64,000 nucleotides of DNA from Amycolatopsis lexingtonensis. Lineage in GTDB: Bacteria; Actinomycetota; Actinomycetes; Mycobacteriales; Pseudonocardiaceae. Positions 1-64,000 of this stretch are shown here, piece after piece. How positions within the stretch are numbered: the first letter of the stretch is position 1; every line of letters begins with the position of its first letter. The stretch lies in assembly GCF_014873755.1 (NCBI RefSeq), contig NZ_JADBEG010000001.1, positions 4,218,501 to 4,282,500 of the forward strand, in the 5' to 3' direction. Made by a program: the position numbers and the translations under genes. The notes under the pieces are model-generated. The model was not told where the DNA came from. It did no database searches and was given only the letters and a program-made list of their open reading frames with translations.

Positions 1-1
1 C

Positions 2-256
2 CGCACCATGCACGAGGACCTGCACGTCTCCAACAAGGGCACGGCCGGGCGCGGGATGAAGCTCAAGCCGGGCCTGACCCTCGCGCTCGAGCCGTGGTTC
101 GCCGCCACGACCGACCGGATCGTGTTCGACCCCGACGGCTGGACCATCCGCTCGGCCGACGGCTCCCGCACGGCCCACTCCGAGCACACGGTCGCGGTGA
201 CCGAAGACGCTCCGCGGGTGCTCACCCGGCGCGAAGGCGAACCCGGGAACAGCTGA
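2..256 (+). CDS. map: Methionine aminopeptidase type I, C-terminal part
   Basis: This is the 3' end of a metallopeptidase that removes the initiator methionine from new proteins; the 5' part lies before the window. The visible part begins at MHEDL, the MetAP motif in which the His and Glu/Asp residues belong to the active-site region. It continues through LKPGLTLALEPW (the ExP motif with a metal-binding Glu) and ends with SEHTVAVTED, which carries the last metal-ligand Glu region of the M24A fold. These motifs in this order are diagnostic. The frame stays open to the window edge, so no start can be given. Confidence 0.9.
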   Translation, partial: RTMHEDLHVSNKGTAGRGMKLKPGLTLALEPWFAATTDRIVFDPDGWTIRSADGSRTAHSEHTVAVTEDAPRVLTRREGEPGNS

Positions 257-283
257 GCGAACCACGACGCTGCGTGACCCGCA

Positions 284-580
284 TCAGGCGGCGACGGTGA
301 CCTCCAGCGCGGCCCGGCCGGCTTCGGTGAGCTCGGCCGGCACCCGCCCGGCGGCGGCTTCGACGGCGGGCCGCAGGTAGCCGCCGTGGGCGAGGGCGTG
401 CGCGGTCATCTGATCGCAGCAGGCGAATCCGTCGATGAAGAGGTCGGGCTCGCAGCTGCACGACATCTGCGCGCGTCCCGCCGCCACCGCCTTCAGCATC
501 GCCATCGCGCGGTGGGTGAGCTCGACTCCTGAACCGGACACCGGATCGCCTTTCTCCTCGGAACCACTACGCATAGTCAT
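284..580 (-). CDS. Small hypothetical protein with Cys-rich centre
   Basis: A 98-residue protein I cannot assign. A central stretch reads SCSCEP...FACCDQM, four cysteines within about 15 residues, which could bind a metal or form disulfides. The C-terminal part is Ala/Glu-rich and helical. There is no signal peptide or membrane segment. Two near ATGs (580 and 574) exist, and an in-frame GTG at 541 follows a purine-rich GAGGAGAAAGG, so the true protein may be only about 85 residues. It is monocistronic, converging on the peptidase gene at its left. The coding bias is normal for the window, which is the main reason for keeping it. Confidence 0.5.
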   Translation of the reverse strand: MTMRSGSEEKGDPVSGSGVELTHRAMAMLKAVAAGRAQMSCSCEPDLFIDGFACCDQMTAHALAHGGYLRPAVEAAAGRVPAELTEAGRAALEVTVAA

Positions 581-749
581 TCGCCCGTTGGGCCGATTGT
601 GTTACTTACGGCACTATGACGTTTCGGGAGCGAGTGAGGTTCCACCGGGGTCCGATCCGGTCCGGGGTCCGTGGCGGGCGTTCCCGGTCCGGCGACACCG
701 GACACCGGACCAACAGTCGTGAACGGCGGCGGCCCGCAAGGTCCGGCGC

Positions 750-787
750 GTGGCGGGCGGGGCCGGGCACCCGCCCCCGCCCGCCAC
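750..787 (-). terminator. GC-rich hairpin, likely terminator
   Basis: A perfect 13-bp inverted repeat (GTGGCGGGCGGGG at 750-762, its complement at 775-787) with a 12-nt loop lies directly 3' of the secreted-protein gene ending at 791. There is no T-run, as is common for actinobacterial terminators. It would end the minus-strand STAND/inhibitor unit. Confidence 0.6.
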
Positions 788-790
788 GGT

Positions 791-1663
791 TCAGCGGTCC
801 ACCACCCCCCATGCGGTGGTGAGCCGCACTTGGCGGGCTTTCGCGAGCGCCTCGAACTCCCCGCTCCGCTCCTCGATCGCCCGCCGCTGGTACGCCGTCT
901 CCACCGCCAGCCACGTCCCGGCCAGGCCGGTCCGCGCGCGGCACGCCAGATCCGCCCGGGCGACGCGGATCTCCTCCGGCGTCGGCGACGGCCCGCTCCA
1001 CCGGACGTCGTCGTTGGCCGCCCACACGTCGGCGTACCGCTCCCCCGACTCGGCCATGCACCCGCGCCACCCGGCCATCGCCGCCTGAACGCGCGGATCG
1101 GCCTGCGCGGTCAGGAAAAGCTCGCGGTCGAGCCGGGCGAAAGCCTCGCCCGGCAAGGCCGCCGGCACGCCCTCCTCGAGCCGGCGGCGGGCTTCGCCGA
1201 GGCAGCCGCCGTCGGGGACCGGCTGCCCGTGCGCCTCCGACGTTCCCTTGCCGGTGTAGACCATCAGCACGTCGAGCGGCGGCTGCGGCTCCGCCGGACG
1301 ATCCGGTGGCTCCACCGGGTGGTAGCCGAGCCGGGCGACCTCCGCGGCGTCCACGATCCCGTAGCGGCCGCCCGCCGCCGGCCGGAACGCGTCCACCGCG
1401 TCGGCCGACGGCGGAGCCCACAGGTAGCCGAACCGGGCCAGGCAGTCCCGGGCCAGCAGGGCGGTGGCCCGCTCGATCACGTTGACCTCGGCGGCGGAGT
1501 GCCGGTAGGCGTCGAACGGGAGCACGACGTCCGCCCCCGAGGCGACCGCGTGCACCGGCCCGATCGGCGGCGGCCCGGGTTCCGCGGCATCGCCCGCCGA
1601 AAGGGCGATGCCGCACCCGAGCGCCGCCACGACGAGCGCCGCGGCGATCCGCGCCGTCCTCAT
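791..1663 (-). CDS. Secreted protein of unknown function, Cys-containing
   Basis: A 290-residue protein with a clear Sec signal peptide (MRTARIAAALVVAALGC..., cleavage probably near AGDAA). The mature part has spaced cysteines in WRGCMAESG and ADLACRART contexts, a pattern seen in a poorly described family of actinobacterial exported proteins; no enzyme motif is visible. The start at 1663 was chosen because its ATG overlaps the stop of the upstream inhibitor gene in an ATGA arrangement and because it exposes the signal peptide, whereas the open frame further upstream reads through the inhibitor gene. Translational coupling suggests the two secreted proteins are made together. Function unknown. 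Confidence 0.7.
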   Translation of the reverse strand: MRTARIAAALVVAALGCGIALSAGDAAEPGPPPIGPVHAVASGADVVLPFDAYRHSAAEVNVIERATALLARDCLARFGYLWAPPSADAVDAFRPAAGGRYGIVDAAEVARLGYHPVEPPDRPAEPQPPLDVLMVYTGKGTSEAHGQPVPDGGCLGEARRRLEEGVPAALPGEAFARLDRELFLTAQADPRVQAAMAGWRGCMAESGERYADVWAANDDVRWSGPSPTPEEIRVARADLACRARTGLAGTWLAVETAYQRRAIEERSGEFEALAKARQVRLTTAWGVVDR

Positions 1664-2100
1664 CCGTAGTACGTGCCGCAGGCGATGTTGAAGTGGTGGG
1701 AGTTCATCACGTCGTTGGCCACCCAGCCGTCGTGGCTGTCGCCGGAGAGCCGGACGTCCGCGAAGTTCCGCACCGTGCCGCTCGACCGGATCGTGAAGCA
1801 CGACCCGCGGTACCCCGAGTTGTAGTAGACGGCGATCGGGGAGTTGGTGTCCTTGTTCTCCATCGAGCTGACGTTGTTGTACGTCCCGTCGCCCGCCCAC
1901 AGCGGGATGCTGGTGCCCGCGTACCGCAGGTTCCCCCAGTTGGCCTGGCTGTTGAAGTTCTCGAACTTGTACCCGCCCAGGTCGGAGTTCGAGTACATGC
2001 ACGCGTACTGGGCCCGGCACGCGGCTTCGGCCGAGCCGGCCGCGCCGACTCCGACCGTCGCCGCGACGGCCACCGCGGCCACCACTGCTGCTGCTTTCAT
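1660..2100 (-). CDS. Secreted peptidase inhibitor, family I36-like
   Basis: A 146-residue exported protein: signal peptide MKAAAVVAAVAVAATVGVGAAGSAEA, then a compact domain beginning CRAQYACMYSNSDLGGYKFENF. The Cys-x-Tyr-x-x-x-DLGG pattern and the overall beta-crystallin-like composition match the Streptomyces metalloproteinase inhibitor type (peptidase inhibitor family I36). The start at 2100 follows GGAGGG with five-base spacing. It lies 31 bp after the HTH-STAND gene and overlaps the next secreted protein, so it is probably co-transcribed with the STAND gene, an unusual partner. The family assignment is from motif recall; target proteases are unknown. Confidence 0.8.
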   Translation of the reverse strand: MKAAAVVAAVAVAATVGVGAAGSAEAACRAQYACMYSNSDLGGYKFENFNSQANWGNLRYAGTSIPLWAGDGTYNNVSSMENKDTNSPIAVYYNSGYRGSCFTIRSSGTVRNFADVRLSGDSHDGWVANDVMNSHHFNIACGTYYG

Positions 2101-2131
2101 GGTTCCCTCCTCGTTTCCGGTGATCACAGGT

Positions 2132-3688
2132 TCAGCGCTCGGCGTTGTCCGGCGCCGGAGCCGGCGCGCCGGACGACAAAGGTCCGGACATCACCGCGGC
2201 GGACGGCGGGCCGCAGCCGCCGCTGTCGAACGGGGCCGGGAACGAGAGCACGAGCACGGCCGCGAGCACCGCGACGTGCCGTCCGTGCCGCGCCCGGCGG
2301 GGCCGGTCCTCCGCCGCGACGCTGGCCTCGAGGTAGGTCCGCTCGTGCGTGGTGAGGTGCCGCGGGTGCGCGGCCCACTCGCGGACGGCGGCCAGGTGCG
2401 CGCCGCGCAGGAGCAGGCTCGGGTCGCGGTGGTGGCGGCGCCAGGCGGCGGCCGCCTGGGTGAGTTCGCAGTGAGTGCGCCGCCCGGCGCCGTCGCCCTC
2501 TAGCCAGGTGGCCAGGCGCGGCCAGGCGGCGAGCAGCGCTTCGTGGGCGAGCCGGAGCCGGTGGGCGTCGCGCACGAGCACCCGGGCCCGGACGAACCGG
2601 TCGACCACGCCGGCGGTGAGCGGGGTGTCGTCGAGTTCCTCGGCACCGACGGCCCGGAGGCCTTCGCCGGGGTCGGCGAGCCGGCGGAACAGGTCACGGG
2701 CGACGGCCTGCCCGGCCCGGCCGAGCGCGGCGTACCCGGCTTCCGCGGCACCGGCCAGTGGCGCGCCGAACTCCCCCGCCGCCTGGAACCCCGCGAGGGT
2801 CAGGCGGCTGCCGCTGCGCCGCCGCCACGTCTCCAGCAGCACCTGCGACAGCCACGGCAACGCCCCGGGCCGCCCGTGGGCGAGCGCGACGGCCGTGGCC
2901 AGCAGCGGGGTTTCGACCATGCACCGGGCCCGCGCGGCCGGGCCGGTGATCGCCTGGCGCAGTTCGTCGGCGGTCATCGGCCCGACCTCGACGCGGGCCG
3001 GCGCCTCGCCCGGGCCGAGGAGTTCGGCGCAGCGGTCGGCGAAGTCCGCGCGCACCGCGAGCACCACCCGCGCCCCGCGCAGCGTGCCGATCACCCGTTC
3101 CCGCTCGCCGGGGCCGAGCGCGAACAGCTCTTCGCACTGGTCGACGACGACCAGCGGTTCGCCATCGGGCAGGCGCAGGTCCCCCGCGGTGGCCGGGGTC
3201 GTAAAGACGACGGGGCCGGTGAGCCGGGGCAGGAGCCCGGCCCGCAGGAGCGACGTCTTCCCGGACCCCGACGGGCCGGTCACGACCACGCTCCGGTGGG
3301 CGGCGATCCGCGCGAGCAGGGTGTCGGCGAGCCGGTCCCGGCCGAAGAAGAACTCGGCGTCCGCACGGTCATAGGCGTCGAGCCCGCGATAAGGCGCGGA
3401 GTCGCCGGCCGGGGCCGGGGTGGTCAGTTCGGCCGCCGTCGAGCGCCAGCGGCGTTCCCACGCGTCGGCGTCGCCGTCGCACGCGCGGACGTACGCGAGG
3501 GTCACCGCCAGGCTCGGCAGCCGGCGCCCGCCCGCGGCGTCGGACAGCGTGGTGGCGGAGAAGTGGGCCCGCCGCGCCAGTTCGCGGTAGGACGGGTTCC
3601 CCGCGTTCTCCCGCAGCGCCCGCAGGCCGGCCGCGAACGCGGTCAGCGCGGAGCCGTCCGGTTCGAGGGGGTTCTCAGCGCGCGGCAC
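2132..3688 (-). CDS. HTH domain plus nSTAND1-type P-loop NTPase, no sensor propeller
   Basis: A 518-residue protein. Residues about 15-80 form an XRE-like helix-turn-helix (YRELARRAHFSATTLSDAAGG). YRGLDAYDRADAEFFFGR at about 100-117 is the conserved entry into the nSTAND1 ATPase, followed by Walker A GPSGSGKTS (138-146) and Walker B VVVDQCEE (181-187). A hydrophobic segment at about 472-486 is probably membrane-spanning. In most actinobacterial relatives this segment is followed by a long WD40 propeller; here the protein stops after about 30 more residues. It may therefore be a natural short form or a truncated sensor. The start is GTG at 3688, overlapping the small upstream gene by 14 bp. 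Confidence 0.85.
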   Translation of the reverse strand: MPRAENPLEPDGSALTAFAAGLRALRENAGNPSYRELARRAHFSATTLSDAAGGRRLPSLAVTLAYVRACDGDADAWERRWRSTAAELTTPAPAGDSAPYRGLDAYDRADAEFFFGRDRLADTLLARIAAHRSVVVTGPSGSGKTSLLRAGLLPRLTGPVVFTTPATAGDLRLPDGEPLVVVDQCEELFALGPGERERVIGTLRGARVVLAVRADFADRCAELLGPGEAPARVEVGPMTADELRQAITGPAARARCMVETPLLATAVALAHGRPGALPWLSQVLLETWRRRSGSRLTLAGFQAAGEFGAPLAGAAEAGYAALGRAGQAVARDLFRRLADPGEGLRAVGAEELDDTPLTAGVVDRFVRARVLVRDAHRLRLAHEALLAAWPRLATWLEGDGAGRRTHCELTQAAAAWRRHHRDPSLLLRGAHLAAVREWAAHPRHLTTHERTYLEASVAAEDRPRRARHGRHVAVLAAVLVLSFPAPFDSGGCGPPSAAVMSGPLSSGAPAPAPDNAER

Positions 3689-3860
3689 GGCTCACCGCGG
3701 TCCCGGGCAGGCCGCTCGCGGTGGCGGCGGGCGGCTGCCCCGCCGAAGCGAGGCAGAACCCGCTGACCAGCCCGGCGAGCAGGAGGACGGCGGCCAGCTT
3801 GAAGGCGAGCGAGACCGGTAGGTGCACACACATCACAGGCCCTTTTCGTCGTTTCGACAT
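3675..3860 (-). CDS. Small membrane peptide, leader gene of the STAND unit
   Basis: A 61-residue peptide, MSKRRKGPVMC..., with a basic N-terminus and one hydrophobic segment (about residues 15-40, LAFKLAAVLLLAGLVSGFCLASAG), so either a membrane anchor or an exported peptide. It overlaps the start of the HTH-STAND gene by 14 bp. The ATG at 3860 sits about 11 bases after a good -10 box, so the mRNA would be almost leaderless; an internal ATG at 3833 is an alternative. No homologue is recognised; it is kept because promoter, start and downstream overlap fit together. Confidence 0.5.
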   Translation of the reverse strand: MSKRRKGPVMCVHLPVSLAFKLAAVLLLAGLVSGFCLASAGQPPAATASGLPGTAVSRAAR

Positions 3861-3871
3861 TAACTGCGTTC

Positions 3872-3901
3872 AGGTTAGAACGCGCGCCGACTTTGCGTCA
3901 A
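3872..3901 (-). promoter_or_regulatory. Sigma70-type promoter for the minus-strand STAND unit
   Basis: On the minus strand TTGACG (3901-3896) and TAACCT (3877-3872) are separated by 18 bases. Transcription would begin around 3866, a few bases before the ATG at 3860. It lies back to back with the promoter of the Nudix-PNP unit. Confidence 0.6.
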
Positions 3902-3920
3902 GGTGACATGAAGCTAGGCT
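3893..3920 (+). promoter_or_regulatory. Promoter for the Nudix-PNP-STAND unit, leaderless start
   Basis: TTGCGT (3893-3898) and TAGGCT (3915-3920) are spaced by 16 bases. The GTG at 3927 lies six bases after the -10 box, where transcription should start, so the Nudix gene is probably translated from a leaderless mRNA. The -35 region overlaps that of the divergent unit, so the two STAND units may be co-regulated. Confidence 0.55.
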
Positions 3921-3926
3921 TGCGGC

Positions 3927-4670
3927 GTGCCCCAGGACACGACATGGCAGATCCCGAAGGTCGCGGTCGCCGTCGACCTCGCGATCCTCACCGTCCGCGA
4001 AGAGCGGCTGAACATCCTGCTCGTCGAGCGGGCGGAAGAGCCCTACCGCGGGCAGCTCGCGCTCCCCGGCGGGTTCATCGCCTCCGAAGACGAGGACATC
4101 GACGTCGCCGCGGCCCGCGAGCTGGCCGAAGAGACCGGCCTGGCGGCCGGACGGCTGCATCTGGAACAGTTGCGGACCTACGGTGGTCCGGACCGTGATC
4201 CTCGGGGGAGGGTGGTGACCGTGTGCTACCTGGCGCTGGTGCCGGACCTGCCGATCCCGTCGGCGGGCGGGGACGCGCGCGCCGCGCGCTGGGAAGCGGT
4301 CCGCGACGTCGAACGCACGGACGCGCCGGTGGCCTTCGACCACCGGACGATCATCGCCGACGCGGTGGAGCGGGCGCGCGGCAAGCTCGAGTACACGACG
4401 CTGGCCGCGGCGTTCTGCCCGGCCGAGTTCACGATCAGCGAGCTGCGGCGGGTGTACGAGATCGTCTGGGGCCACCGCCTCGACCACCGCAACTTCCACC
4501 GCAAGATCACCGGGGTGGCAGGGTTCCTCGTGCCGACCGGTGACCGGACCGCGCGGGACGGCGGGCGCCCGGCCGCGCTCTACCGGCGTGGCCCGGCGAC
4601 GGTGCTGCACCCGCCGATCCTCCGCGGGCACGACCCGAACGACGCAGAAAGCGAGACCACCACCCCGTGA
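3927..4670 (+). CDS. NrtR-type protein: Nudix domain plus winged HTH
   Basis: A 247-residue protein. Residues about 10-150 form a Nudix fold with the Nudix box GGFIASEDEDID...RELAEETGL; the catalytic REL-EE core is intact, with one extra residue between the first Gly and Glu compared with the strict consensus. Residues about 160-235 (FTISELRRVYEIVWG..LDHRNFHRKI...RPAALYRRG) match the winged-helix domain of NrtR regulators, which sense ADP-ribose and control NAD metabolism genes. It could be a transcription factor, an ADP-ribose/nucleotide pyrophosphatase, or both. It is the first gene of a tightly overlapping operon (GTGA overlap) with two nucleosidase-like proteins, which hints that the ligand is an NAD- or nucleoside-derived compound. 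Confidence 0.85.
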   Translation: MPQDTTWQIPKVAVAVDLAILTVREERLNILLVERAEEPYRGQLALPGGFIASEDEDIDVAAARELAEETGLAAGRLHLEQLRTYGGPDRDPRGRVVTVCYLALVPDLPIPSAGGDARAARWEAVRDVERTDAPVAFDHRTIIADAVERARGKLEYTTLAAAFCPAEFTISELRRVYEIVWGHRLDHRNFHRKITGVAGFLVPTGDRTARDGGRPAALYRRGPATVLHPPILRGHDPNDAESETTTP

Positions 4671-5407
4671 ACGGCATTCCGGAACCCCCGATCGTGGTGC
4701 TGACCGCGCTGGAAGTGGAGTACGCGGCCGTCCGCGCGCTGCTGGCCGACCGCCGGGTGGAGACCCACCCGTCGGGCACCCGGTTCGAAGTGGGCCGGCC
4801 TCCGGGCGGCCGCGGCTCGGCCGTGCTCGCGCTGACCGGGCAGGGGAACCAGGCGTCGGCCATCCTCGCCGAGCGCGCGATCACCACGTTCGCGCCGCGG
4901 GCGCTGCTGTTCGTGGGCGTCGCCGGCGCGCTGCACGACGACCTCGAACCCGGCGACGTCGTCGTGGGCACCAAGGTCTACGGCTACCACGGCGGCAAGG
5001 ACGAGGACGGCGGCTTCCGCGCCCGGCCGCAGGCGTGGGAAATCCCTTACGAGCTCGACCAGATCGCCCGGCACGTCGCCCGCGAAGAGGAGTGGCTCCC
5101 GGACGAGCGCCGTCCGCCGGTGCACTTCCGGCCGATCGCCGCCGGCGAGGTCGTGCTCAATTCGCGCACCACCCCGCTGGCCGAGCAGCTGCGCACGAAC
5201 TACGACGACGCCGCCGCGATCGAAATGGAAAGCGCGGGCGTCGCGAAAGCGGGTCACCTCAACCGCAACCTGCCGGTCGTCGCCGTCCGCGGCATCAGCG
5301 ACAAGGCCGACGGCCACAAGCACACCGCCGACAAGGCCGGCTGGCAGCCCGTCGCGGCGGCCAACGCGGCCGCGTTCGCCTTCGCGCTGGCCGCCGAGCT
5401 CCCGTGA
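4667..5407 (+). CDS. Stand-alone nucleoside phosphorylase/nucleosidase-like protein (PNP_UDP fold)
   Basis: A 246-residue single-domain protein of the PNP/UDP phosphorylase superfamily, closest in motif layout to MTA/SAH nucleosidases. TALEVEYAAV (catalytic-site Glu at 16 or 18), LTGQGNQASA, FVGVAGALHDDLEPGDVVV, IEMESAG (Glu186/Glu188, ribose binding) and RGISDKAD (Asp212, the position of the catalytic acid) are all present. It should therefore be able to cleave or phosphorolyse an N-glycosidic bond, but the base specificity cannot be read. The GTG start overlaps the Nudix stop and the gene's own stop overlaps the start of the next gene, whose N-terminal domain is a diverged copy of this protein. 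Confidence 0.85.
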   Translation: MNGIPEPPIVVLTALEVEYAAVRALLADRRVETHPSGTRFEVGRPPGGRGSAVLALTGQGNQASAILAERAITTFAPRALLFVGVAGALHDDLEPGDVVVGTKVYGYHGGKDEDGGFRARPQAWEIPYELDQIARHVAREEEWLPDERRPPVHFRPIAAGEVVLNSRTTPLAEQLRTNYDDAAAIEMESAGVAKAGHLNRNLPVVAVRGISDKADGHKHTADKAGWQPVAAANAAAFAFALAAELP

Positions 5408-8400
5408 CCGCCACCGTCGTCGTGCTGACCGCGCTGGAGGCGGAATACGCGGCGGTGCGGACGTTGCTGGCCAACCGCCGGGTGACGACGCACCCCTCGG
5501 GCACGCGGTTCGAGGTCGGCGAGCCGCCCGCCGGCCGGGCCACGATCGTCCTCGCGCTCACCGGCCAGGGCAACCAGGGCGCCGCCGTCCTCACCGAACG
5601 CGCCATCGCCACGTTCGGGCCCAGCGCGCTGGTGTTCGCCGGCATCGCCGGGGCGCTGCACGACGACCTCGCGCCCGGGGACGTCGTGGTGGCGACGAAG
5701 GTCTACGGCTACCACGGCGGCAAGGACGCCGACGGCGGCTTCCGAACCCGGCCGCAGGCCTGGGAAATCCCGCACCACCTCGACCAGCTGGCCCGGCACG
5801 TCGCCCGCGAAGAGAACTGGCTCCCCGGCGGGCACCACCCGCCGGTGCACTTCCGGCCGATCGCCGCCGGGGAAGTCGTCCTCGGCTCCCGCACCGGCCC
5901 GCTGGCCGAGCAGCTGCGCGCGCACTACGACGACGCCGCCGCGGTCGAAATGGAAAGTGCGGGCGTCGCCAAAGCCGGGCACCTCAACCACGGCTTGCCG
6001 GTGCTGACCGTCCGGGGCATCGGCGACGGCGGGGCGCACGCCGTCGCGGCCGCGCACGCCGCCGCGTTCGCACTGGCCCTCGCCGCCGAGATCCCGGAAC
6101 GGCCGAGCACCGTGACGGCGGGGCTGCCCTGGCCGTACCGGACCGGCGTGGTCCCCGTCCGCGCGGACGGCTTCCAGGACCGCGAGATCCCGTTCGACGG
6201 CACCACGGTGCTGTCCGGGCTGGGCGGCGTCGGCAAGACGCAGCTGGCCGCGGACCACGCGGAACGCGCGTGGGCCGGGCGCGAGGTCGACCTGCTGGCC
6301 TGGATCGGCGCGGACTCCCGTGACGCGGTCCTCACGGCCTACGCGCAGCTCGCGAAGACGCTCACTGGCATCGAGGACCCGGATCCCGCGCAGGGCGCGC
6401 GCCGCCTACTCGACTGGCTGGCCACGACGCCGAAGCGCTGGCTGCTGGTGCTGGACGACGTGCAGCACCCCGCGGACCTGCAAGGACTCTGGCCACCGGC
6501 GTCGGAAACCGGGCGGGTCGTGCTCACCACCCGCCGACGCGACGCCGCCCTCGCCGGCGACCGGCGGCGGATCGTCGACGTCGGCCAGTTCACCACCGCG
6601 GAGTCCCGCGCCTACCTCAACCGCAAGCTCGCCGGCCGGCCGCACCTGGCCGACGACGTCGCCGGGCTGGCGGACGACCTCGGGCACCTGCCGCTGGCGC
6701 TGGCCCAGGCCGCGGCGTACGTCCTCGACCGCGACCTCCCCTGCTCGGCCTACCGGCAGCGGTTCCGGGAGCGCAAGCTGCCCGCGGTCCTGCCCGACCG
6801 GCACGGTCTCCCCGACGACCACCAGGCCACCGTGACGGCGACCTGGTCCCTGTCGGTCGCCCACGCCGACTCCCTCGAACCCGCCGGGCTGGCCGGCCCG
6901 CTGCTGCGGTTCGCGAGCGTCCTCGATCCCCACGGCATCCCGTACACCGTGCTCACCGCGCCGGCCGTCCTGGCCTTCCTGCGCAAAGCGGCCCGCCGCC
7001 GCGTGACCGCGGACGACGCCCGCGACGCGCTGGGCTGCCTGCACCGGCTGAACCTCGTGACCCTCGACCCGCAGACGGTCCGCGTGCACGCCCTCGTCCA
7101 GCGCGCGGCGCGGGACGACTTGCGCCCGAAGCACCTTTCCCGGATCACGCGCGCCGCCGCGGACGCGCTGGTGCAGGCGTGGCCGGAGATCGAGTCGGAC
7201 CGGACTCTGGCGCAAGCGTTGCGGCGCGGCACTTTCGCGCTGCAGGCCACCGGGGACGTCGAGCAGCTCTGGCGCCGGGGGTACCACGTGGTACTGCTCC
7301 AAGCGGGCCGGAGTCTCCGCGAGAGCGGGCAGCTCGGCCCGGCGATCGCTTACTTCCAGGAGCTCAGCAGTACGGCGGCGGACCGGCTCGGCGGCAACCA
7401 CCTCGACACCTCGATCGCCCGTTTCGACCTCGCGGACACGGTGGGCACCTCCGGTGATCCGCGAGCAGCGGTCACCGCGCTGAGCGCTCTGCTGGCGGTG
7501 CTGGACCTGAAACCCGGGCGCACGCACCAGCTGACGTTGACCGTGCGCAGCACCCTGGCCAGGTACCTGGGCGAGTCGGGCAACTTCGCCGGGGCGGTGA
7601 CGGTGTACGAGTACCTGCTGCCGGATCTGGAGCGGGTGCTCGGGCCCGAGCACCAAGCCACCTCCGCCACCCGCCAGAACCTCGCTGTCATGCGGAACGC
7701 CGCCGGCGACCCGTCGGGGTCGGCCGCGGTCGAGCGGTCGGTCCACGAGCGGCATCGAGCGCTCGGGCCGCTCCACCCCGACACCCTGAACGCCCGCGTC
7801 GCCTCGGCGAAGCTGCGGGGTGACGCCGGGGACAGCGAAGGAGCGATAGCCGCTTACGAAAGCGTCCTGCCGGATCTCGCGCGGGTGTTCGGGCCCGAGC
7901 ACCGCGCCACCTTGACCACCCGCGGCGCCTCGGCCGTCCTGCGAGGCGAGTCGGGCGACCTGGCCGGTGCGGCTGCCCGGCTCGAAACCTTGCTGGAGGA
8001 CCAGCACCGGGTCCTCGGCCCCGAGCACCCCGACGCGTTGAGCACGCGCCTCCACCTCGCCTGGTTCCGCGGGCTGGCCGGCGATCCGGCCCCGGCCGTG
8101 GCGGCGTACGAGGCGCTGGTTCAAGACCAGCGGCGGGTACTCGGTCCGGATCATCCCGATACCTTCACCGCCCAGCACAACCTGGCCGCGCTGCGGGCCA
8201 GGGCAGGCGATCCGGCCGGGGCGGCGGCCGTCATCGAGGGGTTGCTGCCGGAGCTGAGCCGCGTGTTCGGGCCGGACAGCCCGAACGTGCTGACCACCCG
8301 CCACAACCTGGCGCGCTTCCATGCCTTCGCGGGCGATCCGGCGGGGGCGCTGGCGACCTTGACGGACCTCCTGGCGGACCTGGACCGCGTCCTCGGGCCG

Positions 8401-8577
8401 GAGCACCCCACGACCCTGACCGCCCGCCACACCCACGCCACCCTGCGGGGCGAAACCGGGGACCGGGCGGGCGCCGTCGCGGCGCTCGAACTCCTGCTGC
8501 CCGACCTGGACCGCGTCCTCGGCCCCGGGCACCCCGAAACGTCCGGTGCCCGCGAGGACCTCACGCGCTTCCGGTGA
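5404..8577 (+). CDS. PNP-NB-ARC-TPR protein, NLR-like STAND NTPase
   Basis: A 1057-residue protein with three parts. Residues 1-230 are a PNP-fold domain very similar to the preceding free protein; TALEAEY and VEMESAG are kept, but the catalytic-acid loop is shortened (RGIGDGGAHA, about 13 residues fewer). Residues about 240-500 are an NB-ARC STAND ATPase: Walker A GLGGVGKT (272-279), Walker B LLVLDD (Asp351/352), LTTRRRD, and GHLPLA (427-432, the GLPL motif). Residues about 620-1057 hold some nine kinesin-light-chain-type TPRs of 41-42 residues with the LGPEHP(D/A)TL signature. This effector-switch-sensor order is that of NLR immune receptors and of many fungal PNP-NB-ARC proteins. The GTG start overlaps the previous stop. 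Role inferred: ligand-triggered nucleoside or NAD-related toxicity. Confidence 0.88.
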   Translation: MTATVVVLTALEAEYAAVRTLLANRRVTTHPSGTRFEVGEPPAGRATIVLALTGQGNQGAAVLTERAIATFGPSALVFAGIAGALHDDLAPGDVVVATKVYGYHGGKDADGGFRTRPQAWEIPHHLDQLARHVAREENWLPGGHHPPVHFRPIAAGEVVLGSRTGPLAEQLRAHYDDAAAVEMESAGVAKAGHLNHGLPVLTVRGIGDGGAHAVAAAHAAAFALALAAEIPERPSTVTAGLPWPYRTGVVPVRADGFQDREIPFDGTTVLSGLGGVGKTQLAADHAERAWAGREVDLLAWIGADSRDAVLTAYAQLAKTLTGIEDPDPAQGARRLLDWLATTPKRWLLVLDDVQHPADLQGLWPPASETGRVVLTTRRRDAALAGDRRRIVDVGQFTTAESRAYLNRKLAGRPHLADDVAGLADDLGHLPLALAQAAAYVLDRDLPCSAYRQRFRERKLPAVLPDRHGLPDDHQATVTATWSLSVAHADSLEPAGLAGPLLRFASVLDPHGIPYTVLTAPAVLAFLRKAARRRVTADDARDALGCLHRLNLVTLDPQTVRVHALVQRAARDDLRPKHLSRITRAAADALVQAWPEIESDRTLAQALRRGTFALQATGDVEQLWRRGYHVVLLQAGRSLRESGQLGPAIAYFQELSSTAADRLGGNHLDTSIARFDLADTVGTSGDPRAAVTALSALLAVLDLKPGRTHQLTLTVRSTLARYLGESGNFAGAVTVYEYLLPDLERVLGPEHQATSATRQNLAVMRNAAGDPSGSAAVERSVHERHRALGPLHPDTLNARVASAKLRGDAGDSEGAIAAYESVLPDLARVFGPEHRATLTTRGASAVLRGESGDLAGAAARLETLLEDQHRVLGPEHPDALSTRLHLAWFRGLAGDPAPAVAAYEALVQDQRRVLGPDHPDTFTAQHNLAALRARAGDPAGAAAVIEGLLPELSRVFGPDSPNVLTTRHNLARFHAFAGDPAGALATLTDLLADLDRVLGPEHPTTLTARHTHATLRGETGDRAGAVAALELLLPDLDRVLGPGHPETSGAREDLTRFR

Positions 8578-9172
8578 CCGCCAGCCGCAGTTCCAGGGTC
8601 CGGGCCCACTCGCGCACGATCTGCTTGCGCCGCTTGGTGTCGTCGGTCAGCAGGTTCGCCAGGCCGAGCCCGCGGCCCAGGTCCAGGGTGGCCTGGACCA
8701 GTTCGCGGGTGCCGGGCCGGGACTCGTCGGCGCCCAGGAGTTCCACCGTCACCCGGTGCGCCTCGCGGCCGACCCTCGCCTCCAGCGGGACCAGGACGTC
8801 CCGCAGGGCGTCGTCGGTCGCCGCGACCGCCCACAGCTGCAGGGCCGCGCGGAACAGCGGGCCGGTGTAGAGGTTCAGCACCATCTCGACGACGCGCTCG
8901 ATCCGGGACGCGCCGGTCGGCAGGTCCGCGGCCTGGGCGCGCAGCTCGTCGATCTGGGACTGCCCGAGCAGGTCGACCGCCGCCACCACGAGGTCCTCGC
9001 GGGCCGGGAAGTGGTGCTGGGCGGCGCCGCGGGAAACGCCGGCCCGCTCGGCGATCCCGGCCACCGTGACGCCGTGCCAGCCGCGCTCGCCGAAGCTGTC
9101 GAGCGCGGCTTCGATCAGCCGCCGCCGCGTGGTGCGGCTGCGTTCCTGCTGGGGTTCGCGGACGCCGGTCAA
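8561..9172 (-). CDS. TetR family transcriptional regulator
   Basis: A 203-residue repressor. RRRLIEAALDSFGERGWHGVTVAGIAERAGVSRGAAQHHFPAREDLVVAA is a textbook TetR N-terminal HTH; the C-terminal helical ligand domain shows no specific motif. The TTG at 9172 overlaps the stop of the SDR gene (TTGA), which decides the start; the frame is open further upstream but has no better start. Its 3' end overlaps the NLR-like gene by 17 bp in convergent orientation. Being the last gene of the acyl-CoA block, it is the likely controller of that block, possibly through the dyad at 18450-18467. Confidence 0.85.
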   Translation of the reverse strand: MTGVREPQQERSRTTRRRLIEAALDSFGERGWHGVTVAGIAERAGVSRGAAQHHFPAREDLVVAAVDLLGQSQIDELRAQAADLPTGASRIERVVEMVLNLYTGPLFRAALQLWAVAATDDALRDVLVPLEARVGREAHRVTVELLGADESRPGTRELVQATLDLGRGLGLANLLTDDTKRRKQIVREWARTLELRLAVTGSA

Positions 9173-10002
9173 GCCGGGTCCACCCAGAAGTCGAGCTGCA
9201 GGTCTTCCTCCGAGCCGCCGATGCGGTACCGCGAGAAGTCGTTGACCCCCTCGGCGCGCAGGACTTCGTCGTCCAGGAAGAAGTTCCCGGTCGCCGCGCC
9301 GCTCGGCTTGGTGAGGATCGCGTACGCGGCGTCGGCCATGATCTCCGGCGTGCGGCTGCGGTCGGCCAGCTCGGCGCCGACGACGTTGCGGATCGCCGCG
9401 GTGTCGATGGTCGTGCGCGGCCACAGCGAGTTGACCGAGACGCCGTCCTTCTTGAGCTCGGCCGCGAGCCCGACGGTCACCAGGCTCATCGAGTACTTCG
9501 CGATGCTGTAGGCGAGGTGCCCGGCGGTGAACCACTTCTCGTCGAGGCTGATCGGCGGCGACAGCGTCAGGATGTGGGCATTCTCCGAAGCCCGCAGGTG
9601 CGGGATGGCCAGTTTGGACAGCAGGAACGTGCCGCGCGCGTTGATGTCCTGCATCAGGTCGTAGCGCTTCATGCTGACCTGCTCGGTCGGCGTCAGGTCG
9701 ATCGCGCTCGCGTTGTTCACGACGATGTCGATGCCGCCGAACTGCTCGACGGTCTTCGCGACGGCGGCGGCGACCCCGTCGTCGTCGCGGACGTCGCCGA
9801 GGATCGGCAGCGCGTGCCCGCCCGCCTTCTCGATCGCCTCGGCCGCGGTGTAGATCGTGCCGGGCAGCTTCGGGTGCGGCTCGGCGGTCTTGGCCAGCAG
9901 CGCGATGTTGGCGCCGTCCTTGGCCGCCCGCAGCGCGATCGCCTCGCCGATGCCGCGGCTGCCGCCGGACATGATGATGGTCCTACCCGTCAATCCAGCC
10001 AT
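9169..10002 (-). CDS. Short-chain dehydrogenase, HSDL2-like
   Basis: A 277-residue classical-type SDR. SGGSRGIG (residues 12-19) is the NAD(P)-binding glycine motif, NNASA the stabilising motif, and YSIAK holds the catalytic Tyr and Lys; a Ser in LTLSPP supplies the third catalytic residue. The sequence style (WFTAGHLAYSIAKYSMS, LWPRTTIDTAA) is that of hydroxysteroid-dehydrogenase-like 2 proteins, so an acyl or hydroxyacyl substrate is likely. GGAGG lies eight bases before the ATG. It is followed without gap by the TetR gene and preceded by a hairpin, so it may be a separate unit from the upstream carboxylase operon. Confidence 0.85.
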   Translation of the reverse strand: MAGLTGRTIIMSGGSRGIGEAIALRAAKDGANIALLAKTAEPHPKLPGTIYTAAEAIEKAGGHALPILGDVRDDDGVAAAVAKTVEQFGGIDIVVNNASAIDLTPTEQVSMKRYDLMQDINARGTFLLSKLAIPHLRASENAHILTLSPPISLDEKWFTAGHLAYSIAKYSMSLVTVGLAAELKKDGVSVNSLWPRTTIDTAAIRNVVGAELADRSRTPEIMADAAYAILTKPSGAATGNFFLDDEVLRAEGVNDFSRYRIGGSEEDLQLDFWVDPA

Positions 10003-10019
10003 GTAAAACCTCCGTGAGG

Positions 10020-10052
10020 CGAAGCATCTTTCTCTGGGAAAGTGACGCTTCG
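10020..10052 (-). terminator. Hairpin between acyl-CoA dehydrogenase and SDR genes
   Basis: CGAAGC at 10020-10025 pairs with GCTTCG at 10047-10052, and CTTTC (10028-10032) with GAAAG (10038-10042), leaving a five-base loop. It lies just 3' of the acyl-CoA dehydrogenase stop, so it may attenuate read-through into the SDR-TetR pair. No T-run. Confidence 0.4.
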
Positions 10053-10062
10053 GGGTCAGTAG

Positions 10063-11229
10063 TCAGTAGGACTTGGGCAGGCCGAGGCTGTGCTGGCCGA
10101 CGAAGTTGAGCACCATCTCGCGGCTGACCGGTGCGATCCGGCCCAGCCGCACCGCCGTGACCAGCGTGCCGAGGCCGTACTCGGTGGCGAGGCCGTTGCC
10201 GCCGTGCGTTTGGACGGCTTGGTCCGTCGCGCGGATGGCCACCTCGGCGGCGGCGTACTTGGCCATGTTGGCCGACTCCCCCGCGCCGAAGTCGTCACCG
10301 GAGTCGTAGAGCGACGCCGCCTTCTGCGTCATCAGCTTCGCCAGTTCCAGCTCGATCTTGATCTCCGCCAGCGGGTGCGCGAGGCCCTGGTGGCTGCCGA
10401 TCGGCGCGCCCCAGACCTGCCGCTCGTTCGCGTACCCGACGGCCTTCGCCAGCGCGTACCGGGCGATGCCGAGGGAGAACGACGCGCCCATGATGCGTTC
10501 CGGGTTGAGGCCCGCGAACAGCTGCGCGATCGCCGCGTCCTCCTCGCCGACCAGCGCCTCGGCCGGGAGCTTGACGTCGTCGAGGAACAGCGAGAACTGG
10601 TTCTCCGGCGCGATGATGTCCATCGGGATCTTCGTGTACTCGAAGCCTGGAGTCCCGGTCGGCAGGATGAACAGCGCGGGCTTGAGCTTGCCGGTCTTCG
10701 AGTCCTCCATGCGGCCGACGACGAGCACCGCGTCGGCCTCGTCGACGCCGGAGATGTAGACCTTGCGTCCACTGAGGACCCAGCCGTCGCCGTCGCGCTT
10801 GGCGGTGGTGGTGATCTTGTGCGAGTTCGACCCGGCGTCCGGCTCGGTGATCGCGAAGACCATCCGCTTGCTGCCGTCCGCGATGCCGGGCAGCCACTGC
10901 TTCTTCTGCTCTTCGGTGCCGAAGCGGGAGATGACCGTGCCGCAGATGGCCGGCGAGACGACCATCAGCAGCAGCGGCGAGCCCGCGGCGGCGAGTTCTT
11001 CGAGCACCGCGGCGAGGTCGGCGATGCCCGCGCCCCCGCCGCCGTACTCCTCGGGGATGTTGACGCCGAGGTAGCCCAGCCGCCCGGCCTCGTCCCACAG
11101 CTCGTGGGTCTTCTCGCCGGCACGGGCCTTGCGGGCGTAGTACTCGTGCCCGTACTTGGCGCCCAGCTCGGCGACGGCCTTGCGAAGCGCGATCCGCTCC
11201 TCCGGCTCGATGAAGTTCATGGCGTTCAT
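10063..11229 (-). CDS. Acyl-CoA dehydrogenase (second of the operon)
   Basis: A 388-residue FAD enzyme oxidising acyl-CoA to enoyl-CoA. MVFAITEPDAGSNSHKITTTA is the N-terminal ACAD signature that contacts FAD and substrate, GRKVYISG follows, and the C-terminal signature region reads AVQTHGGNGLATEYGLGTLV. Length is normal for the family. The ATG at 11229 overlaps the biotin carboxylase stop (ATGA), so the two are translationally coupled; another ATG at 11220 is possible. Placement next to a branched-chain-type carboxylase suggests a branched or terpenoid acyl-CoA substrate, which the sequence alone cannot confirm. Confidence 0.88.
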   Translation of the reverse strand: MNAMNFIEPEERIALRKAVAELGAKYGHEYYARKARAGEKTHELWDEAGRLGYLGVNIPEEYGGGGAGIADLAAVLEELAAAGSPLLLMVVSPAICGTVISRFGTEEQKKQWLPGIADGSKRMVFAITEPDAGSNSHKITTTAKRDGDGWVLSGRKVYISGVDEADAVLVVGRMEDSKTGKLKPALFILPTGTPGFEYTKIPMDIIAPENQFSLFLDDVKLPAEALVGEEDAAIAQLFAGLNPERIMGASFSLGIARYALAKAVGYANERQVWGAPIGSHQGLAHPLAEIKIELELAKLMTQKAASLYDSGDDFGAGESANMAKYAAAEVAIRATDQAVQTHGGNGLATEYGLGTLVTAVRLGRIAPVSREMVLNFVGQHSLGLPKSY

Positions 11230-13175
11230 TCTGCTTCTCCCACCACCGCGAGGATCGTGCCCACTTCGACCTGCTGTCCGACCGTGACCGGCAGTTCCGC
11301 CACCACGCCGTCGGCGGGTGCGGCGATCCGGTGTTCCATCTTCATCGCCTCGAGCCACAGCAGCGGGTCGCCCGCCTTCACGGGGTCCCCGGCCTGGACG
11401 GCGAGCCGCACGACCGTGCCCGGCATCGGCGCGACCAGCGACCCGGCGGCCAGCGCCGCGTCGGGATCGGCGAACCGCGGCTCGGCTTTCAGCGCCACCG
11501 AACCGAGCGCCGAGTCCACGTAGGACACCCCGTCGTGACGAGCGACGTCGAACGCGCGCCGCACGCCACCCACCTCGAGCACGACCCGCCCCGGCTCGGC
11601 GCTGACCAGCCCGGCGTCGAACCCGTCGGCCCGCAAGCCGTCGCGGGTGAGCGAGTAGACGACCTCGTATTCGCGGTCGGCCACCGTGAAGACCTTGCGC
11701 TGACCGGCCGAGCGGACGTTGCGCCAGCCGCTCGGCAGCCTGCTCTGCGTGGTGGCCGACGCCCGGTTGCCCGCCGCGTCCGCCAGCGCCGCCGCGAGCG
11801 CGGAGAGCCGTTCGGTGTCCACAGTGGCCAGTGGCGCGGCCAGGGTGTCGAGGCCGTGGCGGTCGAAGAAGGCCGTGTCGGTCTCCCCCGCCAGGAAGGC
11901 TTCGTGGCGCAGGATGTTCACCAGGAGGTCGCGGTTGGTGACGACGCCGTGGATCTTCGCCGCCGCCAAGGCCTTCGCGAGTCGCCGCGCGGCCTCGGCC
12001 CGGGTCGGCGCCCAGGTGATCACCTTGGCGAGCATCGGGTCGTAGTGGACGCCCACCACCGAGCCGCTCTCGAACCCGGAGTCCAGCCGCAGCCCGGCGC
12101 CTTCGGTGAACCGGCGGTCCACGTCGGGCACCTCGAAGGTGTGCAGCGTGCCGCTCTGGGGCTGCCAGCCCGCGGCCGGGTCTTCGGCGTAGAGCCGGAC
12201 CTCGATCGAGTGCCCGACGGTCGGCGGCGGGTCGGCCGGGAGCCGCTCGCCCTCGGCGATCCGCAGCTGCAGCGCGACCAGGTCGAGGCCGGTGACGTTC
12301 TCGGTGACCGGGTGCTCGACCTGCAGCCGGGTGTTCATCTCGAGGAAGTAGAACCGGCCGTCGGGACCGGCGAGGAACTCGACCGTGCCCGCACCGACGT
12401 AGTCGATGGCCTTGGCGGCCTTGCGCGCGGCCTCGAACAGCTCCTCACGCATGGCGGCATCGACGAACGGCGACGGCGCCTCCTCGACGACCTTCTGGTG
12501 CCGGCGCTGGATCGAGCACTCCCGCTCCCCCACCGCCCACACCGTGCCGTGCTTGTCCGCGAGGACCTGGACCTCGATGTGCCGCCCGGTCTCCAGGTAC
12601 CGCTCGCAGAAGACGGTCGGGTCGCCGAACGCGGACCCGGCCTCCGCGCTCGCCCCTTCGACCGCCTCAGCCAGCTCGTCGAGGGAGCGGACCACGCGCA
12701 TCCCGCGGCCACCACCCCCGGCGGACGCCTTGACCAGCAACGGCAAGTCGTCGGACGTCACCGACGCCGGGTCCAGTTCGGACAGCACGGGCACCCCGGC
12801 CGCGGCCATCAGCCGCTTGGACTCCACTTTGGAGCCCATGGTCTCGATGGCCTCGGGCGGCGGCCCGACCCACGTCAGCCCGGCATCGAGCACGGCCCGG
12901 GCGAACGCGGCGTTCTCGGACAAGAAGCCGTAGCCCGGGTGGACGGCGTCGGCGCCGGTGTCGGCCGCGGCCTTCACCAGCAGCTCGGCCCGGAGATAGG
13001 TCTCCGAAGGCGCGTTGCCGGGCAGCCGGACGGCCGCGTCGGCTTCCAGCGCGTGGGGCGCGGCGGCATCGGCGTCGGAGAACACCGCCACCGTGCCGAT
13101 CCCGGCGTCTCGGCAGCTGCGGAACACGCGGCGGGCGATCTCGCCGCGGTTGGCGACCAGCAGGTTCTGGATCAT
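11226..13175 (-). CDS. Acyl-CoA carboxylase alpha subunit (biotin carboxylase + BCCP)
   Basis: A 649-residue biotin-dependent subunit. The N-terminal biotin carboxylase part starts NLLVANRGEIARRVFRSC, has the ATP-grasp glycine loop KASAGGGGRGMR, and the catalytic stretch ECSIQRRHQKVVEEAPS and EMNTRLQVEHPVTE. The C-terminal carrier domain carries the biotinylation site EAMKMEH (Lys612). It carboxylates biotin with ATP and bicarbonate and passes the carboxyl group to the beta subunit encoded just upstream, eight bases away. The fused BC-BCCP layout is that of methylcrotonyl-, geranyl- and propionyl-CoA carboxylases; neighbours favour the first two. Confidence 0.92.
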   Translation of the reverse strand: MIQNLLVANRGEIARRVFRSCRDAGIGTVAVFSDADAAAPHALEADAAVRLPGNAPSETYLRAELLVKAAADTGADAVHPGYGFLSENAAFARAVLDAGLTWVGPPPEAIETMGSKVESKRLMAAAGVPVLSELDPASVTSDDLPLLVKASAGGGGRGMRVVRSLDELAEAVEGASAEAGSAFGDPTVFCERYLETGRHIEVQVLADKHGTVWAVGERECSIQRRHQKVVEEAPSPFVDAAMREELFEAARKAAKAIDYVGAGTVEFLAGPDGRFYFLEMNTRLQVEHPVTENVTGLDLVALQLRIAEGERLPADPPPTVGHSIEVRLYAEDPAAGWQPQSGTLHTFEVPDVDRRFTEGAGLRLDSGFESGSVVGVHYDPMLAKVITWAPTRAEAARRLAKALAAAKIHGVVTNRDLLVNILRHEAFLAGETDTAFFDRHGLDTLAAPLATVDTERLSALAAALADAAGNRASATTQSRLPSGWRNVRSAGQRKVFTVADREYEVVYSLTRDGLRADGFDAGLVSAEPGRVVLEVGGVRRAFDVARHDGVSYVDSALGSVALKAEPRFADPDAALAAGSLVAPMPGTVVRLAVQAGDPVKAGDPLLWLEAMKMEHRIAAPADGVVAELPVTVGQQVEVGTILAVVGEAE

Positions 13176-13182
13176 CGCTCAC

Positions 13183-14781
13183 TCACATCCGGAAGACGCC
13201 GAAGCCCTCGGCGCCCTTCACTGGTCCATTGTGGATCGCGGACAGGCTCAGCCCCAGCACGGTGCGGGTGTCGCGCGGGTCGATGATGCCGTCGTCGTAG
13301 AGCATGCCGGAGAGGAACATCGGCATCGACTCGGCTTCGATCTGGCCTTCCACCATGGCGCGCATGGCCTTGTCGTGTTCCTCGTTGTACTCCTGGCCCC
13401 GGCTCTCGGCGGCGGCGCGGGCCACGATGGACAGCACGCCGGCCAGCTGCGCCGGGCCCATCACCGCGGACTTCGCGCTCGGCCACGCGAACAGGAACCG
13501 GGGGTCGTAGGCGCGGCCGCACATCCCGTAGTGCCCGGCGCCGTAGGACGCTCCCATGAGGACGGACAGGTGCGGCACCTTCGAGTTCGACACGGCGTTG
13601 ATCATCATCGCGCCGTGCTTGATGATGCCGCTCTGCTCGTACTCCTTGCCGACCATGTAGCCGGTCGTGTTGTGCAGGAACACCAGCGGCGTGTGGATCT
13701 GGTTGGCCAGCTGGATGAACTGCGCGGCCTTCTGCGACTCCTCGCCGAACAGCACGCCCTGGGCGTTGGCCAGCACGCCGACCGGGTAGCCGTGGATGCT
13801 CGCCCAGCCCGTGACCAGTGAGGACCCGTACAACGGCTTGAACTCGTCGAAGTCGGAGCCGTCGACGACGCGGGCGATCACCTCGCGCGGGTCGAACGGG
13901 ACCTTGAGGTCGGTCGGCACGATGCCGAGCAGGTCCTCGGTGTCGTACAGCGGCTCGGCGTAGTCCGGCTTCGGCGTCGGGCCCTGCTTGGTCCAGTTGA
14001 GCCGCTTGATGATGTTGCGGCCCAGGCGGATCGCGTCCTGCTCGTCGACGGCCAGGTAGTCGGCCAGGCCGGACGTCCGCGCGTGCATCTCGGCGCCGCC
14101 GAGCGACTCGTCGTCGGACTCCTCGCCGGTCGCCATCTTGACCAGCGGCGGCCCGCCGAGGAACACCTTCGCGCGTTCCTTGACCATCACGACGTAGTCC
14201 GACATGCCCGGCAGGTACGCCCCGCCGGCGGTGGAGTTGCCGAAGACCAGCGCGACCGTCGGGCAGCCCGCGGCCGAGGCGCGCGTGATGTCCCGGAAGA
14301 TCCGCCCGCCCGGGATGAAGATCTCCTTCTGCGTCGGCAGGTCCGCCCCGCCGGACTCGACGAGGTTGATCGACGGCAGCCGGTTCTGCGCGGCGATGTC
14401 CGCGGCCCGGAAGCTCTTCTTCGTCGTCCAGGGGTTGCTCGCCCCGCCCTTGACCGTCGGGTCGCTGGCCGAGATCAGGCACTCGACGCCTTCGACGACG
14501 CCGATGCCGGTGACCAGGCTGGCGCCGACGCGGTAGTCGGTGCCCCACGCGGCCAGCGGCGACAGCTCGAGGAACGGCGAGTCCTGGTCGAGCAGCAGCT
14601 CGATCCGCTCGCGGGCCAGGAGCTTGCCGCGCTTGCGGTGACGCTCGACGTACTTCTCGCCGCCGCCCGCGACGGCCTTGGCCTGCTCGGCCTCGATCTC
14701 GGCGAGCTTCTCCAGCATCGCTTCGCGGTTCGCGCCGAACTCGGCGGCCCGCGTGTCCACAGTGGACCTCAGAGTTGTCAC
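13183..14781 (-). CDS. Acyl-CoA carboxylase beta subunit, methylcrotonyl/geranyl-CoA type
   Basis: A 532-residue carboxyltransferase. It begins near RERIELLLDQDSPFLELS, has NLVESGGADLPTQKEIFIPGG, GNSTAGGAYLPGMSDYVV and GPPLVKMATGEESDDESLGGAEMH. The last two motifs follow methylcrotonyl- and geranyl-CoA carboxylase beta chains rather than propionyl-CoA carboxylases. It transfers the carboxyl from biotin to an enoyl-CoA. The GTG start at 14781 overlaps the stop of the upstream acyl-CoA dehydrogenase. Together with the alpha subunit it would carboxylate the enoyl-CoA that the dehydrogenases make, as in leucine or acyclic terpene degradation. Confidence 0.9.
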   Translation of the reverse strand: MTTLRSTVDTRAAEFGANREAMLEKLAEIEAEQAKAVAGGGEKYVERHRKRGKLLARERIELLLDQDSPFLELSPLAAWGTDYRVGASLVTGIGVVEGVECLISASDPTVKGGASNPWTTKKSFRAADIAAQNRLPSINLVESGGADLPTQKEIFIPGGRIFRDITRASAAGCPTVALVFGNSTAGGAYLPGMSDYVVMVKERAKVFLGGPPLVKMATGEESDDESLGGAEMHARTSGLADYLAVDEQDAIRLGRNIIKRLNWTKQGPTPKPDYAEPLYDTEDLLGIVPTDLKVPFDPREVIARVVDGSDFDEFKPLYGSSLVTGWASIHGYPVGVLANAQGVLFGEESQKAAQFIQLANQIHTPLVFLHNTTGYMVGKEYEQSGIIKHGAMMINAVSNSKVPHLSVLMGASYGAGHYGMCGRAYDPRFLFAWPSAKSAVMGPAQLAGVLSIVARAAAESRGQEYNEEHDKAMRAMVEGQIEAESMPMFLSGMLYDDGIIDPRDTRTVLGLSLSAIHNGPVKGAEGFGVFRM

Positions 14782-15926
14782 GAGGTGTATCCCAATCGCT
14801 TCGCGGCCAGGCCGGTGAGAATCTCGGTGGTGCCGCCGCCGATGCCGAGGATCCGGACGTCGCGGTAGTGCCGCTCCACTTCGGACTCGCGCATGTAGCC
14901 GAGCCCGCCGTGCAGCTGGACGGCCTCGTTGACCACCCACTCGGCGGCCTCGACGGCGGTGTTCTTCGCGAAACAGGCTTCGGCGATGACCTCTTCCCCC
15001 GAGACGTGCCGGATCGCGGCCTGCCGGGTGTAGGTCCGCGCCACGTCCACCTTGCGCGCCATCTCGGTGAGCTTGTGCTGCACGACCTGCCGCGAGATGA
15101 GCGGCCGGCCGAACGTCTCGCGCAGCCGGCACCAGTCCAGCGTCAGGTCGAGGGCCCGCTGGGCGTGCGCGTACGCCTGCACCGCCAGGGAAAGCCGCTC
15201 GGTGACGAACTGGGTAGCGACCTGCGCGAAGCCGCTGTTCTCGGCGCCGACGAGGTTCTCCACCGGCACCCGGACGTCCACGTAGGACAGTTCGGCGGTG
15301 TCGGAGCAGAGCCAGCCCATCTTCTCGAGCTTGCGGGACACGGTGAAGCCGGGCGTCCCGCGTTCGACGACGATCAGCGAGAGCCCGTGGGCGCCGTCGC
15401 CGCCGGTGCGCACGACCGTCGTGACGAAGTCGGCGCGGCAGCCGGAGGTGATGTAGGTCTTGGCGCCGTTGATGACGTACTCGTCACCCTCGCGCACGGC
15501 GGTGGTCCGGATCCCGGCGACGTCGGAGCCGCCGTCCGGTTCGGTGACGGCCAGCGAACCGATCTTGTCCCCGGCCAGCGTCGGGCGCACCCAGCGTTCG
15601 ATCTGCACCGGGTCGTTCGCCTCGGCGATGTGCGGGACGGCGATGCCGCAGGTGAACAGCGACGCGAAGAGCCCGCCGGAGCCGCCCGCGTAGTGCATCT
15701 CCTCGGCGACGACCAGCGCGTCGAGGTAGTTGCCGTCACCCCCGCCGATCTCCTCGGGGAAGGCGACGCCGAGCAGGCCCAGCTCGCCGGCCTTGCGGTG
15801 CAGGTCGCGCGGGAGCTCGCCGTCTCGCTCCCAGTCGTCGAGGTGCGGCAGGACTTCCTGCTCGACGAACCTGCGCACGGTCTTGCGCAGCTCGGCCCGT
15901 TCGGGCGTCCGGAAGGGATCGGTCAC
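14778..15926 (-). CDS. Acyl-CoA dehydrogenase (first of the operon)
   Basis: A 382-residue FAD-dependent dehydrogenase. LAVTEPDGGSDVAGIRTTA is the N-terminal signature; YVINGAKTYITSG and the C-terminal QLHGGLGYMRESEVERHYRDVRILGIGGGTTEI complete the pattern seen in isovaleryl-/citronellyl-type ACADs. The GTG at 15926 overlaps the stop of the AtuA-like gene. The operon has two ACADs flanking the carboxylase pair, suggesting two successive oxidation steps or two chain lengths. The substrate is inferred only. Confidence 0.9.
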   Translation of the reverse strand: MTDPFRTPERAELRKTVRRFVEQEVLPHLDDWERDGELPRDLHRKAGELGLLGVAFPEEIGGGDGNYLDALVVAEEMHYAGGSGGLFASLFTCGIAVPHIAEANDPVQIERWVRPTLAGDKIGSLAVTEPDGGSDVAGIRTTAVREGDEYVINGAKTYITSGCRADFVTTVVRTGGDGAHGLSLIVVERGTPGFTVSRKLEKMGWLCSDTAELSYVDVRVPVENLVGAENSGFAQVATQFVTERLSLAVQAYAHAQRALDLTLDWCRLRETFGRPLISRQVVQHKLTEMARKVDVARTYTRQAAIRHVSGEEVIAEACFAKNTAVEAAEWVVNEAVQLHGGLGYMRESEVERHYRDVRILGIGGGTTEILTGLAAKRLGYTS

Positions 15927-17611
15927 AGGAGCACCTCGGGGACGTCGATTTCACGGGAGCGCAGCCATTCGCCGAACGCCTTGGCCTGCGGGTCGAACCG
16001 CGCCTGCGAGGCGACGCCCTGCCCGAGGATGCCCTCGACGACGAAGTTCATCGCCCACAGGTTCGGCAGCAGGTAGCGCGTCACCGGCAGGTCCGCGGTC
16101 TCGGGCAGCAGCAGCTTGAACTCGGCCACGGTCAGCCGGTGCACCAGCCACCGCCAGGCCTCTTCGGAACGCACCCAGACGCCGAGGTTGGCGTTGCCGC
16201 CCTTGTCCCCGCTGCGGGCTCCGACGATCGTGCCCAGCGGCACGCGGCGCACCGGCCCGTGGTCCAGGGGTTCGGGCAGCGCGGGATCGTCCACATCGGA
16301 CAAGTCCTGAGTGGACGTCGAAGGCGCTATGTCGACCCGCATCCCGTCCGGCAGCACGGCGACGTGCGGCACCTTCCCGGCGTCCACATAGGCCGCGGTG
16401 TAGACGCCGAACGGCGAGGCGTCCGACGGCGGCGCGGTGACGTGGAACCCGGGGTAGCTCGCCAAGGCCAGCTCGACGGCGGCGCCGGTGAACGCGCGCC
16501 CGGCCACCTTCGGGTCGGCGTCCTTCACGGCCACGTGCAGGAGCGCGCTCGCGGTCTGCTCGGTGTCGGCGTCGGCGTGATCGGTGCGCGCGAGGGTCCA
16601 GCGGACGTCGGCGGGCGGCCGGTCCTTCAAGGACGCTTCGAGCTGTTCCTTGACCAGCGCGGCTTTCGCCTCGATGTCGAGTCCGGTGAGGACGAACGTC
16701 GTCTCGTTGCGGAACCCGCCGAGGGTGTTCAGCGCGACCTTCAGCGTCGGCGGCGGGGCTTCCCCGCGGACGCCGGAGATGCGGACGCGGTCCGGCCCGT
16801 CTTCGGTCAGCGACAACGTGTCGAACCGGGTGGTGACGTCCGGTCCGGCGTAGCGCGCGCCGGTGATCTCGTACAGCAGCTGGGCTTTGACCGTCCCGGT
16901 GTTCACCACTCCCCCGGTGCCCGGGTGCTTGGTGATGACACTGGAACCGTCGGCCTCGATCTCGGCGATCGGGAACCCCGGCACGCCCAGGGAGTGCTCG
17001 GTGAAGAAGGCATAGTTGCCGCCGGTGGCCTGGGCGCCGCATTCGATGACGTGCCCGGCGGCGACCGCACCGGCGAGGGCGTCGAAGTCGTCACGAGCCC
17101 AGCCGTAGTGCGCGGCGGCCGGGCCGACGATCACCGAGGCATCGGTGACGCGCCCGGTGACGACGACGTCCGCGCCCGCGTTCAGGCACTCGACGATGCC
17201 CCACGCGCCGAGATAGGCATTGGCGGTCAACGGTTTCCCGAGTTCCAGCTCCTCGGCGCGCGCGACCAGGTCGTCCCCTTCGACGTGGGCGATCTTGACG
17301 TCGAGCCCGAGGCGACCGGCCAGCTCGCGCAGCGCGTCCGCGAGCCCGGCGGGGTTGAGCCCGCCCGCGTTGGCGACGATCTTGACGCCCTTTTCCTGTG
17401 CCAGGCCGAGGTTTTCCTCCATCTGGCGCAGGAACGTCTTGGCGTAGCCGCGGTTGGCGTCCTTCATCCGGTCGCGGCCGAGGATGAGCATGGTCAGCTC
17501 GGCCAGGTAGTCGCCGGTCAGGACATCGAGGGGGCCGCCGGTGAGCATCTCGCGAACCGCGGAAAACCGGTCGCCGTAGAACCCGGAGGCGTTGCCGATG
17601 CGGTAGGTCAT
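15923..17611 (-). CDS. AtuA-like protein (DUF1446, acyclic terpene utilisation family)
   Basis: A 562-residue cytoplasmic protein. The N-terminal part (RIGNASGFYGDR, IVANAGGLNPAGLADAL, DVVVTGRVTDASVIVGPAAAHYGW, IECGAQATGGNYAFF) is the conserved DUF1446/AtuA region, and the C-terminal extension (VRRVPLGTIVGARSGDKGGNANLGVW) is typical of long versions. AtuA is required for acyclic terpene use in Pseudomonas, but its biochemical role is not established. The ATG overlaps the TIGR03084 stop (ATGA). With carboxylase and ACAD neighbours this looks like an actinobacterial version of an atu/liu pathway. Confidence 0.88.
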   Translation of the reverse strand: MTYRIGNASGFYGDRFSAVREMLTGGPLDVLTGDYLAELTMLILGRDRMKDANRGYAKTFLRQMEENLGLAQEKGVKIVANAGGLNPAGLADALRELAGRLGLDVKIAHVEGDDLVARAEELELGKPLTANAYLGAWGIVECLNAGADVVVTGRVTDASVIVGPAAAHYGWARDDFDALAGAVAAGHVIECGAQATGGNYAFFTEHSLGVPGFPIAEIEADGSSVITKHPGTGGVVNTGTVKAQLLYEITGARYAGPDVTTRFDTLSLTEDGPDRVRISGVRGEAPPPTLKVALNTLGGFRNETTFVLTGLDIEAKAALVKEQLEASLKDRPPADVRWTLARTDHADADTEQTASALLHVAVKDADPKVAGRAFTGAAVELALASYPGFHVTAPPSDASPFGVYTAAYVDAGKVPHVAVLPDGMRVDIAPSTSTQDLSDVDDPALPEPLDHGPVRRVPLGTIVGARSGDKGGNANLGVWVRSEEAWRWLVHRLTVAEFKLLLPETADLPVTRYLLPNLWAMNFVVEGILGQGVASQARFDPQAKAFGEWLRSREIDVPEVLL

Positions 17612-18399
17612 GCGAACTGCCCCGGCTTCCGGCCGTTCCCGGGCGGCCCGGCGAACGCCTGCGCGATGGTCAGCCACTCCTCGACGTCGGTGCCCTGCGC
17701 CACGAGGTCCGTGTCGGCCGGGTGCCGCCGCTGCGTGACGACCAGGCAGAAGTCCAGCGCGCTGCCGGTCAGCTTCTGCTCGGCGTCCTCCGGGCCGAAC
17801 GCCCAGGTCGTGCCGTCCGGCGCGGCGAGTTCGACGCGGAACTCCTCCGCCGGCGGCGCGAGCGAGTGGGTCAGGTAGGCGAAGTCGCGGGTGCGCGTGC
17901 CGAAGCGGGCGATGTGCCACAGCCGCGCGGTGGGCTCGCGGGTCAGGCCGAGGGCGTCGAAGATGTCCTGGCCGTGCGCCCAGGTCTCCATCATCCGCGC
18001 CGTGGCCATCGAGGCGGCGCTCATCGGCGGGCCGTACCAGGGCAGCTTCTGCCCGTCCGGCACGGCCGCGAGCGCTTCGGCCAGCGCCGCCCGCCCGGCG
18101 CGCCAGTCTTCGAGGATCTCCCGCGGCGGGCGCCGCGCCCCGGCCTCGGCGCCGTCGTCGACGTAGGTCTCCCCCGCCTTGAGCAGCTCCTCGACCTCGG
18201 CCTGCCAGTCCTCCGGGTGGGCCGCCGCGATCAGGGCCTTCCGGTCGGTCCAGGCCAGGTGGGCGATCTGGTGCGCGACCGTCCACCCCTCGGCGGGCGT
18301 GGCCCGCGCCCAGTCCGGCGCCGGCAGGTCCGCCACCGCGTCGTCGATCGTCCGTGTCTCCGCGTCGAGATCCCCGAGGATCACGCCGAGATCCGCCAT
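17608..18399 (-). CDS. TIGR03084/MDMPI-type metal-binding protein
   Basis: A 263-residue protein of the DinB/MDMPI superfamily. WTVAHQIAHLAWTDRKAL and METWAHGQDIFDALG are the metal-binding helices of mycothiol-dependent maleylpyruvate isomerase relatives; TRDFAYLTHSLAPPAEEFRVEL begins the C-terminal domain. The family TIGR03084 typically sits next to AtuA-like genes, as here. The start at 18399 follows GGAGG at good spacing. It is the first gene of the six-gene catabolic operon. The reaction is not known; a thiol-transfer or isomerase step is possible. Confidence 0.8.
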   Translation of the reverse strand: MADLGVILGDLDAETRTIDDAVADLPAPDWARATPAEGWTVAHQIAHLAWTDRKALIAAAHPEDWQAEVEELLKAGETYVDDGAEAGARRPPREILEDWRAGRAALAEALAAVPDGQKLPWYGPPMSAASMATARMMETWAHGQDIFDALGLTREPTARLWHIARFGTRTRDFAYLTHSLAPPAEEFRVELAAPDGTTWAFGPEDAEQKLTGSALDFCLVVTQRRHPADTDLVAQGTDVEEWLTIAQAFAGPPGNGRKPGQFA

Positions 18400-18449
18400 C
18401 CGCCGCCTCCTTGCGTCCTGGGGCCCAGGGTCGCACCGGCGCTCGGAAA

Positions 18450-18467
18450 AATCAAGCACGCCTGATT
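18450..18467. promoter_or_regulatory. Dyad in the divergent acyl-CoA promoter region
   Basis: AATCAAGCACGCCTGATT is an 18-bp dyad (AATCA-x-GC-xx-GC-x-TGATT) with only one mismatched pair. It lies between the divergent TIGR03084 and enoyl-CoA hydratase genes, has the size of a TetR-family operator, and the block encodes one TetR. The minus-strand TTGATT inside it could serve as a -35 box. A TTGACA at 18497-18502 on the plus strand may be the -35 of the hydratase promoter, although no good -10 follows at the usual distance. Confidence 0.45.
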
Positions 18468-18539
18468 GTTTCACCCCGGACGCTGCGGATCCACTATTGA
18501 CATCTTGCCAGTAGCGTCGTTCTGCAATAGTTTTCCGGC

Positions 18540-19379
18540 ATGGCCGACTACGCCGAGATCACCTACGCCGTCGCGGACCGGATCGCCACGGTGACGTTGA
18601 ACCGCCCCGAGGCGCGCAACGGCTACACGATCCGGATGGCCGACGAGCTCGGCGCGGCGATGGACCGCGCGGACCGCGACGAGGACGTCCGCGTGGCCGT
18701 ACTGACCGGTGCGGGCAAGGACTTCTGCGTGGGCGCCGACCTCTCGCAGGGCGGCTTCGACTTCGACCCGTCGACCGGCCCGGACGCGGCGTGGCAGGAG
18801 CCCGCCGGCCGGTGCTCGAAGCGGATCTTCACGATGAACAAGCCGGTGATCGCGGCCCTGCACGGCGCGGCGGTCGGCGGCGGCATCACCATCACGCTGT
18901 CGTGCGACTACCGGCTCGCGTCGGAGGATTCCCGCTTCGGCTTCGTGTTCACGCGCCGCGGCATCTACCCCGAAGGCGCGTCGGCGTGGTTCCTCCCCCG
19001 GCTCGTCGGGATGGGCACGGCGCTGGACTGGATGATCAGCGGCCGGGTGTTCCCCGCGTCCGAAGCCCTCGAAAAGGGCTTGGTGCACAAGGTCTTCCCC
19101 GCTGGGACGGTCCTCGACGAGGCCTACGCGCTGGCCCGCGAGATCGTCTCGGCGACGGCGCCGGTGTCGGTCGCGGTGACCCGCCAGCTGCTCTACCGGA
19201 TGGCGGGCGCGCAGTCGCCGTTCCCGGTGCACGAACTCGACTCCCGCCTGATCGGCGGCCTGGGCGCGAGCCCGGACGCGGTCGAGGGCGTCATGTCGTT
19301 CCTGCAGAAGCGGCCGCCGGAATTCGGCATGCGCGTCGACAAGGACCTGCCTTCGTACCTCCCCTGGTTGGACAAATGA
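18540..19379 (+). CDS. Enoyl-CoA hydratase/isomerase family protein
   Basis: A 279-residue crotonase-fold protein. VTLNRPEARNGYT, VLTGAGKDFCVGADLSQGG (oxyanion hole 1) and KPVIAALHGAAVGGGITITLSCDYRLAS (oxyanion hole 2) are in the right order; RRGIYPEGASAWFLPRLVG carries the catalytic-loop Glu equivalent. It hydrates or isomerises an enoyl-CoA in beta-oxidation. It is divergent from the AtuA/carboxylase operon across a 140-bp region with a dyad, and is coupled by ATGA overlap to the next gene, so it probably completes the same pathway. Confidence 0.88.
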   Translation: MADYAEITYAVADRIATVTLNRPEARNGYTIRMADELGAAMDRADRDEDVRVAVLTGAGKDFCVGADLSQGGFDFDPSTGPDAAWQEPAGRCSKRIFTMNKPVIAALHGAAVGGGITITLSCDYRLASEDSRFGFVFTRRGIYPEGASAWFLPRLVGMGTALDWMISGRVFPASEALEKGLVHKVFPAGTVLDEAYALAREIVSATAPVSVAVTRQLLYRMAGAQSPFPVHELDSRLIGGLGASPDAVEGVMSFLQKRPPEFGMRVDKDLPSYLPWLDK

Positions 19380-19981
19380 GCCTCTATCCCCCGCAGCCCT
19401 GGCACCTGACCGCCGACGCGCGCGTCTCGATCTGGCGGGTGCCGCCGTCCCAGCTGCCGCCGCTGCCTCCTGGTGCGTCGCCGCTGCTCGTCGCGGGCCA
19501 GGCGTCGGTGTTCACGGCGTGGATCGACTACACCCCGCCCGGGCAGCTGGCGTACCACGAGCTGCTGGCCGCGGTCTCGATCAAGGCACGCCGGGTGTCC
19601 TGCTCGATCACCGAGATCTGGGTCGACAGCGAGGCGTCGATGGCCGGCGGCCGCGAGCTGTGGGCGATCCCGAAGGGCCTGGCCACCCTGGACTTCACGA
19701 GCGGCCCCGCCTTCACGGCGACCGCGGCCACGTCCGGCGACTGGATCGCGACGGCCGCGTTCAAGCGCCGCCCGGGCCTGCCGCTGCGGCTGCCGACGTC
19801 GTTCGAGGTGGTCCAGGAGCGCGACGGCCTGCTGCGCACCCCGGTGGGCGCGAAGATCCGCCCGCGCCCGGCGTCGGCGGACTGGAGCTTCAACCCGGAC
19901 GGCCCGCTGGGCTACCTCGACGGGCGCCGCCCGGTGGCGAGCCTGGAACTCCCCGCGTCGGAGTTGCGCTTCGGCGCCTGA
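19376..19981 (+). CDS. Acetoacetate decarboxylase-like protein
   Basis: A 201-residue protein. GGRELWAIPKGLATLDF matches the acetoacetate decarboxylase active-site motif, including the Schiff-base Lys (Lys100) and the preceding Glu94. The family includes true decarboxylases and relatives acting as aldolase/dehydratases on unknown substrates. The start is fixed by the ATGA overlap with the hydratase stop. Acetoacetate is an end product of leucine-type degradation, so the link to the neighbouring operon makes sense, but the substrate is not proven. Confidence 0.75.
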   Translation: MSLYPPQPWHLTADARVSIWRVPPSQLPPLPPGASPLLVAGQASVFTAWIDYTPPGQLAYHELLAAVSIKARRVSCSITEIWVDSEASMAGGRELWAIPKGLATLDFTSGPAFTATAATSGDWIATAAFKRRPGLPLRLPTSFEVVQERDGLLRTPVGAKIRPRPASADWSFNPDGPLGYLDGRRPVASLELPASELRFGA

Positions 19982-19995
19982 GGCCCCCGCCCAAC

Positions 19996-20048
19996 GTCTT
20001 GAATGACTCATTCAGGTCTTCGGAGGTCCTGAATGACTCATTCAAGAC
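19996..20048. repeat. 53-bp nested palindrome, copy 1
   Basis: A 53-bp near-perfect inverted repeat starting GTCTTGAATGACTCATTCAG and ending in its complement. Each arm itself contains the 15-bp dyad TGAATGA-S-TCATTCA, and the centre is GGTCTTCGGAGGTCC. It lies 14 bp after the decarboxylase-like stop and before nrdA. The same element recurs at 37589, 51760 and 55768. Confidence 0.95.
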
Positions 20049-20229
20049 ATCGCCGCGCCCGCGCGCCCGACCGGACCACCGGCACCCGTGGTCCGCTCGG
20101 GCCGCAACGGCCTCGGAACCTACTGCCGCCAGCGCGCCCGCGCACCTTGAACTGCACCTCTCGGTGATCACGTAACCCGGCAGGGTGAGCCCCCGACACG
20201 CCATCCCTTGGGTCCCGCGCGCGGACCGA

Positions 20230-20245
20230 CCCCTACATGTAGTCT
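20230..20245 (+). promoter_or_regulatory. NrdR-box-like site upstream of nrdA
   Basis: CCCCTACATGTAGTCT contains the palindrome CTACATGTAG and resembles the NrdR box consensus (ACACTATATATAGTGT) at the central positions. Its right half, TAGTCT at 20240-20245, would also serve as a -10 box. Usually two boxes about 31 bp apart are found; I see no second one, so NrdR control is only suggested. Confidence 0.4.
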
Positions 20246-20374
20246 CTGGTGACCGGCAGCCCCCAGCGACGGGGAGACCGCTGCAGAGGGTCGCCGGGCA
20301 GCTTTGGAGAAACCGCAGCGCACGGCCTCATGACGCCGTGTGGCGATCGAACGCGCCCAAATTTGGAGACACGC
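20246..20374 (+). promoter_or_regulatory. Long 5' leader of the nrdAB operon
   Basis: About 130 bases lie between the likely transcription start and the nrdA ATG, which has GGAG seven bases before it. The leader holds short stems such as CCCC-agcgac-GGGG. In Streptomyces the nrdAB leader carries a cobalamin riboswitch; here I find no B12 box. The rest of the gap (20049-20229) shows no recognisable feature. Confidence 0.3.
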
Positions 20375-23278
20375 ATGTCAGTCGAAACCGGTCAGCGGCC
20401 CTCAGCCGCCGACACACCCACCGCGATCCGGGTCATCCGGCGGGACGGCAGCGTGTCGCCGTTCGACGCCGGGAAGATCTCGGTCGCGCTGACGAAGGCG
20501 TTCCTCGCGGTCGAGGGCGGCGACGCCGCCGCGTCCTCCCGCGTGCACCACGTCGTCGCGGAGCTGACCCAGCAGGTCGAGACCACGCTGCTGCGCCACG
20601 CCGGCCCCGAGACCGCCCTGCACATCGAGCAGATCCAGGACATCGTCGAGCTCGCCCTCATGCGCGGCGAGCACCACAAGGTCGCCCGCGCCTACGTCCT
20701 CTACCGCGAGGAGCGCAGCAAGGCCCGCGAGGCCGCCAAGCCCGCCACCACCGAAGCGACGCTGAACGTCAAGGGCACCGACGGCGTGCTGCGCCCGCTC
20801 GACTGGGCACGCGTGTCCCACGTCGTGGGCGAAGCCGTCGCCGGCCTCGATGACGTCTCCGCGGAGCCGGTGCTGGCCGAGGCCAAGCGCAACCTCTACG
20901 ACGGCATCAGCGCCGACGAGCTGGCCCTGGCCCAGGTCCTGGCCGCCCGCGTGCTGGTCGAGCAGGAGCCGAACTACTCCTTCGTCTCCGCCCGCCTGCT
21001 GCTGGACAAGCTGCGCGGCGAGGCGCTGAGCTACCTGGCGGGCAAGCCGCGCCAGGCCAGCCAGGACGAGATGACCACCGAGTACGCGCCGTACTTCCGC
21101 GCCTACCTGCGCCGCGCGGTCGAGCTGGAGCTGGTCGACGGCGAGCTGCTGCGCTTCGACCTGGACAAGATCACCGCCGCGATCCGGCCCGAGCGCGACC
21201 TCGACTTCGGGTTCCTCGGCCTGCAGACGCTGTACGACCGGTACTTCCAGCACCACGACGGCACCCGCTTCGAGCTGCCGCAGGCGTTCTTCATGCGCGT
21301 CGCGATGGGGCTCGCCATCCGCGAGGCCGACAAGGAAGCCCGCGCGATCGAGTTCTACGAGCTGCTCTCGACGTTCCACTTCATGGCGTCCACGCCGACG
21401 CTGTTCAACTCGGGCACCACGCGCCCGCAGCTGTCGTCCTGCTTCCTGACCACGGTGGACGACGACCTGGACTCGATCTTCCAGGCGTACAAGAACAACG
21501 CGCTGCTGGCGAAGTACTCGGGCGGCCTCGGCAACGACTGGACCCCGGTCCGCGGCCTCGGCGCGCACATCAAGGGCACCAACGGCCAGTCGCAGGGCGT
21601 CGTGCCGTTCCTCAAGATCGCCAACGACACCGCCGTCGCGGTCAACCAGGGCGGCAAGCGCAAGGGCGCGGCGTGCGCGTACCTCGAGACGTGGCACGTG
21701 GACATCGAGGAGTTCCTCGACCTGCGCAAGAACACCGGTGACGACCGCCGCCGCACCCACGACATGAACACCGCGAACTGGGTGCCCGACGAGTTCCTCC
21801 GCCGCGTCGAGGCCAACGCCGAGTGGACGCTGTTCTCGCCGAACGAGACGCCGGACCTGCACGACCTCTACGGCAACGAGTTCTCCGCCCGCTACCGCGA
21901 GTACGAGGCGAAGGCCGAGCGCGGCGAGATCAAGGTCTTCCGCAAGATCCGCGCGGTGGAGCTGTGGCGCCGCATGCTGACCATGCTGTTCGAGACCGGC
22001 CACCCGTGGATCACGTTCAAGGACCCGTGCAACCTGCGCTCGCCGCAGCAGCACGTCGGCGTCGTGCACTCGTCCAACCTGTGCACCGAAATCACGCTGA
22101 ACACCAACAGCGAAGAGGTCGCGGTCTGCAACCTCGGCTCGGTCAACCTGCTCAAGCACGTCACCCCCGAGGGCCTGGACACCAAGCGCCTCGAGAAGAC
22201 CGTGCGCACGGCCGTCCGCATGCTGGACAACGTGATCGACATCAACTTCTACACGATCCCGGAGGCGCGCCGCTCCAACCTGCGCCACCGCCCGGTCGGC
22301 CTGGGCATCATGGGCTTCCAGGACGCGCTGTTCGAGATCGGCGTCCCCTTCGCCTCCGAAGAGGCCGTGAAGTTCGCCGACGTCTCGATGGAGCACCTCT
22401 CCTACTACGCGATCTCGGCCTCGACCGACCTCGCCGAGGAGCGCGGCCAGTACCAGTCGTTCGAGGGATCGCTGTGGAGCAAGGGCATCCTGCCGATCGA
22501 CTCGCTGCAGCTGCTCATCGACGCCCGCCAGGGTGACGCACTCGACGTCGACACCTCGTCCACTTTGGACTGGGCGCCGCTGCGCGAGCGCGTCAAGACC
22601 GTCGGCATGCGCAACTCCAACGTGATGGCGATCGCGCCGACCGCGACGATCTCCAACATCTCCGGGGTCGGCCAGTCGATCGAGCCGCTGTTCCAGAACC
22701 TGTTCGTCAAGTCGAACATGTCCGGCGACTTCACCGTGGTCAACCCGCACCTGGTCCGCTCGCTCAAGCAGCGCGGGCTGTGGGACGAGGTCATGGTGTC
22801 GGACCTCAAGTACTTCGACGGCAGCCTCGGCCAGATCGACCGCGTCCCGGACGACCTGAAGGCGCTGTACGCCACGGCGTTCGAGATCGAGTCGAAGTGG
22901 ATCGTGGACGCCGGTTCGGTGCGCCAGAAGTGGATCGACCAGGCGCAGTCGCTGAACCTCTACATCGCGGCGCCGAGTGGCCGCAAGCTCGACCAGCTGT
23001 ACCGCTACGCGTGGCACAAGGGCCTCAAGACCACGTACTACCTGCGCGCGCAGTCCGCGACGCACGTGGAGAAGAGCACCCTGCGCGGCACCGACGGCAA
23101 GCTGAACGCCGTCTCGGCCACCCCGGCACCCGCCGCAGCCGTCCCGGCCGCCGCGCCGACCCCGGCCCCGGCTCCGACGCCGACGCCCGCTCCGAAGCCG
23201 GAGCCCGACGTCGACTTCGTCGCCACCGAAGGCGCCGCCTGCCGCATCGACGACCCCGACTGCGAAGCCTGCCAGTAA
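20375..23278 (+). CDS. nrdA: Ribonucleoside-diphosphate reductase, large subunit
   Basis: A 967-residue large subunit reducing ribonucleotides to deoxyribonucleotides. Two ATP-cone-like regulatory modules are visible (about residues 18-105 and 128-215). The catalytic residues are all present: Cys356 in LSSCFL, Cys570 and Glu572 in NLCTEI, and Cys585 in VAVCNLGS. A Pro/Ala-rich linker leads to the C-terminal redox pair Cys963/Cys966 (DCEAC). The doubled ATP cone and length exceed the E. coli enzyme (761 residues) and fit the chlamydial-type group. It is followed after 14 bp by nrdB, and the pair ends at an intrinsic terminator. Confidence 0.93.
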
Positions 23279-23292
23279 GGATCCCGAAGAAC

Positions 23293-24366
23293 ATGACCAA
23301 CGTGGAGACGACGGACGCCACCGGCCTCGGGGAGATCGAGGTCGGCGCCGCCCGGATCAACGTCGACGACAAGCGCATGATCAACGCGCGCGCCGACGTC
23401 AACCAGCTGCTGCCGATGAAGTACAAGTGGGCGTGGGAGAAGTACCTCGCCGGCTGCAACAACCACTGGATGCCGACCGAGGTCGCCATGCAGGCCGACA
23501 TCGCGCTGTGGAAGTCGCCGGACGGCCTCACCGAGGACGAGCGGCAGATGCTCAAGCGCAACCTGGGCTTCTTCGCGACCGCGGAGTCTCTGGTGGCCAA
23601 CAACATCGTGCTCGCGGTGTACCGGCAGATCACCAACCCCGAGTGCCGCCAGTACCTGCTGCGCCAGGCGTTCGAGGAAGCCGTGCACACGCACACCTTC
23701 CAGTACATCTGCGAGAGCCTCGGCCTGGTCGAGGGCGAGCTGTTCAACATGTACCGCGAGGTCCCGTCCATTTCGGACAAGGACGCGTGGGCGCTGAAGT
23801 ACACGCAGAACCTGGAGAACCCGGACTTCGAGACCGGCACGCCGGAAGCCGACCAGGCGTTCCTGCGCGACCTCGTCGCGTTCTACGTGATCTTCGAGGG
23901 CATGTGGTTCTACACCGGCTTCGCGCAGATCCTGTCGCTGGGCCGCCGCAACAAGATGGTCGGCATCGCCGAGCAGTACCAGTACATCCTGCGCGACGAG
24001 TCGATCCACCTGAACTTCGGCATCGACTGCATCAACCAGATCAAGATCGAGAACCCGCACCTGTGGACCGAGGAGTTCCAGGCCGAGGTGCGTGGGATGC
24101 TGAAGGAGGCGTGCGAGCTCGAGGTCAACTACGCGCGCGACACCATGCCGCGCGGCATGCTCGGCCTGTCGGCGCAGCTGTGCGAGCAGTACATGCACTT
24201 CATCACCGACCGGCGCGCGCAGCAGATCGGGCTCGCCCCGATCTTCGGTGAGACCGAGAACCCGTTCCCGTGGATGTCCGAGGCGATGGACCTGAAGAAG
24301 GAGAAGAACTTCTTCGAGACCCGCGTCATCGAGTACCAGTCGGGCGGCGCTCTCGACTGGGACTGA
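23293..24366 (+). CDS. nrdB: Ribonucleotide reductase small subunit, class Ic-type radical site
   Basis: A 357-residue ferritin-like subunit that makes the oxidant for NrdA. Likely metal ligands are Glu98 (FATAES), Glu129 and His132 (EEAVHTHTF), Glu202 (FEGMW), Glu236 and His239 (DESIH). The residue at the E. coli Tyr122 position is Phe136. The first ligand is Glu rather than Asp. Every one of these positions is the chlamydial class Ic numbering plus nine (E89, E120, H123, F127, E193, E227, H230), so the protein should use a Mn/Fe centre instead of a tyrosyl radical. The start ATG at 23293 has a weak purine-rich site (GAAGAA). Confidence 0.93.
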
Positions 24367-24380
24367 TCCTTCCCGCTAGG

Positions 24381-24425
24381 CTCGGCCACGCCACTGGTTC
24401 GCCCGTGGCGTGGCCGAGCTTTTTT
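24381..24425 (+). terminator. Intrinsic terminator after nrdB
   Basis: A perfect 14-bp stem (CTCGGCCACGCCAC at 24381-24394, complement at 24405-24418) with a 10-base loop is followed by C and six Ts (24420-24425). It is the clearest rho-independent terminator in the window and separates nrdAB from the riboswitch that follows. Confidence 0.9.
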
Positions 24426-24434
24426 ATGTGCCCG

Positions 24435-24598
24435 GTCACGTCCCGGTCGAGGCAACAGGGAACCCGGTGCGAATCCGGGACTGCCCCGCAGCGGTGAGTG
24501 GGAACGAAAGCCGTCAAGAAGCACTGAGCACCAGCTTGGGAAGCGACGGCCGGTAGGCGCGAGCAGCACGCCCACGAGTCCGAAGACCTGCCCGTGGC
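24435..24598 (+). promoter_or_regulatory. Cobalamin riboswitch upstream of metE
   Basis: The core reads GGCAACAGGGAACCCGGTGC, then GAATCCGGGACTGCCCCGCA, and GCGGTGAG, matching the conserved B12 aptamer core. The 3' B12 box, GAGTCCGAAGACCTGCCC, lies at 24576-24593. GTCACG (24435-24440) can pair with CGTGGC (24593-24598) to close the P1 stem. Adenosylcobalamin binding would switch off metE, the B12-independent synthase, when B12 is available. The expression platform lies within 24600-24700. Confidence 0.93.
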
Positions 24599-24707
24599 GC
24601 GTGCGCCGACGGCGTGCGCGAGTCCGGGCCTCGCGGGATGGGCACGACCGAAACGCTCGCCTTCGCGCGCGTCCGGGCTCTTCGGACTAGCTCGCGAGGA
24701 GAGAGCT

Positions 24708-26939
24708 GTGACCATCGGCACCACTGTGCTCGGCTACCCCCGGATCGGCCCGGACCGGGAGCTCAAACGCGCCCTCGAGCGCTACTGGGCGGGCAAGATC
24801 GACGAAGCCGCGTTGCTCGCCACCGGGCGTGACCTGCGGGAACGGACCTGGCGCGAACTGCGCGACGCCGGGCTGGATTCGGTCCCGTCCAACACGTTCT
24901 CGCACTACGACCACGTGCTCGACACCGCCGCGCTGTTCGGCGCGCTGCCCGCCCGGCCGGGTCTTTCGCCGCTCGACACGTACTTCGCCGCCGCGCGGGG
25001 TGTCCAGGACGCGCCGGCGCTGGAAATGACCAAGTGGTTCGACACGAACTACCACTACATCGTCCCCGAACTGGGCCCGGACACCGAATTCACGCTCGCC
25101 GGGACCAAGCCGCTCGACGAGTACCGGGAGGCCCGCGCCCTCGGCATCGAGACGCGGCCGGTGCTGCTCGGCCCGGTCACGTTCCTGCTGCTGTGCAAGG
25201 GCACCGCCGGGTTCGCCCCGCTGGAACTGCTCGACACGCTGCTCCCCCGCTACTCCGATCTGCTGGCGAAGCTGCACGACGAGGGCGCGGAATGGGTCCA
25301 GCTCGACGAGCCCGCGTTCGCCGCCGACCGCACCGAAGCCGAGCTGAACGCGCTGATCCGCGCGTACCACTGGCTCGGGAAGGCGACGGCGCGGCCGAAG
25401 CTGCTGGTGGCCGGGTACTTCGGCGGGCTGGGCCGCGGGCTCGGGGTGCTGGCCCGCGCGCCGATCGACGCGCTCGCCGTCGACCTGGTCACCGACGAGT
25501 CCTTTGTGGACACCGTAGCGGCCGAACCGGCGTTGCGGGACAAGGAGGTCGTGGCCGGGGTCGTCGACGGGCGCAACGTCTGGCGGACCGACCCGCACCG
25601 GGCGCTGAGCAAGGCCGCGACGCTGCTGGGCGTCGCGAAGTCCGTGAGCGTCTCGACGTCGTGCTCGCTGCTGCACGTGCCCTACGACGTCTCGCGCGAG
25701 GATCTGCACCCGCGGCTGAAGAGCTGGCTCGCGTTCGCGCGGCAGAAGGTCGACGAAGTCGTGCTGCTCGGCCGCGCGCTGCGGGGCGGATCCCCGGACC
25801 TGGCCGCGGCGCGGGCGGCGGTCGCGGACCGGGCGGCGGCGGCCGATCCGGGCGTCCGGGCGCGGCTGGCCACGCTCGAGGCGGACTCCCGGGCGCCGTA
25901 CGAACAGCGTGCCGCCGCCCAGCAGGCCGCGCTCGGGCTGCCGCCGCTGCCGACCACGACGATCGGCTCGTTCCCGCAGACCGCGGACGTGCGCCGGGCG
26001 CGGGCGGCGCACCGGGCGGGGACGCTCGACGACGCCGGGTACGACGCCGCGATGCGCCGCGAAGTCGAGCGGGTCGTCCGGCTGCAGGAGGACCTCGGGC
26101 TGGACGTGCTGGTGCACGGCGAGCCGGAGCGCAACGACATGGTGCAGTACTTCGCCGAGCAGCTGAGCGGGTTCGCCGCGACCGCGCACGGCTGGGTGCA
26201 GTCGTACGGCTCCCGCTGCGTCCGCCCGCCGATCCTCCACGGCGACGTCTCGCGGCCGGCGCCGATGACTGTCGCGTGGGCCCGGTACGCGCAGAGCCTG
26301 ACGCGCAAGCCGGTCAAGGGGATGCTGACCGGCCCGGTGACGATCCTGGCGTGGTCGTTCGTCCGCGACGACCAGCCCCTGCCCGAGACGGCGCGGCAGG
26401 TGGCGCTGGCGATCCGCGACGAGGTCCGCGACCTGGAGGCGGCGGGCATCCGGATCGTCCAGGTCGACGAGCCGGCGTTGCGGGAACTGCTGCCGCTGTG
26501 GCGTTCCGCGCACGCCGCCTACTTCGAGTGGGCGGTGTCGGCGTTCCGGCTGGCGACGTCGGGGATCGCGGACACGACCCAGATCCACACGCACATGTGC
26601 TACTCGGAGTTCGGCGAGGTCCTGCCGGCGATCGACGCGCTGGACGCGGACGTGACGTCGATCGAGGCGGCGCGCTCGAAGATGGAGGTGCTGACCGACC
26701 TCGCCGCGGCCGGCTTCACCCGCGGCGTCGGCCCTGGCGTGTACGACATCCACTCGCCGCGGGTGCCGTCGGTGGCCGAAGTCGCTGCTTCCCTGCGGAC
26801 GGCGGTGGGTGCGGTGCCGCCTTCGCGGGTGTGGGTGAACCCGGACTGCGGCCTGAAGACGCGCGGCTACGCGGAGGTGGAACCAGCGCTACGCAACCTG
26901 GTCACGGCGGCGACCCAGGTGCGAGCCGAGCACCCCTGA
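24708..26939 (+). CDS. metE: Cobalamin-independent methionine synthase
   Basis: A 743-residue enzyme transferring the methyl group of methyltetrahydrofolate polyglutamate to homocysteine. The N-terminal half starts [20 protein letters not shown]. The C-terminal half holds the zinc site: His629 and Cys631 ([10 protein letters not shown]) and Cys714 (NPDCGLKTR); GSFPQT marks the start of the catalytic barrel. The GTG start at 24708 follows GAGGAGAG. It is controlled by the cobalamin riboswitch, so a B12-dependent MetH is expected elsewhere in the genome. Confidence 0.95.
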
Positions 26940-27000
26940 CGGGCTGCGCCCCCCGGTCGCCACTTTAGCCGCGGCCCCCGACAATCCCCGGTCGCGAAGT

Positions 27001-27051
27001 CCGTGAATGCCACATTGAGGGACGCTAGGTCTCTCAATGTGGCATTCACGG
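27001..27051. repeat. 51-bp intergenic palindrome (type B)
   Basis: CCGTGAATGCCACATTGAG and its complement form 19-bp arms, extended to 23 bp with one mismatch around the centre GCTAG. It lies between the metE stop and the 3' end of the pyridoxamine oxidase-like gene (convergent), so it could also terminate both transcripts. It shares the CCGTGAA-GCC outer sequence with the palindrome at 46535. The remainder of 26940-27054 is unremarkable. Confidence 0.85.
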
Positions 27052-27054
27052 CTT

Positions 27055-27459
27055 TCAGTAGGCGTAGCGGCGGACCTTCTCCGGGTGCAGGACCAGCCGG
27101 AGCTGGTCCGTGGACAGGATTTCCTTCAGGTCCGCGGCGCGGGCGGGGTCGTCCAGGTTCCAGTAGCGGGACGCCAGGCGCTCGGCGAGGTCGTGGGCGC
27201 CGTCCGGCTCCAGGGAAACCCCGCCCGCGACCGAAATCCACCGTTCGCGCTCGCCCACCGGGGCCGCCACGACGATCGACGCGTGCGGGTCGCGGCGGAG
27301 GCGGCGGACCTTGGCTGCGTCCGGTTCGGAGAACAGCTGCAGCGTGCCTTCCGGGGTGGCCTCGAACCAGACCGGACGCGGCTGGCCGCCCGCCACCGTC
27401 AGGAAGCCGTGCAGCGGGCGGCGGAGGAACTCGAGGTCGGCAGGGGTCAGTGTGTCCAT
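27055..27459 (-). CDS. PPOX-class split-barrel flavin/F420 protein
   Basis: A 134-residue protein of the pyridoxamine 5'-phosphate oxidase-like fold: LEFLRRPLHGFLTVAGGQPRPVWFEATPEGTLQLFSEPDAAKVRRLRRDP is the usual N-terminal barrel with the KVRRLRRDP cofactor-binding turn, and ERWISVAGGVSLEPDG follows. In actinobacteria such proteins bind FMN or F420; which one is used here cannot be told. Length is normal. It is divergent from an AraC-type regulator across a 75-bp region with a perfect inverted repeat and is probably that regulator's target. Confidence 0.8.
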   Translation of the reverse strand: MDTLTPADLEFLRRPLHGFLTVAGGQPRPVWFEATPEGTLQLFSEPDAAKVRRLRRDPHASIVVAAPVGERERWISVAGGVSLEPDGAHDLAERLASRYWNLDDPARAADLKEILSTDQLRLVLHPEKVRRYAY

Positions 27460-27480
27460 GTCCCCGATTCAACCCGCCCG

Positions 27481-27533
27481 CCTCGGACGATCCCATGGGT
27501 GAAAAGCCGGACCACCTGTGCGATCGTCCGAGG
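27481..27533. promoter_or_regulatory. Perfect 12-bp inverted repeat between PPOX and AraC genes
   Basis: CCTCGGACGATC (27481-27492) and GATCGTCCGAGG (27522-27533) are exact complements, 29 bases apart, filling the divergent promoter region. The right arm ends one base before the GTG of the AraC-type gene. Likely an operator bound by the AraC protein, acting on itself and on the PPOX gene. Confidence 0.6.
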
Positions 27534-27534
27534 G

Positions 27535-28515
27535 GTGGACGTACTGGGTGACCTCTTCCGCGACGTACGGGCGCACGGCTCGCTGTTCGGCAGCTCCGCC
27601 CTGTCGCCGCCCTGGTGCCTGCGCTTCGTCGACGGGGCGCCGCTGACCCTCTGCACCGTCCTGGACGGCGCCGGCTGGATCGTGCCCGAAGGAGCCCCAC
27701 CTGAGCCGCTGCGGGCCTACGAGACCGTCGTCGTGCGCGGGCCCGGGACCTTCAGCTTCGTCGACGAGGTCGGCACGCGCGCCGAGCCCGTCGACTGCGG
27801 GGAGTTCTGCGCCGTGCCCGAGCTGGGCGGCACGCGGCACCGGCGGGGCTGGTACGAGCCCGGCGACGGCGGCACCACCCTGATCGTCGGCGCCTACCCG
27901 GCCGGCGGGGAGATCAGCCGACCGCTGCTGGACGCGCTGCCCGTCGTGCTCCGCGTGGACGGCGGGGGCACCGGGGACGCCGTCCTGGACCACCTCGCCG
28001 CCGAGGTCGCCGCCGACACGCCGGGCCAGCAGGTCGTGCTCGACCGGCTGCTCGACTGGATGCTCGTCTGCACGCTGCGCGAGTGGTTCGACCGGCCCGG
28101 CGGCGAGCCTCCGGCGTGGTGGACCGCGCAGCGCGACCCCGTCGTCGGCCACGCGCTGCGGCTGCTGCACGACGAGCCCGCGGCGCCGTGGACGGTCGGT
28201 GCGCTGGCCCGCCGCGCCAGGGTTTCGCGGTCGACGCTCGCCAAGCGCTTCGCCGACCTGGTGGGCGAACCGCCGCTGACCTACCTCACCCGCCGCCGCA
28301 TGGCGCTCGCCGCGGACCTGCTGACCCAGCGGGCCACCGCCACCGTCTCGGAAGTCGCCCGCAGCGTCGGGTATGCCGATCCCTTCGCGTTCAGCGCGGC
28401 GTTCAAGCGGGTCCGCGGCGTCAACCCGAGCGAGTTCCGCAAGCCCCGACCACCCGAAAGGACGGCCACCCAGGTGTTGTCAGACCGTCAACAAGGGTGC
28501 ATCGTGGAGGGGTAG
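27535..28515 (+). CDS. AraC family regulator with cupin sensor domain
   Basis: A 326-residue regulator. The N-terminal about 190 residues resemble the AraC cupin_6 sensor (VLGDLFRDVRAHGSLFGSS...LRFVDGAPLTLCTVL), and the C-terminal about 100 residues hold the two HTH motifs (WTVGALARRARVSRSTLAKRFADLVGEPPLTYLTRRRMALAADLL and VSEVARSVGYADPFAFSAAFKRVRGVNPSEFR). The GTG at 27535 is the only reasonable start. It is followed 17 bp later by a P450 gene in the same direction, which may be co-transcribed. Confidence 0.85.
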   Translation: MDVLGDLFRDVRAHGSLFGSSALSPPWCLRFVDGAPLTLCTVLDGAGWIVPEGAPPEPLRAYETVVVRGPGTFSFVDEVGTRAEPVDCGEFCAVPELGGTRHRRGWYEPGDGGTTLIVGAYPAGGEISRPLLDALPVVLRVDGGGTGDAVLDHLAAEVAADTPGQQVVLDRLLDWMLVCTLREWFDRPGGEPPAWWTAQRDPVVGHALRLLHDEPAAPWTVGALARRARVSRSTLAKRFADLVGEPPLTYLTRRRMALAADLLTQRATATVSEVARSVGYADPFAFSAAFKRVRGVNPSEFRKPRPPERTATQVLSDRQQGCIVEG

Positions 28516-28532
28516 CCGATCTCAGCGGGGAG

Positions 28533-29993
28533 ATGGTCACTTTGCCGGGCACCGTGAGCCGAGCCACCGAAGCACTGCGTGAACGGGTGCCGCCCTTGAC
28601 GGCGTTCCCGCTCCCCCGCGGGGTCGACGAGCGCTGGCTGCGGTCGCGCTGGCCGGTCAAGGAACTCGCGACGCCGCCCGCGGGCAGCGGCCTCAAGCCG
28701 GTGCTCGGCGACGAAGGCCCGCCGGTGGTCGGGCACATGCTCGAGATGATGCGCTTCGGCCCCGCGTTCGGCCTCCGCCGCCACGAGCTCTACGGCCCGG
28801 TCTCCTGGACCGCGGGCTTCGGGCGCCGGATCGTCGCGCTCTCCGGGCCGGAGGCGACGCAGATCGCGCTCGTCAACAAGGACAAGGCGTTCTCTCAAGA
28901 GGGCTGGAAGTTCTTCATCGAGAAGTTCTTCGAGCGCGGCCTGATGCTGATGGACTTCGGCGAGCACCACCTGCACCGCCGGATCATGCAGGAGGCCTTC
29001 ACCCGGCAGCGGCTGACCGGCTACGTCAACGAGATGGGCCCCGCGCTGCGCGAAGGCGTCACGGGCTGGGAATCGAGCGGGCGCCCGCGGCTGTACTGGG
29101 CGCTCAAGCAGCTGACCCTCGACGTCGCGACGCGCGTGTTCATGGGCATGCGCAGCGGCGCCGACGCGCACCGGATCAACCGCGCGTTCGTCAACTCCGT
29201 GCGCGCCGGCACCGCGTTCGTGCGCTTCCCGGTGCCGGGCGGGCGCTGGTCGGCCGGCCTGCACGGGCGGCGCCTCCTCGAGCGTTACTTCGGCGAGAAC
29301 CTCCCCGCCAAGCGGGCTTCCGACGGCGACGACCTGTTCTCCGCGCTCTGCCACGCCACCACCGAGGACGGCGACCGGTTCACCGACACCGACATCGTCA
29401 ACCACATGATCTTCCTGATGATGGCCGCGCACGACACGACGACCATCACCAGCAGCGCCATGGCCTACTACCTGGCCAAGTACCCGGAGTGGCAGGAGCG
29501 CGCCCGCGCGGAGTCGCTGGCGCTCGGCGACGACGTCCTGGACATCGACGCCGTCGAAAAGCTCGAAACGCTCGACCTGGTCATGAAGGAGGCGCTGCGG
29601 CTGGTCGCGCCGGTGCCGTCGCTGACCCGCCAGACGGTCAAGGACACCGAGGTGCTCGGGCACTACATCCCGGCGAACACGCTGGTCGGCGTGTCGCCCA
29701 CGGTCAACCACTTCACGCCGGAGTGCTGGACGAACCCCTTCGACTTCGACCCGGAACGGTTCGCCGAGCCGCGGCGCGAGGACAAATCGCACCGGATGGC
29801 GTGGATGCCCTTCGGCGGCGGCGCGCACAAGTGCATCGGCCTCCACTTCGGCGGGCTCGAGGTCAAGTTGCTGATGCACGAGATGCTGCGCGCCTACCGC
29901 TGGTCGGTTCCGGAGAGTTACACCGCGAAGTGGGACTACGTCTCGCTACCGGTCCCGGCGGACGGTCTGCCGGTGCGGCTGAGCCCTCGCTGA
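28533..29993 (+). CDS. Cytochrome P450
   Basis: A 486-residue soluble P450 monooxygenase. MAAHDTTTITSS is the I-helix oxygen-activation motif, KEALR the ExxR motif, FDFDPERF the PERF-type motif, and FGGGAHKCIGLHFG the haem-binding loop with the proximal Cys. No membrane anchor. It is longer at the N-terminus than most bacterial P450s and in that respect resembles CYP51- and CYP110-like groups; substrate unknown. The start is uncertain: GGGGAG touches the ATG at 28533, whereas an in-frame TTG at 28542 would have ideal spacing. Confidence 0.9.
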   Translation: MVTLPGTVSRATEALRERVPPLTAFPLPRGVDERWLRSRWPVKELATPPAGSGLKPVLGDEGPPVVGHMLEMMRFGPAFGLRRHELYGPVSWTAGFGRRIVALSGPEATQIALVNKDKAFSQEGWKFFIEKFFERGLMLMDFGEHHLHRRIMQEAFTRQRLTGYVNEMGPALREGVTGWESSGRPRLYWALKQLTLDVATRVFMGMRSGADAHRINRAFVNSVRAGTAFVRFPVPGGRWSAGLHGRRLLERYFGENLPAKRASDGDDLFSALCHATTEDGDRFTDTDIVNHMIFLMMAAHDTTTITSSAMAYYLAKYPEWQERARAESLALGDDVLDIDAVEKLETLDLVMKEALRLVAPVPSLTRQTVKDTEVLGHYIPANTLVGVSPTVNHFTPECWTNPFDFDPERFAEPRREDKSHRMAWMPFGGGAHKCIGLHFGGLEVKLLMHEMLRAYRWSVPESYTAKWDYVSLPVPADGLPVRLSPR

Positions 29994-30131
29994 CGCGGGC
30001 GCCGTCTACCACGGCATACAGGCCGTGACAAGATGTCACCTCATGTGGACAGCCGTTCACTCGTTCAGCCGGTAGACACCCCGTTACCCGCATGATGGCG
30101 TGGCATCGGTCACGGGCGAGGGGTACCTGGT

Positions 30132-32045
30132 GTGGTTGTGGAACCCCTGGCACCGCGGCTGAACTGGCCTGACCTGCGCGTGAAGAGGTGGAGTGTGCCT
30201 GAGCCCGGTCCCGCGCCAGGACTGCTGGACGTGGCGCGCCGGTGGGCGGCGACGTTGGCCGACACCAAAGGAGTAACACTTCCCCCGGAGGAGCTCGAAC
30301 CGCTCCTGCTGGAAGTCGCGAACGAGGCGGCCGACCACGCCGGCTCCCGGCACGACGGCGCGCTGCTGCGGTTCTCCGCGCTCTACGCCGCGTCGCCGAT
30401 GGGGATCGCGCTGGCCGACCCGGACGGCGACATCGTCGAGGCCAACCTCGCGCTCGGCCAGCTGCTCGGCTGCTCGCCGGAGAAGCTGCGGGGCAGGCAC
30501 CTCACGGACCTCGGCTCGACCGACCACGACGTCTCGCGGCTCAAGGCCGGGCTGGAGCAGGTGCGCACCGCGCGCGAGCGGTACCAGGAGCGGATGCTGC
30601 TCGACCACGCCGAAGACGGGCAGCTCTGGACCGACGTCACGCTCGCCCGGCTGCCCGGGGACAAGCCGGGGTCGGTCTACCCGGTGCTGATGGTGTCCGA
30701 CGCGAACGAGCTGCACCTGCTGCAGGAACGGCTGCTGCACCAGAACGTGCACGACCCGCTGACCGGGCTGCCGAACGCGTCGTCGTTCACCACCAAGCTG
30801 GAAGCCGCGCTCGGGGCCGGCGCCCGCGACGACATCGCGCTGATCTACCTCGACGTCGACGGCTTCAAGGTGATCAACGACGGCCTCGGCGCCGGCGTCG
30901 GCGACCAGGTGCTGCGCGGGGTGGCGGGCAAGCTGTCGGCGGTGTTCACCGGGCACCACGACGGGTTCGTCGCGCGGCTGTCCGGCGACGGCTTCGCGGT
31001 GCTGCTGCGGGGCGAGCTCTCCGCCACCGAGGTCGTGGGCCTGGTCGAGCGCGCGCTGGAGGACCTCAACGAGCCGATCTACCTGGGCGGGCACGGCATC
31101 GGCGTCAGCGCGAGCGCGGGCATCGTGGTGCGCGCGGCCGTCGAGGGCGGCGCGGCCGAGCTGCTGCGGGCGGCGGAAATCGCGCTGCACCGGGCCAAGG
31201 AGGCCGGCAAGGCGCAGTGGATGCTGTTCGACCCGGAGCTGGACGCCCGCGACCGCGGCCGCTACCAGCTCGGCGCGGTGATCGCCGGCGCGCTGGAGAA
31301 CGGCGAGTTCTCACTCGTCTACCAGCCGACGGTCCGGCTCGCCCGCACCGAGGAGCTCGCCGCCGTCAACGCGGGGCTGCGGTGGAACCACCCGGAGAAG
31401 GGCGAGCTGAGCTCCGACGAGTTCTACCCGCTGGCCCAGACGACGGGCATGACGGTGCCGCTGGGCCGCTGGCTCCTGGCCGAGTCCCTGGCGGCGACGG
31501 CCCGCTGGCGCACCCGCTTCGGCGACGCGGCCCCGGACGTCTGCGTCCGCCTCCCGACGCGGCTGGCCATCGACCCGGACCTGGTCCTGCTGGTCAAGGA
31601 GCAGCTGGACAAGCACGAGCTGCCGGCGAAGGCCCTGCGCCTGTGCACCGACCGCGACTCGGTCCTCGACCCGGGCGGCGAGGTCCTGGAGTCGTTCGCG
31701 GTGCTGGCCGACCTCGGCGCGCAGCTGGTCCTGACGATTTCGGGCTCGGCGGACCTGGAGCTGATCCCCCAGCACCGCCTCCCGATCCGCCACGTGATCC
31801 TGTGCGGCCCGGTGGTCGACGCGCTCGACGCGGAGGATCCGGCGGAGGCGGACATCCGGCACCTGACCCAGCTGGTCACCCGTGCCCGCGAGCTGAACCT
31901 GCGGGTGGGCGCTGAGGGCGTCCGCACGCACGAGCAGGCGGCCCGCCTGCGGCAGCTGGGCGTCCTGGCGGCGCGCGGCCCGTTCGTGTCGGACTCGGCG
32001 ACGGGCGACGAGGTCGACGAGCTGATCGCCCGCCACCCCGGCTGA
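30132..32045 (+). CDS. PAS-GGDEF-EAL protein with degenerate catalytic motifs
   Basis: A 637-residue cytoplasmic signalling protein. A PAS domain lies at about 75-190 (LYAASPMGIALADPDGDIVEANLAL), GGDEF at about 200-365 (HDPLTGLPN..., IYLDVDGFKVIND) and EAL at about 375-635. The GGDEF signature is SGDGF (284-288), lacking the catalytic Glu. The EAL signature position reads NAGLRW (413-418) instead of EALLRW, and the DDFGTG loop reads TISGSA. Both activities are probably lost, so it may bind c-di-GMP or act as a partner. An alternative GTG start at 30195 is preceded by GAAGAGG. Confidence 0.88.
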   Translation: MVVEPLAPRLNWPDLRVKRWSVPEPGPAPGLLDVARRWAATLADTKGVTLPPEELEPLLLEVANEAADHAGSRHDGALLRFSALYAASPMGIALADPDGDIVEANLALGQLLGCSPEKLRGRHLTDLGSTDHDVSRLKAGLEQVRTARERYQERMLLDHAEDGQLWTDVTLARLPGDKPGSVYPVLMVSDANELHLLQERLLHQNVHDPLTGLPNASSFTTKLEAALGAGARDDIALIYLDVDGFKVINDGLGAGVGDQVLRGVAGKLSAVFTGHHDGFVARLSGDGFAVLLRGELSATEVVGLVERALEDLNEPIYLGGHGIGVSASAGIVVRAAVEGGAAELLRAAEIALHRAKEAGKAQWMLFDPELDARDRGRYQLGAVIAGALENGEFSLVYQPTVRLARTEELAAVNAGLRWNHPEKGELSSDEFYPLAQTTGMTVPLGRWLLAESLAATARWRTRFGDAAPDVCVRLPTRLAIDPDLVLLVKEQLDKHELPAKALRLCTDRDSVLDPGGEVLESFAVLADLGAQLVLTISGSADLELIPQHRLPIRHVILCGPVVDALDAEDPAEADIRHLTQLVTRARELNLRVGAEGVRTHEQAARLRQLGVLAARGPFVSDSATGDEVDELIARHPG

Positions 32046-32122
32046 GCGCGGACCAAGCCGGTCGCGGGGCGGCTCCGAAGGACCGGCAGGATGGGTTCTG
32101 CCGCCGACGAGAAAGGACGTCC

Positions 32123-32584
32123 ATGGACGCCGGAGACCTCGCCCCCGACTTCACCCTGCCCGACGACCAGGGGGCCGACCGCACGCTGTCGGACTTCCTG
32201 GCCACCGGGCCGGTCGTGCTGTTCTTCTACCCCGCCGCGATGACCGGGGGCTGCACCGCCGAGAGCTGCCACTTCCGCGACCTCGCCGCCGAGTTCGCCG
32301 AGGTCGGCGCGCACCGGATCGGGATCAGCCCGGACGGCGTCACCAAGCAGCGCCAGTTCTCCGAAGCCAACGGCTTCGACTACCCGCTGCTGTCCGATGT
32401 GGACGGCGAGGTCGCGAAGCAGTTCGGCGTCTGGCGGAAACTCCTGCCGCTGCACGCCAAGCGCGTCACCTTCGTGATCGGCGAGGACCGCAAGGTGCTC
32501 GAGAAGATCAAGAGCGAGCTGAACTTCACGGTCCACGCCGACCAGGCGCTCAAGGTGCTGCGGGAGCGGAACAAGGTGTCCTGA
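32123..32584 (+). CDS. Peroxiredoxin, BCP type
   Basis: A 153-residue thiol peroxidase. MDAGDLAPDFTLPDDQG begins the thioredoxin fold; the peroxidatic Cys44 lies in TGGCTAESC (usually TPGCT), with a second Cys at 49, the five-residue spacing of atypical 2-Cys BCP enzymes. It reduces hydroperoxides in the cytoplasm using thioredoxin. GAAAGGA precedes the ATG. The Gly in place of Pro in the active-site motif is unusual but does not remove the catalytic residue. Confidence 0.88.
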   Translation: MDAGDLAPDFTLPDDQGADRTLSDFLATGPVVLFFYPAAMTGGCTAESCHFRDLAAEFAEVGAHRIGISPDGVTKQRQFSEANGFDYPLLSDVDGEVAKQFGVWRKLLPLHAKRVTFVIGEDRKVLEKIKSELNFTVHADQALKVLRERNKVS

Positions 32585-32588
32585 GCGG

Positions 32589-32783
32589 TCAGCGGCGCCA
32601 CCCGCGCGGCGGCCAGCCCGGCGGCCGGCACACACCGGCCGCCGGCCACCCCCGCGGCCGGTCGCGCCGGCGCCGCCCGATCGCGAAGTCGCGGACCTCG
32701 GCACGGTTCCCGCGCCGTTCGGCCCGGCTCGCGACCTCGCGCCGCTCGCACAGCCACCGACCGGTCACATATCCCCAGTTCAC
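32589..32783 (-). CDS. Small Arg/Trp-rich hypothetical protein
   Basis: A 64-residue protein, VNWGYVTGRWLCERREVASRAERR..., very rich in Arg, Gly, Pro and Trp. The GTG at 32783 overlaps the stop of the acetyltransferase gene and is preceded by GGAGGGA at eight bases, which is good evidence that it is translated. No family recognised. It converges on the peroxiredoxin gene. Confidence 0.45.
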   Translation of the reverse strand: MNWGYVTGRWLCERREVASRAERRGNRAEVRDFAIGRRRRDRPRGWPAAGVCRPPGWPPRGWRR

Positions 32784-33319
32784 GGCTTCTCCCTCCGCCA
32801 GACGTGGTTGGTGCCCGCGCACGACGGAGCGAGCGGCTCCTCGACGGGTTCCTCGCGCGCCTTGGTGAAGCCGAGGCGCGCGGGCACCGCTCCACTTCGG
32901 ACGTTCCGCTCGTCGTGCTTGATCTCGACGTAGCCGGCCCCGAGCCGGAACGCCTCCGCCGTCAGGAAACCGGCGGCCCGGGTGATCAGGCCGCGCCCGG
33001 TGTACGGCCGCGCGAGCCAGTACCCGATCTCGACGCCGCCGTCCCGCGCCATGATCCCGATGGCGCCCGCGATGACACCGTCGACGCGGAGGGCGAAGTC
33101 GTGGGTTTCCCCGCTCTCCCAGTTTTCCCTGGTGCGCCGCAGGAACTCGGCGGAGTCGTCGGCCGTGTAGCCGCCGGCCGCCCAGATCATCCACGCGCCG
33201 ATGTGCTCGAGGGACCCGCCGACGGTCGCCGTGAGTTCGGGCCCGTCGGCGAACTGCCAGCGAGCCAAGGTGAATTCGTCCACGCGGTACGACTCGGCCG
33301 GGGTCTCCATGGCTCCCAT
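32780..33319 (-). CDS. GNAT family N-acetyltransferase
   Basis: A 179-residue protein. GVIAGAIGIMARDGGVEIGYWLARPYTGRGLITRAAGFLTAEAF holds the beta4 strand and the acetyl-CoA pyrophosphate loop (PYTGRGLITRA, in place of Q/RxxGxG/A), followed by EIKHDERNVRSGAVPARLGF, the RimJ/RimL-like helix. It probably acetylates a protein N-terminus or a small amine; substrate not known. Two ATGs (33319 and 33310) are possible. Confidence 0.85.
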   Translation of the reverse strand: MGAMETPAESYRVDEFTLARWQFADGPELTATVGGSLEHIGAWMIWAAGGYTADDSAEFLRRTRENWESGETHDFALRVDGVIAGAIGIMARDGGVEIGYWLARPYTGRGLITRAAGFLTAEAFRLGAGYVEIKHDERNVRSGAVPARLGFTKAREEPVEEPLAPSCAGTNHVWRREKP

Positions 33320-33351
33320 GGTGCCCCGGCCGAGGATCGAGCGCGCCCGAA

Positions 33352-34554
33352 TTAATTGACGATGACGCTGTCCGGCACCGCGCTGTCGTTCTTCAAAGCG
33401 TCGAACAGCTGCTTCGACTTGTTCTTGTCCCAGTTCTCCGCCGACCCGCTCGTCACCGGCACCGTCGTCGTCACCACGCCGCCCGACGAAATCCCGCGCA
33501 TCGCGATCGCGAGGCCCGCCAGGTTGTGGACGTGGTCGCCCGAGTCCATCGTCAGCGCGTCCGGGGCCGAAGACAGCAGGGGGAAGAAGTCGAACGGGTT
33601 GAGCAGCGTGCCCGGGCTCGCGATCTGGCTGACCAGCGCGCCGATGAACTTGCGCTGGTTGGCGACGCGGTCGAGGTCCGAGCGCGGGGTCGCGTCGCTG
33701 TGGCGCATGCGGACGAAGCCCAGCGCGGAGCGGCCGTCGAGGGACTGGCAGCCGGCCTTGATGCTGATGCCGGTCATCGTGTCGTTCATGTCCTTGTCGA
33801 TGCACATGTCGACGCCGCCGATCGCGTCGACGATCTTGGCGAAGCCGCCGAAGCCGATTTCCGCGTAGTGGTCGAGGTGCAGGCCAGTGGCGCCTTCGAC
33901 GGTCTGGGCGAGCAGCTTCGGGCCGCCGAGGGAGAACGCCGCGTTGATCTTGTTCGTGCCGTGGCCCGGGATCTTCACCTGGGAGTCGCGCGGCAGCGAC
34001 AGCAGCGTCGGCTTCGTGTCGTTGTCCGGGATGTGCGCGACCATGATCGTGTCGGTGCGCTGCCCGCCGCCGGCCGCGGCGACGTCGCCGGTGGCCAGCC
34101 GCTCCTCGTCCTCGGCCGTCAGGCCTTCGCGGCTGTCCGAGCCGACGATCAGCCAGTTGGTGCCGGACTCGGCGACCGGGCGGCCGGAGTAGTCGGCGAG
34201 CGCCTCGACGCGCTTGATCGAGAACTCCAGGTAGACCCAGATGCCGGCGAGGAAGACGACGAAGACCAGCACCAGGGCGCCGAGGACCTTGCCGAAGCTC
34301 CACCGGCGGCGGCGCGGCGGCCGGGACGGCGGGTAGTCGTCGGCCGGGCGCGGGGGCTCGCGGCGCGGGGGCGGTGGCGGGGCGTACTGGGGCTCGGGCT
34401 CCCCCATCGGGCGGGTGCGCTCGTCGTACGGGCTGCGGCCCCGCCCGGGCAGCGGCATCATCTGCGCGCGCTGGTGCTCCCGGGAGCGCCCGGCGGGCGG
34501 CCGGGGCGGCGGCATCCGGCGCCCGCCGTCGTCGCCTCGGTACGTCATCACCAT
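33352..34554 (-). CDS. LytR-CpsA-Psr (LCP) family cell wall ligase
   Basis: A 400-residue type II membrane protein. About 85 residues of Pro/Arg-rich cytoplasmic tail precede one membrane segment (about 88-109). The extracellular LCP domain includes GSDSREGL, RTDTIMVAHI, LLSLPRDSQV, and RMRHSDATPRSDLDRVANQRKFI, the Arg and Asp residues that bind the polyprenyl pyrophosphate. LCP proteins attach glycopolymers such as arabinogalactan to peptidoglycan. ATGs at 34554 and 34548 are both possible. A hairpin separates it from the upstream cyclopropane synthase gene. Confidence 0.88.
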   Translation of the reverse strand: MVMTYRGDDGGRRMPPPRPPAGRSREHQRAQMMPLPGRGRSPYDERTRPMGEPEPQYAPPPPPRREPPRPADDYPPSRPPRRRRWSFGKVLGALVLVFVVFLAGIWVYLEFSIKRVEALADYSGRPVAESGTNWLIVGSDSREGLTAEDEERLATGDVAAAGGGQRTDTIMVAHIPDNDTKPTLLSLPRDSQVKIPGHGTNKINAAFSLGGPKLLAQTVEGATGLHLDHYAEIGFGGFAKIVDAIGGVDMCIDKDMNDTMTGISIKAGCQSLDGRSALGFVRMRHSDATPRSDLDRVANQRKFIGALVSQIASPGTLLNPFDFFPLLSSAPDALTMDSGDHVHNLAGLAIAMRGISSGGVVTTTVPVTSGSAENWDKNKSKQLFDALKNDSAVPDSVIVN

Positions 34555-34594
34555 CACCCAATCCCGATCCGGACAAACTGTCGTCGTCAGTACA

Positions 34595-34623
34595 CCGCAC
34601 GTCCTCGAACGGAGGACGTGCGG
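34595..34623 (-). terminator. Hairpin after the cyclopropane synthase-type gene
   Basis: A perfect 12-bp stem, CCGCACGTCCTC (34595-34606) with its complement at 34612-34623, and a five-base loop. It lies 26 bp 3' of the methyltransferase stop and just before the LCP gene. No T-run. Confidence 0.65.
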
Positions 34624-34649
34624 CACCGGGGTGGGGTTGCGACGTGGGG

Positions 34650-35903
34650 TTACTCGCCGGTCGCCTCGTAGCCGAACTGGTGGACCTTGAGGTACCCGGA
34701 GCGGAACCCCGCCTCCGAATAAGCCAGGTAGAACTCCCACATCCGGCGGAAGACGTCGTCGAACCCGAACCCGGCGATGTCGGTCCAGCGGTGCAGGAAC
34801 CGTTCGCGCCACAACCGTAACGTGCGCGCGTAGTCCTGGCCGAACTCGCGCATCCCGGCCAGCTTGAGCCGGGTGTTCGCCTTGACGCCCTCCTCGATCG
34901 AGCGCACCGACGGGATGATGCCGCCCGGGAAGATGTACTTGTGGATCCAGGTGTAGGCGCGCGACGACGCCAGCATCCGGTCGTGGTCCATGGTGATGGC
35001 CTGCAGGCCGAACCGCCCGCCGGGGCGCAGCCGCTCGCCGATCGTCTCGTAGAACGCCGGCCAGTAGGACGCGCCGACGGCCTCGATCATCTCGACGCTG
35101 ACCACGGCGTCGTACTGGCCGCTCGACTCGCGGTAGTCGCACAGCTTCACGTCGACGCGGTCGGAGAACCCGGCCGCCGCGATGCGCTCGGTGGCCAGCG
35201 CGCGCTGTTCCTCCGAAATGGTCAGTGACGTCACGCGCGCGCCGCGGGCGGCGGCGCGGATGGCGAGTTCACCCCATCCGGTACCGATTTCGAGGACTTC
35301 GCTGCCGTCGCGCACGCCCGCGTAGTCGAGCACGCTGTCGATCTTGCGGTACTGGGCGGCGGTGAGGTCGTCCTCGGGGCCGAACAGCGCCGAGGAGTAC
35401 ATCATCGACTCGTCGAGGAAGGTCCCGAACAGGTCGTTCGACAGGTCGTAGTGCCGGTGGATGTTGGCCCGCGCGCCCTCGAGGGTGTTCTCCTCGGACG
35501 GCGGCTGCGTGCGCTCGGCGATCCGCCGGAACTTCTGCAGCGCCGGCGGCACCAGGGTGCCCATCCGCTCGGCGAACGGCGTCAGCACCTCGGCCAGGTC
35601 GGACGCGGTCCAGTCACCGGCCATGTAGGACTCGCCGAAGCCGATCTTAGCGTCCGCGCCGAGGCGGTGGAAAAAGGCTTCCGGCCGCAGAATACGCATT
35701 TCGGGCGATTCCGGCCCGCCGGCGCCGAGCACCGTGCCGTCCGGGAACGTCACCCGCACGTCGAGCGGGCGGACCGCGCGGCGGAACAGCGCGGCGGCGA
35801 TCCGCGCGCGCAGCGGTGAATGCGGCGGGCTGGCCAGCCCCGGCCAGCGGTCCTCTTCCGGCACGTCCCCGGTCGACGTCCGGTCAACGCTCGAAGTGGT
35901 CAC
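34650..35903 (-). CDS. Cyclopropane-fatty-acyl-phospholipid synthase family methyltransferase
   Basis: A 417-residue SAM-dependent enzyme. GFGESYMAGDW and NIHRHYDLSNDLFGTFLDESMMYSSALF are CFA-synthase hallmarks, LEIGTGWGELAI is the SAM motif I, and the C-terminal IHKYIFPGGIIPS is the conserved lipid-site segment. It adds a methylene across a double bond of phospholipid acyl chains, or methylates them. The GTG start follows CCGGAGGGAG. Its position near an LCP protein is consistent with envelope functions, but no pathway link is proven. Confidence 0.9.
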   Translation of the reverse strand: MTTSSVDRTSTGDVPEEDRWPGLASPPHSPLRARIAAALFRRAVRPLDVRVTFPDGTVLGAGGPESPEMRILRPEAFFHRLGADAKIGFGESYMAGDWTASDLAEVLTPFAERMGTLVPPALQKFRRIAERTQPPSEENTLEGARANIHRHYDLSNDLFGTFLDESMMYSSALFGPEDDLTAAQYRKIDSVLDYAGVRDGSEVLEIGTGWGELAIRAAARGARVTSLTISEEQRALATERIAAAGFSDRVDVKLCDYRESSGQYDAVVSVEMIEAVGASYWPAFYETIGERLRPGGRFGLQAITMDHDRMLASSRAYTWIHKYIFPGGIIPSVRSIEEGVKANTRLKLAGMREFGQDYARTLRLWRERFLHRWTDIAGFGFDDVFRRMWEFYLAYSEAGFRSGYLKVHQFGYEATGE

Positions 35904-35992
35904 GATGCTCCCTCCGGCCGGCTACGCCGGTGATCGATCCTAGTGCCGCACCCCGCGGCTCGCTTCGCCGAATGCCCTGTTCGGGGCGGGTC

Positions 35993-36685
35993 TCAGACAG
36001 GTATTCGGAGCCGCTCGGGCCCCGGAGCGGCCCACGCGCCGCGGAGTTCGTCACCGGTGTTCCCCGCCAGGACTTCCAGTGTGAAAGCAATCGTCAGCCG
36101 GGTCCACACGGCCGACCGGCGGAGCATGGCGTGCCCCTCGTTCGCGATCTCGAACCGGGCGACGCGGGCGGCGACGCCCTCGGCGCGTTCGGCGAAGGCG
36201 TGCGACTCCGCCGGGCTGGTCATCCGGTCGCGGGTGCCGTGCACGATGAGCACCGACCGCCCGGCCACCGCCCCGACCGGTTCGCCGCGCGGGGTCCACG
36301 GCGCCAGCGCGCAGATCCCGCGCACGGCGGGGTCGTCGGCGACGCGCAGCGCCACCCGGCCGCCCATGGAGTGCCCGACCAGCACCACCGGCACGCCGGG
36401 GTGCTCGGCGCGGATCCGGTCGAGGGCCCAGCGGGCGTCGTCGAGCGGGTCCATGGCGGGGGCGTTCCAGCCGTAGCGCCGGTTGCGCAGCAGCCGCACC
36501 TCGACGCCGTGGCCGCGGGCCGCCCGGTGCAGGGCGCGCGCGATCGGGACCATCCGCAGGTAGGCGAGCTTCCAGGGCGGCACCGCGCCGGTGCCGCGTT
36601 CCGCGCCGCCGTGCAGCACGAGCACGACCGCCTCGGTGCGCCCGCGCGCCGGCCACACGGACACCGCCGGTTCCGCCTCGCTCAC
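35993..36685 (-). CDS. Alpha/beta hydrolase
   Basis: A 230-residue hydrolase. VVLVLHGGAE is the oxyanion-hole strand, VGHSMGGRVAL contains the nucleophile elbow, IVHGTRDRMTSP the acid, and NEGHAML the catalytic His. No signal peptide. The GTG at 36685 is chosen because AGGAGG lies six bases before it. Substrate unknown. It is divergent from the SIS gene across a 117-bp region in which I recognise no operator. Confidence 0.85.
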   Translation of the reverse strand: MSEAEPAVSVWPARGRTEAVVLVLHGGAERGTGAVPPWKLAYLRMVPIARALHRAARGHGVEVRLLRNRRYGWNAPAMDPLDDARWALDRIRAEHPGVPVVLVGHSMGGRVALRVADDPAVRGICALAPWTPRGEPVGAVAGRSVLIVHGTRDRMTSPAESHAFAERAEGVAARVARFEIANEGHAMLRRSAVWTRLTIAFTLEVLAGNTGDELRGAWAAPGPERLRIPV

Positions 36686-36802
36686 CCACGTCCTCCTACT
36701 CACCCGCATTCGGGTCAACCCGGTTCGGCCACCGGGCTATTCCACCGCGCACCACCATCTTCGCGGTAGATTCGGCGCCCGATCCCCGACGGAAGGGTGG
36801 GT

Positions 36803-37531
36803 GTGGTGAGCGCCACGGACATCTCCGGCAGTGTCGCCAAGCAACTGGCGGACGTCGAACAGGCCAACGCCGAGGCAGTGCGCGAAGCGGCGGAACTGGT
36901 CCTGGGGGTGATCCGGGCCGACGCACTGGTCTATACCGCGGGCGCCGGGCACTCGCTGGCCGCGGTCGCCGAGACGTTCTACCGGGCCGGCGGGCTCGCC
37001 TGCGTCTACCCGCTCTACCACCCGGACCTGCTGCCGCTGCACGGCGCGGTGAGCAGCACGAAGACCGAGCGGCGCACCGGCCTGGCCGCGGAGGTGCTGG
37101 CCGAACGCGCGCCCGGCCCGGACGACGTGCTGGTGGTCTTCTCGACGTCCGGCTCGAACCCGTACCCGGTCGAGCTGTGCATCGAGGCCCGCAAGCGCGG
37201 GGCGGCGGTCATCGCGATCACGTCGCGGGCGTGCGTGGCGGCGGCGCCGAAGCGGTCGTCGAGCAACCTGGTGGAGCAGGGCACGGTGGTGCTGGACTCG
37301 CTCGTCATCCCCGGCGACGCGAGCTACCCGCCGGACGCGCCGCGCACCGCGCCGCTGTCCACTGTGGTCAACGCGTTCCTGTGGAACCTCGTGCTCGCCC
37401 AGGTCTACGACCGCGGCGCGGCCGAGGGCCTCGACGTCCCGCTGTGGCGCAGCTCCAATGTGGAGGGCGGCGACGAGGCGAACGCGGCCCTGCTGGAGAA
37501 GTACGGCGCGATCGTGCCCCGGCTGCGGTAG
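36803..37531 (+). CDS. SIS (sugar isomerase) domain protein
   Basis: A 242-residue single SIS-domain protein. ALVYTAGAGHSLAAVAETFYRAGG and VLVVFSTSGSNPYPVELCIEARKRGAAVIAITS show the phosphosugar-binding Ser/Thr loops (TSGSNP) of SIS folds. Such proteins isomerise or deacylate phosphosugars or act as sensors. Three closely spaced GTGs (36797, 36803 and 36806) are possible; GGAAGGG best serves the second or third. Followed by copy 2 of the 53-bp palindrome. Confidence 0.82.
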   Translation: MVSATDISGSVAKQLADVEQANAEAVREAAELVLGVIRADALVYTAGAGHSLAAVAETFYRAGGLACVYPLYHPDLLPLHGAVSSTKTERRTGLAAEVLAERAPGPDDVLVVFSTSGSNPYPVELCIEARKRGAAVIAITSRACVAAAPKRSSSNLVEQGTVVLDSLVIPGDASYPPDAPRTAPLSTVVNAFLWNLVLAQVYDRGAAEGLDVPLWRSSNVEGGDEANAALLEKYGAIVPRLR

Positions 37532-37588
37532 CCGCGCCGGTCGGTGCGGGCCGCGCTCCCGCGTCCGGTCGGCGGCAGCTTCGCCGAC

Positions 37589-37641
37589 GTCTTGAATGAG
37601 TCATTCAGGTCTTCGGAGGTCCTGAATGACTCATTCAAGAC
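37589..37641. repeat. 53-bp nested palindrome, copy 2
   Basis: Same element as at 19996, beginning GTCTTGAATGAGTCATTCAG with the TTCGGAG centre. It lies 58 bp after the SIS stop. The two arms carry G and C at the middle of their 15-bp dyads, making the whole 53 bp almost exactly palindromic. Confidence 0.95.
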
Positions 37642-37752
37642 ACCGCAAGCGCATCCGGCACGACTCTGCCGGGAAGCTGACCTCGCGATCGGTGGGAAAG
37701 CACCGGCCGGGCACGCCTTGACGGGCGTGCCCGGCCGCTTTAGCGTCGACAT

Positions 37753-37766
37753 ACCGACTGGTCGGT
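37753..37766. promoter_or_regulatory. TetR-type operator upstream of the serine hydrolase
   Basis: ACCGACTGGTCGGT is a perfect dyad (ACCGAC-TG-GTCGGT) 30 bp before the ATG at 37796. This ACCGAC/GTCGGT form is frequent for actinobacterial TetR repressors. No TetR gene is adjacent, so the regulator is elsewhere. Nothing further is seen in the rest of 37642-37795. Confidence 0.55.
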
Positions 37767-37795
37767 GCGGACCGGTCGCTCCCCGAGGAGGTCCG

Positions 37796-38962
37796 ATGGA
37801 CAGCGCCACGGCGACGGTGCACGGCGAGTGCGCGCCCGGTTTCGAACCGGTGCGCGAAGCCTTCGAGGAGAACTTCCGCTCCCGCGGCGAACTGGGCGCC
37901 GCGTTCACCGCCATCCGCGACGGCGAAGTCGTGGTGGACCTGTGGGGCGGCTGGTCCGGTCCGGAGCGCACCGCCGAGTGGCGGCCGGACACGCTCGCCA
38001 ACGTGTGGTCGACGACCAAGGGCATGACGGCGATCTGCGCGCACAAGCTGGTCGACGCCGGCGAGCTGGACGTGGACACGCCGGTCGCGAAGTACTGGCC
38101 CGAGTTCGCCGCGGCGGGCAAGGCGGAGGTCCCCGTGCGGTGGCTGCTCACGCACCGCTCCGGCGTCCCCGGGATCGGCCTGGACCGGCCCGTGCGGGTC
38201 GAAGAGCTGTACGACTGGGATCTCATGACGTCGTTGCTGGCGGCCCAGGAACCCTTGTACGTCCCCGGATCCGCGGGCGGTTACCACGCGCTGGCCTACG
38301 GCTGGCTCGTCGGCGAGGTCGTCCGGCGGATCGCCGGGCAGGGCGTCCGCGAGTTCTTCGCCGAGCAGGTCGCCGGGCCGCTGGACGCCGACTTCTCGAT
38401 CGGCCTCGCCGACGATGCCGACCTGGACCGCTGCGCGACGCTCGTCGACCCGGTGATGACCGAGGAGATGGCCAACGCGCTGGCCACGGCGTTCGCCACC
38501 GCCGGCCCGGTCGCCCAGGCCGCGCTGACCAATCCCCAGCTCGCGGGCCACCACGCGAACGACCCGGCGTTCCGCCGCGCGGTGATGCCGGCGTTGAACG
38601 GCCACGGCACGGCCCGCGCGATCGCCACGATCTACGGGGCACTGGCCACCGGCGGCCTCCTGTCCGCGCCGACGCTGGCCCGGGCGCGGGAGAGCCAGGG
38701 CAAGGAGATCGACGCGGTGCTCGGCCTGCCGAACGAGTGGGGCCTGGGCTTCTACCTCGGCAGCGACGCCCGCGGCTTCGGCCCGAACCCGGCGGCCTTC
38801 GGCCACGACGGCCTCGGCGGTTCCACCGGCGGCGCCGACCCGGAGAACGGTATCTCGTTCGGCTACACGCTCAACCGGCTCGGCCCGCTCATCCGCGACG
38901 ACCCCCGCAAGATGGCACTGGTCAACGCGGTCTACACCAGCCTGGAGGCGCAGACCGCCTGA
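37796..38962 (+). CDS. Serine hydrolase, beta-lactamase/EstB family
   Basis: A 388-residue class C beta-lactamase-like esterase. NVWSTTKGMTAI holds the SxxK nucleophile motif, GGYHALAYGWLVGEVV the Tyr motif (YxxxY in place of YxN), and FGHDGLGGSTGGADP the HxG-type third motif. The lack of a signal peptide points to a cytoplasmic esterase or amidase rather than a beta-lactamase. GAGGAGG precedes the ATG, and a TetR-type dyad lies in its promoter region. It converges on the ABC exporter gene with a shared hairpin. Confidence 0.88.
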   Translation: MDSATATVHGECAPGFEPVREAFEENFRSRGELGAAFTAIRDGEVVVDLWGGWSGPERTAEWRPDTLANVWSTTKGMTAICAHKLVDAGELDVDTPVAKYWPEFAAAGKAEVPVRWLLTHRSGVPGIGLDRPVRVEELYDWDLMTSLLAAQEPLYVPGSAGGYHALAYGWLVGEVVRRIAGQGVREFFAEQVAGPLDADFSIGLADDADLDRCATLVDPVMTEEMANALATAFATAGPVAQAALTNPQLAGHHANDPAFRRAVMPALNGHGTARAIATIYGALATGGLLSAPTLARARESQGKEIDAVLGLPNEWGLGFYLGSDARGFGPNPAAFGHDGLGGSTGGADPENGISFGYTLNRLGPLIRDDPRKMALVNAVYTSLEAQTA

Positions 38963-38970
38963 TCGGCGGC

Positions 38971-38996
38971 GTGGCGCGCGGGCAACCGCGCGCCAC
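38971..38996. terminator. Bidirectional hairpin between convergent genes
   Basis: A perfect 11-bp stem, GTGGCGCGCGG (38971-38981) and its complement (38986-38996), closes on a GCAA tetraloop in the 41-bp gap between the serine hydrolase and ABC exporter stops. Confidence 0.75.
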
Positions 38997-39003
38997 CCTC
39001 CGG

Positions 39004-40875
39004 TCAAGCCACCGCGGGCTCCTCGTCCGCGAACTGCGTCGCGTGCAACGTCGCGTACCGCCCGCCGCGGGCCAGCAGTTCCTCGTGCGTGCCGCGTTCG
39101 ACGATCTCGCCGTGCTCCAGGACCAGGATCTGGTTGGCCGCGCGAACCGTCGACAGCCGGTGCGCGATGACCAGCGCCGTACGGCCCGCCAGCGCGTGCG
39201 TCAGCGCCTCGCCGACCGCCGCCTCGGACTCGGAGTCCAGGTGGGCCGTCGCCTCGTCGAGGATCACCACCTTCGGCTGCGCCAGCAGCAACCGCGCGAT
39301 GGTGAGGCGCTGGCGCTCGCCGCCGGACAGGCGGTAGCCGCGCTCGCCCACCGTCGTGTCGAGGCCGTCCGGCAGCGAGTGGACCAGTTCGCCCAGCCGC
39401 GCCCGCTCCAGGGCTTCCCAGATCTCGTCGTCGGTGACGCCGGGCCGCGCGTACGCCAGGTTGGCGCGGATCGTGTCGTGGAACAGGTGCCCGTCCTGGG
39501 TCACCACGCCGACGGTTTGCCGCAGCGAAGCGAAACTCAGGTCGCGGACGTCCACATCGGACAGTCGCACCGAGCCCGAATCCACGTCGTACAAGCGCGG
39601 CAGCAGCGAAGCGATCGTCGACTTCCCCGCCCCCGAAGACCCGACCAGCGCGACCATCTGCCCCGGCTCGGCGCGGAACGAGATGCCGTGCAGCACTTCT
39701 TCGCCGCCGCGGTGGTCGAGCGTGGCGACGTCTTCCAGCGACGCCAACGAGTACCGGTCCGCGGCCGGGTAGCCGAAGCGGACTCCCGCGAACTCGACCG
39801 AAACCCCGTCCGACGGCGGCAGTGCCCGCGCGGACGGCTTCTCCTTGATCATCGGCTCCAGGTCCAGCACCTCGAAGACCCGCTCGAACGACACCAGCGC
39901 GGTCATCACGTCGACGCGGACGTTGGCCAGCGCGGTCAGCGGCGCGTAGAGCCGGGTCAGCAGCAGCGCCAGCGCGACCACGGTGCCCGGCGCGAGCTTG
40001 CCGGTCAGCGCGAGGTAGCCGCCGAGGCCGTAGACCAGCGCCTGCGCCAGCGCCGAAACCAGGGTCAGGCTGGTCATGAACCAGCGGGTCAGCATCGCGG
40101 TGCGCACGCCGATGTCGCGCACGCGCCCGGCCCGCAGCGCGAAGTCGTCCGCTTCCTGCACCGGGCGGCCGAAGAGCTTCACCAGCGTGGCGCCCGGCGC
40201 GGAGAACCGCTCGGTCATCTGCGTGGTCATGCCGGCGTTGAGGTTCGCGGCTTCCCGCTGCAGCCCGGCCATCCGGCGGCCGAGCCGGCGCGCGGGGATG
40301 ACGAAGATCGGCAGCAGCACCAGCGCGATCAGCGTGACCTGCCAGGACAGCGTGAGCATGACCGCCAGCGACAGCGCCAGCTGGATGACGTTCGTGACCA
40401 GCCCGGACAGCGTCGCGGTGAACGTCCGCTGCGCGCCGATGACGTCGTTGTTGAGCCGTGAGACCAGCGCGCCGGTGCGGGTGCGGGTGAAGAACGCGAC
40501 CGGCATCCGCTGCACGTGCTCGAACACCGCGCGGCGCAGGTCGAAGATGATGCCCTCGCCGATGCGCGCGGACTGCCACCGCTCGACCAGGCCCAGCCCG
40601 GCGTCCGCGATCGCCAGCCCGGCGATGACGACGGCGAGCCAGACGACCACCGGCAGGTCGTGCCCGCCGACGATCGCGTCGACCACCTTGCCCGCCAGCA
40701 CCGGTGTGCTCACGGCGAGGACGGCCGAGACGACCGTCAGGACGAGGAAAGCCAGCAACCGCCGCCAGTGCGGCCGGGCGAAGCGGGCGACGCGCTTGAG
40801 CGTGCCGCGGCTGAGCCCCTTCGGCACGTCGCCGGCGCGCATCGCCGAACTCCACAGCCCCCACATGTTGTCCAT
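39004..40875 (-). CDS. ABC exporter, fused TMD-NBD
   Basis: A 623-residue half-transporter. Six membrane segments occupy about 35-330; the nucleotide-binding domain has Walker A GSSGAGKST, signature LSGGERQRLTIARLLL, Walker B KVVILDEATAHLD and the H-loop IAHRLST. It would work as a homodimer exporting a drug or lipid. The ATG is preceded by a G-rich site. A MarR gene lies upstream in the same direction, with a dyad between the two, so the exporter is probably MarR-controlled. Confidence 0.92.
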   Translation of the reverse strand: MDNMWGLWSSAMRAGDVPKGLSRGTLKRVARFARPHWRRLLAFLVLTVVSAVLAVSTPVLAGKVVDAIVGGHDLPVVVWLAVVIAGLAIADAGLGLVERWQSARIGEGIIFDLRRAVFEHVQRMPVAFFTRTRTGALVSRLNNDVIGAQRTFTATLSGLVTNVIQLALSLAVMLTLSWQVTLIALVLLPIFVIPARRLGRRMAGLQREAANLNAGMTTQMTERFSAPGATLVKLFGRPVQEADDFALRAGRVRDIGVRTAMLTRWFMTSLTLVSALAQALVYGLGGYLALTGKLAPGTVVALALLLTRLYAPLTALANVRVDVMTALVSFERVFEVLDLEPMIKEKPSARALPPSDGVSVEFAGVRFGYPAADRYSLASLEDVATLDHRGGEEVLHGISFRAEPGQMVALVGSSGAGKSTIASLLPRLYDVDSGSVRLSDVDVRDLSFASLRQTVGVVTQDGHLFHDTIRANLAYARPGVTDDEIWEALERARLGELVHSLPDGLDTTVGERGYRLSGGERQRLTIARLLLAQPKVVILDEATAHLDSESEAAVGEALTHALAGRTALVIAHRLSTVRAANQILVLEHGEIVERGTHEELLARGGRYATLHATQFADEEPAVA

Positions 40876-40895
40876 GGGAAAACCCCCAGTCTCTA

Positions 40896-40917
40896 AACCT
40901 CTAGCTTAGCTGAGGTT
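40896..40917. promoter_or_regulatory. 22-bp dyad upstream of the ABC exporter
   Basis: AACCTC and GAGGTT arms enclose TAGCTTAGCT (AGCT-x-AGCT inner pair), giving a 22-bp near-perfect dyad 21 bp before the exporter ATG. On the minus strand it contains TAAGCT, a possible -10 box. Likely repressor site, most simply for the neighbouring MarR protein. Confidence 0.5.
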
Positions 40918-40973
40918 TTCTCCGGATATGACCTGGACAACGCCACCATCGTCCGTTTCCTTCCCGCCGCGGT

Positions 40974-41414
40974 TCACTCCGCGCGAACGACCTGGAGCAG
41001 CGCGGCGCGCAGCCCGTCGGCGCCCTCGGCGGACAACGGTGCCAGCAACAGTGCCTCAGCCCGCCGCGTGGCCTCTTCTCCCGCCTCGCGGATCCGCTCA
41101 CCTTCGGCGGTCAGCGCCACCAGCCGCTTGCGGCGATCGCCCGGCGCGACCTCGCGCCGGACCAGGCCCTTGGCCTCGAGCTCGTCGACGAGCGCGACCA
41201 TCGTCGTCCGGTCGACGCCGAGGCGCGCCGCGCCGTCCTGTTGCGACCGCCCGGGCCCGTCACCGAACAGCGCGAGCAGCGCGAGCTGCCGCCCGGTGAC
41301 GCCGAGCGGCTCGTACAGCGGCTCGGCCAGCTCGGCGAGCCGCACCTGGGCGTGCTTGAGCAGGTAACCGAGCCGCCGGGTGACGGCCGGGGGCGCTTCG
41401 AGGTCACTGGACAC
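40974..41414 (-). CDS. MarR family transcriptional regulator
   Basis: A 146-residue winged-helix repressor. LAELAEPLYEPLGVTGRQLALLALFGDGPGRSQQDGAARLGVDRTTMVALVDELEAKGLVRREVAPGDRRKRLVALTAEG is the standard MarR DNA-binding region with the wing DRRKR. The GTG at 41414 has no clear Shine-Dalgarno. The gene lies between a divergent luciferase-like oxidoreductase and a downstream ABC exporter, both with dyads in front, so it probably controls both. Confidence 0.88.
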   Translation of the reverse strand: MSSDLEAPPAVTRRLGYLLKHAQVRLAELAEPLYEPLGVTGRQLALLALFGDGPGRSQQDGAARLGVDRTTMVALVDELEAKGLVRREVAPGDRRKRLVALTAEGERIREAGEEATRRAEALLLAPLSAEGADGLRAALLQVVRAE

Positions 41415-41437
41415 GGGAGGACTCTACCCCTACGCTG

Positions 41438-41476
41438 ATCGTCAGTTTTGCTGATGATTTGTACAACTGATAATCA
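41438..41476. promoter_or_regulatory. Operator region between marR and the oxidoreductase
   Basis: Two overlapping dyads: ATCGTCAG-TTTTG-CTGATGAT (41438-41458, one mismatch) and one centred on TTGTACAA (41459-41466) with TGAT/ATCA outer arms. GATAAT at 41469-41474 is a likely -10 for the oxidoreductase. MarR binding here would repress both directions. Confidence 0.55.
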
Positions 41477-41486
41477 GGAGTCACTC

Positions 41487-42338
41487 ATGACCACGATCGG
41501 GCTCAAGCCGCCCCAGCAGCACGTCGGCATCGCCGAACTCCGCGAGGCGTGGGCGATCGTCGACGACGCCGGGTTCGACGGCTGCTGGGTGTTCGACCAC
41601 CTCGCCCCGATGGGGCCGGACCGCACCGGCGACGTCTTCGACGGCTGGAGCCTCCTGGCCGCGATGGCCGAAGCGACGAAACGGGTGCGCATCGGATGTC
41701 TGGTCGCCGGGAACACCAACCGCCACCCGGGCACGTTCGCGAAGATCGCGGCCACCGTCGACCACCTCTCCGGCGGCCGCCTCGACGTCGGCCTCGGCGC
41801 GGGCGGCGACACCCACACCGACACTATGATGGGCACCCCGACCCCGCCTACGGTCGAACGCGTCGAAAGGCTCGCCGAGGCCTGCGAAATCCTCCGTCTG
41901 CTGTGGACCCGGCCGGTGACGGACTTCGCCGGCCGCCACTACACGCTGCGCGGAGCGGTCAGCGATCCGAAGCCACGCCAGGCGAAACCGCCACTCTGGC
42001 TGGGCAGCAGCGGCGAGAAGCTCGGCCTGCGGGTGGTCGCCGAGCACGCCGACGTCTGGCTCAACGCGGCCCTGCCGGGCACCCCGATCGCCGAGCTGCG
42101 CCGGCTTTCCCGGGTCCTCGACGAACACTGCGCCGCCGCCGGCCGCGACCCGGCGGCGATCCGCCGCGCCGTGCAGTTCCGGCTGCCCGCCGACGCGGAC
42201 GCGGCGCTGCGGCTGACGCGGGACTACGTCGAAGCGGGCTTCACCGAACTGGTCCTGATGCCCGCCGGGCCGGGCGGCGTGGTCGCGGCCTGCGAAACGG
42301 CGGCGAAGCTCCTCCCCCGCCTGCGAGACGTCGGCTGA
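41487..42338 (+). CDS. Luciferase-like (LLM) flavin/F420-dependent oxidoreductase
   Basis: A 283-residue TIM-barrel protein. AIVDDAGFDGCWVFDHLAPMG, RIGCLVAGNTNRHPGTFAKIAATVDHLSGGRLDVGLGAG and PLWLGSSGEKLGLRVVAEHADVWL follow the F420-dependent LLM pattern. AGGAG lies six bases before the ATG. The substrate is unknown; MarR-linked LLM enzymes are often inducible detoxification enzymes. Promoter region contains the MarR dyads. Confidence 0.88.
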   Translation: MTTIGLKPPQQHVGIAELREAWAIVDDAGFDGCWVFDHLAPMGPDRTGDVFDGWSLLAAMAEATKRVRIGCLVAGNTNRHPGTFAKIAATVDHLSGGRLDVGLGAGGDTHTDTMMGTPTPPTVERVERLAEACEILRLLWTRPVTDFAGRHYTLRGAVSDPKPRQAKPPLWLGSSGEKLGLRVVAEHADVWLNAALPGTPIAELRRLSRVLDEHCAAAGRDPAAIRRAVQFRLPADADAALRLTRDYVEAGFTELVLMPAGPGGVVAACETAAKLLPRLRDVG

Positions 42339-42371
42339 ACCGGGCGGCGGGCCGCTCGGTAGCCTGGCCGG

Positions 42372-43700
42372 GTGGGAACGGAGGTGGGCCGGGCGCCCGC
42401 ATGGCGGCGCGCGGCACGGCTCTTCAGCGCACCCGCGCGCACTCCCGGCATCGCCGCGTTGCGGTGGGACCTGGGGTTCTACCTCGTCTGCCTGGCCTTC
42501 GCGCTGCCGACCGCGCTCAAGTCGGAGTTCTACGGTTACCGCGTCTGGGGCAACTTCGCGACGGTCGCGTACGGCTTCGGCGTGCTGCACAGCGGGTGGC
42601 TGCTGTGGTCCGCGCGGCAGGGCCGTGAGCCGCGGGGCGTGCTAGGCTCGCGCTGGTGCGCCGTCGCCGCCGTCGGCTTGTTGGCAATGATCCTTCCGTT
42701 GGCAGTACTGGTGATTCGCCGACTGACCGGAGTGGACTGGCTGATCACGCCGTTCTCCTGGGCCGCGCAGCCCGAGGTCTGGGTGATCGAGCGGTCCGCG
42801 GATCTGCTGCTGCACCACGGAACCCCGTACGTCGACGTCACCGCGCTCGGCCGGGCCCCCGAGGTAAACGATTACACGCCATACGGTCCCGTGATGGCGC
42901 TCTTCGGCCTGCCGCGGGCGCTGTTCGGCGGCTCACCGGTGGCGGACGCGCTCACCGACGCCCGCTGGGTGTTCGCGCTGGCCGCCTGCGCGTGCGTGCT
43001 GGGCACGCTCAAGCTGCTGAAGTGGCCGCCGGTGCCGGTCGGGGCCGCGCAGCTCGCGCTCGCCTGCCCGCTCACCGCGCTCACCTGGGCGGTCGCCGGG
43101 CCGGACCTCGCGATCGTCGGCCTGCTGGTGCTGTCCTGCGCGCTCGCGGCCACCGGGCGGGTCGCCTGGTCGGGACTCGTGCTGGCGCTGGTGATCAGCG
43201 CGAAGCTCATCGTCGCGCCCGCGGCCGCGGTGCTGGCGGTGTTCGTGCTGGTGCGCCGGGGAAAGCCCGCGTTGACGCGGTTCGCCGCGGCGCTCGTGGC
43301 GACGACGGCCGCGCTGCACCTGCCCGTGTACCTCGTGGACCCGGCCGCGTTCGTCGAACACGTCTTCCGGTTCCCCCTCGGGATGGGCGCCGTGCGGTCG
43401 CCCGCGGCGAGCCCGTTGCCGGGCCACCTCATCGCCGGTCTCGGCGTGGCCGGCCAGGTGACGGCGTTCGTCCTCGTCGGCGCCGCCGCCGTGGCCATGC
43501 TGGTCTGGCTGGTGCGCCGGCCCCCCGCGAACGGCTCCGGCGCACTGCTGCGCATCGCCGTCGGACTCGGCGCGTTGATCCTGCTCACCCCGGCCACCCG
43601 CTACGGCTACCTGGTGTATCCCCTGGTCCTGCTCGGGGCCCACCTGGTGTTCCGCGTGGCCGAAGCCTCGACTGCGCGCCCCCCGCGCAGCACTCCGTGA
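42372..43700 (+). CDS. Polytopic membrane protein, GT87/DUF2029-like
   Basis: A 442-residue protein with about ten membrane segments. WVIERSADLLLHHGTPYVDV...NDYTPYGPVMALFGLPRALFG resembles the first periplasmic loop of GT-C fold mannosyltransferases (GT87), and LSAKLIVAPAAAVL-type segments follow. It may use polyprenyl-phosphate sugars for envelope glycans. TAGCCT (42360-42365) lies exactly six bases before the GTG, suggesting a leaderless mRNA. The assignment to GT87 is by layout and is moderate. Confidence 0.7.
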   Translation: MGTEVGRAPAWRRAARLFSAPARTPGIAALRWDLGFYLVCLAFALPTALKSEFYGYRVWGNFATVAYGFGVLHSGWLLWSARQGREPRGVLGSRWCAVAAVGLLAMILPLAVLVIRRLTGVDWLITPFSWAAQPEVWVIERSADLLLHHGTPYVDVTALGRAPEVNDYTPYGPVMALFGLPRALFGGSPVADALTDARWVFALAACACVLGTLKLLKWPPVPVGAAQLALACPLTALTWAVAGPDLAIVGLLVLSCALAATGRVAWSGLVLALVISAKLIVAPAAAVLAVFVLVRRGKPALTRFAAALVATTAALHLPVYLVDPAAFVEHVFRFPLGMGAVRSPAASPLPGHLIAGLGVAGQVTAFVLVGAAAVAMLVWLVRRPPANGSGALLRIAVGLGALILLTPATRYGYLVYPLVLLGAHLVFRVAEASTARPPRSTP

Positions 43701-43701
43701 A

Positions 43702-43947
43702 CTACTTCTTCTTGACCCGCGTGGCCCCGCCGCGCCCCCGCAGCTGGACTCCGGACTCCGAGAGCACCCGGTGCACGAACCCGTAGGACCGGCCCGTCGA
43801 CTCCGCGAGGGCCCGGATGCTCGAGCCCTTCTCGTATTTCTTCTTCAGGTCAGCGGCCAGCTTGTCGCGCGTGTTGCCGGTGATCCGCGCGCCTTTCTTG
43901 AGATCAGCCACGTCGATCGCCTTCCCGCCGAGAGTGTTCTGGGCCAC
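43702..43947 (-). CDS. Small helix-turn-helix DNA-binding protein
   Basis: An 81-residue basic protein. KLAADLKKKYEKGSSIRALAESTGRSYGFVHRVLSESGVQLRGRGGATRVKKK is a compact HTH with a basic tail, a small regulator type widespread in actinomycetes. The GTG at 43947 is chosen because AGGGG lies eight bases before it and because it opens the conserved VAQNTLGGKAIDVADLKKGARI segment. It converges with the GT87-like gene with a one-base gap. The 142 bp upstream (43948-44089) contain no clear feature. Confidence 0.78.
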   Translation of the reverse strand: MAQNTLGGKAIDVADLKKGARITGNTRDKLAADLKKKYEKGSSIRALAESTGRSYGFVHRVLSESGVQLRGRGGATRVKKK

Positions 43948-44089
43948 ATATCGGCCCCTGCCGGGGCAATGATCGAACACTGAGCGCCGGATTGCCAGAC
44001 GACAGCCGGAAAACGACCGAAATTGCGATCACATTGGGCCATTCCAGTGCCTCACCGGGAGTGATCTTGCACCCGAATGGACGCACGCC

Positions 44090-45718
<1,629 letters not shown>

Positions 45719-45853
45719 GGGAACTCCCGTGGACGGGGGTGAACGGAGGACAGCGACAGGCGGCCACTCGGGCCGCGGCGTCACTCCAGCTGAATATCCA
45801 CGGAACCCAGTGTACGGGGCGGGGTCCACGGGTTTTTCCGGACGTGTGCGGTC

Positions 45854-46504
45854 TCACCCGTCGCGCAGCGTGACCTGCACCGACGTCGCGCGAGTGGCCG
45901 CTTCTTCGAGAACGGCGAAACTCGGCTCGCCGATCTCCAGCACCCGGGGTTCCGCGCGGGCGAACAGCGGCGCCAGCCGGCGGTCCGCGCGCAGCTCGTC
46001 GAGGGCGCGGCGGTCGCCGCCGAGCACCACGGCGTCCACTTCGGACAGCCGCGGCACGAGCACTTCGAACGCGTCCTTCGCGGCGTCCTGGAGCGCGTGC
46101 CGCGCCTGTCCCGCGCGACGCCGGGCGAAGCGCTGCTGCGACCAGCCGCCCGCGGCGGACCGGCCCTGCACGAGGTGCCGGTCGGTGCGCGAGACCTCGA
46201 CCCGGCCATCCCGCGCGATCCCCACGCTGTGCCCGCCGAGCCGCACGAGCAGGAGCGCGATCCGCCGCGGCACCAGCGCGTGCGCGAAAAGGGCGTCGAG
46301 GGAGGGCTCGCCGAGCGGTCCGAAAGGGACGGTCGCGGTCGCGGTGGTGCCGTCGGCCGCGGTCACCCGGACTTCGTCCGGCGCGGCTTCGGTTCCGGCG
46401 ATTCCGCCGTGCGACGCCGAAAACCGCTCGAACCAGCCGCGCAGCCGTTCCGGCGGGACCTCGACGGCGCGCCCGCCGCCCGCGACCTGCCGTGCCTTCG
46501 CCAT
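45854..46504 (-). CDS. Vms1-like release factor/peptidyl-tRNA hydrolase (acVLRF1)
   Basis: A 216-residue protein. DRHLVQGRSAAGGWSQQRFARRRAGQARHALQDAA is the eRF1/Vms1-type catalytic loop with its conserved Gln-Gln, and the flanking beta-rich region fits the actinobacterial VLRF1 family. Such proteins release nascent chains from stalled ribosomes, related to eukaryotic Vms1/ANKZF1. Next to it is an ABC-F ATPase in the same direction, so a ribosome-rescue pairing is possible. The ATG at 46504 is the best supported start. Confidence 0.82.
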   Translation of the reverse strand: MAKARQVAGGGRAVEVPPERLRGWFERFSASHGGIAGTEAAPDEVRVTAADGTTATATVPFGPLGEPSLDALFAHALVPRRIALLLVRLGGHSVGIARDGRVEVSRTDRHLVQGRSAAGGWSQQRFARRRAGQARHALQDAAKDAFEVLVPRLSEVDAVVLGGDRRALDELRADRRLAPLFARAEPRVLEIGEPSFAVLEEAATRATSVQVTLRDG

Positions 46505-46534
46505 GAGCCCCACGTTACGGGGCCCCACCAAAAG

Positions 46535-46585
46535 CCGTGAAGGCCTCCTTACCGGGCATAAACGCCGGTAAGGAGGCCTTCACGG
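46535..46585. repeat. 51-bp intergenic palindrome (type C)
   Basis: Perfect 21-bp arms beginning CCGTGAAGGCCTCCTTAC with a nine-base loop GCATAAACG. It lies 13 bp 3' of the protease stop and 30 bp 5' of the Vms1-like gene, so it could end the protease transcript. Its outer sequence resembles the palindrome at 27001. Confidence 0.85.
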
Positions 46586-46598
46586 ACTTGCGGAGGGA

Positions 46599-49505
46599 TT
46601 ACAGCGGGTGCACCGGGCCGTTGTTGGTCACGCCCCGCACGTTCGACGGCGCGCCGGCCGCCGGGGGCTGGACGAACCCGTTGATGTGCAGGGCGACCGA
46701 GCGGATGAAGCCGCTGTCGCCGCCCGCCGCGTCCACCACGCCGAACGTCCACGTGCCGTCCGCGGCCGCGCCGGTCAGGCCGCCGGTCAGGGACTGCGTC
46801 GGCCGCCAGGTGCCGGTGAACGGCGCGTTCGCCGACGTCACCGTGCTGAAGGCCGCCGCCGCGTTGTCGGCGAAGACGACCTGGCACAGGTTCTTGCCCG
46901 AGCTGCCGTTGCGCTGGAACACCGTCGCCTTCGCACCCGAAGGCGCGGTCAGCGTGCCGACCAGGTCACCGACGTAGGAGTGGTTCAGACCCACCGTCGT
47001 CGACGTCGGGTCGGTGCTGCACGTGGTGCCGTCGACGGAGAACGTCACCTTGGACGCGCGGCCGACCCCGGTAACCGGGATGGTCACCGACGCGCCGACC
47101 GGGCTGTTGTCCGGGATCGCCACCGGCGCGCCGGTGTAGGCGAAGTCCTGCGCGACCGGCGACGGGGTGCCGACCGGGAGCGAGAACGTCTGCGTCGTCG
47201 GCGAGTGCGCGCCGGCGAAGCTGACCCGGGCGTTCAGCACCACCGGCACGCCGAGCTGCTGGCTCGCCGGGACGGTGATGGTGAAGTCGTTGACGCCGGT
47301 CTGTCCCGGGCTGATGGTGCCGTAGGACTTGGACCGCGGCGCGACCGTGACCCCCGGGGTCGGGCTGGTGAGCACGACGCTGGTGGACACCGCGGTGCCG
47401 TCACCGTCGTTGGTCACCGGCAGCGTCACCTTGGCGGTGTCGCCCGGGTCGAGCGCCGAGCCGCCGTCGGCCGGGGTGACCGTCGGCTGCTTGGCCACCG
47501 CGAGCGGCTGCGGGCTGGCGCCGGTGTAGGCGAGCACCTTGTCCGCGAGGATGACGCCGGCCCCGGTGTAGTTGTCGCGGCCCGGGCTTTCGATGTCGAC
47601 CGCGGTGTTGATCAGCGCCTCGCGCACCTCGGACGGCGGCAGCCCGGGGTTGCCGGACAGCACGAGCGAGGCGATGGCGGCGGCGTGCGGCGCGGCCGCC
47701 GAGGTGCCGAAGAACGGGTTGAAGCCGGTCACGCTGGTGGTGACGCCGTCGGCCGCGGTGATCTCCGGCTTGTTCCGGACCTCGCCGCCGGTCGAGGACA
47801 CGTTGCCCGGAGTGATGGGCGTGCCGTCGGCCTCGTAGAACACCCGCCGCGGGCCGTCGGAGCTGAACCGCTCGGCCTTGGTGGCGCCGCTGAACGAACC
47901 CGGGTACGGGCCGGCCGGGTTGGCCGGGTCACCCGGCTCGAGGGGCCGGCCGAACGCCTTGGCCGCCGGAGCCGCCGCGACGCTGAAGGCGTCCCGAGCG
48001 GCCGAGTGGCCGACCGTCACGCCCGGGGTGTTGAAGGCCTTGAGCCCGTCCGCCGAGTCGGAGAACCGGCCGCGCAGCGCGGACAGCGACAGGTAGCGGT
48101 TCTGGCCGGAGAACTTCACGATGGCCAGCCGCAGCCCGGTGCCGCCGAACGACGGCGTCGTGACGCGCTCGTACGGGTCCTGGGTGCCGGTCTGGACGTC
48201 CTGGCTGAAGCTGACGACCGCGCCCGCGGAGTTGAGCAGGTAGAGGTCGTAGTCGTTGGCCGAGGCGCCCAGCGGGTCGGACCAGTGCAGCGTCACCGGG
48301 ACACCGGCCGAGGAGGCGTCGGAGATGGGCTCGTAGATCTGGGTGCCCGCCGCGCCGGCGAAGTTGTGCGCGGTGCCGGCGAACTTGCCGACCGACTTGC
48401 CCGAGTCGACGAAGTCGCCTTCCCAGTGCCCGGCGGTGCCGCTGGCGACGTTGCCTTCGTTGCCGGCCGAGGAGAAGTACAGCGCGCCGTCCGCGGTCAC
48501 GTCGTTCACGGCCTGGGCGATGATCCAGTCCTGGAACGGCGATTCCTTGAAGTAGATGACGTCGTCGACGATGACGTCGCAGTGCGACTCGAAGCGCAGC
48601 TTGCGGATGTTGTCGGCGAAGCTGGCGTCGGAGTTGAACGCGGAGGCGAAGCCCAGCTTCGCGTTCGGCGCGAGGTCGTGGACGATCTCGAGCATCGCGG
48701 TGCCCTCGTCGCCGTCGCCTTCCTGGCCGGCGATGACGTCGACGTCCGGCGGCAGCTCGCCCTTGGCCACCGAAGCGGCGAGGGAGTCGACACCGTCGGA
48801 CAGCGCGCAAGCCTTGACCCCGACGCCGGTGACGCCGAACTGCTGGCGGGCGAGGTCGGCGTTGTGCGCGCGGTCGCCCTCGCTGGTGAGGGTCGCGGCC
48901 GCGGCGGCGCTGCGCTGCGCCTTGGTGTTCAGGGCTTTCTGCAGTTCGCCGGCGATGCGGTCGGCCTTCTGCTGCTTGGTCTCGGTCTTCCCCGGCGTCG
49001 TCGCGGGGGTGGCCAGCTCGCGGGCGGTCATCGCCTCGTCGGCCTGTTCGACGCGCTTGACGTCACCACGGGCGGCGATCTCGCTGACCTTCGCCACAGG
49101 GACTTCGGCCCGGACGCTGGCGTAGCGGTCGGACACCGCGCGGATGCCCGCGCCGGCCTTGGTGAGCCCGGCGATCAGGTCCGGCGTGACCTTGCTCGCG
49201 CGGATGTCGACCAGGGCGGTCCCCGCCGCGGAGGCGCCGGACTGGAGCGCGTTCAGCTGCTTGGCGACGCCCTTTTCGGCGACGAGCAGCTTGCTGTCCA
49301 CTTTGGACTCGGTGGCGGTGCGGCCCGCCTTGACCGCCTGCAGGGCGGCGATCTGCTGCTGCGCGGTTTCGGTGAAAGCGTCCGGGGTGGACGCGGTGGC
49401 GGCCCCCGCGACGGGCGGGGACACCAGGCCGAGCGCGGCGAGCAGTGCCGCGGCCCCGGCGGTGAGGACGGTGGATCTCGATCTCGTGGAACGGGTACGA
49501 CGCAC
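46599..49505 (-). CDS. Secreted S8-type serine protease with P/Homo B domain
   Basis: A 968-residue exported protein. A Sec signal peptide ends near VAGAATA; a Ala/Lys-rich prodomain follows. The catalytic region has Asp237 (ALSDGVD), Asn349 (SSAGNEGN) and Ser602 (FGTSAAAPHAAA). The place of the subtilase HGT motif reads DEGTAMLEIVHDLAP, with Glu267 instead of His, which recalls the Glu of sedolisins. The C-terminus holds an Ig-like region and a P/Homo B domain (GLNHSYVGDLVGTLTAPSG...). The GTG at 49505 is chosen since GGAGGG lies five bases before it; 49544 is also possible. The 260 bp upstream show no clear promoter. Confidence 0.88.
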   Translation of the reverse strand: MRRTRSTRSRSTVLTAGAAALLAALGLVSPPVAGAATASTPDAFTETAQQQIAALQAVKAGRTATESKVDSKLLVAEKGVAKQLNALQSGASAAGTALVDIRASKVTPDLIAGLTKAGAGIRAVSDRYASVRAEVPVAKVSEIAARGDVKRVEQADEAMTARELATPATTPGKTETKQQKADRIAGELQKALNTKAQRSAAAAATLTSEGDRAHNADLARQQFGVTGVGVKACALSDGVDSLAASVAKGELPPDVDVIAGQEGDGDEGTAMLEIVHDLAPNAKLGFASAFNSDASFADNIRKLRFESHCDVIVDDVIYFKESPFQDWIIAQAVNDVTADGALYFSSAGNEGNVASGTAGHWEGDFVDSGKSVGKFAGTAHNFAGAAGTQIYEPISDASSAGVPVTLHWSDPLGASANDYDLYLLNSAGAVVSFSQDVQTGTQDPYERVTTPSFGGTGLRLAIVKFSGQNRYLSLSALRGRFSDSADGLKAFNTPGVTVGHSAARDAFSVAAAPAAKAFGRPLEPGDPANPAGPYPGSFSGATKAERFSSDGPRRVFYEADGTPITPGNVSSTGGEVRNKPEITAADGVTTSVTGFNPFFGTSAAAPHAAAIASLVLSGNPGLPPSEVREALINTAVDIESPGRDNYTGAGVILADKVLAYTGASPQPLAVAKQPTVTPADGGSALDPGDTAKVTLPVTNDGDGTAVSTSVVLTSPTPGVTVAPRSKSYGTISPGQTGVNDFTITVPASQQLGVPVVLNARVSFAGAHSPTTQTFSLPVGTPSPVAQDFAYTGAPVAIPDNSPVGASVTIPVTGVGRASKVTFSVDGTTCSTDPTSTTVGLNHSYVGDLVGTLTAPSGAKATVFQRNGSSGKNLCQVVFADNAAAAFSTVTSANAPFTGTWRPTQSLTGGLTGAAADGTWTFGVVDAAGGDSGFIRSVALHINGFVQPPAAGAPSNVRGVTNNGPVHPL

Positions 49506-49765
49506 GTGCGCCCTCCGAATCTCCAGGCGCGTGCCCCGACTCACGCTGACCGATCGCCGGTGATCACCGGCTGGATCAAGCTAAGTACTGTGGGTACGGC
49601 GTAAATACCCGCCGTTCGAGTGACAAAGGACGGGTAATTTCCGGAATCGGCCGGATGCCGTAGGCCGTTCAGCGCAGCGGTGAATTTCTTACCGGACAAG
49701 GGCAAGACAACGGCTTCACCGCAAGGGCGACCACGCGCTGGGAGTCCACACGCGCCCGGCGCGGC

Positions 49766-51328
49766 TCAGAGCACGAACGAATCCGACCACGGCTGCGAGG
49801 CCCGCCCGGACAGGGCGTCCAAAAGAGTCACCGCCTGCTTGTCGGTCAACGAAGCCACGAAGTCGACCACAGCGCGCCCGCGCGCCAGCCCCCGCACGGC
49901 GTCCGGACCGGACACCCGCTCCCCCGTCGCGCCGACGAGCAGCTCCGGCGCCGTGCGCGCGAGCCCGGTGTACTCCGCGTGCGCCAGCTCGACGAGATCG
50001 TGCAACCGGCGCGGCAGCCGCGAGACCTCGTCCCGATCGAGTAGCCACGCGTCGAGCGCGTCGACCAGGCTCGTCACCAGCCCGGCCTGGCCGCGCTGGT
50101 GCAGCGCCAGGTCCGGGCGCAGCAGCACGAACCGGCGGTGCACGAACTTGAGCACCTGGACCTCGTGCCACTGGGCGGGCCGCAGCGAGACGTGCCCGGT
50201 CCGGGTGGACGGTGCGGCGAGCACGAACACGCCGTCGACCAGCCGCGCGGTCCAGTTCGCCGAGAACGCCGCCGTGGCCTGCTCGGCCTCGATCGAGCCG
50301 TCGAACTCGCCGGCCAGCAGCCCGTCGACCAGTTCCGCGCGCACCCGCGCGACGGCGGCGGCGAACGCGTCGTCGTCGACGATCCACGCGTCCTTCGCGT
50401 GCATGCGGCGGCGCAGGCGTTCCAGCGAGCGGCCCGGGCGGCGCAGGTCCGCGTGCAACGCCTCGTCGTCCAGCCCGGCCAGCTCGACCGCGTGCTCGAG
50501 CCACTCCCCCAGCTCCGCGGCGACCGGCGCGTGCTGCAGCACCCCGATGCGGTGGAAGTCCTGGAGGTCGTGGATGGCGTAGGCGATGTCGTCGGCGGTG
50601 TCCATCACGGACGCCTCGACGGTCTGCTGCCAGCTTTCGACGCGGCCAGCGAACGCCGCGCGCGCGTTCTCGAAGTCGTCGAGTTCGGTGGCGTAGGCGG
50701 AGAACTTGGCCGCGCCGGTGCCCGGCAGGTCGCCCGGCTCACCCGCGCCGCGCGGCGGCACGCCCATCGCCGACGGGTGCGGCGCGGGGTGGTGCAGCCG
50801 CAGCCACGGGTACTTGAGGACGGCGGCGCGCACCGCCGTGGTCAGGTCGAGCCCGACCGCCGACGGCCCGCGCACGTCGGTCGTGGTGATGATCCGGAAC
50901 GTCTGCGCGTTGCCCTCGAAGCCGTCGGCGAGGCCGAAGCGGTGCCGGGCGATCCGGTCGAGGGTCTGCTCGCCGAGGTGCCCGAACGGCGGGTGCCCGA
51001 GGTCGTGGGCGAGCGCCGCGGCCTCGGCGACGTCGGGGTCGCAGCCGCCCAGCTTGTCGGCGAGGGCGGCGTCGGGCCCGGCCGCGATGCGCTCGGCGAT
51101 GGCGCGGGCGACCTGCGCGACCTTCAGGCTGTGGGTGAGCCGGTTGTGCAGCAGCCCGGCCCCGCCGGCGCTGACCACCTGCGTCACCCCGCCGAGGCGC
51201 GCGAAGAACGGCGACGCGGCGATCCGGTCGCGGTCGATCCGGAACGGGCTGGTCGCCAGGTCGGTGAACCCGCCGGTGCCGGCAACGGGGTCGCGCCGGG
51301 CCGCCCGCGGGTCGATCTCCTGATCCAT
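49766..51328 (-). CDS. dgt: Deoxyguanosinetriphosphate triphosphohydrolase-like protein
   Basis: A 520-residue HD-domain hydrolase that splits dNTPs to deoxynucleoside and triphosphate. RLTHSLKVAQVARAI (His66) and AAALAHDLGHPPFGHLGE (His108/Asp109) hold the metal-binding HD residues, and MDTADDIAYAIHDL carries the last Asp. Length is normal for long dGTPase-like proteins. It shapes the dNTP pool and in some bacteria restricts phage. The gap 49506-49765 upstream of its end is empty of features. Confidence 0.9.
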   Translation of the reverse strand: MDQEIDPRAARRDPVAGTGGFTDLATSPFRIDRDRIAASPFFARLGGVTQVVSAGGAGLLHNRLTHSLKVAQVARAIAERIAAGPDAALADKLGGCDPDVAEAAALAHDLGHPPFGHLGEQTLDRIARHRFGLADGFEGNAQTFRIITTTDVRGPSAVGLDLTTAVRAAVLKYPWLRLHHPAPHPSAMGVPPRGAGEPGDLPGTGAAKFSAYATELDDFENARAAFAGRVESWQQTVEASVMDTADDIAYAIHDLQDFHRIGVLQHAPVAAELGEWLEHAVELAGLDDEALHADLRRPGRSLERLRRRMHAKDAWIVDDDAFAAAVARVRAELVDGLLAGEFDGSIEAEQATAAFSANWTARLVDGVFVLAAPSTRTGHVSLRPAQWHEVQVLKFVHRRFVLLRPDLALHQRGQAGLVTSLVDALDAWLLDRDEVSRLPRRLHDLVELAHAEYTGLARTAPELLVGATGERVSGPDAVRGLARGRAVVDFVASLTDKQAVTLLDALSGRASQPWSDSFVL

Positions 51329-51390
51329 GCGCCCGACCCTATCCGGCGATTCACCCCGACGGCGGACAGGCGCGTGGGTACCCCACCGGC

Positions 51391-51738
51391 ATGTCCCGAC
51401 GAATCGCGACCACCCTGGCAGCGCTCGCCTTGGCTTCGGCCGCGTGCGGTGCGCCGCCCGGCCAACCCGGCACGACGACGGTCGTCAAGTCCACGACCTC
51501 GGCCACCGCGCGGCTGGTCAAGGTGCCGGACGTCTCCGGGATGAACCACCAGGACGCCCAGGACGCGATGCAGCGGGCGGGGCTGTACAACCTGCGCGAG
51601 GTCGACGGCACCGGGCAGGGCCGGGCGCTGGTGATCGACCGCAACTGGGTGCAGACGGGCCAGGACCCGGCGCCCGGCACCGAGGTCCCGGCCGACGCCG
51701 TGATCACCCTGACGGCGGTCAAGTACACCGACCGCTGA
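51391..51738 (+). CDS. PASTA domain lipoprotein-like protein
   Basis: A 115-residue exported protein: basic N-terminus, hydrophobic stretch and a Cys in ALASAACGAPP, which may be a lipobox although it is not a perfect one. A single PASTA domain follows (VKVPDVSGMNHQDAQDAMQRAGLYNLREVDGTGQGR...DPAPGTEVPADAVITLT). PASTA domains bind muropeptides or beta-lactams. It is divergent from dgt and ends just before a 53-bp palindrome. Confidence 0.85.
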   Translation: MSRRIATTLAALALASAACGAPPGQPGTTTVVKSTTSATARLVKVPDVSGMNHQDAQDAMQRAGLYNLREVDGTGQGRALVIDRNWVQTGQDPAPGTEVPADAVITLTAVKYTDR

Positions 51739-51759
51739 GCCTCCGAACGGGTGCGGGAC

Positions 51760-51812
51760 GTCTTGAATGAGTCATTCAGGACCTCTGGTGACCTGAATGA
51801 GTCATTCAAGAC
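51760..51812. repeat. 53-bp nested palindrome, copy 3
   Basis: Same element, begins GTCTTGAATGAGTCATTCAG; the centre differs (GGACCTCTGGTGACC). It fills the gap between the convergent PASTA and SRPBCC gene ends. Confidence 0.95.
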
Positions 51813-51827
51813 ACCCGGCCGCGCTCA

Positions 51828-52466
51828 CTAAGCCTCCGGCTGGGCGGTGTAGGCCGCCAGGCAGCGGTCCGCCTGCGCGCGGGCCACGGCCTCGTCCTCC
51901 CCACCGGCGACGTGCGCCGCGAACCACGCTTCCCCGGCCTTCGTCACGAAATCGACGCCCTCCGGCGACCCCATCCAGGCCATCGCCTCAGCCGGGTCGA
52001 CGACGTACCCCGGGTCGGCGGCCAGGTGCCGGACCAGCGCCGTCAGCGCCATGTCCCAGCCGATGCCGACCGCGCCGGGGCCGAACTGCTCCCAGTGGTC
52101 GTCGACGTGCGCGGTGTGCTCCAGCTCGAACCGCGTGCCGTCGCCCTCGGGCGTCAGGCGGACCTCGATCCAGCTGACGCCGCCGTTGAACTCCCAGGTC
52201 GCGGCGAAGCTCTTCGGCGGGTCACAGCGCTCGACCGTGCCGCCCGCGTTGCCCTCCAGCTGGTACTTCCCGCCGACCCGCAGCTCGCCGCTGACCGGCA
52301 GGAACCAGCGCGGGATGCGCTCGGCGTTCGTGACCGCGTCCCACATGTCGTCGACGTCGGTGTCGTAGACCTGGCTGATGGTCATGACCCGCGCTTCGCC
52401 CGCCTCGAGCACGCGCTTGCCGACCGTCCGGCGGACCGCGCTGATCTGGTGGCTGACTTCGATCAC
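51828..52466 (-). CDS. SRPBCC (AHSA1-like) ligand-binding protein
   Basis: A 212-residue START-like protein: VYDTDVDDMWDAVTNAERIPRWFLPVSGELRVGGKYQLEGNAGGTVERCDPPKSFAATWEF is the typical AHSA1/SRPBCC core, and HVDDHWEQFGPGAVGIGWDMALTALVRHL the C-terminal helix. The GTG overlaps the ArsR stop (GTGA), a pairing often seen in actinobacteria. The role is probably binding or modifying a hydrophobic ligand; not established. Confidence 0.85.
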   Translation of the reverse strand: MIEVSHQISAVRRTVGKRVLEAGEARVMTISQVYDTDVDDMWDAVTNAERIPRWFLPVSGELRVGGKYQLEGNAGGTVERCDPPKSFAATWEFNGGVSWIEVRLTPEGDGTRFELEHTAHVDDHWEQFGPGAVGIGWDMALTALVRHLAADPGYVVDPAEAMAWMGSPEGVDFVTKAGEAWFAAHVAGGEDEAVARAQADRCLAAYTAQPEA

Positions 52467-52813
52467 GGGGAGTCTCCTTGTTCGGTGAGGCGCCGGGCGC
52501 GCTTGCCGCGGGCGATTTCGGTGGCCAGTGCGTCCAGGGGCGGCGTCCAGTACCGGCGGAACCGGTCGAGCCAGACGTCGACGTCACGCAGCGGGGCGTG
52601 CCCGACCGCGTACAGCCGCCTGGTCCCGTCCTGCCGGACGACCGCGAAGCCGTTGTCCCGCAACACCTTCAGGTGCTGCGACACGGCGGGCTGCGAGATG
52701 CCGAACTCGGCCCGGATCACCTCGGTGACCGCGCCGGCGGCCCGCTCGCCGTCGGCCAGCAGCTCGAGGATCCGGCGGCGGACCGGGTCGCCCAGGACGT
52801 CGAACGCGTGCAC
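52463..52813 (-). CDS. ArsR family regulator
   Basis: A 116-residue winged-helix protein: DVLGDPVRRRILELLADGERAAGAVTEVIRAEFGISQPAVSQHLKVLRDNGFAVVRQDGTRRLYAVG. There is no metal-binding Cys motif, so it is of the SRPBCC-linked, non-metal type. The GTG at 52813 lies six bases after TAGCTT, so the mRNA is probably leaderless. A palindrome between the -35 and -10 boxes suggests self-repression. Confidence 0.88.
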   Translation of the reverse strand: MHAFDVLGDPVRRRILELLADGERAAGAVTEVIRAEFGISQPAVSQHLKVLRDNGFAVVRQDGTRRLYAVGHAPLRDVDVWLDRFRRYWTPPLDALATEIARGKRARRLTEQGDSP

Positions 52814-52819
52814 CCGGCC

Positions 52820-52849
52820 AAGCTACAAGCCGATACTTATATAAGTCAA
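52820..52849 (-). promoter_or_regulatory. arsR promoter with palindromic operator
   Basis: TTGACT (52849-52844) and TAGCTT (52825-52820), 18 bases apart. The perfect palindrome ACTTATATAAGT (52835-52846) overlaps the -35 and spacer, a fitting site for ArsR autoregulation. Confidence 0.65.
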
Positions 52850-52959
52850 GGCTGAACAAGTGGCGACCGTCACCCGCAGTTACTCCGATGTGGGTAACGC
52901 CGGTGAACATCAGACGACATCGGTTCCGTTCGGCCCGCCTCACCCGGGAGTATCGGGTC

Positions 52960-54630
52960 GTGAAGTCGCCACGCGCGGTCCGCTTCGCCTTCCAGCCGCT
53001 GTACAGCCTCCAGACCGGGGGTGTCGTGGCTCACGAAGCGCTGGCCAGGCCCGGCCACGGAACAGTCCCCGAACTCCTCGCGCAGGCCCGCCGCGAAGGC
53101 CGGCTCGCCCAGGCCGACCTCGGCCTCGCCGTCGCCGCCGTCCGGCAGGACGCCGAAGAGCCCACGGCGCTCCCCCTGCACCTGAACCTCTCCGCCCGCA
53201 CGCTCGCGGCGCCCCTGGCGATGTTCGACGACCTGCTCGAAGAGCTCGGCGACGCCGGCCGCCGCACCCGGGACGTCGTGCTCGAGATCGGCCCGCCGTT
53301 CGCGGCGGTGCCCGGCGAGCGCGCCCTGTCCGGGATGCGGACGCTGACCGAGCTGGGCTTCCGGCTCGCGCTCGACGGGCTCGGCCGCGGCGACCTGCCG
53401 CTGGGCCTGCTCGTCGACGCGCCGGTCGACGTCGTCAAGCTCGACCGCACGGTGCTGCGCGGGCTGCCGGACGACCCGGCCGCGGTCGCCGTCGTCGAGG
53501 CGCTGCTGCACTTCACCAACCGCACCGGCACGCGGCTGGTCGCGACCGGCCTGGAGACCGACGCCCAGCTCGACGCCGTCCGCGGGCTCGGCGTCCGGAT
53601 CGCGCAGGGCAACCTGCTGGCCCCGCCGACCGCCGAAGGCCCGGCCCCGGCCCTGCTGGCGCGGCCGCGCACGCCCGTCGCGCCGGGTCCGGCGAAGTGC
53701 GTGGGCGACTTCCTGCGCCCGGCGACGACGCTGCCGGAAACCGCCACGTGCGACGAGGTCCGCGAGGTCCTCGCGGCGGCCGACGCGCCTTCGGGCGTGG
53801 TCGGGGTGGACGAGCTGAACCGGCCGCGCTGGTCGGTCGACCGGACCCGGTTCCTGGTCGCGGTGACCGGCCCGTACGGGCACGCGCTGCACGCCAAGCG
53901 CCCGGCGGCCCGGCTCGCCGACACCCCGCACACGATCGAGGCCCGCGCGGGCGCGATGGAGTTCCTCGAGCTGGTGACCGACGCCGACTGGGGCCGCACC
54001 GGCGACGACGTCGTCGTGGTCGACGAGGTGGGCCGCTGCCTCGGCGTCGTGCTGGTGACCGAGGTGGTGCGCGGGGTGGCCGAGGCGAAGGTCGAGGCCG
54101 CGGCGGCGCTGAACCCGCTGACCCGGCTGCCGGGCAGCGACACGTTCGCCCGCGACGTCACCCGCCGCATCACCATCGGCGAGCCGTTCGTGGCGGCGTG
54201 GCTCGACATCGACAGCTTCAAGGCGGTCAACGACACCGCGGGGTTCGCCGCGGGCGACAACCTGATCCGCGAACTGGGCGGGGCCCTCACCGAGCTGTCC
54301 GGCGGCCTGCGCCGGATGCGCGTCAGCCACGTCGGCGGCGACGACTTCCTGGTGGTCTGCGACGTCGACGAGATCGCCACGGTGGCGGGCGCCCTGCTGG
54401 ACCGCCCCTGGTCGGCCGACGGCCTGCCGGTGACGGTGTCACTGGCCACGCTGGTCTGCGCGAGCGACGCGATCCGCTCCTACCAGGAGGTTTCGCGGCT
54501 GCTGGCGCCGTTGAAGAAGCGCGCGAAGGCGGTGCCGGGGTCGAGCTGGGTGCTCGGCCGCCCGGGCTCCGACCGCGTCGAGGTCCTGCGCGGCATCGGC
54601 ACCCGCGGCCTGCAGGCCGCCGCCGGTTAA
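52960..54630 (+). CDS. EAL-CBS-GGDEF c-di-GMP signalling protein
   Basis: A 556-residue protein. The EAL domain (about 1-225) has HEALARP (Glu26) and NLSART, but the DDFGTG loop reads DGLGRG and the later EGVE position reads TGLE, so phosphodiesterase activity is doubtful. A pair of CBS-like segments follows (about 250-400). The C-terminal GGDEF domain has WLDIDSFKAVNDTAGF and GGDDF (459-463), a conservative change that may allow cyclase activity. The start is uncertain: GTG 52960 has GGGAG ten bases before it; an upstream ATG at 52888 has none. Confidence 0.82.
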   Translation: MKSPRAVRFAFQPLYSLQTGGVVAHEALARPGHGTVPELLAQARREGRLAQADLGLAVAAVRQDAEEPTALPLHLNLSARTLAAPLAMFDDLLEELGDAGRRTRDVVLEIGPPFAAVPGERALSGMRTLTELGFRLALDGLGRGDLPLGLLVDAPVDVVKLDRTVLRGLPDDPAAVAVVEALLHFTNRTGTRLVATGLETDAQLDAVRGLGVRIAQGNLLAPPTAEGPAPALLARPRTPVAPGPAKCVGDFLRPATTLPETATCDEVREVLAAADAPSGVVGVDELNRPRWSVDRTRFLVAVTGPYGHALHAKRPAARLADTPHTIEARAGAMEFLELVTDADWGRTGDDVVVVDEVGRCLGVVLVTEVVRGVAEAKVEAAAALNPLTRLPGSDTFARDVTRRITIGEPFVAAWLDIDSFKAVNDTAGFAAGDNLIRELGGALTELSGGLRRMRVSHVGGDDFLVVCDVDEIATVAGALLDRPWSADGLPVTVSLATLVCASDAIRSYQEVSRLLAPLKKRAKAVPGSSWVLGRPGSDRVEVLRGIGTRGLQAAAG

Positions 54631-55061
54631 CGGCCGGTCGACCCGTCGATCAGCTCGCGCAGGATGTCCAGGTGCCCGGCGTGGCGCCCGGTCTCCTCGA
54701 TCAGGTGTGTCAACGTCCACCGCAGGTCGGCCACGTCGGCCTCGGCGACCCGCGCGTTCACCCGGGCCGCCGTCTCGCGGTAGGCGCCGATGACGTCCTC
54801 GACGCTCTCCCCCGGCTTCGCGCGGAAGGTCGCCGCCCACTTCGTCGTCCGCTCGCCGAGCACCCAATGGCGTTCGACGTGGGTCAGGTGCTTGACCAGC
54901 CCGAGCAGGTTCGTCCCCGACGGCACGCCCGGCGTCCGCACCGCCGGTTCCGGCACCCCTTCCACCTTCGCGATCACCGAAGCGCGCAGGTAGTCGAGGA
55001 AGCCCAGCAGCACCTCCCGCTCCCCTGGCCCCGTCTTCGGCGGCCCGGCGTCCCGCGCCAT
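54627..55061 (-). CDS. DinB family protein
   Basis: A 144-residue four-helix protein: GFLDYLRASVIAKVEGVP, NLLGLVKHLTHVERHWVLGE (first metal His) and LRWTLTHLIEETGRHAGHLDILRELIDG (second His pair). In actinobacteria these are often thiol-dependent transferases using mycothiol. The ATG overlaps the methyltransferase stop by one base. Confidence 0.85.
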   Translation of the reverse strand: MARDAGPPKTGPGEREVLLGFLDYLRASVIAKVEGVPEPAVRTPGVPSGTNLLGLVKHLTHVERHWVLGERTTKWAATFRAKPGESVEDVIGAYRETAARVNARVAEADVADLRWTLTHLIEETGRHAGHLDILRELIDGSTGR

Positions 55062-55648
55062 CAGGCGGCCCGCCGGACGACCAGCACGTGGTCGGTCACG
55101 GTCGCGGTCTGCCCGCCCGGTCCGGTCGCCACCCGCTGCGGCGCGTCGGCGCGCTCGGCCCGCCAGCCGCCGTCCAGCTCCAGCTCGGCGAACACCGCCT
55201 CCGGCGTGGGGAACGCGCCCTCGGTGTTCCACGACCAGGGCGCGACCGACCCGTGGTCGACGACGACCAGGCGCCCGCCGGGGCGCAGCGCGTGCGCCGC
55301 GGTGCGCAGGACCCGTGCCCGCGGCAGCTCGAACGGCGTGTGGAAGTACTGAGCGGACACCAGGTCGAACTCGCCTTCGGGGAACTCCGAAGCCAGGTCG
55401 GCGCGGACCGCGGACACCGGCAGGTCGCGCGCCTGCTCGGCGAGGCGGGCCACGGCGTTGGCCGAGATGTCGACAGCGGTGACCCGCCAGCCGCGCGCGG
55501 CCAGCCAGAGCGTGTCGCCGCCGGCGCCGCAGCCCAGGTCCAGCGCGCTGCCCGCGGGCAGGCCGGCGGCGATCTCGGCGAGCACGGGGTTGACCCGGGT
55601 GGTGCGGGGCTCGCGGTAGTGGTCGTCCCAGAAGCGGACGGCGTCCAT
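55061..55648 (-). CDS. Class I SAM-dependent methyltransferase
   Basis: A 195-residue protein: VRFWDDHYREPR, ALDLGCGAGGDTLWLA (SAM motif I), VDISANAVARL and LRPGGRLVVVDHGS. Substrate not known; related sequences are annotated tellurite-resistance-like or small-molecule methyltransferases. AGGAGAG precedes the ATG. It is divergent from the XRE-cupin regulator, whose two identical operators lie between them, and is probably its target together with the DinB gene. Confidence 0.85.
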   Translation of the reverse strand: MDAVRFWDDHYREPRTTRVNPVLAEIAAGLPAGSALDLGCGAGGDTLWLAARGWRVTAVDISANAVARLAEQARDLPVSAVRADLASEFPEGEFDLVSAQYFHTPFELPRARVLRTAAHALRPGGRLVVVDHGSVAPWSWNTEGAFPTPEAVFAELELDGGWRAERADAPQRVATGPGGQTATVTDHVLVVRRAA

Positions 55649-55713
55649 GACTCTCCTTCGTGCCGGGGTACGGCGTTCACCGTGCCCCGAGGGCTTCGCC
55701 GGGCGCACGAAAA

Positions 55714-55730
55714 CTTGCCGGACCGGCAAG
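55714..55730. promoter_or_regulatory. Operator copy 1 of the XRE-cupin regulator
   Basis: CTTGCCGGACCGGCAAG, a perfect 17-bp palindrome centred on A, 65 bp before the methyltransferase ATG. It is followed by ACTGAGGCCA. The same palindrome recurs at 55869. Confidence 0.7.
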
Positions 55731-55767
55731 ACTGAGGCCAAGGTTCCGCGGGGGCGAGGTCCATGAG

Positions 55768-55820
55768 GTCTTGAATGAGTCATTCAGGACCTCCGGAGAC
55801 CTGAATGAGTCATTCAAGAC
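55768..55820. repeat. 53-bp nested palindrome, copy 4
   Basis: Same element, begins GTCTTGAATGAGTCATTCAG with centre GGACCTCCGGAGACC, the most symmetrical copy. Unlike the other three it lies between two divergent genes, between two operator copies, so it is not simply a terminator. Confidence 0.95.
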
Positions 55821-55868
55821 GGTGGACGAGCCGGTCGGCGGCGGCGGAGTGGCCTCTGCCCGCGCGAC

Positions 55869-55885
55869 CTTGCCGGACCGGCAAG
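55869..55885. promoter_or_regulatory. Operator copy 2 of the XRE-cupin regulator
   Basis: Exact second copy of CTTGCCGGACCGGCAAG, ten bases before the regulator's ATG at 55895. Binding here would block the regulator's own promoter or start. Confidence 0.7.
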
Positions 55886-55894
55886 ACTGGGGCC

Positions 55895-56482
55895 ATGAGC
55901 GAGGAGATCGACACCGTCCTGGCCGCGGTCGGGCCGCGCCTGCGCGCACTACGGCGTCAGCGCGGCGGCACCCTGGCCGGCGTCTCGGCCGAGACCGGCA
56001 TCTCGGAAAGCACCCTGTCCCGGCTGGAAAGCGGGCAGCGGCGGCCGAACCTGGAGCTGCTGCTGCCGCTGTCGCGCGCCTACGACGTCCCGCTCGACGA
56101 CCTCGTCGGCGCCCCGCGCACCGGCGACCCGCGCGTCCACCTGCACCCGGTGCACCGGCACGGGATGACGTTCGTGCCGCTCACCCGCCGCCCCGGCGGG
56201 GTGCACGCGTACAAGATGCTGATCCCCGCGAGCGGCGAGCCCGCCGAGCCGACGCCGCAGACGCACAGCGGCCACGAGTGGCTCTACGTCCTCAACGGGA
56301 CGCTGCGGCTGGTCGTCGGTGACCGCGACCTGGTCCTGCCGCCGGGCGAGGCCGCGGAGTTCGACACCACGGCGCCGCACTGGCTGGGCTCGGCCGACGG
56401 GCGCGCGGTCGAGCTGCTCATCCTGTTCGGCCTGCAGGGCGAGCGCGTCCACGTCCGGCCGCGCGACGGCGATCAGCCGTAG
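55895..56482 (+). CDS. XRE family regulator with C-terminal cupin
   Basis: A 195-residue regulator. Residues about 12-68 are an HTH (LRALRRQRGGTLAGVSAETGISESTLSRLESGQRRPNLELLLPLSRAYDV); about 110-185 form a cupin (HSGHEWLYVLNGTLRLVVGDRDLVLPPGEAAEFDTTAPHW) with metal-ligand His residues. The cupin probably senses a small ligand. Two identical 17-bp palindromes lie upstream, consistent with autoregulation and control of the divergent methyltransferase-DinB pair. Confidence 0.88.
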   Translation: MSEEIDTVLAAVGPRLRALRRQRGGTLAGVSAETGISESTLSRLESGQRRPNLELLLPLSRAYDVPLDDLVGAPRTGDPRVHLHPVHRHGMTFVPLTRRPGGVHAYKMLIPASGEPAEPTPQTHSGHEWLYVLNGTLRLVVGDRDLVLPPGEAAEFDTTAPHWLGSADGRAVELLILFGLQGERVHVRPRDGDQP

Positions 56483-57630
56483 ACGGCCCGGTAACCCGCG
56501 AAGCGCTCGTCGACCTCTTCGGGGGTCAGGCCGAAGTCCGCGAGGCTGTACCGGTGCACCGGTTTCCGTTCCCCGGTCCGGCTCCGCTCGTGCACCGCGG
56601 TCATCGCCGTGCGCGCTTCGTCCGTCAGCATCAGTCCGAAGTGGTCGTACACAGTGGACACCGTGCCGACCGGGTCGGCGACGAAGTCCTCGTAGGCCAC
56701 GTCGCAGAACTGCGCCGGGTCGTACCGGCCGCGCGCGTGCAGGAACTCGTCGGCGCCGCGGGCCCACAGCTCGAGCTGCCCGCGGCCGATCACCTCGCCG
56801 CGGAACTTCGTCGACCAGCCGTCCGCGGCTTTCTCGGCGAGGCTGCACATCGAGCCCATGATCGTCCGCGGCGCCCGGTGCGTCTGGATCACCAGCGCGT
56901 CCGGGTAGTTCGCCATCAGCGCGTCGAGGGCGAAGAGGTGGCTCGGGTTCTTGAGCACCCAGCGTTTGCCCGCGTCCGGCAGCCCGATCAGCTGCAGGTT
57001 GCGCCGGTGCCGGGCGTAGGCGTCGGTCCAGTCCTGCTTCGCCAGCCAGCGCGAGTAGCGCGGCAGGTGCGCGAGACACTCGAACGAGACCGAGCGCATC
57101 GACTGGCGCAGCAGCTGCCAGCACTCCTCCACCTGGTCGGCGGACATGTGGTGCACGCCCATGAACTCCGGGTGCTCGACGTGGTGGCGTTCGTACCCGG
57201 CTTGAATCCCTTGGAAGATCGGGTTTTCCGCCCACGTCTCGCGCGGCGGCCGCGGCTGCGGGACCTCGGCGAGCCACACCTCGAGGCCCTGGTGCGCGGG
57301 GTCCTCGACGAGCAGCCGGTGCAGCGCGGTGGTGCCGGTGCGGGGCAGGCCGGTCACGAAGATCGGCCGCTCGACGCGAACGTCGGCGTGCGCCGGGTGC
57401 TGCTTCCAGGACGCCTCGCTGAGCAGCCGGGCGACGAGCGCGCCGCGCAGCATCGCCCGGTGCACCTTGTTGCCGAACGGCGTGAGGTCCTCGTCGGCCT
57501 CGTACGACTCGAGCAGCACGCTCAGGCCCTCGACGTACTCGCCGCTGCCGAAGTCGTCGAGCCCGGTGAGCTTCGACGCCGAAGCGTGCAGGTCCTCGAC
57601 GGTGCCGACGTCTTCGCGGCCGGGAAGCAT
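56473..57630 (-). CDS. Sulfotransferase family protein
   Basis: A 385-residue enzyme. PIFVTGLPRTGTTALHRLL (loop GLPRTGTT, 94-101) is the 5'-phosphosulfate-binding loop, and WVLKNPSHLFALDALMANYPDALVIQTHRAPRTIMGS holds the 3'-phosphate-binding region. It transfers sulfate from PAPS to a hydroxylated, probably lipid or steroid-like, acceptor. AGGAGG lies five bases before the ATG. It is the last gene of a four-gene operon and sits near cysD-cysNC, which make PAPS. It converges with the XRE-cupin gene with a 10-bp overlap. Confidence 0.88.
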   Translation of the reverse strand: MLPGREDVGTVEDLHASASKLTGLDDFGSGEYVEGLSVLLESYEADEDLTPFGNKVHRAMLRGALVARLLSEASWKQHPAHADVRVERPIFVTGLPRTGTTALHRLLVEDPAHQGLEVWLAEVPQPRPPRETWAENPIFQGIQAGYERHHVEHPEFMGVHHMSADQVEECWQLLRQSMRSVSFECLAHLPRYSRWLAKQDWTDAYARHRRNLQLIGLPDAGKRWVLKNPSHLFALDALMANYPDALVIQTHRAPRTIMGSMCSLAEKAADGWSTKFRGEVIGRGQLELWARGADEFLHARGRYDPAQFCDVAYEDFVADPVGTVSTVYDHFGLMLTDEARTAMTAVHERSRTGERKPVHRYSLADFGLTPEEVDERFAGYRAVYG

Positions 57631-57638
57631 CGAACCTC

Positions 57639-58427
57639 CTAGTGGTGGTACTCGCCGCCGTTGACGTCGAGGCACTGCCCGGTGATCGCGCGCGCCATCG
57701 GCGAGGCGAGGAACACCACGGCGTCGGCGATCTCGTCGGGCTCGGGCAGCTTGCGCAGGTCTATTGTGGACGCGGTCTCGGCGTACACCTCTTCGGGCGT
57801 GATGCCGCGTTCCTTGGCGAGGTAATTGAAGTACCACTTGAGGTTCGGTGCCCAGATGTAGCCGGGGGCGACGGTGTTGACGCGGATGCCGTCCGGGCCG
57901 ACTTCGCTCGCGAGGCTCTGCGACAGCGACAGCAGCGCCGACTTCGCCATCTTGTACGCGCCGAACGTGCGCCGGGAATGCCGCAGCACGGCGGAGTTGA
58001 TCATCACCAGCGAGCCCTTGCTCTCCTTGAGCGCGGGCAGGAACAACCGGGTCAGCCGGAGCACGGAGATCGCCGCGGTTTCGAAGCCCTTGCGGACCGC
58101 GTCGAGGTCCACTGTGGCCAGATCGGTCAGCGGCGGGACGGCGAAGGCGTTGTGCACCACCGCGTCCACGCGCCCGAACGCCTCCACCGCCTCGTTCACC
58201 AGGTTCTCGGCGGAGTCCGCGTCGTCGATGTCGGTCCGGATCGCGACCGCGCGGCGCCCGAGGTCGGTGACCTCCTTGGCCACCTCGGTCAGCCGCGATT
58301 CGGTGCGCGCGGCGAGCACGACGTCGGCGCCGGCCTGCGCGCTGCGCACGGCGATCGACCGCCCGAGCCCGGGACCGATGCCCGAGACGACGACGACCTT
58401 GTCCCGCAACAGGTTCTCCACGCTCAC
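57639..58427 (-). CDS. Short-chain dehydrogenase/reductase
   Basis: A 262-residue classical SDR. VVVSGIGPGLGRSIAVRSAQAGADVV (GxGPGLG variant of the cofactor motif), DIDDADS, NAFAVPP, MINSAVLRHSRRTFGAYKMAKSALL (Ser, Tyr, Lys) and a C-terminal VNGGEYHH. Steroid- or acyl-alcohol-type substrates fit the operon. The GTG overlaps the DUF1214 stop; another GTG at 58421 is possible. Confidence 0.87.
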   Translation of the reverse strand: MSVENLLRDKVVVVSGIGPGLGRSIAVRSAQAGADVVLAARTESRLTEVAKEVTDLGRRAVAIRTDIDDADSAENLVNEAVEAFGRVDAVVHNAFAVPPLTDLATVDLDAVRKGFETAAISVLRLTRLFLPALKESKGSLVMINSAVLRHSRRTFGAYKMAKSALLSLSQSLASEVGPDGIRVNTVAPGYIWAPNLKWYFNYLAKERGITPEEVYAETASTIDLRKLPEPDEIADAVVFLASPMARAITGQCLDVNGGEYHH

Positions 58428-59614
58428 CCCAGCATCCGGGCGGCGACGGCGTCCTGCCGGGCCGCGATCCGCGCCGACCACTCGGCCGGCGTCACGCGCG
58501 CTTGCTCGTGGTAGGGCAGCCGGTCCGGCAGCTCGTCGACCTTGACGACCTCGACGACCGGGCCGTCGTCCGGGCCGAGGTCCCGCGCCAGCCGCTGCCA
58601 GCGGATCTGGATGTACCCGCGGTCGTGCCCGGTGCGCTCCAGCCAGTTCGCCAGGCCGGGGTCGCGCTCGCTGACGACGAACCGGATCTTGCCGTCCGGG
58701 TCGACGCGTGCCTGGTCCGCGGTGAGGCTCGTCTGGTGGTTGATGTAGTCGAGCGAGACGTACCAGAGGCTGCCGAGCTGGATGCCCTGGTAGGGCGCGT
58801 CCGCGCAACGCGGCACGGTGACGATCATCGCCTCTTCCTCGCCGAGGTCGTAATGCCCGGCCGAGGAGAACTGCGTGGTCAGCCCGCCCGGCGTCGACCG
58901 CGGCTCGGTCATCGTGTTCACCGGCAGGTTGTCGTAGAACCACTTCGGGAACGCCAGGAAGGTCTTCAGCCGGCTCAGCAGGATCTTGCCGGTGACGCCG
59001 TAGCGCTTGGCCATGGCCGATCGGTCCGGCACCGGCGGCGCCTGGCCCGCCGTGTCGACGCACTGGATCCGGATTTCGCCGCGCTTCTCGGTGGCCCAGT
59101 CGCTGTGGACCTCGCGCACGACGAGCATCGACGAGCCCTCGCCGAGGGTGAAGTAGTTCGGCCCCGGGTTCTCGCGGGCCGGGCCGAACCGCAGCTCGAA
59201 CCGGCCGTCTTCGCCGATTTCGATGGCCCGGTCGTCGAACGCGGCGAGGCTGTCGGGCACCACGACCGGCGAGTAGTCGCCGTTGAGGATCTGGAAGCTC
59301 AGGTCGGCGGTGGTCCCGCGGACGCCGGTGACCAGGTACTCCCGGTCGGGGCGGATGTTCGCGTTGAAGTAGAGCGTGTCCGGGTTGTCGAGGCCCATCT
59401 TCGTGTATGGCCCGGTGGACGCGGTGAAGTACGGGAAGTCGCGCTGGTAGGCCCAGGCCATCTGCAGCGACGCGCGGATGCTCCCGGCGAGGTAGTCGTA
59501 GCCCTCCAGCAGGCCCTGCTCGGTCTGCGCCGGCGGCGCTTCGGCGATCAGCTTCTCGGCCTCGGCGATCGCGTCGGCGAACGGCCGGGTCAACGAGAAC
59601 TCGTTCTCGATCAT
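58424..59614 (-). CDS. DUF1214 domain protein
   Basis: A 396-residue protein without signal peptide. GPYTKMGLDNPDTLYFNANIRPDREYLVTGVRG and LGSLWYVSLDYINHQTSLTADQARVDPDGKIRFVVSERDPGLANWLERTGHDRGYIQIRWQ are typical of DUF1214, the latter being the conserved C-terminal module. Function is not known; such genes commonly lie in lipid or steroid gene clusters of actinobacteria. The ATG overlaps the SnoaL-like stop (ATGA). Confidence 0.85.
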   Translation of the reverse strand: MIENEFSLTRPFADAIAEAEKLIAEAPPAQTEQGLLEGYDYLAGSIRASLQMAWAYQRDFPYFTASTGPYTKMGLDNPDTLYFNANIRPDREYLVTGVRGTTADLSFQILNGDYSPVVVPDSLAAFDDRAIEIGEDGRFELRFGPARENPGPNYFTLGEGSSMLVVREVHSDWATEKRGEIRIQCVDTAGQAPPVPDRSAMAKRYGVTGKILLSRLKTFLAFPKWFYDNLPVNTMTEPRSTPGGLTTQFSSAGHYDLGEEEAMIVTVPRCADAPYQGIQLGSLWYVSLDYINHQTSLTADQARVDPDGKIRFVVSERDPGLANWLERTGHDRGYIQIRWQRLARDLGPDDGPVVEVVKVDELPDRLPYHEQARVTPAEWSARIAARQDAVAARMLG

Positions 59615-60090
59615 GCCGGAACGGCCCAGCGGTTCGCGAGCAGCCGGAAGCCGGGGTTGCCTTCCCACGACAGCATCGACTCGTAGGTCCGGACGTACCC
59701 GATGTGCGACATCCGCCAGGCGCCGTCGGCGTCCCGGCGGTAGGTGTCCTCGTAGAAGGCGGCGCCCTCGATGATCACCTTGTGGTCGGGGACGATCACC
59801 TTGTCGGTGAACGACCACCGCCCGGTCGCGGTGTCGCCGTCGACCTCGATCTCAGGCTGACCTGCGTGGTGGACGGTGATGATGCCGTTGCCGAGGCTCT
59901 TGGTGAGGAACTCGAGGATGGCGTCGCGCCCCTCGAACTTCTTCCCGTCACCACCCACGGCGTGCGTCCCGTAGTCGGCCGTGGCGTCGACGGTGAACGT
60001 GTCGGCCACCTCGTCCCACAGCTTCAGGTCCACCCCGCGCAGGTACCGGTACTTCAGCCGGCGGATCTCTTCGAGTACGACCAGGTCCAT
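59611..60090 (-). CDS. SnoaL-like (NTF2 fold) protein
   Basis: A 159-residue protein: LEEIRRLKYRYLRGVDLKLWDEVADTFTVDATADYGTHAVGG...FEGRDAILEFLTKSLGNGIITVHHAGQPEIEVDGDTATGRWSFTDKV is the SnoaL/NTF2 cone. Such proteins can be isomerases, hydratases or dehydratases acting on polycyclic substrates. First gene of the operon whose promoter region carries a KstR-like dyad. The ATG at 60090 is the likely start; a GTG at 60096 is an alternative. Confidence 0.84.
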   Translation of the reverse strand: MDLVVLEEIRRLKYRYLRGVDLKLWDEVADTFTVDATADYGTHAVGGDGKKFEGRDAILEFLTKSLGNGIITVHHAGQPEIEVDGDTATGRWSFTDKVIVPDHKVIIEGAAFYEDTYRRDADGAWRMSHIGYVRTYESMLSWEGNPGFRLLANRWAVPA

Positions 60091-60111
60091 GTTCACAGGG
60101 TCTCGCACCGC

Positions 60112-60141
60112 TTGACCAATGACAAGAACATGTTCTACTTT
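60112..60141 (+). promoter_or_regulatory. cysD promoter, leaderless start
   Basis: TTGACC (60112-60117) and TACTTT (60136-60141), 18 bases apart, place the transcription start at the GTG at 60148. The KstR-like dyad overlaps spacer and -10, so binding should block it. Confidence 0.55.
60124..60137. promoter_or_regulatory. KstR-like operator
   Basis: AAGAACATGTTCTA contains the perfect dyad AGAACATGTTCT and matches the KstR consensus TNNAACNNGTTNNA at every defined position except the first. KstR is the TetR repressor of steroid catabolism in mycobacteria and rhodococci. The site lies between SnoaL-like (35 bp) and cysD (11 bp) starts. Confidence 0.55.
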
Positions 60142-60147
60142 TTTCCG

Positions 60148-61059
60148 GTGTCCGTGGCCTATGAGCTGTCCCACCTGGCCGCGCTCGAAGCGGAGGCCGT
60201 ACACGTCTTCCGTGAAGTCGCGGCGACCTTCGAACGCCCGGTGCTGCTCTTTTCCGGCGGCAAGGACTCGGTGGTGATGCTGCACGCCGCCGCCAAGGCG
60301 TTCTGGCCGGCGCCGCTGCCGTTCCCCGTGCTGCACGTCGACACCGGCCACAACTTCGACGAGGTGCTGCGCTTCCGCGACGAGACCGTCGCCGCGCTGA
60401 ACCTGCGCCTGGAAGTCGCAAGCGTGCAGGACGACATCGACGCCGGCCGCGTCGTCGAGGAGACCGGCCCGGGCGCGAGCCGCAACCGGCTGCAGACCGT
60501 GACGCTGCTGCGCGCGATCCGCGAGGGCGGGTTCGACGCCGTGTTCGGCGGGGCCCGGCGCGACGAGGAGAAGGCTCGCGCGAAGGAACGCGTCTTCAGC
60601 TTCCGCGACGAGCACGGCCAGTGGGACCCGCGGGCGCAGCGCCCGGAGCTGTGGAACCTCTACAACGGGCGGCACCGCCGCGGCGAGCACATCCGCGTCT
60701 TCCCGCTGTCGAACTGGACCGAGCTGGACATCTGGCAGTACATCCGCGACGAGCGGATCGCCTTGCCGCCGTTGTACTACGCGCACCGGCGCCCGGTCGT
60801 CCAGCGCGACGGCATGCTACTCGCGGCGACCCGATTCCTGTCCCTTGTGGACGGAGAGAAACCGTACGAGGCGACCGTGCGCTTCCGGACCGTCGGCGAC
60901 GCCACGTGCACCGGCTGCGTCGAATCGTCGGCGGCGACACCGTCCGAAGTGGTCGCCGAGGTGGCCGCGACCCGCGTCACCGAACGCGGCGCGACGCGGG
61001 CGGACGACCGGATTTCCGAAGCAGGCATGGAAGACCGCAAGCGGGAGGGCTACTTCTGA
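60148..61059 (+). CDS. cysD: Sulfate adenylyltransferase subunit 2
   Basis: A 303-residue ATP-sulfurylase catalytic subunit. [16 protein letters not shown] is the PP-loop of the ATP pyrophosphatase fold, followed by [16 protein letters not shown] and [37 protein letters not shown], the CysD signature. With CysN it forms APS from ATP and sulfate. The GTG at 60148 fits the promoter (leaderless); an upstream in-frame ATG at 60130 lies inside the operator and is unlikely. One-base overlap with cysNC. Confidence 0.92.
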
Positions 61060-62867
61060 TGCAGCTGCTGAGGATCGCCACGGCGGGCAGCGTGGACGAC
61101 GGGAAGTCCACGCTGATCGGCCGGCTGCTGTTCGACTCGAAGGCGATCTTCACCGATCAGCTCGCCGCCGTCGAACGCGCCAGCCGCGAACGCGGCGAGG
61201 ACTACCCGGACCTCGCGCTGCTCACCGACGGCCTGCGGGCCGAACGCGAGCAGGGCATCACGATCGACGTCGCCCACCGCTACTTCGCCACGCCCAAGCG
61301 GAAGTTCATCATCGCCGACACCCCGGGCCACCTGCAGTACACGCGCAACATGGTGACCGGCGCGTCGACGGCGGACCTGGCGCTGATCCTGGTGGACGCG
61401 CGCAAGGGCGTGCTGGAGCAGTCGCGGCGGCACGCGTTCCTCGCGTCGCTGCTGGGGATCGGGCACCTCGTGGTGTGCGTGAACAAGATGGACCTGGTCG
61501 GCTGGTCCCAGGAGCGGTTCGACGAGATCCGCGAGGAGTTCCGGCGGTTCGCGATGAAGCTCGACGTCGCCGACCTGACGTTCGTGCCGGTTTCGGCGCT
61601 GCACGGCGACAACGTCGTCCACCGCAGCGCGAGCATGCCGTGGTACGAAGGGACTTCGCTGCTGCACCAGCTCGAAGAGGTGCACGTCGCTTCCGACCGC
61701 AACCTGATCGACGCCCGGTTCCCGGTGCAGTACGTGATCCGCCGCCCGGACTTCCGCGGCTACGCGGGCACCATCGCGGGCGGGGTGTTCAAGCCGGGCG
61801 ACGAGGTCGTGGCGCTGCCGTCGGGGTTCACCTCCCGCGTCCGGGCGGTCTGGGGCCCCGGCGGAACGCCGCTCGCGGAAGCGTTCACCGGGCAGGCGGT
61901 GACGGTCGAGCTGGCCGACGACCTGGACCTGGGCCGCGGTGCGATGCTGTGCCGCCCGGGCAACCGCGCGGAGTCGGCGCGCGAGGTCGACGCGCTGGTG
62001 TGCTGGTTCTCCGCGCGGTCGTCGCTGACCCCGGGCGGCTCGTACGCCGTCCGGCACACGACGACCGAGACGCGCGGTTCGGTGGAGAAGCTGGAGTACC
62101 GCCTGGACGTGACGACGCTGCACCGCGACGCCGCGGAGTCGTTGTCCTTGAACGACATCGGCCGCATCCGGCTGCGCACGCGGGCACCGCTGCTGTTCGA
62201 CCCCTACCGCCGCAACCGCGCCACGGGCGGCTTCCTGCTGGTGGACGAGCACACCGGCGACACGGTCGCGGCGGGCATGATCACCGGCGCGGTCGCGTCC
62301 CCGGTCGTCTGGCACACCGCGGCGGTCCGCCGCGAGGACCGCCCGACCCGCGGCGCGACGGTGTGGCTCACCGGCCTGTCGGCGTCGGGCAAGTCGTCGG
62401 TGGCGGTCGAGCTGGAACGCCGCCTGGTCGCGGCCGGCCGGCCCGCGTACCTCCTCGACGGCGACAACCTCCGCCACGGCCTCAACGCCGGCCTGGGGTT
62501 CAGCCCTTCGGATCGCGCCGAAAACGTGCGCCGGGTGGCGGAGGTGGCGCGCCTGTTCGCGGACGCGGGCGTGGTGGCGATCGCGTCCCTGATCAGCCCG
62601 TACGCTTCGGACCGGGCTCGCGCGCGGGAGGTGCACGCGGACCTGCCGTTCGTGGAGGTCTTCGTGGACACGCCCCTGGAGGTGTGCGAGGCCCGGGACC
62701 CGAAGGGCATGTACGCGAAGGCGCGCGCCGGGGAGATCAAGGGGTTCACCGGCATCGACGCGCCCTACGAGCGCCCGGAGTCCCCGGACCTGGTCCTGCA
62801 CCCGGCCGACGGCGACCCGGCGACCATGGCCGCCGCCATCCAGGCCCTGCTGGACGACCTCGGCTAA
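61059..62867 (+). CDS. cysNC: Sulfate adenylyltransferase subunit 1 / APS kinase fusion
   Basis: A 602-residue bifunctional protein. The N-terminal GTPase has GSVDDGKST (10-18), [12 protein letters not shown] and NKMDLVGW; about 400 residues later an APS kinase domain begins [14 protein letters not shown] (P-loop 439-446) with [37 protein letters not shown]. It makes APS with CysD and phosphorylates it to PAPS. No assimilatory reductase gene is adjacent, while a sulfotransferase is, so PAPS here may serve sulfation. The ATG overlaps the cysD stop by one base. Confidence 0.93.
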
Positions 62868-63568
62868 CCGGCTTCGAGCACGAAGAACAGGAAGCTCGGG
62901 AAGGTGTCGAGGATCGGGAAGTCGTCCGGGAACAGCTCGCGCGCGGCCGCCGTGGGCCGCGGTTCGTGGACGACGGCGATCCGGAACCCCGCCGCGGTGA
63001 AGGCATCGGTCATCGCGTGCAGCGGCTTGTTCCAGAAGGTCATCCGCGCGATCCGGCCGTGCATCGGGAATTCGTCGGTCCAGGTGTAGTGCGCGAAGTA
63101 GTCGGGCCGGGGCCCTTCCTGGCGGTGCGTGAGGTTGACCATGAGCGGGTGGTTGACCGAGGCGATCAGGCGGCCGCCGGGCTTGAGCACCCGTTTCAGT
63201 TCACCCAGCGGAGGCGCCCAATCGCGCAGGTAGTGCAGCACGAGCGAGGCGGTGGCGAGGTCGAACTCATCGTCGGGGAAGGGCAGCGGCTCGGCGAGAT
63301 CGGCGACCCGCAGATCGGCGTCGTCGCCGAGCCGCTGCCGGGCGAGGTCGACCATGCCGGCGCTCTGGTCGAACCCGGACACCACGGCACCCCGGTCCCG
63401 TAAGGCGGCGAAGAGCGGGCCGGAGCCGCACCCGGCGTCGAGCACCCGCTGCCCGGCCACGTCCCCGGCCAGCGCCAGCGCGGCGGGCCGTTCGTAGTGG
63501 GCGTTCATGAGACTGGACTCGTTCTCGGCCGCGTAGGCCTCGGCGAAGCTGTCGTACTGGGCGGTCAT
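62864..63568 (-). CDS. Class I SAM-dependent methyltransferase
   Basis: A 234-residue protein. [20 protein letters not shown] is SAM motif [52 protein letters not shown] is the usual Methyltransf_11 continuation. Substrate unknown. It converges with cysNC with a four-base overlap and is five bases from the response-regulator stop. Confidence 0.87.
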
Positions 63569-63572
63569 GCCT

Positions 63573-64000
63573 TCATCCTGCCGGAATCACGAAGCCCGAG
63601 TCGTAAGCCCGGATCACCGCCTGGGTCCGATCGCGGGCACCCAGCTTCGCGAGCACGTTGCCCACGTGGGTCTTCACCGTCTGGACGCCCAGGTACAACT
63701 GCCCCGCGATCTCCACATTGGACAGCCCGGCGGCCATCAGCCGCAGGACTTCTTGCTCCCGCTCGGTCAGGTGCACGCCCGCCAGCCCGTCCCCGGCCGG
63801 CGCGTGCCCGGCGGCCAGACGCCGGATCGCGGCGGGGAACAGCAGCGACTCCCCCGCCACCACGGTCCGGATCGCCGCCACGATCTCCTCCGGCCGGGCC
63901 CGCTTTGAGCAGGAACCCGCTGGCCCCGGCGCGCAAGGCGTCGTAGACGTAGTCGTCGTTCTCGAAGGTGGTCACCACGATCACCTTCGGCGGGTCCACA
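63573..64000 (-). pseudogene. NarL/LuxR-type response regulator, frameshifted and cut by window end
   Basis: The receiver-domain end (VIVVTTFENDDYVYDALRAGASGFLLK) reads in one frame from the window edge, and the expected continuation (RARPEEIVAAIRTVVAGESLLFPAAIRRLA) and LuxR HTH (LTEREQEVLRLMAAGLSNVEIAGQLYLGVQTVKTHVGNVLAKLGARDRTQAV) read in another. One extra G after the AAA codon near 63903 explains the shift. All HTH residues are intact. Either a sequencing error or a recent inactivation. The 5' part and partner kinase lie beyond the window. Confidence 0.75.

Follow-up and report, generated by a model that had tools for sequence, protein, structure and literature searches.

Architecture of the three-gene operon

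The stretch of DNA examined here, referred to as the window, comprises 64,000 nucleotides from Amycolatopsis lexingtonensis. Three open reading frames (ORFs) on its forward strand, designated A (3927 to 4670), B (4667 to 5407) and C (5404 to 8577), were called with the GTGA overlap at both junctions that had been reported in the initial annotation. Gene A (247 amino acids) encodes an NrtR-like Nudix domain joined to a winged helix and is a predicted autoregulator, gene B (246 amino acids) encodes a free nucleosidase of the PNP fold (Pfam PF01048), and gene C (1057 amino acids) encodes a receptor-like protein of PNP-NB-ARC-TPR composition (Pfam; NCBIfam NF040586). Full-length orthologues of C occur with the same operon in three other genomes (G003, G005 and G084), and linkage between Nudix and PNP genes is found again in other actinomycete families. 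Therefore, the operon is more than a chance assembly. Within the operon, PADLOC models match the PNP domains only, the models being PN-superfamily effector and PDC-M60C. A Pfam search at E ≤ 0.001 found no kinase or receiver domain in A, C or the divergent neighbour, and at this threshold no cyclase, Avs or NACHT family matches A, B or C in Pfam or PADLOC, leaving aside the system to which PADLOC model PDLC00759 belongs. Genes on the right flank have a metabolic look, as judged by their translations.

The Nudix motif and NrtR-type domain previously ascribed to A are borne out by Pfam matches to NUDIX (PF00293, 69.7 bits) and NrtR_WHD (PF21906, 61.8 bits), and by this pair of domains A is an NrtR/Nudix-related transcriptional regulator in the broad sense. 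Its score against the model for ADPR-responsive NrtR proteins (NF050029) is 143.1 bits, below the curated cut-off of 400, and the reading of A as a canonical NrtR was dropped on this ground. A retains an unbroken REx2EE element in its Nudix motif, whose front half is longer by one residue. The same element is preserved in 109 of the 115 Nudix proteins of the family, a set defined by lengths of 225-299 amino acids in which two entries (L106_5256 and L163_5243) are apparently fragments read in the wrong frame. A second Nudix homologue, 44% identical to A, is located at G000:C1:4994755.

Two operator-like palindromes precede A on the forward strand. The first (3846 to 3860, -81 from the start of A) matches TYGTC-N5-GACRA with one mismatch, and the second (3895 to 3909, -32) with two. 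Across the family, 88 of 119 upstream regions carry the palindrome at no more than one mismatch (shuffled sequences: mean 3.0, maximum 7), a count that takes in all 119 Nudix starts, including fragments and second paralogues, and that uses a consensus derived from these same regions, many of them from close relatives. MsNrtR is reported to be an auto-repressor acting at the palindrome GTTTTCGA-N7-TCGAAAAC (PMC6800001, PMC4666351), and the Nudix motif is impaired in NAD-type NrtRs (PMC4666351). Gene A resembles the NrtR/AraR repressors covered there in combining a Nudix domain with a winged helix, but differs from them in its palindrome, in its intact REx2EE residues and in adjoining a PNP operon rather than NAD or arabinose genes (PMC6800001, PMC4666351).

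The product of B matches PNP_UDP_1 (124.5 bits, Pfam) and the PADLOC PN-superfamily effector model (69.9 bits), and ends at the PNP domain without a C-terminal tail. Its AF2 model (pLDDT 94.2) includes a helix at residues 218-224 and is assigned by Foldseek to the MTAN fold. Judged by conservation in 144 PNPs, the catalytic set is complete (E18, E188 and D212) and the stretch at 213-224 is present; D212 is the catalytic acid that had been noted earlier as intact. By its predicted fold and residues, B has the combination of a PNP fold and a catalytic Glu/Glu/Asp set by which immune PNP effectors are recognized.

The order proposed at the outset for C, a PNP domain followed by a STAND switch and about nine TPRs as in NLR proteins, agrees with the matches obtained. 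Pfam places PNP_UDP_1 at residues 4-212, NB-ARC at 269-382 and TPR_12/TPR_10 beyond, with a GLGGVGKT Walker A motif at 272, an LLVLDDV Walker B motif at 347 and a GLPL-type GHLPLAL motif at 427. The linker and NB-ARC switch region spans residues 235-600 (6106 to 7203), in which a DUF7779 match falls below its cut-off. Residues 663-1057 (7390 to 8574) hold nine complete TPRs, each roughly 42 residues long, and one partial repeat, the repeats starting at 663, 705, 747, 788, 830, 872, 914, 956, 998 and 1040. As predicted from these domains and motifs, C has the layout of an NLR-like STAND receptor of the NB-ARC class, with an N-terminal effector or adaptor, Walker A and B motifs and C-terminal repeats. 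C also passes the model for the TPR protein of FxSxx-COOH systems (NF040586, 406.4 bits against a cut-off of 300), through residues 261-1051 only. The radical-SAM motif CxxxCxxC is absent from every stop-to-stop frame longer than 250 amino acids in the window, and the two FxSxx-ending frames within 20 kb are both antisense over other genes. Membership in an FxSxx-COOH system was rejected since neither a peptide gene nor a radical-SAM partner was found in the window.

The receptor-like protein carries a shortened PNP copy

Residues 1-222 of C (5404 to 6069) constitute a PNP copy that, by alignment, lacks 11 residues after D208. Aligned to B, the loss lies at the D208 codon and the codon that follows it (6025 to 6030), and the missing residues correspond to 213-223 of B (5303 to 5335), which in the AF2 model make up a loop and the greater part of a short helix, although the exact residues depend on the alignment. 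This loss beside the catalytic Asp is present in the C PNP copies of all four orthologous loci. The usual spacing behind the Asp is kept by 139 of the 144 family PNPs, B included, in a set that leaves out L093-L095. The five short PNPs are the four C copies and a single copy from Lentzea, in which E18 and the Asp are lost as well and whose locus also encodes an intact PNP. The pattern of loss comprises only two independent events, one in Amycolatopsis and one in Lentzea.

The shortened copy keeps E14, E184 and D208, and its AF2 model (pLDDT 95.6) is still folded. Omega values of 0.26-0.44 for the C PNP and 0.16-0.24 for B indicate that the copy is under purifying selection, looser than that on B and similar to that on the rest of C. 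The stretch is kept in the C-like receptors P0004, P0005, P0039 and P0069, as seen from the receptor sequences alone, and a free PNP may also lie beside these intact-PNP receptors. In the tree, P0005 is sister to the C PNP copies (98/94), and B belongs to a separate clade. Because P0005 is a receptor that keeps the stretch, and because B stands in a clade of its own, the loss is placed after the fusion of PNP to receptor. Identity between B and the C PNP within a genome is 77-78% in all four loci, compared with 91-94% for B between genomes. On these values and their separation in the tree, a recent duplication or gene conversion between the two was rejected.

The initial annotation had taken the PNP domain of C to be the effector. 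Given that a stretch beside the active-site Asp is deleted, it is likely not the working effector, and the copy is probably disabled, although it may retain some activity because E14, E184 and D208 are kept. Thus, of the overall interpretation first offered for this DNA, the NLR-type architecture and the gene linkage hold, whereas the role of the C PNP as effector probably does not.

Linkage and matched tails across the family

Conserved linkage in other genomes had been set beforehand as the test on which the proposal would stand or fall, and the linkage proved to be recurrent and modular. An NrtR-like Nudix gene lies beside the PNP gene in 48 of 61 loci of the genus (62 PNP sites) and in 64 of 80 loci from other actinomycetes; the remaining 13 and 16 loci, respectively, are without a Nudix match in the sequence fetched. 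The family is patchily distributed, being present in 38 of 80 genus genomes, some of which have several copies. Modules fused to the C terminus of the PNP include NB-ARC-TPR, NACHT, Sel1 and RCC1 (above cut-off) and nSTAND3, LRR and HEAT (below cut-off), and PADLOC matches in the relatives are to PNP and TPR models.

For 87 of 146 PNP genes, the next gene encodes a separate protein of 600-780 amino acids with several hydrophobic segments. This protein has no Pfam match in L043, L047, L050 and L072 and only a sub-threshold DUF6232 match in L051, no NCBIfam match in L043, L072, L101, L134 and L172, and no PADLOC match in L043, L101, L134 and L172. PNP tails resemble the N terminus of the next protein to a degree reached in 0 of 10,000 permutations of 101 pairs, a result that holds after dereplication to 40. 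Among these pairs, 85 have z > 4 and 11 have z < 2, and a tail ranks its own partner first in only 10 of the 101. The pairs were drawn from 115 after removal of PNPs longer than 520 amino acids, the window, the tailless L036-L038, loci with no downstream ORF and L159 (tail under 20 amino acids). Some third genes tested are probably spurious ORFs (e.g. L040, L060, L095 and L168), which were kept and score at chance.

In a near relative of the operon (L039; Nudix 78% and PNP 71% identical), the PNP tail contains VQAGEHNTQ and a separate NB-ARC-TPR protein carries VQAGHYNTQ. No matched effector and receptor tails are present in the window, where the PNP domain is the last element of B and the first of C. 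As read from sequence, the wider pattern is a succession of Nudix, PNP and next protein; in many relatives the last two bear matched tails, which look like paired amyloid-signalling motifs.

Comparison with known immune systems

PNP effectors occur in immune-type proteins of both bacteria and fungi. The PNP effector of Detocs is reported to convert ATP to adenine and ribose-5'-triphosphate (PMC11249213) and is a PNP-family immune effector, as B is predicted to be. However, Detocs is described as a three-gene defensive two-component system, whereas B is accompanied here by a Nudix regulator and by a protein of NB-ARC-TPR type. Membership in Detocs was rejected because two-component kinase and receiver partners were not found (Pfam, E ≤ 0.001).

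Fungal PNP_UDP effectors are paired with NLRs via PUASM amyloid motifs (PMC9815663). As in L039, L043 and other loci, the fungal PNP is separate and bears a C-terminal motif that matches the receptor N terminus; the present family differs in being bacterial, in having a Nudix regulator and in the usual next protein of 600-780 amino acids, and the window differs further in that no motif is present and the receptor bears an enzyme copy (PMC9815663). In multicellular bacteria, BASS 1-10 are paired effector and receptor motifs, found on Bell-NLR pairs (PMC8086366, PMC12261475, PMC9815663). By eye, the VQxGxxNTQ pair of L039 resembles the RHIM-like BASS3. Systems wired by bDLD3 or EAD also use a domain common to effector and sensor, with PNPase among the effectors (PMC7159879, PMC8195603). 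In those systems the common domain is an adaptor that serves no other purpose, whereas in the present operon the enzyme domain would play this part. The word 'Nudix' does not occur in PMC8195603 and occurs a single time in PMC7159879, where it stands with effector-type domains. No Nudix-PNP-receptor operon appears among the matches listed in searches of the open-licence literature.

A possible connection between receptor and enzyme

The gene set suggests a new way to wire a receptor to its weapon. We are not aware of any account of receptor control over a separate PNP enzyme in bacteria. The best explanation as a whole, to which we give an even chance, is that B is the enzyme and that the PNP domain of C is a docking or holding copy that ties B to the receptor. 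The operon would then be one branch of a widespread actinobacterial module of Nudix regulator, PNP effector and receptor. By its family and operator-like sites, A is predicted to repress the operon at the two palindromes until an adenine-nucleotide or ribose-phosphate metabolite accumulates, whereupon A would release the DNA or might also hydrolyse the ligand. The architecture of C is consistent with TPRs that would detect an invader or stress signal and an NB-ARC domain that would then oligomerise. The anatomy of the PNP copy, which is folded but presumably does not carry out the main catalysis, suggests that it could bind free B through the normal PNP-PNP contact, such that C either gathers active B or first holds and then releases it. 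By analogy with ATP cleavage in Detocs, B might strip the base from a nucleotide and cell growth would stop; we infer both this defence role and the substrate. Enzyme and sensor chemistry may also converge on NAD, as the initial annotation had envisaged. In many relatives the connection would be made by the matched amyloid-like tails, in place of which the window would use a copy of the enzyme.

A more inclusive proposal is held tentatively, at somewhat less than even confidence. It states that a receptor recruits or restrains a free enzyme via an inactivated copy of the enzyme's own catalytic domain, that PNP serves as both weapon and adaptor and replaces the amyloid-like tails of sister operons, that the disabled copy arose at least twice (in Amycolatopsis and, in another layout, in Lentzea), and that all of this belongs to a Nudix-PNP-receptor immune family of actinobacteria, not yet described, whose members share one operator. 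Natural variants of a single connection are available in the family, namely direct fusion, matched tails and a shortened enzyme copy, which would allow the wiring to be probed with straightforward deletion mutants. From the recurrence of a Nudix regulator in these loci it would seem that the cell monitors a product of the enzyme; nucleotide sensing would in that case be tied to bacterial immunity of the NLR type.

The retained catalytic residues, the purifying selection and the well-folded model of the C PNP would also be expected if it were a working enzyme with an altered substrate range, owing to an open pocket beside the Asp, and B were a second effector of other specificity. We regard this arrangement of two active enzymes as unlikely, because 139 of 144 PNPs, including those fused to several kinds of C-terminal module, keep the stretch at full length, and because the short Lentzea copy has dispensed with E18 and the Asp altogether. 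Passive decay, in which the C PNP is superfluous beside B and is eroding without any role in wiring while B is activated otherwise, would accommodate the looser constraint on the copy relative to B and a single loss of the stretch that was then inherited. However, four species have kept the copy in frame, its rate of evolution is close to that of NB-ARC and TPR (omega < 0.5), and there is no visible tail that could otherwise link B and C, which makes decay improbable.

An equally improbable view dispenses with immunity and holds that the operon is a nucleotide-stress or developmental regulator, whose Nudix and PNP proteins act on nucleotides that are damaged or serve as signals, with the receptor-like proteins as scaffolds. 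The limited range of PADLOC matches, to PNP-domain models in the operon and to PNP and TPR models in relatives, and the metabolic appearance of the right-flank genes are compatible with such a function, but the patchy presence of the family, its absence from this site in the ten relatives checked, and the swapping of C-terminal modules together with matched tails are typical of conflict systems. That B is a housekeeping MTA/SAH nucleosidase present in the operon by chance is very improbable and was dropped, since despite its MTAN fold and similarity B misses the curated cut-offs (NF004079, 85.2 against 169; TIGR01704, 55 against 73.8), and its relatives are tied to Nudix genes in other actinomycetes and occur in multiple copies in some genomes.

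The variable block and its divergent nSTAND1 gene

The operon lies in a variable block of 7.9 kb (667 to 8579) that is absent at the same site in all ten relatives fetched, which carry 0.02-3.5 kb of other sequence there. The site was considered as a defence hot spot and this idea was set aside, as the fillers in L187, L191 and L193 are, by eye, without obvious defence genes. Also within the block, and divergent from the operon, is an nSTAND1 gene on the reverse strand (2132 to 3688; Pfam PF20703, 288.8 bits). Its product gives a weak PADLOC match to mad8 (17.1 bits), and its N terminus appears XRE-like by eye, with no HTH match in Pfam. At a threshold of 1e-15 the gene has no match in the remaining loci of both sets, and it adjoins the operon in five loci (the window and L036-L039) with 53-83% identity.

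Conservation of the Nudix–PNP gene pair

The initial annotation described an operon of three overlapping genes and suggested looking for the same neighbourhood in other genomes. Its genes were confirmed as described: an NrtR-like Nudix protein with a winged helix (A, 3927-4670, + strand), a free PNP (B, 4667-5407, +) and a receptor-like PNP-NB-ARC-TPR protein (C, 5404-8577, +) whose residues 1-222 form a second PNP copy. The Nudix–PNP pairing recurs elsewhere. B matches 66 places in 38 of 80 Amycolatopsis genomes, or 62 sites if the four tandem C copies are merged with B. All sites were fetched (60 loci plus the window). Of these 61 loci, 48 contain a Nudix gene of NrtR-like type by tblastn, and there was no Nudix match in the other 13 (L040, L041, L082, L084-L086, L088, L089 and L091-L095); at L042 there are two PNP sites, and a Nudix gene adjoins one of them. 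A GTDB scan confirmed at least 410 relatives, of which the best 80 were retained. A Nudix match is present in 64 of these and absent from 16, among them L104 with only 0.4 kb of upstream sequence.

Across both sets, the two genes are co-directional at 87 loci (54 with a 4-nt overlap as in the window), divergent at 24 (gaps of 106-303 nt, and one of 960) and otherwise arranged at one. The PNP profile was matched at 1e-15 by 28 of 296 genomes in a class sample, and B was matched at 1e-3 in 60 of 396 genomes in a phylum sample, exceeding 100 bits only in G000 (the genome of the window), G346 and G294. We consider it quite probable that these loci represent a conserved NLR-type Nudix–PNP module, and its role may be defence. 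Detocs, as described in PMC11249213, serves as a precedent. Five Amycolatopsis genomes (L085, L086, L089, L091 and L092) also encode PNP proteins roughly 1320 aa long at loci that gave no Nudix match.

PNP fusions and matched tails

The nearest relative operon, L039 (genome G060), has a Nudix protein 78% identical and a PNP 71% identical to those of the window. There the PNP tail reads ...NKGVQAGEHNTQHNTF, and the NB-ARC-TPR protein, 887 aa long and encoded separately, has ...NSQGVQAGHYNTQNNYY. The window differs in that B has no tail and the N-terminal domain of C is itself a PNP, which shares 77% identity with B.

Tails are common among relatives. In 87 of the 146 PNPs examined (65 + 81), a C-terminal tail is followed by a separate gene for a 600-780-aa protein with one to four hydrophobic segments (three or four in 75 of the 87), which overlaps the PNP gene by 4 nt in 83 cases. 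Tails score a mean of 57.5 against the N-terminus of their own next protein versus 40.9 for crossed pairs, and none of 10,000 permutations reached the observed sum, a result unchanged after dereplication to 40. Against shuffles, 85 of 101 pairs exceed z = 4 and 11 fall below z = 2. The own pair ranks top in only 10 of 101 rows, and a single tail motif is common to many loci. No scanned representative of the 600-780-aa proteins (L043, L044, L050, L101, L134 and others) matched a family above cut-off, and these proteins are possibly an undescribed receptor type; their N-terminal motif matches the PNP tail.

At L093 (6983-10350), bDLD3 replaces the tails on both proteins, such that a PNP-bDLD3 gene precedes a bDLD3-cNMP-binding-TIR gene; bDLD3-PNPase fusions are on record in an earlier study (PMC8195603). 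L041 (2988-7750), without a Nudix match, shows a further matched motif type, with ...SGITSTGDGTINIQ on the PNP tail and ...SGIVSTGDNAINIQ on a 1280-aa downstream ORF.

Direct fusions were sought by a domain scan of 20 PNP proteins from relatives. PNP is joined to NB-ARC-TPR in the window, L042 (twice) and L083, to NACHT with weak LRR in L085 (one scanned among the ~1320-aa proteins), to Sel1 in L082 and L087, and to RCC1 in L076. Below cut-off were nSTAND3 on the L077 PNP and HEAT on the L070 PNP.

A shortened PNP copy in the receptor-like protein

Catalytic residues are near-invariant across 144 aligned PNPs (E18 in 143, E188 in 144 and D212 in 143). In alignments with MTANs, E18 and D212 correspond to Glu12 and Asp197 of E. 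coli, mutants of which appear in PDB titles, and the aligned position of E188 in B is presumably Glu174 of the E. coli enzyme. The PNP copy of C has lost 11 residues after its D208. D212 and Q227 are separated by 13-14 residues in 139 of the 144 proteins; each of the four C copies has 3 there, and a single copy from Lentzea has none. A helix at 218-224 in the AF2 model of B is absent from C, and the C PNP domain still folds with high confidence. Among the four species, omega is 0.13-0.29 for A, 0.16-0.24 for B, 0.26-0.44 for the C PNP, 0.26-0.35 for NB-ARC and 0.30-0.36 for TPR. The Lentzea copy belongs to L167 (Lentzea aerocolonigenes, 4300-7035), where two PNP genes flank one Nudix gene; the short PNP has a changed E18 and lacks the Asp and the stretch after it, and its intact counterpart is followed by a matched-tail protein.

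Among the matches listed (120 of 1542), the closest protein to C is P0001 (Amycolatopsis lexingtonensis, 96%), and seven homologues bear a PNP (P0001-P0005, P0039 and P0069). Six of these entered the gap alignment, which left out P0002 (C of L036): the gap after the Asp occurs in P0001 and P0003, and the stretch is kept in P0004, P0005, P0039 and P0069. The C copies form one clade (100/99) whose sister is the intact P0005 (98/94), and B falls in a separate clade (99/98). Because intact P0005 sits beside the C copies and apart from B, the stretch was lost after fusion.

C would act as a switching receptor, B may dock onto its PNP copy, and the substrate could be ATP or another nucleotide. A docking or holding role for the C copy is a tentative assignment, judged slightly short of an even chance; the explanation as a whole, module and docking or holding together, we regard as evenly balanced.

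The regulator and operator-like sites

The REx2EE of the Nudix motif is kept in A, as in 109 of 115 family Nudix proteins, and the motif's front half is one residue longer in A. According to two studies, this motif is impaired in NAD-type NrtRs (PMC4666351) and hydrolase activity is lost in MsNrtR (PMC6800001).

Of 119 Nudix genes, 88 have an operator-like dyad, TYGTC-N5-GACRA, in the region from -130 to +12 at up to one mismatch (shuffled mean 3.0, maximum 7) and 112 at up to two (24.9 in shuffles), the consensus having been derived from the same 119 upstream regions in which it was counted. Of the 106 sites, 64 fall between -35 and -31 and 18 between -85 and -81; those of the window are at -81 (one mismatch) and -32 (two mismatches). 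The 31 genes without a dyad at up to one mismatch include 13 of the L050/L061 and L072 types. In G000, TNGTCANNNTGACNA has 19 matches versus one for the reversed control pattern. One exact match, which falls outside the consensus-deriving set, lies upstream of another Nudix paralogue (G000:C1:1918697-1919409), its end 29 nt from the matched frame (1918741); this paralogue has no PNP match from the B search nearby. A would be expected to repress the operon at the two sites in the window and may respond to a ligand. A similar copy of the paralogue (61-67%) is found in many Amycolatopsis genomes.

Presence and absence of the operon

The operon lies in a block (667-8579) that is variably present. 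Of 80 genomes, 65 have a match to the SDR gene on its right flank, and the operon is present in four of these. In all 10 loci fetched from the other 61 SDR-bearing genomes, both flanks are present at a site without A, B, C or the divergent nSTAND1 gene (2132-3688, - strand). The flanks are separated by 22 bp in L192, by 0.1-0.6 kb in L185, L186, L188-L190 and L194, and by 1.7-3.5 kb of other sequence in L187, L191 and L193, compared with 7.9 kb in the window. Right-hand homology restarts at 8580-8592, directly past the C stop codon.

All four loci with C, and L039 as well, have the nSTAND1 gene next to the operon; the remaining loci of both sets, L040 and L041 included, gave no match to it at 1e-15. 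L039 occupies a different chromosomal place, at 3.27 Mb versus 1.10 Mb for the SDR gene of the same genome. Since L036 lacks the stretch 661-2096, the smallest common unit is nSTAND1-A-B-C. Also inside the variable block is a gene for a small secreted-looking protein (1660-2127, - strand), which may be I36-like; by tblastn it has no match in L036 or L039 and is matched in L037 and L038.
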